Assembly: GCF_018139145.2 (NCBI RefSeq)
Contig: NC_059477.1
Coordinates: 34,885,502-34,949,501, forward strand
Direction: 5' to 3'
Length of the DNA: 64,000 nucleotides
Source: Gymnogyps californianus
Taxonomy: Eukaryota > Chordata > Aves > Accipitriformes > Cathartidae
The position numbers and the translations under genes are program-made. Shown here one piece after another: positions 1 through 64,000 of this stretch. Each line of letters begins with the position of its first letter. Positions within the stretch are counted from its first letter, which is position 1. The notes under the pieces were generated by a model. The model worked only from the letters and a program-made list of their open reading frames with translations. It ran no database searches and had not been told where the DNA came from.

Positions 1-3000
1 AATGTGCTGATTCAATATCTGGTTTTGGCTGTGGATAACATAGACCATCTTCAAGGTAATCACTCTATTAATTAGCAAGCATCTGATGAATACATATGTT
101 CTCTAATTCAGTCAGACCTACCTACGTAGTCGCTACATCATGCACTGAAATCAGGATTACTTGGTTATAAACTCAGTCACAACATGTTATGCTTGATTCA
201 CCATTACCTTGTGCATCAAGTTTATACTTGGCTTTACAAAAAGAAAGGAAGGGCATTTTTTTGTTTGCTTAACCAACTTAGTTGTGACAATGCTAACCGC
301 TAACAACACAGAGCAATGAATTTGGAAATACTGATTGTCAAGTGAGCTCTGTAGAAAACACATGATTCAGAAGCATATTATCGTTATTATTTACAATAAG
401 AGCAGCAGAACAATTTTTTCAATTTCTGCTTATTGTACAGAGCAAGGTTTTCAGAAGCACTCTACATTGACATAGATGTTTTCACAAAGCTTTTACCACT
501 ACTTCCAATAGTAGCAGCCTCAGACCAGTTATAATTATTTTTTTTAAGTTCTTCCAACTTTCCACAATAAGATAATATGTCAGAAATATCCTTGTTTGGC
601 TAGGTATCTTTCCAACAGTTTAATGCACCCCACACAAGTGAAAATATCATGAGTCAACCTTGCTTCCCTCCCACCTAATAAAAGAACAAAACAAATACAG
701 TGTTCACATTTGTTTTTTACATGTTATATATCTAGGCTCTATATATGTGTGTGTGTGTGTCTCTCTCTCTCTCTCTGCCTAGACACTTGGGAATAGGGGA
801 AGAACCGTTACATTTGTAAGCCTTTCTCTATACCAGAAAGTGCTTAAAACCAAAAAGGGTTTTAAATGAAAGATGATATCCTCAGATAATTTCTTCTATT
901 AAGAAAGGAACAACAGACAGAACCTCAGCAAGATTCTCAGTGGGTAAGAACTGACAGTGATGTTTTCCCAAGCTCCTTCTCTGGAGGGCATAGCTGGGCT
1001 ACTTTTAGGCTCAGACTTTAAATACTATACATCTTCCACTCCTGCATGATGGGTTGTTTGATGTATTGCTTTTGGAAGCAATTTTCCAGTGGCTAATTTA
1101 TTTCAAGAATGTCCATATAAGTAGTCTATGACAGTCATTTAAAGCCATCTCCATTGAGGTACATATCAAAATTCCCATTAGCATCAAAAGGTCTCTTTAC
1201 TCTTCAGCTGCTACTATAAAATGATACTGATTATCTGAGGTGTGCTTCTGTCCTCCACAGAGAGACAGCATATATTCTATGCACCATTTAGGCCCCACTT
1301 TTAACCTTTTAAATGAGGCTTCTGCAAGGTATTAATCCTTTATGCAAGTCTGAACATCACCCTGAGGGCTCTGTAACAAAGCAATACTACAGTGCAATAA
1401 TAGATGCACAGCCTGGTTTGTGAAGTTTGTCCTGGGATTACAGCTATCTCAAAGGTCAGTTTTTGTTTTATGCTCATCACTACTTGCAGCCTAATTATAA
1501 TTAACTACCGTTCAGTGGTACTCTCTTCATAGAATTATTTCTTGACCCCACTAGTAAGCCTGGAAGAAAGTCTGTGCCATTTACGCTTGGGTGTAATACG
1601 AACACAGAAGTCTTCTTCCCACCTGACTGTGGATGGCCATAAGGGAACCACGGACTAGCCAAAGCACTACAGCAAAATCGAAGCCAGCACCAAAAGGGCT
1701 ACGCAAAGCTACAGGCTCTTCAACATCCCTCAAGGGTTCCTTAAGGAGCATCATCTCCAGAGTCAAACAACAAGACCAAATGATTCAAATGAAGACTATG
1801 CCTAATTCTTCCCGATTCTTTTTTTTTCCTTGCAAGTGACAGCACTTGCATGTTCCCTTTTTTATTTTTGCTCCTGACTTTCGAGGTTCAGAGCTGCCTA
1901 GTGTGTGTCTTCGACAGTGACTACACTTGGATTATGAGTCCATCGTGGCAGTGCAGCTGCTGATGACTTGGGCATACCGCTGAAGTTCACCATGGAGGTA
2001 CCATTTAAATAGACAGAAGCCATCAATAATATACCAATATCATTGACCTTAGTGGGTAATTTGTATGCTTCTTGCAAGGCAGTCACATACATCTCAGACT
2101 GTCTGCAAAAAGGGGCAGCTCACCGTAAGTTCATATATTGCTGAAAAGAGAAGAATCTGTTCTTTCAGATTCTATAACAAAAAGCTTAAACTAAAGTCTC
2201 TGTTCATGACTTGAGTTACAGCCTACAGGGAATAATATAGTGTTACCAGAGAGGCTGCTGCTGCTGTACTCTGAGCAATACTCCTCTGCCACTCTGCTAT
2301 CATGACTGCAGCAAAATTTGTTCCAGGTTTTGCACCATTTAAAAACTAAGTGGCAAGATTTTAAATTGGAATTTTAGAACTTATAGGACTGACCAAGCCG
2401 GGAGGGGGAGACAATTTTAAAAGACACATTGTAAATAACTGCTATCATCACTGCTTAATTTCCAGCACATCTCCTTCTATTTCTGCAAAACAGTGGATTT
2501 GATGTAGCATATGGAAAAGGTAACTTAATAGCAAATATGCGAGAAAGAGTACAACTCAGATGATAAAATCTATGCAAAGAAATATCACTGATGAAAGTCA
2601 TCTTTTGCTTATGGTGAAACTGAGTGGGGAAAGATGATTTTGCAAAACTGGTGTAATAGGAAAATCCACTTCATTTTCAGATTTCATGAGCATCTCTTTC
2701 ACAAGCATCAGCTTTCAAGCACACACATCATTACTGGTCGAAAATCAGGGAACCTGAATAGCCTCAAACATTGAGGACAGAAAATCCCAAATGTTTTCTC
2801 ACTGTTCTTATACCCCGGTTAGATATAGCAGACTGCAACTAAAAACAGATAGTGTGTTTACAACTCCTCCCTGCAGATATGGCCAAAGAAATTAAAACAC
2901 ATCACCAGAAGTGATTCCATTACTAGGGTATAATCATGTGATAGACAGGACTGAAGTAGACAGCATAGTACAAAAAATAAAATTGTCATTCTTAAAATAT

Positions 3001-4929
3001 CTTTCTGAAACCCTTGAGACTGAAGATTTTTAAAATGCAATTTTGAGAACAAGAGATGTAACACTGTCCTGTGTCATAAGAAAAGGAGGTGAAGTTTTGA
3101 ATCTCCTCTTGTCTTTTTCTAAGGAAGATTAAATAAGCATTTTATTCACACAGTAAGATACGTACTGCTGTGGGGGAAGTGGGAGTAGGGGAGGCTGAAA
3201 GAGGATGGATCTTAGCTCAACAATTCCCCAAGCCTTTTTTAATGGGTAAGAAAATCTAAGAGTAAAAAAGAAAAGACTCTCCATCAAATACTTTGATGTA
3301 ACAGAAACACAATAGAGCAGTGAAATACTGCCACACTTGGCAGAGGCAGGATGAAACAGGCATGAAATGGATGGCTTGCAAAGCAGTTAGTGAATCATTC
3401 ACATGACTTAGGGATCCCCAAAAAAGTAAACTTGGCAGCTGTTTTACAGAGGAAGAACTGGCCAAACAAAAAGGCCTTCAGGGGTGTCCCCCTTGCAAGC
3501 ATATTGCAATCAAAGTAGTGGAATCCACCACATAGTTTTACACTTCCCCATGTAGCCAAGCATTGTTCCTTCACTTGCAACAGCTGCCAATTAAAACAAG
3601 TAATATCCTTTACAACAAATGAAAGGTACGCAAGACAGCTATTAATAGGCAAAGTGTTACCGTACCTCAGATCTCGAATATTTCCCAATACTTGCATTAT
3701 GCCTCTCTACATTTCTTCTAGTCTTTCAATGAGTTATTCCTGAAGCTGTAAAAAAATCTTCACTTCCAACCCTACTGTCTTATCTTGCTATCAGTCCCAA
3801 GAGTGTATTAACTGGAGGCATAAACAGGTTTGATTGCCTGTGCAAGGCATAAAACTTTCATCATTTCAATAACAGGTGAAGTGATTCCTGTTTATTACCA
3901 AAATATAAGAAAACAAGTAAACAAACAAACAAACAGAAACCTCTTGGAGACAATTCACTGTTACTTTGGAGAATACTCGTTGTTTTTTTTTCCCCTCAAA
4001 GATCAGAACAATCCCTCCACTGATTCAGTTTTACAATATCCACTTACATATCGGACAATTTTAAATGGCGTTAAATAATAAATGCTGACATTTAAGATAC
4101 ATTATCTACAGATTTTGAGGGAATGAGGTTAATTATGTTCAAGAAAAAATAAAGAATGATTATCACCACTCATTTTATTACCCAGATTAAATGCCAGAGT
4201 CTTTCCTTAATCATTTCCTGTGTGTTACCAAGGAGTGTATCTTCCAACTTTTTTAATGAGTAAGGTGAACCATAATGAGAAAATCAAGGATCTGAAATTT
4301 AAACTTTGATCTTAATTATATAGAAAAGAGATGATAATCACTCTTTCAGGCAATTACTGTACACCTCTCTAATCTATAGCTACACTGTATGTATTATATC
4401 AGAAGGAAACTGAGTGTGAAATATATTAGTGGTTTAGGAGAACAAATGGAAGAAAGGAGAGTGTTATAATCTATTTAGCATTTTAGGGCCTATGCATCAC
4501 AATTCTAGAAAGAAAAATAGTGCTAGCCAACGTAACCGGTTTCTACGTGGGACCTATCTGTTAGATAGTCCAGCCATACAGATGGACATAAATTTTAACA
4601 TAGCAATACAATGATCTTCTATTTGAGCACTGCAGCATGCTTTGCAACTGCTAATGTATGAATCTTCACAAAATCCTTATGATGAAGATTACAGGATAGT
4701 CAGGGCCTGGTTCTTAAGTTGAGCTTGTGTCTACATGGAGCTGTACTGAGTTCACACCCAGGTTTCACACCAGGACCAGAATCCACTGGTACAGGCTCCC
4801 TTCCAGGATTCAGTCTTAACACTCAGACATGCGGGTGCCATGTGCTGGAAGTTAAAATTTATCTGTAGGCATCCTTGCATGAATACAGAAGCCTTATTAT
4901 AGTCATGCACCTTTGAAATGGCTACTGAA
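1..4929. other. DPP10 intronic sequence, no recognised element apart from a short GT/CT repeat
   Basis: AT-rich sequence lying downstream of the last visible DPP10 exon. No splice-bounded stretch resembling the remaining hydrolase exons (DGRGSGFQG, GYGGY, HGTAD) was seen on the minus strand. Short open frames here have no recognisable protein content. The simple repeat at 747-776 is listed separately. Confidence 0.7.
747..776. repeat. Compound microsatellite (GT)7(CT)8
   Basis: Seven GT units are followed directly by eight CT units, preceded by a short AT run. This is a compound dinucleotide repeat in intronic sequence and a likely length polymorphism. Confidence 0.9.
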
Positions 4930-5025
4930 ATAGAATAGAATGAATGGAATGGAATGGAATGGAATGGAATGGAATAGAATAGAATAGAATAGAATAGAAT
5001 AGAATAGAATAGAATAGAATAGAAT
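4930..5025 (-). repeat. Expanded pentanucleotide tail of a CR1 element, (ATTCC)n then (ATTCT)n
   Basis: On the plus strand the run is about six GGAAT units followed by about eleven AGAAT units. It abuts the CR1 3' end at 5026. Avian CR1 normally ends in a few 8-bp ATTCTATG units. Here the tail has turned into a pentamer array of about 96 bp, with two phases of expansion marked by the single-base change between the two units. Confidence 0.9.
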
Positions 5026-5280
5026 GGTTTGGGTTGGAAGGGACCTTAAAGATCATCTAGTTCCAACCGCCCTGCCATGGGCAGGGACACCTTCCACTAG
5101 ACCAGGTTGCTCAAAGCCCCATCCAGCCTGGCCTTGAACACTTCCAGGGAGGGGGCAGCCACAACTTCTCTGGGCAACCTGTTCCAGTGCCTCACCACCC
5201 TCACAGTGAAGAACTTCTTCCTTACATCTCATCTAAATCTACCCTCTTTCAGTTTAAAGCCATTACCCCTTGTCCTATCA

Positions 5281-6501
5281 CTACATGCCTTCGTAAAATG
5301 TCCCTCCCCATCTTTCCTGTAGGACCCCTTTAAGTATTGGAAGGCTGCTATAAGGTCTCCCCGGAGCGTTCTCCAGGCTGAACAACCCCAGCTCTCTCAG
5401 CCTGTCTTCATAGGAGAGCGGCTCCAGCCCTCTGATCATCTTTGTGGCCCTCCTCTGGACTCGCTCCAACAGGTCCATGTCCTTCTTATGTTGGGGGCCC
5501 CAGAGCTGAACACAGTACTCCAGGTGGGGTCTCAAGAGAGCGGAGCAGAGGGGGAGAATCACCTCCCTCGACCTGCTGGTCATGCTTCTTTTGATGCGGT
5601 CCAGGAAATGGTTGGCTTTCTGGGCTGTGAGTGCACATTGCTGGCTCACGTTCAGTTTTTCATCCACTAATACCCCCAAGTCCTTCTCGGCAGGACTGCT
5701 CTCAATCCACTCTTGACCCAGCCTGTCTTTGTGCTTGGGATTGCCCCAACCCATGGGCAGGACCTTGCACTTGGCCTTGTTGAACTTCATGAGGTTTGCA
5801 CAGGCCCACCTCTCAAGCCTGTCAAGGTCCCTCTGGATGGCATCCCTTCCCTCCAGCGTGTCGACCACACCACGCAGCTTGGTGTCGTCAGCAAACTTGC
5901 TGAGGGTGCACTCAATCCCACTGTCCGTGTCACCAACAAAGATGTTAAATAGCGCCGGTCCCAATACCAACCCCTGAGGAACGCCACTCCTCACTGGTCT
6001 CCACCTGGACATTGAGCTGTTGACTGCAACTCTTTGAGTGCGACCATCCAGCCAATTCCTTATCCACCAAGTGGTCCATCTGTCAAATCCATGCCTCTCC
6101 AATTTAGAGACGAGGATGTCATGCAGGATAGTGTCAAATGCTTTGCACAAGTCCAGGCAGATGATGTCTGTCGCTCTTCCCTTATCCACTAAGGCTGTAA
6201 CCCCATCGTAGAAAGCCACCAAATTTGTCAGGCACAATTTGCCCTTAGTGAAGCCATGTTGGCAGTCACCAATCACCTCCTTATTCTCCATGTGCCTTAG
6301 CAGAGTTTCCAGGAGGATCCGCTCCATGATCTTGCCGGGCATAGAGGTGAGACTGACTGGCCTGTAGTTGCCCAGGTCTTCCTTTTTTCCCTTTTTAAAA
6401 ATGGGGGTTGTGTTTCCCCTTTTCCAGTCAGTGGGAACTTCCCTGGGCTGCCACAACTTCTCAAATATGATGGATAGTCTGCCAGTTCCCTCAGGACCCA
6501 T
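5281..6501 (-). pseudogene. CR1 reverse transcriptase frame, frameshifted at both ends
   Basis: A 406-codon open stretch on the minus strand within the CR1. It covers the RT fingers and palm ([10 protein letters not shown], a D in [13 protein letters not shown]) and most of the C-terminal region. The endonuclease domain and the start of the ORF2 protein lie beyond the LTR or were lost by 5' truncation. At the 3' end the normal [11 protein letters not shown] continuation is replaced by an out-of-frame tail, so the last 30 or so codons are not CR1 protein. It is not a host gene. Confidence 0.93.
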
Positions 6502-6703
6502 GGATGCATCTCATCACGTCCCATGGACTTGAGCACCTTCAGGTTCCTTAGACAGTCTCGAACCTGATCTTCTCCTATGGTGGGCAGTTCTTCTTTCTCC
6601 TAGTCCCTGCCTTTGCCTTCCACAACTTGGGCGGTGTGGCTGGAGCACTTGCTGGTGAAGACTGAGGCAAAAAAGTCGTTGAGTACCTCAGCCTTCTTCA
6701 TGT

Positions 6704-6708
6704 CCCGG
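6704..6708. repeat. Target-site duplication of the inserted LTR (left copy, cccgg)
   Basis: Five bases of CR1 sequence left of the LTR. The right copy at 7402-7406 reads cccag. Removing the LTR and one copy restores a continuous CR1 reading (tgtcccgg then gtaacc), which supports a 5-bp duplication with one later substitution. Confidence 0.85.
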
Positions 6709-6846
6709 TGTCATGGTTTAACCCCAGTCAGAAGCCAAGCACCACACAGCCGCTCCCTCACTCCCCATCCCCCTCCCCCTGCTCCCAGTGGGATGGGGAG
6801 GAGAATCGGGAAAGAAGGCAGAACTCGTGGGTTGAGATAAGAACAG

Positions 6847-6852
6847 TTTAAT
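6847..6852 (-). terminator. LTR poly(A) signal ATTAAA, sense to DPP10
   Basis: ATTAAA on the minus strand, followed by CTGTTCTTATCTCAACCC, as in the sister LTRs. It lies in the DPP10 sense direction about 4 kb downstream of the last visible exon. Confidence 0.6.
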
Positions 6853-7055
6853 AAGTAAAATATAAAATTAACAATAATAATAATGAAATATAATAATACT
6901 AATATGACTAATAGTAATAGTAATGAAAAGGAATATAACAAAAAAAAAGGGGGGGGGGGAAGGAAAAAAAACCCAGTGATGCACAATGCAATTGCTCACC
7001 ACCCACTGACCTATGCCAGAGCTGCGATCCGCGCCTCCCGGCCAACTCCCCCGAG

Positions 7056-7063
7056 TTTATATA
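7056..7063 (-). promoter_or_regulatory. LTR TATA box
   Basis: TATATAAA on the minus strand, at the same place as in the other two family members. It is the likely U3 core promoter and now lies just downstream of the tRNA-like insert. Confidence 0.75.
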
Positions 7064-7074
7064 CTGGAAATTTG

Positions 7075-7085
7075 GGGATCGAACC
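7075..7085 (-). promoter_or_regulatory. Pol III B box of the tRNA-like insert
   Basis: GGTTCGATCCC on the minus strand is a perfect match to the B-box consensus GGTTCGANNCC. It is only 11 bp upstream of the LTR TATA box. Confidence 0.8.
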
Positions 7086-7120
7086 CGTGACCTTTTCGCG
7101 TTATTAACACCACGCTCTAA

Positions 7121-7134
7121 CCAACCTGAGCTAA
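7121..7134 (-). promoter_or_regulatory. Pol III A box of the tRNA-like insert
   Basis: TTAGCTCAGGTTGG on the minus strand resembles the internal A box of a tRNA gene with one extra G. It precedes the B box by the usual tRNA spacing. Confidence 0.75.
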
Positions 7135-7401
7135 CCACTAGGCATGAGGTTCCATGGTATGGAATACCCCTTTGGCTAGTTCGGGTCAGCTGTCCTGGCT
7201 CTGCTCCCTCCCAGCTTCTTGCACACCTGCTTGCTGGCAGAGCATGGGAAACTGAGAAGTCCTTGGCTTAAGATAAGCGCTACTTAGCAACAACTAAAAC
7301 ATCAGTGTGCTATCAACAGTATTCTCACACTAAATCCAAAACCCAGCACTGTACCAGCTACTAAGAAGGGAGTTAACTCTGTCCCAGCCGAAACCAGGAC
7401 A

Positions 7402-7627
7402 CCCAGGTAACCAGGTCTCCCGTTTCCTTCCGGAGAGGGCCCACATGTTTCCTAGTTTTCCTTTTATCACCAACATATCTATAGAAGCCTTTCTTGTTGC
7501 GCTTGACATCCTTGGCCAGATTTAATTCTATCAGGGCTTTGGCTTTCCTAACCTGGTCCCTGGCTGCTCGAACAATTTCTCTGTATTCCTCCCAGGCTAC
7601 CTGTCCTTGCTTCTACCCTCTGTACGG
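7402..7627 (-). mobile_element. CR1 LINE, 5' remainder beyond the LTR
   Basis: The CR1 split by the LTR continues here. On the minus strand it encodes the region just upstream of the RT core ([24 protein letters not shown], from acagagaaattgttcgagca). It fades out near gtagaagcaagg. The 5' half of the full element is missing, the usual 5' truncation of CR1. Together with 5026-6708 about 1.9 kb of CR1 remains. Confidence 0.88.
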
Positions 7628-10600
7628 TGTACTAGCTCTGTACTAGCTTCAATAATTTGAAAAAAAATTACGAAATAATACCAAACTTTCTCCCCTTTAT
7701 CTATTTCCAAATTCTGTTATCGTAATTGTAACCCTATTGATCCAAAGAGCACATTAACACCACACAGAAGTAGTCGCTGCTGATGAAAATGTACAGTAAA
7801 ATTATGAACCTCAGCCATCAAAAAAACACTTTATTCAGAGCCAGTGAAACCAGCCACCAGCACAAAAATTCTGCAGACAGAGACGAGACCACACAGGCAA
7901 ACCAGATCCTGGCAAAACGGAAGACACAGGGAAGATGAATCTTGACCAGAGGCTTGGAGTGACTCTGAAGCAATGACTGCAGCCAAACAGCCAGCCAGAG
8001 CCTGTTAGATCTTATATGCCATATTTACCCTCCAGCTTAGGGGACAAAGCCTATATGCACTTAGAAGCTTATATGCACTTAACTAGGCATTTAATTTGCA
8101 CTGCAGAGACATATTAGGTGAATTTCAGGTTTAAACTCACATTCTCTTTTCCTCACCTTCCTTCCCTCTCTTTTTCTTAAGTCCTTGTCAAATTGCAGTG
8201 CTACTGAGATAGAAAGCAAAAGCCACTTCATACCTGCCAATACTTCACTTTTCCAGATATACATCTTCTCTTTATATACATCGAAGTGTATGTTGCCTGG
8301 ATCAAGATGTTATATAGAATCTCCTTTCCAAAAAATGGATACACAATTAAACCAACATTCTTACCAAGGACATTGGTAAGCATTCTTTTTCAAACTTTCA
8401 ATAGCTGGAATATAATGATAATTGTATCATGGCTGAGAATGTAAGCAAGAAAGTAGGTGCAGCTGAACAATATGAAAGGCAGCACTTGTTATCAGCCACT
8501 AATACAATTGTTGTCTAACACTTCGAGCAGTAGGAACAGGGTATTTCTCAATCAGTCCCAACAGTACCACTCTGGGACTCAGGCAAGTCAAATATCTGGG
8601 AAATGATACCATATATACAACTAACCAGTGTTCTTCTTGAATACTTTTTTCTTTTTTGAAAGTAGTACTTCTGATAATGAAATAAACCTTAAGATGTCAA
8701 TTTGGAGTTGTGTGGGTCAACAAATTACCCTCTGCATGCACACAGATTTCCAATCATTCTTTCTGAAGAACTACGCAGAATTTATTAGGCTCAAATAATC
8801 ATCCCACAAGGGAACCTCCCATAACTTCAGTGACAGTTTTCAGTTTTATATCTCATTTGAGGACATCTTTAACTCAAAAAAAGGACTGCTGGCAACCTTA
8901 GTTTAAAGTCCGTAAAAAGCTGCTGAAGAAATATAACTTCTTTCTCTTCTAGGGAAGAAGGGGACACAAAACATGCAACATTTCATAAGCCAGGATAGAT
9001 TTCAAATTTTCAGTTTCATACTTTCATTAGTGTATAGGGTTTTTTAAAAGTAACTCCTGTTAAAGCTAACATTGAGAATTCAGTATTGCAAAGGTAAGGA
9101 TTTGTCTTAAAAAGAAGCAAAGCCTCCATATTATAAATGTAGATACTACAATCTGTATTCATAAGTGGATGATTTTCCTTTTTATCCCACATGCACATCA
9201 TAAAAAAATAACACAATTATAAAACATATCCATACATTGTGACTTGGCCACACTATTTGCTCACTGGGTACTGACAACTTTGGTAAGTTTAAATTCAGAC
9301 CTTGCCTCAATACCGTTCTCAGTTATTTCAACTCCTGATATCTAAAAACATTTCATAATAGTATTTCCTTAGCTTTTTTTTCCTTTTCCTGTCATTTTTG
9401 GCCTTGGCCTTCTCCAGGTTTCTGATCCTTCCCTCCTGTCTTCTCTAGGCTCTACATGAGTATATAACCTCATATTCTACCATAACTGTATATGGCAGAT
9501 TATGTATTTACTAGGATACTTAAAAAGGAAAGCACTACACTGCTAAAACCTTCATTTTTCCTTACTCTCAGAAAAAAGAATAAGCGCAAGCGTTTGCAAC
9601 TCCCTGTAAAGCTGCTGGTGTCAATTCACAGAGTCAGTTTGCTTTTGGCACACTTAAAAGAGCTGCTTAAAACATAATCATGCTTCAAGATCATGCTAGC
9701 AAATACTGCAAAGATAAAATAATCCATGTGTCCTGTTTCTCCACAAGAAAAGAAAAACATGTTCACGAGCCACTTAAAGCAGAGAGCCCCCACAACTGCA
9801 GATAAATACAACTGAAAAACCTGAGTTTTAAGCACAAACTGGACTTAGAAATAAGCAGTTTTATGCCTCTCTGTCCTATTATCTAAGATCTGATCTGAGT
9901 AGAGGAATTCGGGATCACTCAGCAGCTCAAGCTTGTAAATTTGACCTCACATACAACAATAAGGATCTCTGCTGTCACTAAAGGGAGGTCTGCTCCTGGT
10001 GATCGAGCTCAGGTAACATGGTATTTTCATGAATTTAGCAGTGCACTCCTACACCTGTGTTAGTGAAATTCACATCAATTCTTTCCAAACAGGACTGGAA
10101 GAAGATCTGTAGGTACAGGAAAGCCCTCTACACCCATGGCAGACCCATGCTGAGCTCAGGTGGAGAGCAACAAATGATGCGCTCAGGTGGCCATCACCAG
10201 TTCTCCTAGGTAGGCTGCAGGTATGCTCATGACTCTGCTCTCTTCCTCTGCTATCCATTCTGTAGACATGCAACTTAAAGGCTGACTGTCTCTGAAAGAA
10301 ATACACACACTATTTCCTTTTAAAAGAAGACCACAGGTTGCCAAGGAGTACCTCCTTCCTCCCATAGAGGTTTTCTACAAACATCAACAGACTTCGGAGC
10401 ATGCCTATAATGCCTTCAGCCATTGATGCTCAAAAATAATTTTTTCTTCTTTCCAGCGTTCCTAAAAGCAGTTTTGCTTTCTGCATCTTAACTAAGCCCC
10501 TTTTAGAAGCTCCACCCATTTCTATCTGGGATAAAAAGGAGCATATGCTCTGAAAGAGATCCTCTGTGGGTTGGGATCAGTACAGGTCCAGGAAAGACCG

Positions 10601-10880
10601 CAGAACTACCCACAGCTACACCATCAGAAGGGCCAGTGCCTCACGTACACAGAAGTACAACGAAGCAGAGCTAGGTTTGACAAGCTCAAAAATTCCAGGC
10701 ATCTCTACCAGACAGCACCTATAACAAAATCTTCCCGAGAACAAGCCTTTTGATTTATCAACTCAAATCCATGAGGTAATTTTCCTACACAAGGAAAAAA
10801 AAAAATTTTCTAATTACAGAGTTAGATGTTTTCTGTGAAGTACTTTTTATTATTTTGAGTGATTCTACACAGATACTTAC
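7628..10880. other. DPP10 intronic sequence, no recognised element
   Basis: AT-rich sequence between the CR1 and the last visible DPP10 exon. No repeat family or coding exon was recognised. Short open frames near 9500-9835 and 10070-10365 have no known protein content. Confidence 0.65.
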
Positions 10881-10950
10881 ATTATTAATAGAAGGGCATA
10901 CTGGTTTCGATCCGTGAAATCTTTTGGCAGTGACAACTGTAAAGGGAGTT
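10881..10950 (-). CDS. DPP10: DPP10 coding exon (12th and last in window), start of hydrolase domain, 70 bp
   Basis: The acceptor is tcttaaaag|AACTCCC and the donor is TAATAAT|GTAAGT. It enters in phase 1 (Glu) and leaves in phase 2 (AT, expected to finish as Met). It reads ELPLQLSLPKDFTDRNQYAL then LLI. It corresponds to [23 protein letters not shown], the first strands of the alpha/beta-hydrolase domain in DPP4. The next exon, expected to carry the DGRGSGFQG stretch, was not found in the remaining 10.9 kb. Confidence 0.95.
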
Positions 10951-11058
10951 CTTTTAAGAAAAGAGCAAAACATTAAAGGCTGGTAGTTACACAGATGAAA
11001 AACAGTAACACTGTAAGAAAGCTTTTGGTTTGGTAAAATAACATTTTGCCAAATTTAC
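10951..11058 (-). other. DPP10: DPP10 108-bp intron
   Basis: The shortest intron in the window, with donor GTAAAT and acceptor CTTAAAAG. All other introns seen run from 0.7 to 10 kb. Confidence 0.93.
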
Positions 11059-11157
11059 CGTAATCCTCAATGTGAAGCATTTTAATTTCAGTCCTGGAAT
11101 TTTTTTTCTTAAAAACAGCTTCTTTCAACACAGCATTATTTTCCAAAATATAAAACT
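11059..11157 (-). CDS. DPP10: DPP10 coding exon (11th in window), propeller to hydrolase link, 99 bp
   Basis: The acceptor is ttttctacag|AGTTTTA and the donor is GATTACG|GTAAAT. It enters and leaves in phase 1. It reads EFYILENNAVLKEAVFKKKN then SRTEIKMLHIEDY. The frame and the anchors YILE, LKEA, KKK, EIK and LHI-D/E-DY identify it. It is clearly less like the remembered human sequence than its neighbours, with substitutions in roughly two fifths of positions. The alternative acceptor two bases in (cagag) would break the frame. Confidence 0.9.
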
Positions 11158-11413
11158 CTGTAGAAAACAGGAAGAAAAAGCAAGTTGAAAGGTACGGAGA
11201 ATCATCACATCAGAGATAAATCAAGATTCAAAAAAATTAAAGAAGAAGAGACAAATGTGCAACAACAAATCTTGTAAATGAATTCCTTCTGTAGATACTT
11301 TTTTATAATGCAACTGCTTTGCAATTCAGGAACTGAGCAATCAGCTTAATTCAAAACATATACATCTATTCCATTTTCTGGCTTCCGTAGGCTTTGTTTT
11401 TGTTAAGCACTAA

Positions 11414-11418
11414 CAATG
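11414..11418. repeat. Target-site duplication caatg (left)
   Basis: An exact 5-bp copy of 12027-12031 bordering the LTR. Confidence 0.93.
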
Positions 11419-11681
11419 TGTCCTGGTTTTGGCTGGGATAGAGTTAATTTTCTTCTTAGTAGCTGGTACAGTGCTGTGTTTTGGATTTAGCGTGAGAATA
11501 ACGTGGATAACACACTGATGTTTTAGTTGTTGCTAAGTAGCGCTTATCTTAAGCCAAGGACTTCTCAGTTTCCCATGCTCTGCCAGCAAGCAGGTGTGCA
11601 AGAAGCTGGGAGGGAGCACAGCCGGGGCAGCTGACCCGAACTAGCCAAAGGGATATTCCATACCATGGAATGTCATGCCCA

Positions 11682-11689
11682 GTATATAA
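11682..11689 (+). promoter_or_regulatory. LTR TATA box
   Basis: TATATAAA in the context CCCAGTATATAAACTGGG. It is the U3 promoter of the LTR, pointing against DPP10 transcription. Confidence 0.7.
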
Positions 11690-11828
11690 ACTGGGGGGAG
11701 TTGGCCCAGAGGGGCGGATCACTGCTTGGGCATCAGTCAGTGGGTGGGTGGTGAGTAATTGCATTGTGCATCACTTGTCTTTTCTTGGCTTTTATTTCTC
11801 TCTTTTTTTGTTATATTCCTTTTCATGA

Positions 11829-11870
11829 CTATTATTATTATTATTATTATTGTTATTGTTATTGTTATTG
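11829..11870 (+). repeat. (ATT)n / (GTTATT)n repeat within the LTR
   Basis: Trinucleotide ATT units pass into GTTATT units. The same place in the other family members is also a TTA-rich tract of different length. Confidence 0.85.
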
Positions 11871-11894
11871 TTAGTATTTTATTTTACTTAAGTT

Positions 11895-11900
11895 ATTAAA
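11895..11900 (+). terminator. LTR poly(A) signal ATTAAA
   Basis: ATTAAA followed about 35 bases later by a T-rich tract. It is in the same position in all three family A LTRs. Confidence 0.55.
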
Positions 11901-12026
11901 CTGCTCTTATCTCAACCCACGAGTTCTACTTTTTTTTCTGATTCTCCTCCCCATCCCACTGCAGGGGGAAGGAGTGAGCGAGCAGCTGCGTGGTGCTTAG
12001 TTGCTGGCTGGGGTTAAACCATGACA

Positions 12027-12031
12027 CAATG
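12027..12031. repeat. Target-site duplication caatg (right)
   Basis: The right-hand copy of the 5-bp duplication. Confidence 0.93.
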
Positions 12032-13855
12032 AAATTGCTGATGAACAACATGAATACTAGTATCCCTGACAAATACTAACAGCAGCTGTTACAGGGAAAG
12101 GCTAGTTTGCTGGGCAATATCCTACACCTCAAGCAGGCACCCTTTTCAAGCTATATATTCCAAGTCAATATTTAGCCAGCACAGCTCTACTTGATCACTG
12201 CATGTCCTTCTCTGTCTTCTGCACTTCAACCAAGAGCAAGACTTCAGTTTGGTTTAAAGCTGCAGACAGATTTGAAGCAATCCTTTTACACATGAAATGA
12301 TGATTAATTAGTTCTTTTTTTTTCTTTTCTTTTTTACTCAAATTACCAATCTTGCTTCCAAAATATAGATTTTTTTAATTAAACAATAAACCCTCCGCTT
12401 AGGGCCAAAACGGATACTATAAGGAGAATTTTTGTTCTGGGCAGTCAACCAAAATGGTATAATTATAGTCTGAGGATGGAATAATTGAACTAATCCTTAA
12501 TCATTCTTTTATGAATTGAAGAGGATAATCTAATCTTGCACTGAAACATTAATGGTAAATTATCTCTCTTATTGTTTGGTTTCTTGTTGTTACAACAAAC
12601 AACGTCCCTCTATCCTGACTTACTCTGTCTTCCTCTAAGATGTTATGCGTAAATCTCTTTTACAATAATTCACTATCAACAGTATTTTAGATGCAAGTAA
12701 TAAAGAGTGAAAGTCTACCTTCACAGAATTAAGTAGCTATACAGAAGTCAATGAATTTACTTTGAGCATAGCTACCCCTTATTGAGTTGGATAAAACTCC
12801 CTCCCCTTGGTGTGCTATGGCACTGAGCTTTGCAAATGCTAACAGTGACATTAAAAAAAAAAAAAAAAGGGAAGCCGAAGTGCAGCCATTAATTAACACT
12901 TCATAGCATGATACTATCGATCAGTACGCTACTTCAACAGGCAAGATTAGGTCCACTGTTATGGCTGAATAGCGGCTGGCCCATGACAAAGGGGATGCAG
13001 ACAAGTACAGCTCAGGACTTTTGGATTCTGGGAAAAATTCTGGGGATAACCTAATGAATGAAATTAGGATATGTAAGGATTGATTTAGTGTTTTTGAATG
13101 GAAAGATGCCCCTTGTCCTGTAATCCACACCTTCGTGCTATGTGGAGCCACAGTGGAGTTGGAGTTGTTACCTCTACTGCACCAGAGAAATACCTAAGTG
13201 AGGAAAATTCTGCTGCTGAAGGACAGTCTTCCATTACAAAGCACCTCAAGCAGCCAGGAAACAGCAACAGATTTGGTGTCAATACACAGAAAACAATGAG
13301 TAAAACTTGAACATTAGAGGTATTGAATACCCTCCTAAAAAGCCATTATTCTTGGATTTGCCATCATTGAAAATGTCAGTGGAGTTGCTCTAATTTGAGA
13401 AATATAAGAGAATGACTAAGTTCATCGTATGTAGGTCAGATTTTATGATCAATCGTCCAAGGACTGTAACTTACTTCAAGATAATTGGATTGTAACTTTA
13501 AAAACATCTCTAAAAATACAGAAGGTGTATCGTAATGGCAGCATAATTTACATAGAAAGTGAAATGGATGAAGACCAACCTGCCATCTAATTAACTCAAG
13601 TGTAAATAGAAGATGAATGATATGCACTTAGCATAAAATATATCTGAAAAGCCTGGGAAAGTTTTAGTCATTTGATTAATTTCTTTCCTTGTCATTTGCA
13701 GATGTGGATGTTGCTAAAAGGTAATTAATAGAACTTGATATGAATGAGCCAGCTATTAGTTTTCATTTACTTGTAACTGCCTTTCTCCTCCCCCACACTC
13801 TCCAAAACAAACAAGGACGATAATAAAATATACCTATTCCATAAGGAATACTCAC

Positions 13856-13903
13856 CTGCAGTATTACTTGTACTGTGCACGCTAACAACTGGAATGCCTG
13901 GCC
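13856..13903 (-). CDS. DPP10: DPP10 coding micro-exon (10th in window), 48 bp
   Basis: The acceptor is ctcaaaacag|GGCCAGG and the donor is ACTGCAG|GTGAGT. It enters and leaves in phase 1. It reads GPGIPVVSVHSTSNTA, equivalent to GPGLPLYTLHSSVNDK in DPP4 and GPRVPVVSLHSTDNPA in human DPP10. The split Gly codon at the start is shared with DPP4. It lies about 5 kb from the previous exon, and the intron between them contains the GC-rich LTR. Confidence 0.94.
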
Positions 13904-14689
13904 CTGTTTTGAGGAGAGAAGAAAAACAGAGGAAGTGCAGGGTAGTTAATATTTCAGTAACAAAGAATGAGAGCACTGGTTACCACACAGGACCAGATCC
14001 TTGAAGCCCTGTACACATGCTTCCCTTCAAACACAGCAGTAACTCCACTCGTGCCTCCTGGGAAGGACACAGGTTAGACCACGGTACCAACAAAGTGTGA
14101 AACGGAGACTGCCTTCTTCCTGTTCAGCAAGCAGTCTAGACCCCTGCACCCAGAAGGAGCATTTTTTTTTTTATAATCTCCATGTTTTAGCTATAAGTGA
14201 AGAATAAAAAAATTATGGAGGCACTTAATGGCACTGTCTAAAATACAGCAGTTTGACATTCAGAAGCTAACTTTAGGTTGACTGGGAAGTGAATTAATGA
14301 TAGTACTTGCTTCTATTTTCTATGGAAAAGCTACAGGGGTGTTGAAAAATTATCACATATTTCACTTAATTATCTGTTTAAGAAGCTCCTTGGTACACCA
14401 GCTCTGCAAGACCAACAGCATCATGGTTAAATCTAGGTGTAATCTAATCTTATTTCATGGTAATGTCAGATACTATATTTTAACTGTACCACTAAGAAAC
14501 TAAAAGCACCAGGAATAATTCTCCATGTCAACAGGTACTGTGCAAATGCGTGTGAAACTGGAGTGACCAAACATTCAGCATACTCAGAAGTATAGCTGAA
14601 TTTGCTGTCCCTGCTCTGAGGACCCCCCCAGCGTAAACTTGCAAAAGAAAATGTTGCGTCCCCACCCCCAACACGGAATTTGTGCATGG

Positions 14690-14694
14690 GAAAC
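14690..14694. repeat. Target-site duplication gaaac (left)
   Basis: An exact 5-bp copy of 15844-15848. Confidence 0.92.
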
Positions 14695-15129
14695 TGTATT
14701 GGGTTTGCGTGGCAAGGTTTTAGTAGGGGGGGGGCTACAGGGGTGGCTTCTGTGAGAAGCTGCTAGAAGCTTCCCCTATGTCCATAAAGTTAATGCCAGC
14801 GGGTTCCAAGACGGACCCACCGCTGGCCAAGGCCGAGCCCATCAGCAACAGTGGTAGCGCCTCTGGGATAACAGATTTAAGAAAGGAAAAAAAGTTACAG
14901 GGGAGTAGCAGTTGCAGCGAGAGAGAGTGGAGTGAGAAGATGTGAGAGAAACAACTCCACAGACACCCAGGTCAGGGAAGAAGGAGGGGGAGGAGGTGCT
15001 CCAGGCGCCGGAGCAGAGATTCCCCTGCAGCCCCTGGGGAAGACCGTGGTGAGGCAGGCTGTCCCCCGGCAGCCCATGGAGGTCCACAGGGGAGCAGATA
15101 TCCACCTGCAGCCCACGGAGAACCCCACG

Positions 15130-15430
15130 CTGGAGCAGGGGGATGCCCGAAGGACGCTGTGACCCCGTGGGAAGCCTGCGCTGGAGCAGGCTTCTGGCAG
15201 GACCTGCGGCCCCATGGAGAGAGGAGCCCACGCTGGAGCAGGTTTGCTGGCAGGGCTTGTGACCCCGCGGGGGACCCACGCTGGAGCAGTCTGTTCCTGA
15301 AGGACTGTGCCCCATGGAAGGGACCCACGCTGGAGCAGTTCATGAAGAACTGCAGCCCGTGGGAAGGACTCACATTGGAGAAGTTCGTGGAGGACTGTCT
15401 CCTGTGGGAGGGACCCCACACTGGAGCAGG
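15130..15430 (+). repeat. Minisatellite of about 48 bp in the GC-rich LTR
   Basis: The core CTGGAGCAG recurs at 15130, 15181, 15233, 15281, 15330, 15375 (as TTGGAGAAG) and 15421, spaced 45-52 bp apart. Each unit also has a GGACTGTG/GACCTGCGG part and a CCCATGGAA/CCGTGGGAA part. The units are diverged, so this is an old array that probably belongs to the LTR family. Confidence 0.88.
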
Positions 15431-15652
15431 GGCAGAGTGTGAGGAGTCCTCCCCCTGAGGAGGAAGGAGCGGCAGAAACAGCGTGTGATGAACTGACCCA
15501 AACCCCCATTCTCCGTCCCCCTGTGCCGCTCGGGGGGGAGGAGGTAGAGAAAATAAGGAGTAAAGTTAAGCCTGGGAAGAAGGGAGGGGTGGGGGGAAGG
15601 TGTTTTAAGATTTGGTTTTATTTTCTCATTATCCTGCTCTAATTTGACTAGC

Positions 15653-15658
15653 AATAAA
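15653..15658 (+). terminator. LTR poly(A) signal AATAAA
   Basis: AATAAA in gcaataaatt, followed by a TTTTTCCC tract and a GTCTGTTTTG element. It fits the R region of the LTR. Confidence 0.6.
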
Positions 15659-15843
15659 TTAAACTAATTTTTCCCTAAGTCGAGTCTGTTTTGCCCATGA
15701 CAGTAATTGGTGAGTGCTCTCCCTGTCCTTATCTCAACCCACGAGCCTTTCGTTTTATTTTCTCCCCCTGTCCAGTTGAGGAGGGGGAGTGATAGAGCGG
15801 CTTTGGTGGGCACCTGGCATCCGGCCAGGGTCAACCCACTACA

Positions 15844-15848
15844 GAAAC
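15844..15848. repeat. Target-site duplication gaaac (right)
   Basis: The right-hand copy of the 5-bp duplication. Confidence 0.92.
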
Positions 15849-18454
15849 CTAGTTTTATCTTGGTGAGACAAGACTTTAAATTACATGCAGGCAGTCACTA
15901 TTGGGCTAGGAAGGATGATGCAGAAAAGCTGAAGTCCCTGAGGACCCCATGGCAGATGAAGGCATGGACCTTCTGAAATTAGGAGTTGACTCCTCTTTTT
16001 TGGAGGAAAAAAGGATTCCCTTCGAGAGCAGTTCAGAGATAGAGCTTAATTTATGTGTTTTGAGTCATCCTGAGAGGTTGTCTCTCTCAGCTAATTATGG
16101 CATGAGCCTAGGGAAACTTAAATACCTGAAATAAATAGCATGATGCCATTCACGGCCTCTGACAGTCTCTACTGAAGATTTTTATCAATCTCATTCTTTG
16201 CCTCAAAGGAGACTATTGACAAAAATCTTACAGGTAGATTGCTGACAAATCAAATCCTTCTGCCTTAGCTCGTCAAGAAGATAATTTCTTCAGCTGTCTC
16301 ATTTTGGTTTGGTTTGGTTTTTTGCAGCTCTTTTTACTTCGTAAAAAGAATTTGATGACTGAATTTGTCATTTTGCTTTGAATTCCAATTTAAGAAAGAA
16401 CATTTTGGGGGGGGAAAGCATTGGCATTTTCCAGGCCAGCGCTATTTGTCATACTAAAAGATGGAAGGATGATGACAGATTTTGAAAAAGGGAGATTACA
16501 GTAGATTAAAAAGCCAATCAGAAAAGAGAAACACAGACTTGTGTTACAGGCATTGTGTTACAGCTCATCAGAACTAAGCACACCACTTGAATTTCCCATT
16601 GACCTCCTATAACTAACACTAAATCCATAACTTATTTCCTGCCATATAAAATGGGAAAAACAATTACTCCCATTGTCAAGTATCTTATTTGAGTGGCGAG
16701 ATTAACATCTGTTAGTGTTTATGAAGTGCTAATGGAAAAATTCACAAGCAGTGTGGAAAATAAGTGTAAAGGACCTGCTTGCCAAAACTGAGAGGCTGTA
16801 GAGCCGGTCCTCCATCTACCAGGCTAAAAATAACTCCTTGCTCAGGAGAGTCTCTGGAGATGGATACAGCTGGTATACTGAGACAGATCTCCTCGCTGAG
16901 GGTAACTAAGAATGAAAAACTATCCTAATAAAGGTGCTCATGAATAAACAGGAGGTGAAGAATTGAAACTTGTATAGACCAAACCAGTCCAGAGTCCCCC
17001 AAGGATTTTTCTGGACAAATGGCTTTTGTAACAATTCAGTCAGACTTTTTGTTGTGGGAAAACGAGTGTGTATGCACGTAGATGTGGTGTCATCCGTCTC
17101 CTCGAAGCAGTTTACCTTGTACAAGCAGCTCCCCACAGAAGAGTTTTAATACCTGCTCTATGGTGATGTTGCCATCAACTTTGATACTGTCCAATATCCA
17201 ACCCACCACAGGCATTTTGCAGAGCTGTGGCAGTACACAGGGGCCACACTGATGCTGTAATTGTCAAGCTCTGACGAAACACAAGAGAAGACCTCTGAAC
17301 AACCCCAATTTGACAGCTACACATTAAAGCTAGAGGTAGGAAAAACTTAATGACAGTGTTTTATCATCCCTGCCCAACATCTGCAGCTTAGAGCAGTCTA
17401 CTGGTTGCAACTCAGTGGAGTGTAGGTTTAATCCTGGGAGGATGATCTACAGTCTTACCAGCTCAAACAGAGAACTGCCATCTCCATGGTCACTGAAAGT
17501 CATGAGCTTGCGAGCAATTTCAATTGCAACCTCAGACTGGCATCTACATTTTTATATCAAAGGAACACATTAAAAATTACAGGCTGAATATACCTTGCTA
17601 AAATAATAACAAGAAGCTATGGTTTTGGGCCCTAGAACATTGCTGATCCAGTGCAAAAAAATGTTCTCAATTTACCAACGCTCCCTCTTGCAGGAATCTG
17701 AGACTTTCCCCATAGGGACTATGTCAAGCACAAGGGAAAACTCTGCTTAAACCATGAGGAGCTCATTACTAGTGCAGTCTTTACTCAGATAAGGGCCTCA
17801 GGATTAGCTCCATAACTTCTGCCGCAGCCTTAACCACGTATAAACCATACAGTTGGTATATTTTTTTTTCTAATCTGCTATGTATTATAGGTGCACTTCC
17901 ACACAAAAAAAACCCCCAACCTTATTTTAGCCAATATATATTCATAGTTTGTTTGTTTGAATACATTCAATTCTCAAGCCAGCAGATATTTTATTTTTGT
18001 GCAAAAAAAAAGTAGAGTTGCAAAAGAAATAGAAAAAATGCATGCAAATAGAATGGGCTATTCACATGTATTTCAGATGAGTTGTGTTCTACTCTTTTCA
18101 ATCTGATGCTAGTTGAGCAAAAATACTGGGAGAACGTTGTCTGTAAAATACTGCAAGTTTCAAGGTCAACAGGTCTAGCCATACACTTTATTATTGATTG
18201 TCTCATGCTTTTCTGAACCTGTTTTTATAATCTTACTTATTTATTAGTGTTTATTTCCTGGGTGTAGGTTATAAATTTCTTGGTGTAGGATGGTTCTAGT
18301 TTTCTGTTTATACAAAAGCCCTGAACGCAACTGGTGCCATTTAGTGCTACTGGAATGCAGCTAACAATAAAAAGCTAAAAGTTATTTATTGCAATTGTAT
18401 TAATAAAGAGGATCTGTCTATGTGGATTAAACCATACCTGGTTTTTGGTAGATA

Positions 18455-18530
18455 CACACATACACATACACATGTGGGTGAGTGTGTATAGATATACTGT
18501 ACATATACATATATACACACACAGAGACAT
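18455..18530. repeat. CA/TA low-complexity tract
   Basis: Interrupted CACATA, TATACA and CACACA runs form an imperfect alternating purine-pyrimidine tract in the intron, about 400 bp from exon 9 of this list. Confidence 0.75.
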
Positions 18531-18922
18531 AGTGTTACAGAAAGCAGGCCCCCATTTTTTAACTAGGTATAGTTGCACAAGATCAATCCCAATACATAAT
18601 ACAATGAAGCTGTTATGAACCACAGTACTGTCGCTATAAATTCCACATTTTTTGATGAAGGATTTTTGTTTAGGGTAAATTTAAAAGTCATTATCCTTTA
18701 CTAGGACTGAAGGCTTAGGATTGGAGCAGCTTTCTGATATCACTTGTTATTTAGCTTCTACACAGAACATCTTTACCCACAGTTTTGCAATAAGCTCTGT
18801 ACAGAACTTTGAGTAATCCACTACTGAGCTAAATGTTAGACTCCAGCCTAATGCACTTCTCAAGGGAATACATTAATTTAGAAGCAAACACAGTACCATT
18901 ACACACTGTGCATTTGACTTAC

Positions 18923-19044
18923 CTTTACAGTGCAGTAAAAAATGCCTATTCATGGGGCTAAACTTTGCACTGAAGTATGTGCACTGGTCTTTCAAGAAGT
19001 TACATGAGAGACACTGACGATTCAATGATCCCACTGTTGATACA
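18923..19044 (-). CDS. DPP10: DPP10 coding exon (9th in window), Cys-rich propeller blade, 122 bp
   Basis: The acceptor is ttttttccccag|TGTATC and the donor is TGTAAAG|GTAAGT. It enters in phase 2 (Ser) and leaves in phase 1. It reads SVSTVGSLNRQCLSCNFLKD, QCTYFSAKFSPMNRHFLLHC and K. The four Cys (C-x-x-C, then C in QCTYF and C in LLHCK) match the DPP4 Cys that pair as two disulfides (CLSC, and C in ERCQYY with C in QLRCS), so the blade's covalent framework is kept. Confidence 0.96.
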
Positions 19045-19753
19045 CTGGGGAAAAAATTGATCAGAAACATTTTCCATTGGAATAAAATACAATAAATCTA
19101 GAATTAGCTCATCAGAGTCACAAAATTTGTTTTAGTCCCTAAACTTGCCAAAATACCGCTGTCTTATTTGTTGCCTGATGCAAACTGTTTTCAGATGACT
19201 CAGTGGACTACTATTTTGTAAATTGGGCAATGTGGACAGGATCCAAAGCCTGCCCAAAGCAGGACTGGGGTTCCAATATCTAGCAGTGCTGCGGGGTAAC
19301 AGTGTTAGTAGGACACCATGAAAAGCCTCATCAACTTCAAATTTCAGCACTGAGGTTTGTGTAAGGAGGAGGTGCTTTGCCCACACATTTTAAATTGCAT
19401 TGCATATTTTTATTTAGAAGATTTTCACTACTTTTAAAAACAGTCATATTACATGCTTGCATTTAGGTTTAGCTTTTTAGATGTTTATAAGGACTAGTGA
19501 AGACAAAAGTGGTAAAAACATTTTGTGTTAACATCTTTTCCGTTTTTTAAAAACTGTACAATATCATCAGCATTTTTAGTTTTGAAAAACTAAAACTGTG
19601 ATTTCTTCCTTGTTACAGCTCAAGTGTACTAATTTTTACACAATAGAAATGATTACCCAAGCCCCAAAGCAGCAATTGAGCTCACAGAACGTCATGATAG
19701 CACTTATGGCTTTGGATGAAGAAGCTGTTAACACAGCCCCATGTACTTCTTAC
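19045..19753 (-). other. DPP10: DPP10 intron (709 bp)
   Basis: A plain intron; no repeat recognised. Confidence 0.93.
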
Positions 19754-19801
19754 CTATGTAGCTGTCTTCCTCTTGGGGATTCTTCAGTGCTTAAGAAATA
19801 A
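19754..19801 (-). CDS. DPP10: DPP10 coding micro-exon (8th in window), 48 bp
   Basis: The acceptor is ttgggcacag|TTATTTC and the donor is CTACATAG|GTAAGA. It enters and leaves in phase 2. With the Ile codon completed it reads IYFLSTEESPRGRQLH, against IYFLSTESSPRGRQLYS remembered for human. It corresponds to the DPP4 stretch YYISNEYKGMPGGRNLYK. The length is divisible by three, so exclusion would keep the frame. Confidence 0.94.
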
Positions 19802-21247
19802 CTGTGCCCAAAAGACGAACAAAGTTAAACTCAGTTTGGTAAGCTGTCTGATTGGGGTTGTGTTTAGAGAAGTGAGAGATGTCATAAATAACATTTTTAA
19901 AAATTAAAAATTCCCAAATATACATGAAGATCAAATACTTATATATAAACCTAAGCTCCAAGATTAAACTTAGATTCAGTATACAGAGTAGCTATTTCAG
20001 ATGCTATATGATTTCATATTAAAACAGTGATGAACGCACTATTTCATAGTTTCTGTTTAATTCCTGTAATGCTCAGGCACTCCAGTAGCAACCAGGACCC
20101 CTTTCTGCATATTACAAATACAGAAGAGAAAGTTTCTCCTTCACTCCAAGAGTTTGCAATATAAATCCAAGGAGTAGAAAAAGGTCATAATAAATTGTAT
20201 CATAAATAACAATAGGCCTTGTGATACCCGAAAGCCTTTTTGAGCTGTAGAATGACTTTTGCTTCTATCTAGAGACAGAAGCTAGCACCCTCGGCAATGG
20301 TTTACAGACAAGGATGCGTGGGTAGAAAGAGGCTTAGTAGAGCTGCTGCAAGAATGTCAAGACAAGTCCTTGGTGTGGCCCAGATGAGATCCCCACAAAG
20401 TTTCCGCTTGAGAGGCAGAAGCAGGGTAAGGAAGTCCTCTCAAGTGGCTGAGACAACCCACATGCAGTCTGCCACCTCTCTGCAGGCTGAGTGCATCCAG
20501 ACCTCATTTTTTCATCTGAACCTTGGGGAAGTATCAAGAAATTCTCTATAGATTTATTTTTAAAACCCATGGAAGGACTGATCAGAAAAGGTGTTTCTCC
20601 AGTACCAGTGGAGATGACAGGTACTGTTGCAGCCTCAAAAAGGTCTCTTGCTGAAATATCATTTATTTTAAAGAAAATCAGAATTAGACACATCTGTTTA
20701 TTTTTTGCCATGTGCAGATATACGGGAAGACTAACCAAGATCCACTGACGTTATCTGGAGCCTTCAGATGTTTTGTGTCAGTTCTGTACTGCTCCCAAAA
20801 ATCACCAAGTATGTGCTGCATTTCCTTCCCACTACAGCACTAAGACCTCATGCAGTAACCAAGCAAGCATGAAAACTGAAGATTTTGGGTTTTATCAAGT
20901 ACTAAAAATTTGCTATGACTTCTTGTCTGGAATCCAGGAAAGAAGTCGCCAAAATGTTATTACTGCTGCATTGTGTGTTGATTTCTTTTATTTAAAAAAA
21001 TACAGCGAGTCAACTGATGTCACGGTACACTCCTTTTGCCTCTGCGTAAAAATGCACACAGTAATACACTGGCAGATAAATTGTCTTACAACTGCACTTC
21101 ATGTACTCAGGAATGTAAAATTCATGGTAATGCTCAAAAATGAAAGAAATATTGTTGCTTAATTTTAGATATGCTATTTCCAGTTAAATGGATTCCACTT
21201 TAATAACTCAGATATTTTCGTAAACAGACAAAGAGAATAATGCTTAC
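19802..21247 (-). other. DPP10: DPP10 intron (1.4 kb)
   Basis: No repeat recognised. Open frames of 80-134 codons around 20300-20740 overlap on both strands and show no recognisable domain. Confidence 0.92.
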
Positions 21248-21339
21248 ATCTTTTGAGTATTTTCATCATATGCCAGGATTTTGATAACTTCCCAGTTTCC
21301 TGATGTCAGGTGTCTCACACTGATTTGTTCACTTTTAGG
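21248..21339 (-). CDS. DPP10: DPP10 coding exon (7th in window), beta-propeller, 92 bp
   Basis: The acceptor is ctttctccag|CCTAAAAG and the donor is AAAAGAT|GTAAGC. It enters in phase 0 and leaves with two bases of an Ile codon. It reads PKSEQISVRHLTSGNWEVIK then ILAYDENTQK. A second AG (cctaaaag) lies eight bases into the exon but would shift the frame. The TSGNWEVIKILAYDE stretch matches DPP10 closely and corresponds to KGTWEVIGIEAL in DPP4. Confidence 0.95.
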
Positions 21340-24300
21340 CTGGAGAAAGATGGAAAACATTAACTTTCACCTTACTTGTTACATTTTTCTTTGCCTAGCA
21401 GGATTGTCTGCACATGTCATTACTGATTACAGCTTTTTAAACTTTCATATGCAACATAACATCTTTAAATCACAAACCTCACATTTTGACAGGCCTGAAC
21501 TTCAAGTATCCTTTCCCTCCCATACATAAACTTTTCAAAGTCATTAAAATCATCTCAGTTTTCATCACAATTTTTCTTTCAGTTGCCTATATGCCAACAA
21601 ACAATAGAAGTCCTATACTTCAAGCTAAGGATCTTGTCATTACACATATTTTGTTTCTCTTAGTGTTTCTTTTCCTTTACAGTAGCATAGCAGGGGAATC
21701 TGACTCAGACCCCTGTAACCAAAACTCTGCACCAGAGCGTGCTTACCAAGCTTTCACGTTTATCACATGCTTGTACGGAGCTAAGATTACTGCAAAGATG
21801 TTGTGCCAAGACAGGACATCAACATCACCCTCATCTGAGGAGGCAGGCAAACCTCTACGAGAAACTCACCGCACAAATTCAGACACAGAAGTTCACAGGA
21901 TCTAAACCTAGGTAAAGCCCCTGCTCCATCATGCACTCTGGAGAAGCCTCTCTTTATCCAGGGTCTACAAGGAGAGTCTAAGAGTAGCTCCAAATTTTGG
22001 CAACTGAACCAAATGCTTACAAGTTGGGGAGCACCTCTTGCCCCCTCTCATAAATTGTTTCTATGCCAGTGCGAGCCTAGAAAAATAACTGCTACAAGGG
22101 GAAATTCAAAACCTCTCTCAAAGAAAGTGATGGCAGTTTTCTCAGCCAATGCACCAGGGACTGAATTAGGAAACATCAAGATGCACTGCATATCTACCTT
22201 CAGGTAAAACCAAACTCTTTGGCTGAAAGCTGCAGCAGACTCCTCATCAGACACAGGTTAAAAGAAAGGAAACCTGAAGAGTGAGAAGCTCATTTGAGAA
22301 TGCTTCCTAGTGCAAAAGGTAAAATTCTTGCCTAGGCTTCTGAAGATTAAAACTTCAACCATGAACATACTTGAAGAGTGGTTTTTTCTGTACTAGGGCT
22401 ATGATGCTTGGCCTGGATATAAAAATTCCTAGTTTTCAAATTCAAGACAAATGAAGTGATACTTCAGCTTACATTTCAGCTTTAGTGGGTGAAACTGAGC
22501 AGTTGGAGTTACAAAGGAGGATGGATTTAATGGTGCTTTCTGGCCTTGCATCCTGTGAATCCGGAGCACCAGTCCCTACCTAATCACAGTGGCCTCAGTG
22601 GTTATGTGGCATACAAAAAGTCATAAAGGCAAAGAGGGTTTTTTTTAATCCCTGTATTTCTGAACTGTACCTTGTAAACTCTGAGCTCTACATCAACAGC
22701 AGCAATAACTAGAAAGCAGAAAACGTTCAAGGACACCTGGGAGACATGTCTGGAAATGGCAAGGCAGAAACAAGTCCCTTAGAACTGATCTGTTTTCTAA
22801 CAGATCCATAAGGAAAGAATGATGTAGTAACTCTATGACAAGACTTGCAAGTACCAACTGAAATCACGTCGTTGTGCTAGGTGCTGTACATATGTTTATG
22901 ATGAGGGTTCCCTTGTTCAGGAAGGTTCTGATAGGTGCTGCCTCCAGGAATGATTAAAATACAAATGAGTGATTTATTCTAAGTGACTATTTCTTCTCTA
23001 GAGAGAGAGAAGCTGCAACTATTGAAAGAGATATTTAAATATTGAGATCACAGAATCTAATAAGAAACAGCAATAAAAAGCCCAGCCAAGCGTTATTTTT
23101 TTACATGGTTATTTTTCAAGGTTACAGCCATAATACATAATTTATGAAGCTTGCAGGAAGTTCTTGCCTTGATCCATTAAAGTTACTTTATAATTCTTAT
23201 TTTGTGGTTGGAAAAAAGAGACTTTCCAGAGTTGCAAAACCCCAAGTAAGAAATTTCTAGATACATAACACATGATTCAATCCCATTTTGAGATTAGTTT
23301 CTTTTAAATATTTCATAAGTTACTAAAAGCATTTGAAAACAATAAAACACACATTTAGCCCTCTACATTCAGACAGTAAATAATATGATAGACAGTCACT
23401 TTTTAAACAGTAACCTCCCCTTGCAAGATTTAATTAGATGCTTCTGCTAACCTGCTTTGATTACATCATTGACACATGCTTTTCTAAAGTACAGTCGAAG
23501 AAATGCAGCCCAAGAAAGACCATCATTTGTCAGCACTTGTTGTAAGATTGACAAATAAGCCTCGGTGATTAAATTAATCTGAAGTGAGCCATTAAAATTT
23601 GCTTCTTTGTCACTGTTATGTTCACGTTGGTTCTGTGTTTCAACTTTCCTGGACTTGGAGGCTGATTTCTGTTAATGAGCTGATATCTGTACTGAGTAGT
23701 ATGGAGAAGTAACAAGAATCTGAATGCCAAATTCCAACATTAACTGAGCTCCATCATGACAAAAAATGTGATCAACTGGGTACCAGCGATCTGCCGACTG
23801 CTTTAAATTCTGCAGGGCATCTGTTACGCTGCTGTGGCTCTCGCAAGGTGTGACAAACATCTGATGTGACAAAAGACTTTATGTGCAATGGTTAATATAA
23901 TTTTTATGCCTCCATGTTTGCTTTAGAAATAATGGACAATCAGATTAATGCAGTGTGTAAAACACATCATATAAACACATTTCCCGTCGTTTATTGCTCT
24001 GTATCAGCCCCGTTACCATGTAGAAAGTTGCTTATTGATGAATAATGGTTGATACATGGGATATCACATTTCCTCTTCTTCTCAGGAGCAGCTATATACT
24101 TAAAGCCAAATTTGTCATTGGTGATACCATTCAGACTTGTTTATTCATGGTGATGGCGGTCAAAATATAATTATTTTTGATTTTTGGAGCTGAGCAGTAC
24201 CCAGGGCTCTAATTCTGCCTAAAAGGGATAGAATACTAAACTTTTAATCATAAGCTTGACTTTAAACATTATTCTGGTGGGATTAAAACATGTATTTAAA

Positions 24301-25669
24301 AGTAGGTATACATTTAATTATCTTGTTGAATAAGAGTGGGCTTAATCTTTTGCTTAAATGTTTTCCTGAATTAGGATCAAGTTTCCTGGACTCTTTAGTA
24401 GTGAAAAATGTTAGAGCCTACAGGTTTAAGGCAAATTTGATTGTATCTGTAACATCCTTGAGAATGTTGCAAGTTAATTTTCAGATCTACATCATTATTA
24501 CTTTATGCATTTTAAAGATACTTATTCATATTGGCAAAGAAACCAAATATGACTTGCTTGACTAAATGGTTTTGCTCCGGTGTGAATTTTTGTGTGGTTA
24601 CTATATTAATACACCTTTACCAGATTGTCATCTGAGTTACTGTTTTCTTTAGAAGTCAGAATTTGACAGGTCTTTGATCCCTTTTTTCTTCTCTGATTCT
24701 TTCTTGATATATTTACTCTAGTGAATAAGTATCTTGTTCCTGCTTCTTCAGGTTAAATTTTTGTTAAAGTTCTTTTGCTTTGTTCTGTCTGCAGTACACT
24801 GTGAACATATTTCAGACTTAATAATGTTCATACCAGAACACTGTCATAAAGGGAGATAATAGAGTTGCCTGGTGCCAAGTCTGCTATTTTGATGTTTTGG
24901 GTACCTTGATAATCCCTCCTATGTCACATTGCTCTGCTAAAGTACCTGGATTAATGCTCTGCTGATTTAAATAGATGCCCTGGAGCGTTCCGTTCCAGGG
25001 CATAATCTCCTTTATTAGTTCACCACAACTTCATACTGGTGACCTTCAAAGTCACAGTGCAAATTTATCTTCTTTCAGATTCTTCTTTGGAAAAAGTAAT
25101 GACTCTGGGAAATGGAAGCCACCGGAAAATGTTGCAAAGGGTAATAACAGAGTCCTAATTTTCACAAAATTTTAAGTTTTGGGTATTGCCTCCCTTCACT
25201 GTTGTGTGTAAGACCAGATTCTGAATATTCTGAATTGACATTTAAAATTATACTTATGCATGTATAAAAAGAGGGTAAAATGAGCATTTCTGCAGGTCTC
25301 TTGAATTTCTGTGGCTACAAAACATTATTATTGACAGAAGGGTTTAACAAGAAAACATCTCTGCTTGCCTATAGAGGTACAAAGAAAACACGAAATCTTC
25401 CAGAAAGAATACTTTGGCAGTACCTTTCCTTTACAGACCCTACGTGCCACCACAGCAGAGGTCTAAGAAAAGAGAGAGCGCTCCATTTATTCTGGAAGAA
25501 GCTATAAATATGTCCCTCTGCACTGAGTGACAACCTGGACAGGACAAATGACCACGACACAACTGTTCAGACTCTATTGAAGTGAAAGCCTTTGCTTGGG
25601 TCACATGTCCTCAGTAAAAGCCCTAGATGACCACTAGGACATTAAAAATAGCCTGAACCAAAACCTTAC
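21340..25669 (-). other. DPP10: DPP10 intron (4.3 kb)
   Basis: No transposon was recognised. A 66-codon minus-strand frame at 23672-23872 is discussed under rejected items. Confidence 0.92.
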
Positions 25670-25777
25670 CTGAACAATAAACATGGCTATGTGGTGAAAT
25701 TCGCCCCGGCCTCCCTGCTTCACTGGGACAGTCATGAAGAATTTACTGCCGTCCTTGGAGAAAACTGGTTCTTCATT
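25670..25777 (-). CDS. DPP10: DPP10 coding exon (6th in window), beta-propeller, 108 bp
   Basis: The acceptor is catttatag|AATGAAG and the donor is GTTCAG|GTAAGG. Thirty-six codons in phase 0 read [20 protein letters not shown] then [26 protein letters not shown] and GGRGxFxH are signatures of the DPP6/DPP10 branch. The residues after KFF (MTVPVK) are those of DPP10, where DPP6 has FIRAIP. This exon is also symmetric. Confidence 0.96.
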
Positions 25778-27106
25778 CTATAAATGTAAGATTGTGTTAG
25801 TTTGTCACACTTTCCATTAAACTTCTTAACCAAACATCAGCTCAGGTTTTTTGTCTCCTTAGTTTTGGTAGTTGCTGTGCTCATAAGACAAATGGAGAAA
25901 AATCCTTAGGTTTTAAATATATTCTGCTAAGATTAACAAAAATGTGGTGGCTAAAGCTAAATGTAGTTCATGACAGCAGTTACCATTGTGCAATCTTGTC
26001 CTAAAGCATGGGTTACAGCCCTTGCAAAACTCTCCCTCCCAATGAAAGGTCTGGTAGTCTCATCTCTAATGCAGCGGGATTTTCCAGGATACATTCCTTT
26101 ACAGACATACGATTAATGACAGAGATAAGCCCTACTAGTGATGAGGAGAACAAATGTTTCCATGGCCTGGACTCAGTGAAACATTACTAAGTACATGCTT
26201 AACACTCACTGATTTTGATAAAGTTGTATGGAAAAAATAAGTACATTGAAGTGATATTCTGAATCATGGTCTTACCATAAATTGTAGCCTGATGTGATAC
26301 CATCTCTTCATGTCTAACTTTACACAGAAATATTAAAGGAAAATGGCTTGCTATAAAAGCATAATTTTTTAAAAATGATTTCTCATTTGCACATTGCAAA
26401 ATGAAGCCTGAAATGTATTTTAAATAGAATGTGTTTCATCCATTTATTGGACAGCTCTTTTGAAGCTATGAAAATGGAATCATTTGCTGACATATTAGTT
26501 CAACATATTGTTCTGGGTATGAATTTAGAAATATTATTCTTATGCATTCCAATTATAGCCTGTATGACCTCTAATCTTTGAACTCCTTTGGGTTTAATTT
26601 GGTGAGGTTATTTTTTAATCAGAAAAAAATCAGCACAGTATATAGGACATGCTTGGCATGAGATTTGTCTGATCTATCTTTAACCATCCAAGAGTAAGGC
26701 AGTTAATCAGCTGGTCATCTAAGTGCTTACTTAACTGAACGCAGAGATCAGAAACTGAAGGGAATATTGCCTCCGAAACCCAAACAGGTGTCTCAGTTCG
26801 AAGGGCTGAATTGCTCGCTGGAAGTATGTATCTCTTTCCACCACTGAGATGGTCAGCTAGATAGCAAAATGTCCTCTGTGTGATGCTAAGTGACAGGATT
26901 CCCACTACCAGAGAAACAAGCTGCCATCTGAATGTTTACACAGACACTGCTATAATCTTCAGCTGTTAAAATAATTTAGGATCCTAAAAAGTATTCAATT
27001 TTAAAAGGAATGGATTTTAATAGCTTATAAAATAACATACAGTTAAATAAAAATGACAATGAAGCAATCACACATTATATACCCAGAAATAGCATTTATA
27101 CTATAC
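25778..27106 (-). other. DPP10: DPP10 intron (1.3 kb)
   Basis: AT-rich intron; nothing recognised. Confidence 0.92.
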
Positions 27107-27145
27107 CTGTTTAGGAAGCCACAGGTCTGACTGCATTTCATATTT
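27107..27145 (-). CDS. DPP10: DPP10 coding micro-exon (5th in window), 39 bp
   Basis: The acceptor is cttttttag|AAATATG and the donor is AAACAG|GTATAG. Thirteen codons in phase 0 read KYEMQSDLWLPKQ, against KYEMTSDTWLSQQ remembered for human. The exon is symmetric (phase 0 at both ends, length divisible by three), so skipping it would keep the frame. It is easy to miss because it is short and conserved mainly at its first four residues. Confidence 0.93.
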
Positions 27146-29273
27146 CTAAAAAAGAAAAAATTGCTTTTGTGGAATAGCTATAGATCAAAAATATTTCCCA
27201 CGTTCAGTAAAAGGTCTCTAGCTATTTCATGGTTTTTTTCTACTGTGTTACAATCTTCACATCTCTTCAATGGCACTTACATTGAAACAAATGATAATTT
27301 AATTACGAAGTCAGCTGCTTTATTCAGAGTTTTTGGTAGAACACCACAGGGGACCTAAGAATGCCTTTTTCAGTCCTTCCTGATTAGCTATCAAGAAGCT
27401 TTATACAGGCAGTTCTATTTGTTTTTTACCTCTAGGCATCATCTGACAACTGGTATTTTAGGTCTTTCATCAACACTGGGCAAACAGCCAGCATCAAGCT
27501 CAAATTCTGAGACCTTTTCAGATCACAATCCCTTGCTTTAATGGGTTATAGCGTGGCATTAGTGAAGAGAAAAAAAATAAATGCAAATGATTGTTTTTTA
27601 TTGGTCACACTCATATTTCACATCATGCCATCTAAAAAAAACCCCAAATACCATGCACACATTGTTGGAAAAAAATATAGAATATACGTCAACTGTTGTA
27701 AATTGTCACAGTCAAGCTGAAGTCATGAAAATTTATTAGCTGTAGAAGCGTCTGTACATATATGGCCTGAAAAATGAAAAACTTGTAGCTACTACAGCAA
27801 CTGGTTTTATATAGCACTTTTTGGAATTGAGACCATGTGCAAAATGCTAAAAAAAAAAAAAAAAAAAAGGTTTACAGTTGAAATCAAATGGTGTGATACA
27901 ATGTTAAATTCTCACAATAAGGCCTTTCCTCATCCATTACTGAGTTCAAGAGCACCACCTTATCCCAGCGGCTGCAGTGTAGGAACTATCCAGGGTTACA
28001 AGCATGAGCCTTGTCTGAGCTGCGCTCACTACGGTGACACTGCATCGTTATCCTTCCTCACCCACCTAAAAAGGTCCTTCACTGCACTTTAATTCTTCTG
28101 GAGTGGGACTTCTCAATCTCTCTCTCTTATATTATGTCCTGGATTACAGCTCCCTGGATACCTACTTCAGAAAAGTCCAATTGACCTTGGAGCACATAAG
28201 GGTTTCCTTTCAGAAGCGACTGCTCACAGTGGTTCATGACCAACTTTCTTAATAAAAGGGCACAAGGCTTGCAGGAACCAGGTAAAAAGCAACCCAATCA
28301 ACAAATCTCCATGTTCACAATCTTAATCCATAGTTTGGGGACTTATTCACGGTTTCTGAGTCAGGAAAAGCAACCTGCACTGTGTTGCAAAAGAAGCAGA
28401 CAAGCTCAGAAATAATCCCTAACACGTTAACATGACTGACTTCAGTAGCAGACACTGACGGAAGCCTTTTGACTCAGAGGCCAAACTTAGACCTACATTA
28501 ATCACTCATAACCATTTACACTGCCAAATTATACCCTCTACTTTGGAGCATCTGTTGGTACTGATATTAGCATGTACAGAAAATATTTATACTTTTAGCT
28601 GGTTCTGGGAAGAGATAGTGACTCAGAATGGGAAAGTGGCCAACTGCATTCAAGATGCAAGATTGTGAAAAGAGAGAGATGTAATGCAGGAATGTCACAA
28701 GTCAAAGTCTGGGTCAGGGATGGGATGTGGCTGGATTCAAATAGAAAAATGTATTTCAGCTTGGCTTACATTAAAAATGAAATATCCGTTGCCTTTCAGT
28801 TTTATTTTTTCTTAAAGTTATTTAATTCTGCTATCAAATTTGCAGGAATTATCAGAATTTTACACCTTTTCCTTAAACGTATGTAAGCTGTGAGAGACAG
28901 AAAGATCTGAAATGAAACTATGTAGGGGGAGAGAGGAGAAACCAGGCAGCTGAAAATATCTGATGGAAGACAAGCTTGTCACTGCGCTAGCTATATCCAA
29001 AGTACATGATGTTCAGCAATTGCAGTTTCCACTGAAGTTAATGAATGAACAAAGCTTAGTAATTCTGAAAATGTCACTCAAAGTTGCTAATTGCATGAAA
29101 TAATTTCACCAGATTTGGAATTTTCGCACATCCATTTCCTCCCTGTTGACTAATTATATTCAGCTTGCAACTACTGCATCTGCAAACTGATTTCCGAAAA
29201 TCTTTTTCTGAATATGAAAACAAAATGCAGGAAGAAACCTTGAAAAGAGAGCTTAGGAAAAAATCCAACTTAC
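27146..29273 (-). other. DPP10: DPP10 intron (2.1 kb)
   Basis: It contains a 20-bp A run at 27849-27868. Nothing else was recognised. Confidence 0.92.
27849..27868 (+). repeat. Poly(A) run, 20 bp
   Basis: Twenty A residues. No retroposed gene body was recognised upstream, so it is listed as a homopolymer only. Confidence 0.85.
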
Positions 29274-29397
29274 CCTGCTGCAAGCCCCAGTTGTGGTTTC
29301 ACAAACTGTAAGAATGGAGATATTCTGAGGTCTGTTTAACCATCTCACCACAGCCTTGGTGTTGCTTACCCATTTCACCATGGTGATGTAATATTCC
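29274..29397 (-). CDS. DPP10: DPP10 coding exon (4th in window), beta-propeller, 124 bp
   Basis: The acceptor is tttacttag|GGAAT and the donor is GCAGG|GTAAG. It enters in phase 2 (AG|G, Arg) and leaves in phase 0. It reads [40 protein letters not shown] and R. N-I-S is a possible N-glycosylation site. The two Cys in VCETTTGAC correspond to the pair that forms a disulfide in DPP4 (DICDYDESSGRWNC). The exon is separated from the previous one by the longest internal intron of the window, 10,086 bp. Confidence 0.96.
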
Positions 29398-30647
29398 CTA
29401 AGTAAACATTTGAAAACACAATGTTCAGATCATTCCTATTTCAGATTAGACTTTTTTTAAAAAAATATATACAGATCATCAAATGCTGGATTTGTACTGC
29501 ATGACAGTATCAGTACTGAGGGATGGAGAAAATAACCCCAAATGCCCGGCATCTGTGGGCAGGCTCCGTCCCAGTGCACTGTTCCCTGGGGAAATTTGTA
29601 CTCCATTAGCACCTCCTTCTCAGCCATTGGTAATATATAAACTTTACCAACTCTGAAACATACACTCGTGAAACATAGGCTTGCAAATACACATGAACCA
29701 TGTACTTGCTGGCCAGCTTAAAAACAAACTCTAAATTCCAACAGAAGCCAGTTATTTTCCTATACCAAATACCTCCAGAAGACACATTTTTGCAAAAGAA
29801 TCCAGCCCTACTGCCAAAAAACCCAAAAGGTCTGTAAGTCTGTAATGTTAGAGTGCAGGCGAGACCACTTTACAATGTCACTTGTTATAAAATAACAAGT
29901 ATTTTATAATAGGACTTCTGCATAAAAGGGAAGTGACACTCAGTATCAGTGCATGTCAGCTTCCATTTTAACAAATAGCTCAGAGCATCGGTCAAATTGT
30001 CTGTCCCTCTATGACCCTGGCTGAGCAAGAGAGGCTTCCTAGGCACAGACTCATGGTATGGAGTATTTGCCTTCCTCCTTCCAAAATCCTGCTAGGCTGT
30101 CAGACTGGGGATGTTGCAGAGGAAGACCTGTTGCGGTTGTCATCCCAGCCAGGCTATTTGCTTCACTTCTCTAGTCGTGGCAGCTGGCAGCTTTCACAGT
30201 CCAGCTGAGCTATGTGCAACAGTGGAGCGAACTTGTCTGGAAACTCAGCTCCCCTTTAAAACAAGGGTCTTAGCTTGCACATAATTAAGCTTTTAATCTA
30301 ATACTGATGGAGTTCTCATTACTCTTCAACAATACATATTTAATTATACATTCAAACGACTTCTTACTAGATCAAAGATGCTAAGCAGTGCCAACAGCAA
30401 AGCTGTGTACGACTCTTATGCTGTACACAGGAGATGCAGGAGACAGTAATTCACTGCAGCTTCACCCAGCCTCGGTCTGGTGCTATATTTGAAGAACATA
30501 GCTGAACAACCCAATATGCACAACTTTCTTTTGGCTTTTATGTTTGACTTTTAAGTCAGACTTTTGACTGACTTGACTTTTAAGACAGATATTTTCACTT
30601 GTGGATACCAGAATGATGCCTAGAAATGGTGACTTCAGGTATATTCT

Positions 30648-31506
30648 GTTGACCTGCTTGAGGGTAGGAAGGCTCTACAGAGGGATCTGGACAGGCTGGA
30701 TCGATGGGCCGAGGCCAACTGTATGAGGTTCAACAAGGCTCAGTGCCGGGGCCTGCACTTGGGTCACAACAACCCCATGCAACGCTACAGGCTTGGGGAA
30801 GAGTGGCTGGAAAGCTGCCTGGCAGAAAAGGACCTGGGGGTGTTGGTCAATAGCCGGCTGAATATGAGCCGGCAGTGTGCCCAGGTGGCCAAGAAGGCCA
30901 GTAGCATCCTGGCTTGTATCAGAAATAGTGTGGCCAGCAGGACTAGGGAAGTGATCGTCCCCCTGTACTCGGCACTGGTGAGGCTGCATCTCGAATACTG
31001 TGTTCAGTTTTGGGCCCCTCACTACATGAAAGACATTGAGCTGCTGGAGCATGTCCAAAGAAGGTCAACAAAGCTGGTGAAGGGTCTAGAGCACAAGTCT
31101 TATAAGGAGTGGCTGAGGGAACTGGGCTTGTTTAGCCTGGAGAAAAGGAGGCTCAGGGGAGACCTTGTCGCTCTCTACAACTGCCTGAAAGGGGGCTGTA
31201 GCGAGGGGGGTGTCGGTCTCTTCTTCCAAGTAATAAGCAATAGAACAAAAGGAAATGGCCTCAAGTTGTGCCAAGGGAGGTTTACATTGGATGTTAGGAA
31301 AAATTTCTTCACCGAAAGGGTTGTCAAGCACTGGAACAGGCTGCCCAGGGAAGTGGTGGAGTCACCATCCCTGGAGGTATTTAAAAGACATGTAGGTGTG
31401 GCACTTAGGGACATGGTTTAGTGGTGGACTTGCAGTGCTAGGTTAACGGTTGGACTTGATGATCTTAAAGGTCTTTTCTAACCTAAACAATTCTATGATT
31501 CTATGA
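30648..31506 (+). mobile_element. CR1 LINE 3' fragment, 5' truncated, antisense to DPP10
   Basis: It starts abruptly inside the RT gene ([20 protein letters not shown]) downstream of the FADD motif. It runs to the normal CR1 end with two ATTCTATG units and a final A. The truncation and octamer tail are typical of CR1. The reading frame is open from the truncation point to the natural stop near 31420, which suggests a fairly recent copy. The 3' end (ttagtggtggacttg... gttggacttgatgatctt) is of a different CR1 subfamily from that at 5026 and like the small tail at 56066. Confidence 0.95.
30723..31421 (+). pseudogene. CR1 ORF2 C-terminal part, undamaged frame
   Basis: A 232-codon stretch covering the CR1 region after the RT palm: [83 protein letters not shown] and [20 protein letters not shown]. 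The first Met is internal to the CR1 frame, which is open upstream to the 5' truncation. It lacks the endonuclease and catalytic RT motifs, so it cannot act alone and is not a host gene. Confidence 0.93.
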
Positions 31507-32169
31507 TAATACTTACGGGTTTTTTGGTTTAAAAGCTTTTTAACTTAACTGAGGAGCAAAAATGTATGCCAAAAGTAACACAAGATCTAGCATGAGACCA
31601 GGTGACACAGCCAACAAAGCAATGATCCAACAAACAAACCAAAGAGTGCAAGACCAAATCTCAGGTAACTGGTTCCCCACAGCAGAACTCAAGAAACAAG
31701 AGTTGAAAACTTCTCCCTCTGCAGTCATGCCTTCATAAGGCCATCCAAAACCATTGCAATTGTGCATACAGAAGCCCGAAGACAGCCAAAAGGAAATGTT
31801 CAAAACATGTATATAAGGACTGCCTCCCTCTACCAGTACTTAGACACCAAGGTAAGACAGCATCCACTGAAAACAAAGCCCAAATTATCCCAGAACCAAA
31901 TTCTACAAAATAGAGCCTGAGCTGCTCCATTTGAAAAAGTCTTCAGTGAGGGATGGAAACAAAAGATTTAATCATCCAGAATCTAGCTGATATAGTAATT
32001 AATAGTCCAAATCAAACCATAACATCATCTTCCATCACTGACATAAACTCCTTGATCACTGAAGTGAAAGCAAAAGATAGTTCAAAAATTCCTCTCCCCC
32101 CCCCTTCCATCAACTATGCATAAAAATACGTTCAAATTTCACTACATTATGACTTATCAGGAGTGTAGT

Positions 32170-32172
<3 letters not shown>

Positions 32173-32200
<28 letters not shown>

Positions 32201-32201
32201 G
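32173..32201. repeat. Microsatellite (GT)n(AT)n
   Basis: About six GT units pass into about eight AT units. Confidence 0.88.
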
Positions 32202-34334
32202 TAGAAACACATACCCTTCTGAAATTAAATACTGTCTCCAGGTAACGTTCCTTTGTAATTCACAGTTCTGCAGTTAATCTATTGTTTCACATATACAGTG
32301 CACATACACACATACAGAGTAGTAGTGTTGTTGCAGGTCAACAGATATAACCAAGTCAAAGTTTGTAGAGGAAAATCATATGTTTTATTAGATTGGCAGA
32401 CACAGTTGAATAAAAACAGAGAAGCCTGCAGGGCAAAAACTGTTTTAGTTCTGAGGAAGCTGCTATCAGTTTGTGTCTCCAAACTTATCAGGCTTTTTTT
32501 TGCAACTAATCTATTGTTCTAGTAATGAAAATAAGCACTCTCTCTTTCCCTCTGGACCCAAAACCACAAATGTACTAGGATTACTAGACCCTCTGCATCT
32601 GTACATACATTAAGTTTCCTCACAACATCACTTCAAAGAGGAAAGACTATGATTGCTTTCTGGACAAAGGACTGAAGCAAGATATTAAATAAAAATTTAC
32701 ACTCATTTTAGATCCTCTATTTGATACCCATTTAATTAGGTGCTCTACAGCACTTTGCATGTTCAGAGCACAACTTTCATCCTTGTTTGGGAACATTTCT
32801 TAAACCAGACTATGGATTAATTTACTGCATGTCCAAAGAGTAACAAACACAATGACTGATCACCTGTGCAATGTTAGTTTAAACTCACTGTATCACACAG
32901 GGGCTGTGCGGCAGAGACAGAATCCACTTTTAGCATTAAACTGGCCTAATAAAAGCCTACTTTTCTCTCTTGCTGTGACTTGTTTTATTCAAGCTGTGTC
33001 TCCTCATCCCACTCCTAACTTTCTTTTTCCTACACTTTGTGTAGCCAGTTCCAGGCTTCTCCTTATCAATCTCCTTCCTCACAGTAGGGCCACTATAAGA
33101 TGATCATGGGAACCATAAAACCCGTTTGTTGATACCCATCTCCTCTATCCTCACCATCTCACCAGCTCTCAGGGTTCCCACTGAAATCCGATTGTCAAGA
33201 CAACCTCATTCAATCCCTGCCTCATAGACCTGCCTTTTTGGTTTTTACCCAGTCCCCATTTCATGGTCTAATCAAGTTTTCACCTCAGACTTTTTAGAGT
33301 CTCTTCCCTCATCTGCCCTAGGATTTTTTCCTTTCTGAATCCCAAAGTTAGCTTTCTTCTTTACTCTGTGTAAAAGCAGACAGAAAACACTGAAAACACT
33401 GAAAAGGCAGTCTCCTTCCACAGCATCCCATGATCAGTCAATATTGAAGGAGCTTGTACGTGACTCACTTTATTCTAAGTTGGATTGAACCAGGCAATGC
33501 ATAGAAACAAGAGCTTCAAGCTCCTTGACCAGACAGAGAGCTACTTCTGATTCCACATTTGGTATTTAAATCTGTTGCTTGGCTTCAAATTGGCCTAAGG
33601 CAATTATATAAGGTAATCAGTATAAAGAAGGTACAGCTTTCCCTTAGGCCTGTGAACGAGGAACATGACATGTATACAGTCAGCTCAACAGTAGGAGCTG
33701 GAACATCTCATGTGTGCCGAGGAGGTGCTGCACACCGAGAAAGGTCAGGTCTTGGGGCCTGAGGGGGATGGAAGATATTCAGTGAGAAAAAAATTTCCAA
33801 CTGTAGGTGTTAAGAAAGCAAATGTCTTTCCTGAGCATATGGCAATTAACTTTTTCCAAAGACCTGTAACTTGATGAAATGCGGATTCATTTTTCACTGC
33901 TGATAAAAAACATGTTAAATATCAAAGGAGTTTATCATTCTTTGCCAAGCTTGAAGACCCAATTTTTTTTAATGTGTCTTTCTTATAGAAAGTTTTCCTT
34001 TATTTGCATTATCTCAATTGATACACAGTTCTATGGAGGTAGTTTAACAGTTTGCTAATACATTTATCGTCACTCAAGAATGTCCAGCACGTCTTGTTTC
34101 ACTTGTAAGTTTTGGGATGCTTGTGACTAGAAAGATATGTATGTGTATCTTGCTGGTTGTGATTGTAAGTGCTTAGCAAAGTCAACAGAGACAATAAGCT
34201 GAACAAAGGAAAGGGATTTGCACTGCATTACACTGGAAGCATGGTTACAATCGTAATTAAATTTGAACATTAGCTACTTAGACTTGAAATAGACAGACTA
34301 ACATCACAGGAAAATAACCCACAATATTAAACTT

Positions 34335-34376
34335 AAAAATAAGAAATTGTTCAAGAAAAATAAGAAATTGTTCAAG
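34335..34376. repeat. Exact 21-bp tandem duplication
   Basis: The 21-mer beginning AAAAATAAGAAATTG and ending TTCAAG occurs twice in a row with no mismatch (34335-34355 and 34356-34376). It looks like a recent slippage or a small duplication. Confidence 0.92.
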
Positions 34377-34959
34377 AAAAAGAGTCAAACTTTGCAACTT
34401 CATACCATTCACTATAATGCAGAAATCTGCTCTAACTTTAAGCCAATGAGCTGATTATGAAAGAAATCTGCTTATAAGAATAGCTGGAAGACCTTTAACA
34501 TTTACGGCAATGGAAAAAGGAACCTTACTTTTGCTGATGGTTTTAATAGATCTGTAGAATAAATACAACAAGGTTCAGCTAAAGAAAGCCAACCTATTAT
34601 GCTCTACTAGTTTGCTGGCAGGTTGTTATCCAAGAAGGTAAACAATAGAAACTTGCCCCATGCACATTGCTTTACAATATTTACTATATTCTTAAATTAT
34701 TTATATTGTTGTGCATTGAAAAGCATATGAGAATTTAGAGATACTAATAGAAAATGTCATTCTCAGAAACATACATGGAAAACAACACAAATTGAGACAT
34801 GACCTGCAAGGTAGCTCAGATAACTACAGTTTGTTAGTATTTTGGTATACTATACATGACTTTATCTATGTATACATTGATGGATGTACTGCAGTTTTCT
34901 TCTGAGACTAAGCCACAGGTATTTGGTTGGAAGGAGCTTTTCTAGGATTGTGGCCACCA

Positions 34960-35335
34960 TCCTAGCCAGGCTAACAAGCTCTGCTCCCCATTTCCTCGCA
35001 GCCATGGGCCCTGGCCACAACCATCTCGGTAGCCTACTGACGGACTCTCATTGTCCTCCTTGAATCCCCAAACCGGTGTGGGTGATGCTCTGCCTTTACC
35101 AGAGATGGACAGAGCAACCTCCCTCAGTCTGCTGGCCACACTCCTAGAGCGGTCCAGCCTTGGTGACAATAAGCACACGCTGTTGTCTCCTCTTGGGTCC
35201 CAACCACAAATCCCTCGGCAGGACAGCTGGGCAGGCAGCTGGGGCCCAGCCCCTGCTGACCCAGGGGCTTGTCCTGACCCATGTGCAGAACCTGCATTTC
35301 TTCCCACTGAACAGGGAAGGGAATAATCAATAAAT
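34960..35335 (-). mobile_element. Old, degraded CR1-like fragment
   Basis: On the minus strand one frame reads MQVLHMGQDKPLGQQGLG, which lines up with the CR1 segment [18 protein letters not shown] at 5026-6708, followed by a possible SCPAE block. Further on, in another frame, RSVASRLREV lines up with CR1 RKSMASRSREV-like sequence. The spacing is about right for CR1. Frameshifts and the low similarity suggest an ancient copy. The GC content stands out from the flanks. Confidence 0.6.
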
Positions 35336-37837
35336 ACGTTGGCGTTGTGTGGGAAAGCGTCAATAAAATAAAGTCTGTGAATATATTTTTATCCTCTAGG
35401 CTTTGGCTGAATAGCTTACAGCTATTTGCTATAAGGTATGATAGTGAATTAATCCTTTACATTAACCTTGTGAGATAGGTATTGTTATTGCCAAGTTACA
35501 GAAGAGGGGAGGGGCAGAAGCATGAAAGAAGTGACTAGACATAGCATATCTAAGAAAAGCTGGAAGTAAACCCCAGGTTTTTTAACACCAAATTGCACTG
35601 CCCCCCATCTTTCCCATTTCCAGTTAGAATCAAATAAGATTTCGATTTCAAAGCAAGGCTTAGATAAACTGGCTGCTGGAAGTGTAAAACCAACCTTTCT
35701 AGATTCAAAAAGGTGATTTCAAACAAGAAGTACATAAATATCCGAACGACTTTTTTGATTTGGAAATGCGTGGATAATAAAAACATTGGTGAGGCTTGTA
35801 AGAGCATTATTTGAATTTATGTAAACTCAATTTCTTAAGTGTTTTCAGTTCCATTACAAAAGATTAATTAAAATCAATAAAAATCATTTAAATTCGTCAT
35901 ACAAAGTCAGAAGGGTCTGACTGTATATTTCAGTCTCTTTAAAAGCAGGTATATATGAAATGAGAATGTGGACATCTAGCATTTTTTCAGGCATTTAAAT
36001 ACTACTGGAAGAAGTAAGAAAAAGGACTGACTTAATTTCTTATAGTGTGTTTTAAAACAACCTGGTCAGCAGTGGCTGGGAACAGTGCAGAGCCAACACA
36101 GCTTGCTCACTATGGCTGAGAATGGGGAAAACAAGCAGTGGATGACCCCCACGCTGAGACTTTTAAAAGCCAATACACAGTTCCAGCAGAAAAATCTTTT
36201 CATCACGTATGGAAGCACAGCTCTACTCTAATAACTCAACAGCAACTTCTTTCATGTGTTATTTCACTTTTTCTCTGTCTTAGCCATTTCTACTTTGGAA
36301 AAGAAAAGACATTTTTCTGCCTGACAGGTCTAAATCCAGGCATGGGTTTTGAAAAATCAGCCTACATAATTTCTTAATATCATATTAATATCTTATATCT
36401 AAATATCACCAGTTACAAAGATTCTTCAGGTGTCCTAAGTTACAGTGGTTTGAACTGACTGCTTGCACACCATATCACTTTTTCAAGATTTGCAACAGGA
36501 GGGAAGTATTAGCTTTCCAGCTGGAACTTCAGGAGCTAGCAGTGTATGAATGCACACATATTTCATCTAACGTGTATATTGGCTTTCCAGGACTAATGAG
36601 AAAAAAACCCTGCAGTACAAAATCATGTTTGCCACTGAAGAAAACATAATGTAATTGTACACGTGGAACAGAAACACCAAGGGGGAAACAGTAATTGCAC
36701 CGAATACAACCACACGTTTAAAGGAAGACTGTCAGTCTTTTTGTGGCATTAACAGTGCACAGTAGATGGTAAATTTTTCCACAGAATAAAACTTTCAGGA
36801 GTAAATTTACAAATGTTATTGCTAGCTTTCTATCAGAATAACCTGAACAAAACTTGGGAATTACTACCAAGCACCTTTATAGAATCACTGCAAGCAGTAA
36901 ATGAAGGCGGAACATTGAATTTACTCAATCTTACATTAAGTTCCCAGATGCTCTAAAAATCAGAGAAACAGTTTTCTGTCTTCAGAGGCCCTGCACTGCA
37001 CACAATTTGGGGAGAGCTGAGAACCTGAATGTTACTTTTTACAGTTATAAATAACAGAAACCTCATTCCCTACCCATTTGTGTGGTTTCTCTGCGTAGCA
37101 GTGAATCTCTCCCATAATAGCAGTTGGTTATGACTTGTACAATATGTATTTCCAAAATGTTTCTGCCTTGAAAGATCTATAAAACTATATATGATAGTGT
37201 CCCGTTCCATTTAATTCTGAAAGACTCCCATTACCTATTTACTAATGACTCCACAATGAATTGGTTAGAAAGGTACTGAAAAAACTTGACCACTAAAAGC
37301 AGCTACTACTTTTATTAAAAAAACCTCCCAACCATTACAAACTCCAAAGATTTCCACTCTAGAAAGGCCTGTTCAAAGCTTATTCTTCACACCTGTATAT
37401 ATATTGATATATGGATATATATGGATTGACGACCAGTGTGATGACTGACTGCTACTCAAATCCAGAGTCAGAATGCAAGATTTACAGTCTACTTGGCTGA
37501 CAACTATATAATTTTTCTAAATTTTATAGCACGGACATTATACCTTAACAGCTAAAATGAAGATGAAACTAACTTTTTTCCAGGTTTAAATAGTTTTACT
37601 CTGTCTTCTGATACAGCAGCAAAACAGAATTTTAAACATGAATATTATTTCAATTAAACAGCAACAATATCTTTATCAAGGCCTCAAAAATCCGGCAAAG
37701 ATGCCCCTTAAGGCTCTCAAAAGAAATTCCACAAATTGAGCTACTGCTAGCCTTCAGTTTCAAGATGCAAAAAAGGTTTTAAGATACCAATATTCATTCA
37801 TTCGATTCTACTTTTATTTTCAATCTGCTGGGGAGGA

Positions 37838-37880
37838 AGAATGAATCTGAAAAATTTAGAGAGAATGAATCTGAAAAATC
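37838..37880. repeat. Imperfect 24-bp tandem duplication
   Basis: AGAATGAATCTGAAAAAT recurs 24 bp downstream, with a short divergent end. Confidence 0.85.
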
Positions 37881-38557
37881 TGGATTGAAACTATAACATC
37901 TGAACAACATTTTCAAGATTTTTTTTTTCTTGGGGATTTACACATTGCTTTCTCATTTCACTTCTTCATGCCTTCTGACATTCAAAGGACAATTTTAATG
38001 CTGTTTAAGAGAGTTAAGATGCTAATCTTGATGGCAAGGAATCTCTTTCAGATTTTATACTATCACTTAAATTAATGAAGGGTTAGCAAGCAGCAGGAGA
38101 TTTTATTATGTTTTTCAGCAGTGGCCCATCAACAGAAAGAAAATACTTCAAAAAGCACAAAATCATTCCTTTCACTAACATAATCAGTAAGCATTCCAGC
38201 TGACACAAATAATTGCAAGGCATAATTCACCATTAAATTATTCCTGCACTAAATTAGGGTACCTCGATTTCTGCAGAAGAGAGTTACGCCAGCTTAAAAT
38301 TCGTTGCAATGGTTGTGAATCAGTGCCCACTGTTAACATCCCGATTGTTTTGGGAACAATTACCATAAAATCTTTTGGGTTTTGTAGGAACTGCAAAAAC
38401 AACAACTACATGCAGAGGTGGTTTTTTTTAGCTAGAGGTAGCTTTACATTTGCCAAACCTTTTTACATCGTTCTCCGTCTGAAAATGCCCTGAGTGAAGA
38501 GAGGAAGTGGCACTTCCCTGGCCCTTAGACTGCAGCCAGATCTGGACTGTAGTAACT

Positions 38558-38590
38558 GTTGTTGTTGTTGTTGTTATTATTATTATTATT
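38558..38590. repeat. Trinucleotide repeat (GTT)n(ATT)n
   Basis: About five GTT units followed by about five ATT units. Confidence 0.88.
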
Positions 38591-39483
38591 GCCTCTATTA
38601 TATAACATTTTAGGGCTAGAAGATCATTAGTATGTGCACTGAAACCACAATGGGAATTTAATCAAGATGACTGCAATTCTACAAACTGGAATACACATAT
38701 GGGAAGGGATGAAAATTTTCTTGCCCTTAAACAAGTTTCAAGGCATCTCAAGTGAGGACAGGTAATCGGGAGTTCAGCTTAAGGTAGTAACTTTAGCAGG
38801 AGATTCACCGGTTGCAGCCAGACCTCATTTCTTCAGCCCCAAAATCAAAGGGACTGTTAAATTAGCTCAGTGGTTCTGAAGCAGTTTCTCCTGAAAAACA
38901 CAGCACAGCCCTTCTTAGTCTATGTGATCTGGTGGCATCGCATCTCACCTTCTGTCACCTCACTGCATCTGTCAACCGTGACGAGAAATGAAACTTTCTG
39001 TAACCTACTGGATTTGAAAAGTTCAGAATACTTCTCTCTAGACGAGGGAACACCCTGATTACATGTTCTGTGCATTTATAATACAATTCTATATTCTGCA
39101 ATCTCATTTCAGAAACTGAAAGCAACAAGTTGGCACACAGCAAGGAAAGGCTGGGAGTGAATGCAGTAACAACCTCAGAAACAGGGCAGTCTTCAGCCCC
39201 TTTGACCATAGCTTAGAATTCTTAATTTCATATATTTCAAGTAAATTGGAGCTTCTCAGGACATCAGACATGAGCAAATGTCAGATCCCTGTGATTTTTA
39301 AGAGGAGCATCAATCCAATACAGCTGTATTTTATTTTATCATCGTTATGTTCAGCCACAGGGACAGAGATCAAGTGCATTCCAGTCAAAGGTAAGTGTTG
39401 TGCTGATGTAAAAAGGCAACGATTAGCCTGAGAGACAGTCAGGTTAAATTAAACATGAGTTTCAAAACAATGAAATTATATAC

Positions 39484-39581
39484 CTTGATTTAAAGCTGTC
39501 AGGTGGCATCAGTTCCAGTGTATGTGCTGGTCCATACAGATTAACTACAAACAGCTTTATTGTTGGGTTTGTTTGACCTGC
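39484..39581 (-). CDS. DPP10: DPP10 coding exon (3rd in window), beta-propeller, 98 bp
   Basis: The acceptor is ttttcaaag|GCAGG and the donor is TCAAG|GTATAT. It enters in phase 0 and leaves with two bases of an Arg codon. It reads AGQTNPTIKLFVVNLYGPAH then TLELMPPDSFKS. The A-G-x-x-N-P-T-I-K start follows the KQYPYPK end of the previous exon, as in human DPP10 and the DPP4 sequence PKAGAVNPTVK. A second possible acceptor (gcag) three bases further in would break the reading frame continuity with AGQ and is less likely. Confidence 0.94.
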
Positions 39582-42500
39582 CTTTGAAAAAAAGAAAACA
39601 GGAGCTTTAGAGGTACTGAATCAGTGACAGCTAAATAGAATCACTCATTAACATAATTCAGTATCTTTATAATAAGAAGAAATTATTACAATTTAAAAAT
39701 CTTAAATGTAAAAAAAAAAATTCACAGACATATGAATTACATAGTTAAAAAAATGAAGTATTAATTGAGTAATTCTCTCACTGTCCTTTTCTGATGGTAG
39801 ACCTTCCTGTGCAGAGCAAGGGACCGACACTAGAAGTGGTTTGGCCCAGTTCACTGAAGTCAGCTGCAAAAACACAGCCAGTTCCTAGACCAGGAGTTAA
39901 ATCCAGCCTCCAGCAAAGTCTTTTCCAGACACTATTGCTTCTTCTTCCAAAAAGCTCTCCTATATCTGGGATAACATTCCTCCTCTTCCTCCTCTTTCTT
40001 TACCGTTTTCCCCCAGTCTTCCTTCCCTGGCTGCTGAGATGGAAACCTCTATTTTTGGCCCTGTTCATGACCCAGCCGCTTTGGCAGGCCAGCTCTAAGA
40101 GAAACAAAATGCTTCTTGTTGCTAAAGGGGAATAAAATGGCAGTTTGATATATAACCACTGGGAAGAGTCTGATAAATCCTGAGGATCTACAGGAAGCCA
40201 GGATTTGTCCTTCTCCCGGTAACATGGCTCGTTACTAAGGGAGGTTCCTGAGATGAAGAGAAAGGACTGGAGATAGAAGGCAAGGCTCTGCAGGGCTGGC
40301 TACCAGTCCCACATCCCTGTCCTAGCCATATCATAGTCAAGCTTCTTTTTCATGTAAGTCACAGGAGTCACACAACACTACATAGCATCCTTGGGATATG
40401 GGGGATGAAAAGTGTGTCTCTCAATGAGGCTGACTCCCGTTTAATATTGGAAGGACAAGGTAAAATCACCGATTCTACAGATTTAATCATAATAAACCAC
40501 AAAGTTGTATATCTGGCTCTTCACAGGGTATTTAGAAATGCAAAATACCTTGGCTGAAATACACCCACAAATTCCCTTTAGAAATTGGACTTATCTCAAA
40601 ATATAGTCCGAATGCTGTATCCACTCATTTCTGAGTGGTATGGGGAACAAGAAAGTGGTATTTGTGTATTTTTACCAGTGCTAAAAAAAAGTTTTGAAAG
40701 TGGATTTAATTAGACTCCTGGAATTTTTTTTTTTTTTCCATAAAAACTTTCACATTTGCCTCAAAAGAAATGTGGTCCTTCAAAGGCATCCTTTGCATGA
40801 ACACAGCTTACACAAATGCAAAACTTTGGAAGAAAACCACTATGAGATCAAGTCCTTAGGACACAACTGCAGTCTCCTTATAGCCTTTGAACCTTACATT
40901 GACTGCATAGTGGTATCCAAGTACTCTCACTGGGAGGGCTGCCATGAGTAATTACTATCCAGCATGGGTACGAGCTGTAGAGAGACACTCTAAAGCACAC
41001 CATCACAGCGGGCATGGCCAGATCTGTGCTAGCCCCTGAACACGAAGCGCAGAAGTACAGCACTACCTCAGCTCCGCCATCACCAGCCCTGCTCCGGACG
41101 CAGCAGAGGGGTCTGTGGCACGGCACTGCCCAGCGCGGGCTGCCAGCCTGAGCTGGTCTCCGTCAGGGCTGTACTGCCCCAACATACTGTCTCTGCCACA
41201 AATATCCACGGGGTGCGCTACTCTGCTGCGTGGATACGTCTGAGCTACAGCTCTACAGCAGTGGCTTCTAGCTCGATACAAGGTCAGTCCCTACGGCTGG
41301 GGAGGTGCTGGGGTCAGTGGGGCGAACACCGAGCGCTCCCACAGCCTGCAGTGGACTCGGGAAGCTGAAGGTAGCTTTTCTTCCTGAGTAGAAAACTCTT
41401 ACATCCACATTTCTCCCTTGACAGTGAATTGCCTCAACTCCTCTACCACTCAGGGTCTCCTCACGACAATTTAAACAGCATAAATTTTGTATGATACCCA
41501 AAACATTTGTTCAGTAGTGCAAGAACTCTTTACATTGAAATCCTACTTTGTTCTCAATGTATTTAACAAAATTTAAACTTCCTTTTTCATGTTTTTTTTT
41601 GAAGAATACCGTCTGTGCGTATGACATACACAGATGCACGTGTTCCAGTATTCACAAACACATGTGAGTTTCGTTTTATTTTTTAATTATAGATATAATT
41701 TTCTCCAATGGTTTCATTCTATAATAAAGACCAAACTTTTTTTTTCATCTCTGTTGCTATACCACAAGCTTCATTACCAATTAATGATGTTTAATGGGTA
41801 GCTAAATTGGCATTAAATGGAGACATTAAATAAAGATAATGTTTTTTCATTAATGAGATTACTGAAGTAGTATTGTGTATCACTTTTATGCTGAATTGCT
41901 AATAAAATGGAATTACTCATTTCTTGTTTACAAAGCTGACTTTTAAAAATATTCCTTATTTTTTTCTTTGCTCTGTCACTCAAGGCCTTTTGCCAATGCA
42001 AGTATGTAAGCTACTTCTGAAATACTGTTACTTCATTATTTTAGAGTATTATTTCATAGCACAAATACATTATATTCATATCATGCATATTATTGTTTCA
42101 TAGTACCTTGTACAGTCTAACTGTCCACCCACCACGAATAAAGGGTCATCACCAAAAAATGGTGGCAGGAATAGGGTAACTAATATTTTCTAAAGCCCTC
42201 AATGAACTTCCCTTGAAATGTCAAAGGAGTACCACATACATGGACCTACACATCCTGTCAGAAAGGAACTCAGACACTTTGAAATTGCACGCAAGGGATG
42301 GATAAACTGATAAGTTGGAAGATAACACCGGTGCTGGAGCTCAGCACAAAAACGATGGCTAGGGAGGCACCTAATCAAGAAATCCCCAGAAAATGAGGAG
42401 CGATTTCAGACATTACCCCTGTCTGGGCTGTTCTTTCACTTTCCAACACGAATCTAAAAACCCTTCTCTAAATCTTCTGAAACTCAGTGATAGCTCTATT

Positions 42501-42986
42501 TTTTATTTTTTTTTTCCTCATTTTGATGGCCAGAAAAAGATTTTACTGTGGCTTATCTTATTCAAGGCCAGTCTGTCACATTTATTAATAACAGCATAAT
42601 TTACTGAGATCTATATAACTGCAACGGAACATGCCCTGCGCTTTGCACACAGTGTCTATGACGCCAGTGCAGTTCTGACTATCTTTTTTTTTGTGCAGTC
42701 CTTCAAACATACTACTTTCTCTCACAAGTGGTGGATTGATTTTACCAAGCCATATATCAATGATGAAATTACTACGAATCAGTTTGTCTGCTGCTCCCTC
42801 ACCCGATAGTTTCCTTCCAGCAAAAGGTGTTACAGTCTACTGAAAAAAAATGTAGTTAATATTTCCTGAAAAGCAACAGGAACAAAATCAGCTTCTGTTA
42901 CTGTCTAGAAACACTTCTTCCATACAGTTGAATACTATCACTGAACAAGGAAGAGGAGGTGGGGGCTGCACTCACACACATCTTAC
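39582..42986 (-). other. DPP10: DPP10 intron (3.4 kb) with a GC-rich patch
   Basis: Mostly AT-rich, but 40990-41360 is GC-rich (see separate entry). No transposon was recognised. Confidence 0.92.
40990..41360. other. GC-rich patch of unknown origin in an intron
   Basis: About 370 bp of much higher GC than its surroundings, with scattered CpG (for example cgaagcgcag, cagcgcgggctg, ggtgcgctac, ctcgatac). I could not match it to CR1, to either LTR family or to a gene. Open frames across it on the minus strand are a consequence of composition. It could be a decayed repeat, a retroposed fragment or a regulatory element. Confidence 0.5.
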
Positions 42987-43141
42987 CTTAGGATATGGAT
43001 ACTGCTTTCCTTTCGGATATAGACCTCCAGTAAACCGGGGGATAACCATGTTCGGTACCAGAGAGTCATTTATGGTCAGGAACGCCAGCCTTTCACCGTC
43101 TGGAGACCACCAGTGGGCAACATGAGAATGAAGAAGTTCCT
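42987..43141 (-). CDS. DPP10: DPP10 coding exon (2nd in window), beta-propeller, 155 bp
   Basis: The acceptor is gttttgcag|AGG and the donor is CCTAAG|GTAAGA. It enters in phase 1, completing a Glu codon, and leaves in phase 0. It reads [40 protein letters not shown] and [12 protein letters not shown]. The Glu residues complete the EEE motif that corresponds to DPP4 Glu205/Glu206, kept here although DPP10 is not a peptidase. N-D-S is a possible N-glycosylation site. HWWSPDG is a propeller-blade motif found throughout the family. Confidence 0.96.
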
Positions 43142-46100
43142 CTGCAAAACCAGATTTCCTTAGGGTCCATAAAAATAACTATCACATAGTTTCCAGCTCA
43201 TTCAGTTGGCACTGATTTGTTCTTTCTGTGCCTACTTGAAATGCATCTCTTGTAATTTCAGTAATTTCCCATTATCCTGGGTTGAATGTTTGGATAACAA
43301 GGCATATCAAAAGACCAAACTTTAACCATTTTCCTCAAATGAATACTTTCATTGACGTCAATAGATCATCTAAACGTGAAAGATGATTGTAACTGCCATA
43401 TGTTTAGTTCTATTGCATTCCATTAGATGTGTTTAATTAATTTTTAAATGATTTGGACCATTTTAATAGACAGGTTTTTTAGGATTGTCAATCTTCTTTT
43501 TTTTTCTTTTAATATAAAACTTTAGTATATCCCATTTCTCTGAGCTGTGGCACCTGGTAACATGCAGATCCTCACACAGTGATATTTTTGTAATCATTTT
43601 TGGAGTGCAATATTTTGACTTTCTTTTCTCAGTCTAATGGTCAGCTTTAATTCTTAGAAAGTTCAGTTTTTCTGCAATGTAACTTTTTGAATATCCAAAC
43701 AAAACTTTTTATTTTTATCCAAATTTTATTTGATTTCCACATGAAAGTAATTCTTCAAAATGTCATGCAATGTTTTCTTGCATTTATTGTCACTGTATTT
43801 CATATTCAAAAGAAACAAAACAGAAACAACCATCGAAGCAGCACCCAAACTCCTGGAATCCCAGTAAAGCAGCTCCTGACCAATTCCAAATTCACCCTGT
43901 ACAGGTCTTCTGTCTTCCACTTGTGAAAAGACTTAGATTTTTTTCATTATGTATTTGATATGTTGACTTGTGTGGTGAGCATTTTGTATTTAAATTTGAA
44001 GAATTTGGCTGGAAAACTAATTGAGAATAGTATACTAATGGGAACAAAGGCCTGACTGCATACCTAATTTAAGAGCCTACCTACAAAACTACTTAAATTG
44101 TCAATGGAGACTCTCCAAGATGTTAATCAGATTCTGAAAGTTTTAAAGCGGCTTAATGGGTTGAATTATCTAAGGTTAGGTGCAATGAAGCTGGGACCTA
44201 TATTCAAAGTCATATATTCTGGGTCATGCTTCTTTCCCTGGCTGGATAACTAAAACCTTTTACACAGGAGAACAGCAGAGGATGAATGGTGAGTATCAGA
44301 TAGCAAAAATCACAACTGTGTTTGTTTTAAAATATTACTGTTCGCATTCAAACAAGGTTATTCACACAAAGAAAAGCTATCGCCAAATGCTTTGTAAGGT
44401 AAAATGCTAATAACAAACTCATGCAAATGATAAAAGAAAACAAATGAGGTCAAAAGGAGGAGCAGTTCTAAATTCAACTGAAAATCTCTTAACTTCATCT
44501 GGACAATATTCAGCCTGCTCAGCTTCTGATGCTATTAAAAACACTACTGAAAGTAGGGGACTGCTTGAAGTTAAACAGTGGTTAATGGGAAAGCAGCAGC
44601 ATATCCATTCATGCCAACAGACATGAACTGTGGTTCTCCAACGTGTACAGACAGAATTCTCTTTTACCCTGACTTTAATTATGTATATTGTGGACAAGAG
44701 CCCACTGCCTGCCCGCATCCCTGGGAACCCAAAGAGTTCTCTGTAAGTCAGGAAATGCAACAGCAATTTGGGCCAGGGATTAAAAAACTTGGAAAAGAAT
44801 GGTCAAAATCATTTAAGGAAGGCTTTAGGACATGCATCAGGAGGAAGGCTTTGGGATGCGTATCACCTCCCACACCATTTCAGAAACTTTCTAGTCCCAG
44901 ATGAGACACCTTTTGCTTTTCCTTCTCATGACAAAGGTATGTGTATAGCTGTAGAGACAGGGAATAAGAAGAACAAACTGGGGCGGTAACTGATGTGGAG
45001 GTATAAGATATTCGGATAAATACGCCTGGCTTCCTTTTCAAAAAAGACGAAGCAGGCTCGTGGCCTTTTTGAAAATCAGCTAGGTATGAGACTTATGTAT
45101 CTATGCATTCACAGGCAAAAATCACCCACAGCACATATGAAGAGATCTGTATTTTGTTGTCAGCTAAAGAAGTTCTGTGAAGCTTTAAAGCCTTTCAGTC
45201 CTCAAAAAATAATTAATAAATGTGTCTGAAGGAATGATGGGCACACACAGAGAAGCAGGAGCATAACCTCAGACAAGCATCATTGCCATTATTGTGCTAG
45301 CTGCTCCTGTTCTTTCCAAGTTACTCCATTCTCTTTTTTCTGTTCATCATGAAATATTTGCAGCTTAAAGGAACAGTCATTTGCCTTATCAACAGCTTTG
45401 TTGATCTTTAAAACAAATGAAGTCACAAAAAATCCACATCAACCTCTTTCAGACACTGTTTCTGAGATACGTAGGTAAGCTGAAATATAAATAAAAAAAG
45501 CATACTGGCATTTTTCAAATAAAAGAGATTAGTTTTGATTTTCTTTAGTTCTTAAATGTAGATCCATGAATGCAGAGGCCCAAATCATATAAAAATCCCC
45601 ACACTTCTTTCATTAAAATATGTCTTAAACTTCTATCTGTATAATTCTTAGACGGGGTCTACTCCATCCCTTCCAGACAGCTCAAATACAATGCCTGGTA
45701 AATACCAGAACCGATCAGTTGCATTAGGTAACCTTTTGTGGTCCCTTCCAGCCTGAATTATCCTTATGATCCTTTGCAGACTAGGACGGAATGTTTTTTA
45801 AAGAATCTCATAGTACATTTTGTTCTGTGGAGTAGAGCTGTATAGCAATCCTTCATTATATGTCGTCCACTGCAGCTCCATGCTGTACCCAGCTGCACTC
45901 CAAAGAGACAAGAAACACAGGCTGCCCTCTTCTGAACAGGGGTCCTCAAAATGCTTGCAGAATTGGAGCCAGAATTGCCTTGCTGCATCCATGACTGTGA
46001 CTCTTACTAACTTCACTCTGTTTTAGCAAAAACTTGATATCCTATGTCAACTTCAATGAGCTATATATGCTTAAATTCTTCAATTTGCATGCAGTCATGT

Positions 46101-47596
46101 TAGAGTTGAAGAATATGAAGTGCATATAAAACTATATTCCATTCCAAAGATGTCCTTTGTCCTTAAGTTTTGAAATATGCCACCACATTAAAACATTTCA
46201 AAACATTAACAGAAACCTTGGAAGTGGGTAATTATCAGACACAGCATTTCTATGGCTAAGGGATGCAAACTACCATTCTAACTTCAGAGTTTACTTGGGC
46301 AGAGATTTTAAAAAATCCTGATGTGAGCTATCTGCTCATAACTACTGAAATGCCAAGAGGTATGGATAGACCATTTCTAAGGGTCACAATGAATGAAGCC
46401 CCTTGCTGTATGGCCTAACACCATTCCTAAAAAACACTCTGCCCTGCAAAACTCTACATCCAAGAAGTTCTATAGTTCAGGTAATGGAGTATTTAACACT
46501 GAGCTATTTATCTATAAAATTCATGACTCCCATAGAAAGAAAAACTGAAATGTGTATTAATTTTAAGCTCTTGTACCAAGCTGGATAATCTGCTCCCTTT
46601 TTTTTTTTATTTATTATTATGTTAAAAGCTTTTTGGGTGCAGAGAGAAATATTCTGTGGTACTATGCAGAAGACTGCTTCAGAAGCCAGAGGATATCACA
46701 GACTGAGCTGTCCTCCACTCCCTTTTGGCACTGCTTGCCAGCAACAGGAAGTTTTCCAGGAGTCTAGCCCAGGTTGATTCAAGCAAAAGTAGCAGCCGCT
46801 GTTAAGTAACACTATGACACTTGTAGATCTTGTCAAAACACTCAAATTGGATTCAAGCATGTCGTTGAAGTCAAGCACAATGTTCCTGCCCGGCTTGAGG
46901 GGTTGGAGTCCCTCGTGAGTCATGCTAACACACAGCACACCAACCACCACCAAGGCTGAAGGAGAGACACTGATAAAAAAACCAGTGAGGCATCAGGCAG
47001 TATCATCTTTGATCACCTTTCGCTATGTATCCAGCAGTAAAAGAGAAAACGTAGCCAATTCTGCTTCTATGCTGCGATTCTTCTGTGCCTTCTTCTATTA
47101 GGATGTTTTAACTGTAAATAGATCGGCACTGTTGTTCACACGCGCAACAAACTGAGTCCCTTTTCGCTTGTGTTGTAAACCCAGAATAGCTCCAGAGGTA
47201 TGAATGGAGTTATTCTAGATAAGCAAAACATACAGGGTGTTTAGTTTTATTTGAAGAGCTCTGTATGAAATGCCAGCCCCACTGAAGTTGGTAGTAAAAG
47301 CCCACATCAAGATTTCACTACTATAGCATTTTTTACATACTACCTAGTGTTAATAATACATTTGATACATTCTGGTTGAAAACAAATTCCTCTTTCTCAG
47401 AAAATACTGTTTTATGCAAAACAGCAGTCAATACAAAGTATGAATAGATACAAAGGCAATCTTGCAAGAAAATGAGAAGGCAAAGAAGCAAAAACAACCT
47501 TAGATAGCATTTTCTGAAATGAACACATTTGTGCTGTTGGGTCTGTACAAGAACCTCTCATCTGTTTTAATAAACAGAAATATTTGTCCGGCTTAC
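43142..47596 (-). other. DPP10: DPP10 intron (4.5 kb)
   Basis: No repeat element was recognised. Open frames of 100-115 codons around 44419-44904 overlap on both strands and have no domain. Confidence 0.92.
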
Positions 47597-47717
47597 CTTC
47601 ATATAACCAGTCTGCAATTCCATTAAAAATAATTCCTTCTTTTCCCGAAGATGTCAGGCGCAATGAGCTACTCTTTACATCAGGCTGATAGTAGATGTTG
47701 TTTTCAAAAATATAAAT
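47597..47717 (-). CDS. DPP10: DPP10 coding exon (1st in window), beta-propeller, 121 bp
   Basis: The acceptor is a pyrimidine-rich tract ending in cctcatccag and the donor is GAAG|GTAAGC. The exon starts in phase 0 and ends one base into a codon. It reads [20 protein letters not shown] and then [20 protein letters not shown]. The length and boundaries match the DPP4 exon that reads AYVWNNDIY...DWVYE. The last residues are the start of the Tyr-Glu-Glu-Glu segment. In DPP4 its Glu pair holds the substrate N-terminus, and the motif is completed in the next exon. The exon sits after an upstream intron of more than 16 kb. Confidence 0.96.
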
Positions 47718-50700
47718 CTGGATGAGGTAAGAGGAATGGAGAGAAAAAAGAACATTTTGGTAGATATAAATGAATGTTCAGCAATGAATACATAATTTCC
47801 TCAGGCTCAGAACAGTCTACAGAATAATTCAGCATGAGTTTTCACCAGCATTGGCTTCATATTTCCTTTTATTATCAATTTGGACAAACTAAGCAAACTT
47901 TTAATACTTATGTCAAGCCAAATTCTTTCTTTGAAATTGTCTTCCCAGTTGAAATGTTTCTATTCACTTTAAGAAATATTATTACATTCCTCAGAATCAT
48001 ACAGGAGACAAGTTTTATAACAGTTGAATAGATAAAGAAATTTTGCATTAATCCCATTCTATCTAATAAAATCATCTTTTTTTCTAGCTGTGAAATTAGA
48101 CACACTTCTGCAAGTACATACAGCACAGTACATACATCATAAATGTAAGTTACAGCTTTATATCATAGTGTGAGAACATACTGGAAAAGCAAAAATAAAT
48201 AGCAGACTGCTGTTAACTTTTCTCAGCTTGCTGACACTGTTTCTGACTCTGACACACAAACATTTTACCTCAAGTGTGCTATACATATACCCTTTATTTT
48301 CAAGTCTAGGCTCCTCCTCCTTCTCCTGTGAGTAACAGACTGGACAGACAGTCCTTTCCTCCTTCACTGCCACTTCTCAGCCTTGTCTGCTTTTCCTTCC
48401 CTGCTCACTTTGTTGCAAAGAATTTCAAGTTCACTCATTTTGTGAGACTGAATTCCAGGCTCCATGACAAAGTGCAATAAAAGGACGATAAAGGCCAAAA
48501 AACAAAACAGAACAAAAAACCAAACAAAAAATACTTTGGAGAAATATGGGGATGGCAAAAAGGGCAGGAGACAAATACAGTGATGATGAAGAAGGTTTAT
48601 GACATGGTAATTCTTATGTACTCAGACGTATGCCACAACGGGCTATATGTCTGCCTTTCTCCTTTCAGCCAGGAGACCTTCAAGCACTTCGCTGCAACAC
48701 AATTTAGGTACGCGTTGTCCCAAACTTCTTCATTGGCTCTATCTTCCCGGGTTAATAAGAAACAAACATCCGAGATACTAACAAGCCAAAAGCTACAGAT
48801 GGGTATAAAAAGCAGAACCACAGCTACTAGCATTTCCTGTAACAATGCTCTTAATCCTTTTTGTCCATATTCCTGCATTCCTCATTTTCCTGAGTTGTCA
48901 ATGCCTGTGACCAGACTCGTATTTCAGCTATAATCGTCTCAGAGTTGTAGTCTTTTTCTTTACTTTTTCGTTAAATTACAATGGCCACATATGTGCTTGC
49001 ACAGCTTAACAATGGAATCAAATAATATCAATATTATGCATCATCTTGATTCACACTAAGAAAATGCAGCTAACAGCACTAGAGAAGCAACACACAATAG
49101 AAATTTTTGTTACATGATTTCATCAATGTACACTGATATACGGAGTCTCAGGGACTGCTAACATGAAGCAAATATATTTCCACCAAAGACCATTTTAAAA
49201 GCCTAGTCATTTATCATTCTCTTATACTTCTGTGATAAAAGACTTATGGGAAAATACTAACCAGAGAGCAAAGTTTTATTATCACTATTACTGCTGTTCT
49301 CTTTGCTTCTAAATTACCATTTGAAATAGATTTCCCTATGAGTCCCCAAACTAATGGCTTTTCTTGATTTTTAACAGTAGCCACTTCATGATTTCTGCTG
49401 CAGAAAGCAATAAAGCTGAGTTTTTTTCACACCACGAGCAATGCAATGATTTTAACCATTACTGGGAATCAAGGGTGACTTGGAACAAAGTTCTTTATGG
49501 TCAGAAATTCAAAACTCGGCAGTGAGTTCAAAACTGAAGTAAAAATAGTTGATTCAGTTTGAATAATCCAGAATGTACTGACCAGTAATTACATTTACAG
49601 TTTTATAAATAATATTTGATACAGTTGAGTATTTATAGGAAGCTGACGTATGACCCAGCATTAACATCAAAAGAAAACAAGGATTAGAGAATGCTGGACA
49701 TATCAAGCTTTTGAAATAATATCGACAAACACGTGTCAATGTATATTTCCACAGTAAAAAAGTACTTTTTTTTCTAAAGTAAAAGAAACAAATACAAGTA
49801 ATAACAAGGCATGGTTAATTGCTTAACCAAGAAAAACAAAATAATTTAGCCAAGTACTTGCTATTTAAGTGAACTAAAAATATTCCTATCAGACTAAATT
49901 ACAGATATCGTAAGTAGTGGGAAACACTCTATTGACTATCGCTTAGTAAGGAGCGATTTCTTACAGTTGACAATCTCTTCTTATATAAATTGCTTTCAGG
50001 AGATTACAAAACAAGCCTACTTGATCAAATGATTCTATTTTATTTAAGCTTCTTTAATTAAATGAGCTCAATCTAATTGATTTTTGAAGATCAGAAGTAT
50101 CATTTTTGCTTCTCTCCCCCCTTTTCAGGCTGTTCGTATTTTTAATGGTGAAGATACCCGTAGTGTCTAGTCTCTGCAATGAAAAACTTTTATTTAAAGC
50201 CATCATCGCCAGTCAAAGTACAGGATTAAGAACTACTTGTTTTATGACTGAACCATGAAAAGGTCTTTAATCCTGTTATTACTAGTTAGCAGGCATTGCT
50301 AATTCCATTTGACACGTTTCAGATAAGTAAATATCTCAGAAGGAATACTCACTGTTGTGCCACTGATTGCCGGCTTCCTCGCTTTATCCCCCATTCATTT
50401 CATAAAGCGGCTTTGTCTCCATCCTCAACCAGTTCTCAGCCACCCTCTGAACACCCATCCTCACAATCCTCTTAGTCTACTCTGTCATCTGAAGTTTCCC
50501 TTCTCTCCACATCACTGGTGACACATGTTCTTTCAACTTTGAAAGCTACCTCAAAGAAAAATTTTTTTCTTCTTCAACATATGAATTCGAAAATCTTAAA
50601 GTTCTTGAAAAACTTCAAAGCCACCCAGCAGCTCTCTCCCTAGCAAGCCTCGAGCTCATTGCTTACTTGAATTTAACATTAAAAATGATGAATTTATGTT

Positions 50701-53700
50701 CCGTTGCAAAACATTTATGAAATACAACCATTCATGTTCCTCCACATAACTAAACAGCATGTAAATGCACATCGATGATTTAGGGTTGGCGTACTGGCAA
50801 GTATCGCTCTGCACTGCCTGCAGCATTTCGAAAGATCACTATCCCCATCCTTGAGCCTGTAAAAACATCTTAGAAAGATTCACCATTATGGTTAGTCATT
50901 TAATCTCATCTGTAATTCTGAATATTTGTTATATTTCAGGAGGTGCCATTTTCCACATGAAGCCCACAAACTGCTGTTTGTACTGACAGGAATGGCTTCG
51001 TGCCTTCATTCCTACAATGATGCTGCCTAACCCCTGCAGTCAGGATTGCATTCCCCTCCATTCCTGAACATGCCAAAGTGCTCATCTGTAATTATTTAAC
51101 TCATTCACCTCTCGGAAATAAGGACTTGGGAGTTAAAATGTTGATTTCTGCAGCAAAATAGGCAGCAGAGTTGTAATAGGAGTGACAACATTATCGTGAG
51201 GGCTACTAGTATTGGCCTGAGAGGCTCTTTGCTTTGCTCTCTGTAAATCCAGGCTGTGGATTCAATTAAGCACAAGTACTTTGCGTAGCCACAAAAACCA
51301 ATCTCCCATGTGACATTACTGCTAGAGCAATGCAGCCAAGAAAGACATTTCTAAAAGGCATACTCATTGTGAATTCTTCTTCCCAGTATAATATTTCTAT
51401 GGTACAAATGTACCTCATACATAACTCTAAATATACTGAAATTTTAATAGCTTAACGCTTGAAATTAATTTTGTTCACAAGATTGTGAATAGATCTTCCT
51501 CGCTTTTGTCTAGCGTTTGCACATACAACACTGACCAGCAGCTCAGTGTCTTGCCTTCGTGTCCCTCTGAAATAGCCGCAACTAGAAGAAGCGTGCGCAA
51601 CAACTATGGTTTTACCAGAGAGCAGTGAAGTGGGCTTTTTCTCCCCAGTTAGTTCTCGGCTCCCATTTGCCTGCTGTGGCCCCGACACCACTCCATGCTC
51701 CTCCTGCTGCAAGAGGTGGTGTCAAATGGGAAGTGACTTTAGGAGGAAAACAGACACTGGTTTTATTTTATGTGGATTATCACAAGCCCACCAACTAAGA
51801 GTAGAAATGGAACTATTCCTCAGCTGAAACATGCAAAAAATCCTACACCAGGCCCCAGAAGCAGAGGAAGTCCTTAAATATCATGGTGAAACTCTCCCCT
51901 CTCTGCAAAACACTGGAGTTCCTTTTATTTGGTTCATACATTTTTAGCCTTCTTGCTCAATTTAAACATTGCCACCAATGCTTTCTGGTGAAAACAGTAT
52001 CTGTAGGAAACTCCTTACAATTGTACTTTATGCTACACTAAAATATATTTCCAAGCTTTTATTTCAAAAACACAAAGACTAGATGGAAATTTTTATCTTT
52101 TCAGATGGTGGCTGCTGCTGCTGCTTAGCTGCAGTACAGTAATACATAGAAGCTGAATTTATGAGCCACAATTTGGTCTTTAAAATTGAGTGAAAGAGCA
52201 AGAGGCTGGGAGAGAACTCAGACTACCACTTTTCCTACAACAGAGACTTAAACTCTCAAATACCGCAAGGCAGACAGCAAATCACAACACTGGGATAAGA
52301 ATTATTGATCAAACAAAAAAATTATTGTTGGAGCAGAATCTTGCAAATACATGTGCCTAAAATCCTGACTCCAGTAAGTAAAACTAAACATGTGCCCAAA
52401 GGTTTCCAGGGTGGGGACTTCACATACTTCATCACTTTGTATATTGTGTTTTGGGCAATGTCACATAAACCAAAGAATTCCCTTGCTAGTCTATCTCCAC
52501 TCAGGTATTTGGGAGCAAGTAAAAGTAAAAGGGCTTTTCTTAGTATACACTTGGGTCTAATTACTACATCATGAGTACTAAAATGTTGACTGTAACTACT
52601 CTATCTTCCAAAACTGCTAAAAGAGGAGATGCTAACTGTGTATCAGACAGGTATTCTCATGAATACATCAGTGGCTTTGTGCCCAAAATGCTTTCACAGC
52701 TTTCAGGCATGACGATAAGAAAATAAATTGAAAAAGGCACAAAGTGGAACCAAGCTATGCTATCTTATATGAAAATTATTATTACACTTTTTTTAACCTC
52801 TTCTTTTCACCACCTATTTCCCAGGTATTTTTAAAGTATTTGAAATTATTTTTTAGCTCAGACCCTTAGTTAGTAATGCTGTAAATGGGGATAAATATCA
52901 AAATCTATGGCCTTCAAAATTATTTGACTTTTTGTTTTCTCAGAGATTTTGCACAGCTAATCATATCAAGCCTTAAACCAAATGAAGAAAAAAACACAGC
53001 ATTTCTTTAATTATTTCATTATTTTCCAATTAATGAAAAACATCTGCAAGAATGTTTTGGATTAGTGAGAGATTAATTCTTGATAATGATCACATTTATT
53101 TCAACTGACTGTGAAGAATTTGAGGCTCTGCTTGCTCTAATGTTCTACCTACAGCACTAATCCTTCTCCTTCTTCCCCATTTGTCAGCCTCTAAACTATT
53201 TTTTCATAAACCTTTTTCTAAATTAATTTCTTCCAAAACACTTATTTATTGTTTGCAACATGTTTCACAATTACATGATTGTATTTCAAGCTGAGGTCTT
53301 AAGCAGAGCACCCAGTCCGAGCAGTTAGTTCCAGATGGCAGGCAGCTGTGAAAACATAGAGACATCTAATCCCACAGCTGAACGGCAAACCCCGTGCCAA
53401 TAGCTGGAGAGGCCCCCTGTGTGTCTTTAATCATTTCAAACACTACAGGCAGAGAAAAGCCACTAAATTACAGAAAAATACTCCACTTTTTCCCTTTAGG
53501 TGCTGCACTGAAGCCTTCTGCATGGGCATATTCAGCCTCAATCACTCCTCTGATTGCAGGGTAGCGTATCTGCAACAGTTCAAGCTTTTTATTCACCAGT
53601 TGGGCAGCAGCAGCAGTTTGCCTGGAGCTGTGTGGAGGTCACCACGCGATCGCTTACCTTGCACAGAAGCAGTGAGTGTGTGCGAAGCAGGGCTTTGAGC

Positions 53701-56065
53701 TCTCTACCAAAGCAGGGGCAGCTTCTCTACCAGAGGCTGCCAGCAGCGGGTTAGCCCTGGCAGTTGAGACAGAGTCACTATCAGATATTTGCACGTGTCT
53801 TAGAAATTCATCCAGACACCAACGTTGAGACTTGTACTTATATCCAAAAGCCCAGTTTTCTTCAGGTGGAAGAGAAATAGAGCTGCAGCCCTTGCTGACA
53901 AAACCTATCTCCTTCCCTGGAACCAGTCATCAGTCTCACTTGCAGAGAAAAGCTACCAAACTGAGAGGCAAATTTCTCTCAAACCTGACATTAAGGAGGT
54001 AGACTTAACAATCTAGTATTAGTCCTTTATCTAACTTACGCATGGATAAATGTATTTTTATATGAATATAATAAGGTAGCTTACCATGCAACAAGTTCTT
54101 AAAATAAGATTATACACACACTAACCGTATAGGTATAATGTATTGCCACTGCTGTTCCCCAATACGAGAGGGAACCATCTTGGGTCTAGAAGCAACATTA
54201 CTCACTCATGTCATGCTTTGCCCAAGCTGAAGGTATGTCTCCCCACTCTGTAACACAACCAGGTACTTGTTGGCCTGTGTCACACTTCTTAGTGTAGTGT
54301 GGCCACAGTTTAAAAGCCATGAGAAGGTACAGCTGTCCTGTAAGGCACGTTTGCAGATCCCCAGTCTAATATTTCCACATTACCTGATGTGAAATGATAG
54401 CAGAAGTCACTAATAACTAACATATAAAACAGAAGAAAATTAGTTAGCACAGCCTTTAAAATTGTCTTGATATTTATCATAGGGAAAACTTTGACACCTA
54501 TCCCATAATGGTTAATATATCAGGGACTTATTTTCCTAAATTAATGAGTGAATCTTTCTAATTAATCCTCCAGAGTTTGAGCACGGCAGTTTGACTTCCT
54601 GATTGATACCATCAGTACAAATACATTTTGCCATCAATAATAATAGAAATATGTAATGCAAACTGCAAGCGTCAGTGGGCTTTGCAACCACGATTTACCC
54701 TTACATAAGTTTTAACAGCTCCTGAAATTAACTTTTCAAGATAAAAAGCGAATACTCAGAATCCAGCATCTTGTCTTGAAGGAAAGAAATGGTGGAGCAT
54801 GACTAATGGCATGCTTTGTCATTACGTGGATTCATCAGAACAAACACCTAGTTCAAGGAAGGTGCCAACCAAACTCTAAAGCTACTGAGCAGATACAGCT
54901 GGAAAGGAAACAAAGAAGGCACCTTATCAATACACCTTTGGTTAAAAAAAAATACCCATACAACAAGCACTGGTCTCTTCCTGTACAGGTGAGTGTCCTA
55001 CCTGTGAACTGAGGAAATCATCAGATTCTTCCACAGACTCTCTGACCAACAAATATATAAATAACTATTCCAACTTGGAACAACTTCAGTGCTCCCACTT
55101 AATACCCTAGAGAACATGACAGTCTTCCTTACCTTTCACACAGGGAATATGAGCTACGACAAGACTAAGGAATTTCTGATTATGGCCAGAAGGAGACCTT
55201 TAGGCATTCAGGAAATGCTTCTGCTGCAGAACTCTGGCAGTTGCTAATGACAGCGCTAAAGACGTCGACCTAAAGCATCTTCAGGCAGCCCATCTCTGGC
55301 TATATTCCTGTGTGACCTTGGCAAGGACACACAGTTCGCCACTCTTTGGACTAGCACAGGTGTCTTCAGAGCCCAACGTTCTGCGTAACAGACCACTCAA
55401 CTGCACTTTTTGCTCTATGCAGAGGGGTAAGTATTTTTACTGACACAGAAACAAGTGTCATCCTGTGCACCCATATAGATAGTCTGGCTAACCAGCTGAC
55501 TCCACCATCATCATGGCTGATAGCTACATCTCAGCATAGGATCTATCAGACTTCTTCATTTCCTAAGCATAGAGCAAAATTCCATCCCTTCTTATTGTGA
55601 GACTGCCAGCTAATTAGTTGGATAATTAATTCTTCAAAAGCTTCAAGATGTTTCTCCATCTGGGCTCGCCTCTTACCATTTGTTCTGTCTCCTGTCTTAC
55701 CATACATTAACCAGGGCCAAATCCAACTGCCCTTAGTTAGATCAGTCACTAAAATTTCCAGATGAAATATGTTTTCTTGCTAACAACTGTTAATATAAAT
55801 AATATCAGCTATTCATTAGACAGAAGAAAGTCAAATAAAGAATACTTTCTTAGTCGCTCAGCAAATTTTGTACTTTGCTCTTCAGAGATCAAACCATGAC
55901 TTCTCCAGTTTCAGGTACAATACTAAGTTGGCACAGCACTGTTTTGCAGTTTAACCTCATACTGGGAAGAGAAAGAAGATCCCATGACACACGCAGCAGC
56001 TCTATTTCTCCTAGTCCTGATTTAATATTGAAGCATGCGGTGGAAGAAAACACACAGCAATGGGG
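47718..56065. other. DPP10 upstream intron sequence, no recognised element
   Basis: I searched the minus strand for the preceding blade exons (segments like VLQYAAWG and VSPDLKYVLLAYD) and did not find them. The sequence is AT-rich with no transposon recognised. Confidence 0.7.
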
Positions 56066-56185
56066 GAATCATAGAATAGAATCAAAGAATCATAGAATCG
56101 CTTAGGTTGGAAAAGACCCTTAAGATCGTGGAGTCCAACCGTTAACCTAGCACTGCCAAGTCCACCACTAAACCCTATCCCTAAG
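56066..56185 (-). mobile_element. CR1 LINE 3' tail fragment, about 120 bp
   Basis: On the minus strand it reads AGGGTTTAGTGGTGGACTTG through GGTTAACGGTTGGACTCC to TTTTCCAACCTAAGCG and ends in ATTCTATG-type units. It has the same 3'-end type as the CR1 at 30648, but is severely 5' truncated. Confidence 0.93.
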
Positions 56186-59100
56186 AATGAGAATAACTTG
56201 TTATGCTACCTAGACCACAGCTAAAGGAGTGCAATAGGTAAGTACAGTTTAAATAGCTTTCATATAGCCAGTTTAACCAGCACTTAACTAGCAGTTAAAA
56301 CCCAGAGTCGAAGATACTGGCACAGAGCCCTCACACATAAATGTTATAAGGAAAAATTAGCTTGAAGCTAAATAGCTTGATCAAAACTTGCTTGGCGGTG
56401 TTTATACTGCATGATAATATGTATGCATACATATTTTATATATATCCAAAGAGTCAATATTCTTTTCTTGAACAACATGGTGTTTCATATGCAAAGTTCA
56501 GCACAAACAAGTGATCTTAAATAAACAAATAAGTGGTATCTTAAATGAAATAGTTCATTTTAAAATTATTTTGAAGTGATTTTTAGAAAAAAAAATGTGG
56601 TTTCAATTCCTACTGCTGTTTTCACCACAATTACGGAAAATGCAGATATCTATGCACTTCCTTTGATTTGTAAATAATATTGGAACTAACTTTGGATTAC
56701 AGGAAGAAATTAAAATCAAACCCCTGCATCCACATGGAAACCATTTGGGTGCAATTTTTCAACACTTGCTGTCAACATAACAAGTTTGGTTTTCATTTAA
56801 GTACTTAACATATTTGTTAACCACTTTCTGGTTCACAGATCTGAAAAATTATACAAGTAGCTCCACTTCAGAAACTTACAATTAGTTTTCACCAATTTAA
56901 AAAATATTGCAAATCAGCCACAGTATTTGTCAATGCATTACCATTACAAATAAATACCTGGCTTGGCATCTTCTCTACCACTGTTCAGCATCCTCCAAAG
57001 CTCTGATAGATGCATTTTTTCTAATAGAGCCACTGATTACGTTATTCGTAGTCACAGTGTAATGTCTGTTCTCTTCTTCAAGTCCAAACTGAACAAACAT
57101 TTTCTTGTCATCTATGATTTCACTTACTATACCCCTGGGACTTACAGACTTAAATTGAAATTGCCAGACCATTATTATACCCACTGCTATACAAGATGAG
57201 TACCCCTTTCTGCCCTTTTCCCTCGCCAAAATCTCATTTAGTTGAAGCAGCTTCCCACTGAAGAACAAGGTGTACTTAAGATTACGTGTTTTGTGTGTCA
57301 ACGCAACAACAGTATAACTGCTATTTTCTTTTTTCCTCTCACAGAAAAAAAATGCTCATTTTGGGAAGAAAACGCTTTCTAACATCATCCAGAACTGGAC
57401 ATACAGTGTTATATAGGAACAGTTGTTTATTATACCCAGTTAGAAGTTCCATGAGGGCAATCCAAACCTCCTGATCCGTATCAAAGCTCCTCTATGGCCA
57501 AGAGCCACAGGGCACATGCTGCAGTGAGCCACAGAAACCCTTCAGGTCTCTATTTGGTTGCAGGAAAGAGGTGGCTTTTCCTGTGTTCTGTGATGAACTG
57601 GTGTTGTGATGCCATTTGGCTTGTTTCTACCTACAGCTTGAGACTCAACACCCATCTTCACCATAACTCTACTGAAGAAAGTAATGGCACAGGGGTCACT
57701 CAAACTGCTCATGGGTTGCATGCATGGTAAGGAAGATGGGTACACCACCAGTCTTCCTGTGACAATGCTCTATACATGGGTGTTTCCAAGTTAGGTGTCG
57801 ATGTACTGTTCCATACATGTGAAAGTGAGATCCGTTGTATACAAAATCACATGGACAAACCAGATTTCTAGGGGGTACTTTGCACATGCTTGAAAACTAG
57901 CAAGATAAAGGGTCAGTATCTGCCATTCTTGCCCACGGTAATAAGCTGTGGAAGAAGCTCCATGGTAATGAACTGGGACACTCACTCATTGAGAGGCAAG
58001 TAAAATGCAAGGTCGCAAACTATTACCCCAAACAGTTATAATGCATTTCACTGGTGCGACTGATTATTCTGCTGATGTCTTTCGTACAGGTCCTGCAGCG
58101 GTCTCCAGAACCAAAGAGAATTACTGTATTTTGGATAATATAAAACACAGGAAAGTGGCTCATAAAGCTTTTATAAGTGTGAATTTTGGATGGTTAGAGT
58201 ATTCATTAGTGACTTCGTCAGTTACAATTATGCAGACTTTTTCCAAAATCCTTTTTTTTTTTTCATATCTTACAAGTTTTCTACGTACGTTACAGGATGA
58301 CAATCCAAAGGAAAGTTTTATGGAATTGTATTGTAAAGCAGCTTTATGTTATATCCCTTTCCTCTACATTATATCTGTAGTCTATTTAGATTGTGAGCTC
58401 CCATGGACAGGGATTGCAGGCTAAAATGTCCGATACAGTTTGCAACACAGCTGCTTTGCGAGTCTCCAGTAGTGCAGAATGGCTCTGATCTCCTCTCTGC
58501 AGATTTTTTTCTTTTGCAGGTCAATCTATGCTGGTATAAAATTTTCAGAGCTGTTCAGTTCTGACTTGGTCCAGCTCTTACCCCATAGTTCCATGTGCAC
58601 CACAGACCACTAAATTATGCAGATACTGGACACAGCAGGTACCATCAGCTACCTAAGCAAAGCATGGCAGTAGACAAAAATCTACCTTTATATGGTCTAT
58701 GTTTCAAAACCATCAAACACATTGCAAATGAGGCAGAAAACAAATAATAGATAATAACAAAATGATTATAATTGTAAGCAATAATAACTATATTCACTCT
58801 TAAAGGTACCAATTTTCTAAAGATTGTGATTGACCCAGACAGAAATTTTCTCAGAGGAAGCTTTCAAACCTTTTGGTTATGTTGTAATTAAGGCAGAGGG
58901 GAAGTAGCTGTTGATCAGTATGAAACATGGAGACCTCAAAACACATACATTCCAATGTCATATACCGCGGGGTTTTTTTGTCATTTACAATATGTTAATT
59001 TTATTTTTGCAGTCATCAAGCTGCCAGACATAGCATGAACAACAGAACACGGAAGCAACACTTTTCTGCTGTCTAGATTAATGCCACTGCATCACAGTAA

Positions 59101-61131
59101 TGTGTTAGCACAATCGTTCCTGAACAACTGCAAACAATCTACAAGGCTATTATATTTAATTGCTATTTAGATAGTTTATAAATCTACTGTAAACAATAAT
59201 GAGGATGCACTCATAATGCAGCTATAAGATTAGTTACTAATGCCATGAAACAAACCAGGCCATGAACTCACATAGTATCAGCAACTCCATGATAACTCAG
59301 ATGTTTATGTCCTTGATTTCCAATAAAAGTGAGGAAGCGTTGCCCTCTTTTGTTTAGACACACATTAATTATGTTGCCTTTCCAATGATACTGGATCATG
59401 ATGTTCACTGAATTCACACAGTGCCTAATCCCATGATAACTTACTCATGAGTGCAAACATTGTGCTATATGTTATATAAACAAAATCACATATATATGAA
59501 CTACGACCTATGCAAAAAGCTACTTAATAAATCTTTGTGATTGCACAGAAGATTACAGTACAACTGCCTTGCCCCCACGCTGATAGTCTGGATCTACTGC
59601 TTCCTCCCCGTGGAGCTGCCTGAAGCACTATGCTGGCTGCAGCACTGTGCAAAATGTCTTTGAGGGATTGGACTGCTCAGCCCTTTGGTCTTCGTCTGTG
59701 TAAGTGATGTGTATAACAGACTTATCTATAAACAGTGTATGCTCAGGAACTCACACTCCTTGTTCCTCGCATTTACTGATAGCTTCTGACTAATGAACCA
59801 GCATGGAAGAGCGTGGACAGAAATGTCACTCTTACATGCCTGTGTTGCTCCTACAGACTTATAAGAAAATCATAACCTGCCCTTACCATAAAATCTTTTA
59901 AAATGATCTCTGATATTTCGAAGGCTCATCTCACACTGATATCAAGCATGCTATTATGCCCAGACTGATCAATCTGCAACAGAAGCTAAAATGAAAAATT
60001 TTCAACCTATTTACTCCGGAAGAAAAAAGCCAATGTTGGGAGATGGGAAAATATCGAAGATAACTGTCTGGACTGGGTGCCAGAAGGAGGAATTTTCTCT
60101 GTTTTCTTTGACAAAATGTAAGAAAGTAGCAACTTAACGGCAAGGACCAAAGTAAAAAAAGAGAATTGAAAGTGCTGTGTTATAAAGTCGTATTTACATT
60201 TTCTACTATTCTTACGGTGGTATATGATCCCTGAGAACTTTGTACATTATTCAAATGCGAAGCAGAGCACAATTCCTCTGAGCACCTTCTACGTAAGAAA
60301 CCCAAGCAGGGTTTAACACAAAGCTTTGTCCTTTCAGCTACTATTGCTGACCCAGCCTATCTTGTCATGGTACATGTGCCTTCATCTCCCCACTGTGCAC
60401 AGTGTTCAAGTTGCCAGTTGTCTTTATGATGGGCTAACATTTTAGTGGATGACATCTACCTGTAAAAACTCCACGGCCATTTACCACTTCACTCAGATAG
60501 GGCATTCAATGCAAGAAAGCCAGTTTGACTTAAAATATCTCACTGGAATGAGACAAATAGGAATAAGAAAATTCTGACTAACTCTTATAATAGCATTTCT
60601 GTTTAGGATAGTTTAGAGTCTGTGAAGCATCACTTGAAAATAACTATTTGCTTTCTTTCCACACAAAACTTCTCTCTTCTATTTCTGTAGATGCACTGGC
60701 ACCTGCCATAAACGGTGAAGTAAAAATATGCAGTGTTCTGCAATACCATCTATATGACCAATATCTATTAGTCACTACTGATCAAGCCCTGCTCATATAT
60801 ATAACACATTTATATGAGCACATGAATACTATTAGTGTATTACTTCTTCACCACACCCTAGCCCCCAACTAAAGTGATAAATACTTTGATCTGCACAGGT
60901 TTTTGTTCTCCTCATTAATGCTGTTTCCACCAGCTTAAAACAGACCTTTCTAATACCAGTTTGTTTCCACAAAAGTAAGCGTTTTAAGTGTTGACTGATT
61001 GCTGGGTCCTTCAGCCTTCTTTCCTCCCTGTCATCAATGCTTTGTTTTCTCTTACAAATCATCAGTATACCTGACTTTTTAATCCTTATTCTCCAGGGCT
61101 GTCCTGGCCTTGAAGCTGTCAGTGAATATAC
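56186..61131. other. DPP10 upstream intron sequence, no recognised element
   Basis: AT-rich with no coding exon or transposon recognised. Open frames near 56975-57301 and 58005-58424 have no known protein content. Confidence 0.65.
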
Positions 61132-61136
61132 ACTCC
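61132..61136. repeat. Target-site duplication actcc (left)
   Basis: An exact 5-bp copy of 61739-61743. Confidence 0.93.
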
Positions 61137-61401
61137 TGTCCTGGTTTCGGCTGGGATAGAGTTAACTCTCTTTTTAGTAGCTGGTACAGTGCTGGGTTTT
61201 GGATTTAGTGTGAGAATGATGTTGATAACACTCTGATGTTTTAGTTGTTGCTAAGTAGTGTTTTATCTTAAGCCAAGGACTTTTCAGTTTCCCATGCTCT
61301 GCCAGCAAGCAGGTGTGCAAGAAGCTGGGAGGGAGCAGAGCCGGGGCAGCTGACCTGAACTAGCCAAAGGGATATTCCATACCATGGAACGTCATGCCCA
61401 G

Positions 61402-61409
61402 TATATAAA
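61402..61409 (+). promoter_or_regulatory. LTR TATA box
   Basis: TATATAAA in the same context as in the LTR at 11419. Confidence 0.7.
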
Positions 61410-61604
61410 CTGGGGGGAGTTGGCCTGGAGGGGCGGACCGCTGCTCGGGAACTAACTGGGCATCGGTCAGTGGGTGGTGAGCAATTGCATTGTGCATCAC
61501 TGGTTTTTTCCTTCCCCCCCTCCTTTTTTTGTTGCATTCCTTTTCATTACTATTATTATTATGTTTCATTATTACTATTGTTAGTATTATATTTTACTTT
61601 AGTT

Positions 61605-61610
61605 ATTAAA
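61605..61610 (+). terminator. LTR poly(A) signal ATTAAA
   Basis: ATTAAA at the conserved family A position, with a T-rich tract about 30 bases on. Confidence 0.55.
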
Positions 61611-61738
61611 CTGTTCTTATCTCAACCCACAAGTTTTACTTTTTTTTTCCTTTGTTTTCCTCCTCCTCACCCCACTGGGAGGGGGAGGGGGAAGCGGCTG
61701 CGTGGTGCTGAGTTGCTGACTGGGGTTAAACCACGACA

Positions 61739-61743
61739 ACTCC
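61739..61743. repeat. Target-site duplication actcc (right)
   Basis: The right-hand copy of the 5-bp duplication. Confidence 0.93.
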
Positions 61744-64000
61744 CCACAATTACACATCTGCAAGCAGTCCTCTGCATTTCACTGTCTGGTTCAGGCTGAG
61801 TCAACATGAAAGCCTAAGTCACTTGAACACAGTGCGGCAGGAGTTTAATCTGCTCTGATCCTTCAGCACAAACACAGTGGGGAAGTCATAACCCCATTGT
61901 AGGAGAAAAAAAACATGCAAGGACATTTATGGGTTGGTGATGATGGAATTTAATGTCTCTTTTTCAAGAAGGACTTGGCTAAAATAGAGAGAAAGAGCCT
62001 ACAAGAGCATTGGACATGCCCAAAGCTGTGTGGTCATAATCCATTTTTTTTTTCTGCTCATCACAGCTGGCTTGCTGATAGAGATTCAACAGGGAGTCAT
62101 GACACCATCATCCATGAAGTATATACAGCTTTTACTTTTTTTTTTTTTTAAACTAATAACAAGGACCATCTACTCCATCTTTACCCATATGCAATGGGTA
62201 AGATTCTGGTTGACTGACGTAAAGGGCCCATTGACCTAAACTGGGCCAGGATGTCCTATATTGACCACTGGAACAACTGAACTAACTTTCAAGGACACAT
62301 ACCATAAGGGAAAAAGCAGATTCAACCCTGCTGAAGAGGGGAGTCACTGTCACTTCCACTGACAGAAACCTGTCTATATTTTTGATGGACGTAGTGTGCC
62401 AAATGAGAAAATAAATGTTAACATACAGCAAACAGAACCTATCAATAGAAGAGCCAGAGGAACCTTGTCACACAGCAAGAGTTCAGGGGGTTTTGCTGCC
62501 AAGTTGGTTTTATCCCTTTCGCTTGTTCCTAGCTGAACTCTGTAGGCACTGGTACCACCACAGAGACTCAGAAGTCTTTTGCAAGTCTTCTGCAAAAATT
62601 TTACAAAAGATAAATAAAACCTGTGTTTACCATCGGCTAAAACAACCTCTGGCTTAGAACCTGAACCACAAAGGCATTAGAAGTGTCAGTTCTTCATACT
62701 CTTCTGTTTTGACATTTTGGTGCCTTACCATAGTGAATTTTCCCCTTCCTTTTCCCTAGGTGGTAAGGACGTAGTAAGAGAGAATATAATATATCTGTTT
62801 TTCTTATCTCACAGATAAAACTGACATTTACATTACATTACCAAAAGATGAACACAGGCATATTTTCCACCCCTTCCTGTGTTATATCATACCTTTTTTT
62901 TTTATATCAAATATGAAGTGACTAAGTGATTATATGATTCATGGATATAGGTAAGCCTGCAATGTTTTTGGGCAGGATTTTGGAGTTATATGAAAATACA
63001 GTCCATAATAAAACTTGTTACCTAATCTTTCCCAACTCTGATTTAGCGAAATGTTCAATCAGATTTTGACTTCTCTTCTCATTGACTGTGTATTTAGTTT
63101 TTATGGGTGGCTATTTCTAAAGAATATTAGACTTCTGAAGTATAATTTTCTTGTTTCTGCATTACATAAAGCTACGCAATTTTCACACAAGAAGCACAGC
63201 AGTCCTATTTTATGAGCCATTGGACTTGCAGTTAATATTAGCTAACAGACGGAAGTGTGAATATTCAGATATGCTTTGTTACACATACACATGTTGAACA
63301 ACATGATAGTCTAGGTGAGAGGCACGTATTGCTATTTTCATCACTCCCTGCAGGCTGCTGCACAGAAAAGTCCTGATGATTGCTCCCGTCAAACGTGTGT
63401 CTATGCTTGTTTGCATGTGTCTTTGTGGGACTGTGTGTAAATATATATACACACACACAAGTATCTATGCGAAAAAATAATTTGCTTTCTAGCACAATGA
63501 TATGTCAAATTTCCAATATACTTGCTTACGAAAGAGTTATTGATATGAGACTGGATAGAAAAGTGCACTACCTGTGTGCACAGCTTACATACTGATTCAA
63601 ATATTAGCTGCATGCTAGAGCAGTGATAATAGAACAAGAATCAGGGAAAGGGGAAAGGAAACATCTTTTATCTCCCCTCTCAATTTAGTCACGATAAAGC
63701 TGCTGGGCCTTTTATTGTTCCACATGAAAAACAGTAGTAGAGGAATAATGCTCCTATAAAACATATGACTTTCTCATTATTTCTTCACATCTTTCAGATA
63801 CAGCCAGGTAGCTATTCTCACAAAGGGCTAGCAATATCTAATCCTTAAAAGTTAATATTTTTAAGTTACCTTTGATACCAGGACACATTCACTGCATTTC
63901 ACTAAGCAAAATGATGAAGCAACTTCTTCTATGCTTAACTTAGCCTTGCTTCCATTTATAAATGTTCCTGCTCTCTAGAGCTCACAAAACTTTTATTGAA
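61744..64000. other. DPP10 upstream intron sequence, no recognised element
   Basis: AT-rich, with a short TA/CA repeat at 63440-63459 and several T runs. No exon or transposon was recognised. Confidence 0.65.
63440..63459. repeat. Short (AT)n(AC)n repeat
   Basis: Alternating ATATATAT then ACACACAC in the intron. Confidence 0.8.

What the first reader, a model, noticed from the sequence alone, without database searches (positions are those of the whole stretch)
7067..7140. tRNA-Ile(AAU)-like sequence inserted next to the TATA box of a retroviral LTR
Seen directly: two sister LTRs in the same window (11419, 61137) are continuous at CATGCC|CAGTATATAAAC, while this copy carries exactly 74 extra bases there. 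Family knowledge: the insert matches tRNA-Ile(AAU) from the D arm to the T loop, in the same orientation as the LTR, and tRNA-Ile is 74 nt. Inference: a whole tRNA copy, a tRNA-derived SINE head, or a reverse-transcription by-product was captured by the LTR. It may mark an LTR subfamily instead of a single event. Passerines have a tRNA-Ile-derived SINE (TguSINE1), so that source should be tested first.
Basis: partly seen in the sequence, partly recalled or inferred. Interest (0 to 1): 0.85.

Follow-up and report, generated by a model that had tools for sequence, protein, structure and literature searches.

The report
Retrovirus repeat with captured tRNA piece
A common retrovirus-derived repeat in this genome, probably a bird's, once picked up the middle of a transfer-RNA sequence beside its start signal, and the altered version then spread, which gives a natural example of how mobile elements could gain a second kind of promoter.

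Summary
In detail: a solo LTR (7401..6709, minus) carries 74 bp, at 7140..7067, that two sister LTRs in the window lack, and the insert matches tRNA-Ile(AAU) in LTR orientation. It is neither a single event nor a whole tRNA. In the host assembly the filled junction occurs 148 times (5' side) and 150 times (3' side), against 18,073 empty sites. Of 110 distinct filled copies read, 107 have the LTR word CCAGT before the insert, and CCAGT recurs after it. The insert is tRNA-Ile nt 5-64 plus AAATTT, without acceptor stem or CCA. So one capture founded an LTR subfamily. The two copies nearest to tRNA have older-type U3, and one of them is an old/new mosaic, so the insert probably also moved between LTR lineages. 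A provirus with both LTRs filled (98.3% identical) shows fairly recent mobility. Its primer site looks tRNA-Lys-like, not Ile. Unedited A34 and intact A58 argue against a mature tRNA template. No tRNA-Ile SINE family was found. My best guess is that reverse transcriptase switched template onto a packaged tRNA-Ile precursor. The nearest known kind is Helenus (miniature elements with tRNA-like LTRs). Pol III activity is untested.

The parts
6709..7401 (-). Solo LTR (TG...CA, 693 bp) carrying the insert; flanking words CTGGG/CCGGG match at 4 of 5 positions (5-bp target duplication)
7137..7141 (-). Upstream copy of the duplicated LTR word CCAGT (CTAGT here)
   Evidence: CCAGT in 107 of 110 filled copies
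7074..7136 (-). tRNA-Ile(AAU)-derived body, nt 5-64 of the 74-nt tRNA (recalled sequence), with 1 extra D-loop G and 2 extra bases in the variable loop in this copy
7121..7133 (-). Pol III A-box-like stretch (one base longer than the strict consensus in this copy)
   Evidence: strict A box in 25 of 30 copies, not in this one
7076..7085 (-). Pol III B-box-like stretch GGTTCGATCC
   Evidence: strict B box in 16 of 30 copies
7068..7073 (-). AAATTT filler of unknown source between tRNA body and LTR
   Evidence: AAATTT before CCAGT in 93 of 99 copies that parsed
7063..7067 (-). Downstream copy of CCAGT
7056..7063 (-). LTR TATA box (TATATAAA), directly downstream of the insert
   Evidence: sequence shown directly
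6964..6971 (-). T8 run in the LTR, a possible Pol III terminator about 105 nt after the B box; both empty sisters also have a T run (T4 and T6) there, so it was not evolved for this
11419..12026 (+). Sister LTR with empty site, exact 5-bp TSD CAATG
61137..61738 (+). Sister LTR with empty site, exact 5-bp TSD ACTCC

Best explanation
An endogenous retrovirus of this genome (5-bp target duplications, Lys-like primer site) once captured the interior of tRNA-Ile(AAU), nt 5-64, in the U3 region just upstream of its TATA box. Shown: the same junctions in the great majority of 110 copies, so one capture; spread as an LTR subfamily; presence in LTRs of two types and in a provirus with both LTRs filled. 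Inferred: the capture happened during reverse transcription, when the polymerase left the genomic RNA after copying CCAGT, added or copied AAATTT, copied an unmodified precursor tRNA-Ile from nt 64 to nt 5, and went back to the genomic RNA a few bases behind, copying CCAGT again. The next replication cycle placed the insert in both LTRs. Later recombination between co-packaged genomes carried it from an older LTR type into a younger, more prolific one. The insert brings Pol III A and B boxes in LTR sense but leaves the Pol II TATA box intact. The LTR evidently stayed transcribable; whether Pol III uses the insert is not known.
For: Junction counts 148 (5' side, up to 1 mismatch) and 150 (3' side, up to 2 mismatches) against 18,073 empty sites (up to 1 mismatch), backward-read controls 0 in each search. 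CCAGT before the insert in 107 of 110 copies, AAATTT then CCAGT after it in 93 of 99 that parsed; length 68 in 95 of 108. Independent integrations: exact 5-bp TSD in 31 of 50 filled and 16 of 22 empty LTRs, at least 4 of 5 positions in 40 and 19. Near-tRNA variable loop CGCCAAG only in L073 and L126, both with old-type U3; CGCCAAAA in L082. The four old-type filled copies are 92.7-96.3% identical to three old empty LTRs and 80.5-82.4% to two new ones in 5' U3; L001, L004, L016 and L082 are 92.5-95.5% to new and 78.8-82.0% to old. L073 reads old at 30 of 31 scored sites up to the insert and new at 5 of 6 after it. Provirus on C351: both LTRs filled, 98.3% identical, CCTCC on both outer flanks, Lys-like PBS. 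Anticodon AAT in 107 of 110 and A58 in 96 of 99 scored: an RT copy of mature IAU tRNA should read GAT and stumble at m1A58 (recalled biochemistry). Retroviral particles package precursor tRNAs and patch in host RNA by template switching (passages of PMC4997597); HIV-1, also tRNA-Lys primed (recalled), enriches tRNA-Ile about sevenfold (PMC4839721, section 11).
Against: The 5-bp duplication around the insert would also fit a staggered DNA cut. AAATTT has no identified source. No microhomology is visible at the 5' join. The packaging data come from mammalian viruses, and the HIV-1 tRNA-Ile is the UAU isoacceptor. L073, one of the two copies nearest to tRNA, is the only one of 110 that reads GAT; if that were ancestral it would favour a mature template, but the other near-tRNA copy, L126, reads AAT. 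The A and B boxes show no extra conservation (non-CpG change 1.6% and 2.0% against 1.3% for the rest), so there is no sign that Pol III function was selected. The recombination step rests mainly on one mosaic copy (L073) and on four old-type copies.
Confidence: 0.6

Rival explanations
1. A tailless retropseudogene: a LINE (CR1-type) machinery reverse-transcribed a truncated tRNA-Ile into one genomic LTR copy, making the 5-bp CCAGT duplication, and that copy was active and spread.
For: Flanking duplication CCAGT. Tailless tRNA retropseudogenes are described in mammals (search listing only). A 5'-truncated tRNA-Ile copy ending in CCA sits elsewhere in this genome (L144), so tRNA-Ile has been retroposed here.
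Against: Both tRNA ends are missing. There is no CCA, CR1 end or poly-A. AAATTT is not a tail I know. The unedited A34 points away from mature tRNA. The copy hit would have to be a rare active provirus, and the insert must then reach the second LTR.
Confidence: 0.23
2. DNA-level capture: a double-strand break in one LTR copy was repaired with a patch copied from a tRNA-Ile gene.
For: Template matches the tRNA sequence without modification marks; a duplicated 5-bp word and short filler are typical of break repair (recalled).
Against: No intact tRNA-Ile(AAU) gene was found in the assembly with either tRNA pattern, although this may be an assembly gap. It gives no reason for a tRNA being chosen, whereas retroviral particles contain tRNAs.
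Confidence: 0.14
3. A TguSINE1-like SINE head or other tRNA-Ile SINE inserted into the LTR.
For: TguSINE1 has a tRNA-Ile head (PMC5729268, passages).
Against: Only 3 places in the genome carry the tRNA anticodon arm within 3 mismatches (copies with indels or more changes would be missed), so no sizeable tRNA-Ile SINE family shows; no CR1 tail; contig C1 of 219 Mb suggests a non-passerine (recalled karyotype argument).
Confidence: 0.01
4. The 74 bp is ancestral LTR sequence that most copies deleted.
For: Filled copies occur in both old and new LTR types.
Against: Filled sites are about 0.8% of the counted sites; a clean loss restoring one CCAGT would have to happen in almost all lineages; near-identity to a tRNA is unexplained.
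Confidence: 0.02

Closest known systems
Helenus (TRIMp3; PMC10886601: abstract, section 3.5 and passages seen)
   Same: An LTR containing a tRNA-like sequence with A and B boxes; the tRNA-like sequence is not complementary to its PBS; thought to arise by insertion of a SINE into an LTR
   Different: Helenus elements are 311-1263 bp miniatures, the dated ones ancient, in fungi, plants and animals; here LTRs are about 690 bp, paired insert sites lie 6.3-6.4 kb apart, the empty site still exists, the TATA box is kept, and the source looks like a tRNA interior and not a SINE. The word 'bird' does not occur in that paper's main text
Cassandra and Ajax (5S rRNA in the LTR; same paper, passages)
   Same: Small-RNA promoter inside an LTR
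   Different: 5S rRNA, not tRNA; miniature elements; for Cassandra Pol III transcription is reported, here it is untested
tRNA-like sequences embedded in bird transposable elements (Ottenburghs et al. 2021; paper not held; seen only through the highlight PMC8044554, whole text)
   Same: [quoted passage not shown] this subfamily may be among them
   Different: I could not see whether this LTR or junction is described there
Retroviral patch insertion of host RNA by template switching (review PMC4997597, passages)
   Same: Short host RNA patched into a retroviral genome, 7SL in an experimental recombinant being one cited case
   Different: Those are experimental or clinical cases; here the patch became an amplified part of an endogenous LTR subfamily
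TguSINE1 (PMC5729268, abstract and passages)
   Same: tRNA-Ile origin
   Different: CR1 tail and LINE mobilisation; no such family found here

Membership tests
Helenus / TRIMp3 | tRNA-like sequence inside the LTR | tested here: met
Helenus / TRIMp3 | miniature element (311-1263 bp) | tested here: not met
   Among the 100 filled sites found with exact flanks, the only same-strand neighbours within 10 kb are three pairs 6.3-6.4 kb apart; one pair was read at both ends and is a provirus. Pairs with a mutated flank would be missed
Helenus / TRIMp3 | Pol III promoter boxes conserved or used | tested here: inconclusive
   A and B boxes present (both strict in 13 of 30) but outside CpG no more conserved than the rest; expression not testable
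ERVL (class III) LTR | TG...CA ends with 5-bp TSD | tested here: met
   the 5-bp rule is taken from PMC6523648 (passages)
ERVL (class III) LTR | pol phylogeny | not tested
   No internal gene was searched for or translated
TguSINE1 | tRNA-Ile head followed by CR1 tail, family of copies in the genome | tested here: not met
Functional tRNA-Ile gene | acceptor stem and cloverleaf scoring at the family cutoff | tested here: not met
   Rfam 16 bits against cutoff 29 in the window copy; 0 of 20 other loci at gathering; ARAGORN calls only the window copy of 30 and none of L073, L090, L106, L126, L144
Primer tRNA by-product | PBS complementary to the captured tRNA | tested here: not met
   A Lys-like PBS (named from memory) follows the LTR in 4 of 110 filled copies and at 415 exact sites genome-wide, control 0; the matching search for an Ile-type PBS did not complete

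The most novel reading that the evidence does not exclude
The filled LTR is a working dual-promoter LTR: Pol II from the TATA box and Pol III from the captured boxes, the latter giving a short (about 175 nt) SINE-like RNA that ends at the T run. That would make it a recent first step from an ordinary endogenous retrovirus towards the Helenus/Cassandra type of element.
Probability: 0.15. Interest if true: 0.8.

Novelty: new variant of a known kind. Interest (0 to 1): 0.5.

Why it matters
Elements with a small-RNA promoter in their LTR (Cassandra, Helenus, Ajax) are described in finished form, and their birth by insertion is a conjecture in the one paper I read on them (PMC10886601, abstract, section 3.5 and passages). 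Here the empty site, the filled site, near-tRNA forms, later variants and a fairly recent provirus coexist in one genome, so the order of events can be read. The insert is also a natural tag that follows recombination between LTR lineages, and software may miscall copies as tRNA genes (ARAGORN of 30).

Tried and rejected
Whole-tRNA reading: rejected, since both acceptor strands are missing. SINE reading: disfavoured. Primer by-product: unlikely, because the PBS is Lys-like. Selection on Pol III boxes: no signal outside CpG. Raw pairwise divergence is lower in the A box (3.0%) than in B box and rest (9.2% each), but the A box holds no CpG. A tree with the insert removed (92 copies) puts most filled copies together but is weakly resolved: 7 empty copies fall among them, and L002 and L073 fall outside; I used diagnostic sites instead. 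Viral contig scans with two patterns: 0 and 0. Other bird genomes could not be searched. The search for an Ile-type PBS was unanswered in 4 tries, and a count of old-type empty sites in 1. One early note says 17 of 30 exact TSDs; the right count is 15 of 30. One search printed a wrong LTR end for L006, corrected.

Full report
What is there. An LTR runs from 7401 to 6709 on the minus strand with TG...CA ends; its flanking words CTGGG and CCGGG agree at four of five positions. Two sisters at 11419 and 61137 have exact 5-bp duplications and run through CATGCC|CAGTATATAAAC without a break. Shifted by one they read as the duplicated word CCAGT (CTAGT here), 63 bases of tRNA-Ile(AAU) body, and AAATTT; the second CCAGT leads straight into the TATA box.

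It is a subfamily. A search of the host assembly with the insert plus about 60 bases on each side scored 40 of 2921 candidates; all 40 span the insert and at least part of both flanks. Counting with patterns: the empty site CATGCCCAGTATATAAAC (up to 1 mismatch) occurs 18,073 times, the filled 5' junction 148 times (up to 1 mismatch) and the filled 3' junction 150 times (up to 2), each with backward-read controls of 0. A pattern allowing any 55-85 bases at this site, exact flanks, gave 100 places; letters were printed for 44, and all 44 are the tRNA insert; the other 56 were not shown. So about 0.8% of counted sites are filled.

One capture. I read 119 filled loci, 110 of them distinct: L001-L030 are the best matches to the window, the others come from the lists. 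The word before the insert is CCAGT in 107 of 110, and AAATTT precedes the second CCAGT in 93 of 99 that parsed. Insert length is 68 in 95 of 108 measured (L102 and L126 dropped because the right flank was not found). Exact 5-bp TSDs flank 31 of 50 filled and 16 of 22 empty LTRs examined for this; at least 4 of 5 positions match in 40 and 19. So the copies integrated independently and inherited the insert. Over 30 copies the insert diverges about as much as its flanks (mean pairwise 7.3% against 7.0% and 8.4%).

What was captured. A recalled vertebrate tRNA-Ile(AAU) sequence matches these inserts over nt 5-64 at up to 95% identity; 40 of 158 candidates were scored and none of the 40 covers the acceptor ends. 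The recalled sequence has partial support: a mouse tRNA fragment printed in PMC11551137 (passage) agrees with its first 36 bases except one, though the flattened table does not show an Ile label beside it; and a CCA-ended 3' half at C2:143239435 in this genome agrees except for three G-to-A changes. The change from tRNA shared by 106 of 108 copies is C to A in the variable loop, with two extra A in most; the other frequent changes are C-to-T or G-to-A at CpG positions. The window's extra D-loop G is shared with L004. The insert does not score as a tRNA gene: Rfam 16 bits against a cutoff of 29, 0 of 20 other loci at gathering, ARAGORN calls only the window copy of 30 and none of five further loci. 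In 107 of 110 copies the anticodon reads AAT, in one (L073) GAT, the form expected from copying inosine; A58 is kept in 96 of 99 scored. This argues for an unmodified template: a precursor or a gene.

Passage between LTR lineages. By a short U3 motif 99 of 110 copies are new-type, 4 old-type and 7 other. The four old-type copies L073, L106, L123 and L126 are 92.7-96.3% identical in 5' U3 to three old empty LTRs and 80.5-82.4% to two new ones; L001, L004, L016 and L082 are 92.5-95.5% to new and 78.8-82.0% to old. Downstream of the insert the comparison is noisier: L123 is 90-91% and L106 86-87% to old LTRs, L073 is nearer to a new one, and new-type copies range from 72% to 88% to the new ones. 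Two of the old-type copies (L073, L126) keep the tRNA form of the variable loop, CGCCAAG, and L082 has an intermediate; L126 is cut by another LTR right after that point, so its T arm is unknown. On 32 diagnostic columns 5' and 8 columns 3' of the insert, taken from 9 old empties (one of them, L036, itself mixed) and 13 new empties, 104 of 108 filled copies are new on both sides, L073 is old then new, L106 old then mixed, L123 old on both sides, and one is new then mixed. The simplest history is capture in an older LTR lineage and transfer to the younger by recombination. The alternative, two lineages each keeping filled and empty forms while evolving in parallel, seems less likely but is not excluded.

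Proviruses. On C351 two filled LTRs, 6.3 kb apart in the same orientation, are 98.3% identical (7 mismatches and 4 gap openings in 665 columns), have CCTCC on both outer flanks, and the 5' one is followed by a primer-site-like word that I recognise from memory as tRNA-Lys type. At a recalled avian rate of about 2e-9 per site and year this is roughly two to three million years old; gene conversion could make it look younger. Two further pairs (C112, C523) have similar spacing and were not read at both ends. The same primer-site word follows the LTR in 4 of 110 filled copies (up to 2 mismatches, only where the LTR end was located), and an LTR end plus this word occurs exactly 415 times in the genome (control 0). 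So tRNA-Ile is most likely not the primer; the direct search for an Ile-type site did not complete.

How it probably arose and what it may do. Retroviral particles package precursor tRNAs and can patch host RNA into their genomes by template switching (passages of PMC4997597); HIV-1, also primed by tRNA-Lys (recalled), enriches tRNA-Ile about sevenfold (PMC4839721, abstract and section 11). A switch onto a precursor tRNA-Ile and back, recopying CCAGT, accounts for the junctions; AAATTT stays unexplained. Retroposition into an LTR and DNA repair are live rivals. The insert carries A and B boxes in LTR sense (strict A 25 of 30, strict B 16 of 30, both 13 of 30). The first run of four or more T after it lies at LTR position 422-459 in 28 of 30 copies and at 330 in two. 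But outside CpG the boxes are no more conserved than the rest, and T runs also exist in both empty sisters. Pol III use is therefore possible and unproven.

What is known. Helenus elements have tRNA-like LTRs but are miniatures, and their origin by insertion into an LTR is proposed, not observed (PMC10886601: abstract, section 3.5 and passages). Ottenburghs et al. 2021 report many tRNA-like sequences in bird transposable elements; I saw this only through the highlight PMC8044554 (whole text), so this subfamily may already be listed there. My searches for a printed description listed none that I recognised; I read few of the listed papers, and the library lacks most subscription papers.

Noticed in passing
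L090/L141 (G000:C190:33740-33799): The first 49 bases of the same LTR joined directly to a tRNA-Ile-like body (nt 5-64, 93%) with T-arm changes that keep some pairing, then TTTATAG, a word that also precedes the LTR start: perhaps a second, separate capture or a deletion derivative.
   Followed up: partly
L144 (G000:C2:143239435): 5'-truncated tRNA-Ile copy ending in GGCCACCA, probably a retropseudogene of mature tRNA-Ile.
   Followed up: partly
whole assembly G000: No intact tRNA-Ile(AAU) gene found with a 31-mer or a 23-mer at up to 3 mismatches: assembly gap, withheld stretch or diverged gene.
   Followed up: partly
L126 (G000:C23:5768742): A near-tRNA-form insert interrupted by an inverted LTR that looks like the same family (nested insertion).
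   Followed up: no
G000:C112:48399-54906 and C523:43244-49752: Two more pairs of filled LTRs 6.4 kb apart with almost equal spacing: proviruses or copies of one locus.
   Followed up: no
LTR end to PBS, 415 sites: Among the sites listed, two common spacer types, GCCTTTT and GTCCTTTT, between LTR end and the Lys-like PBS, perhaps two provirus lineages.
   Followed up: no
window 7186-7255 +: Weak mir-4451-like hairpin match inside the LTR (24.4 bits, cutoff 100, E 0.011); probably chance.
   Followed up: no
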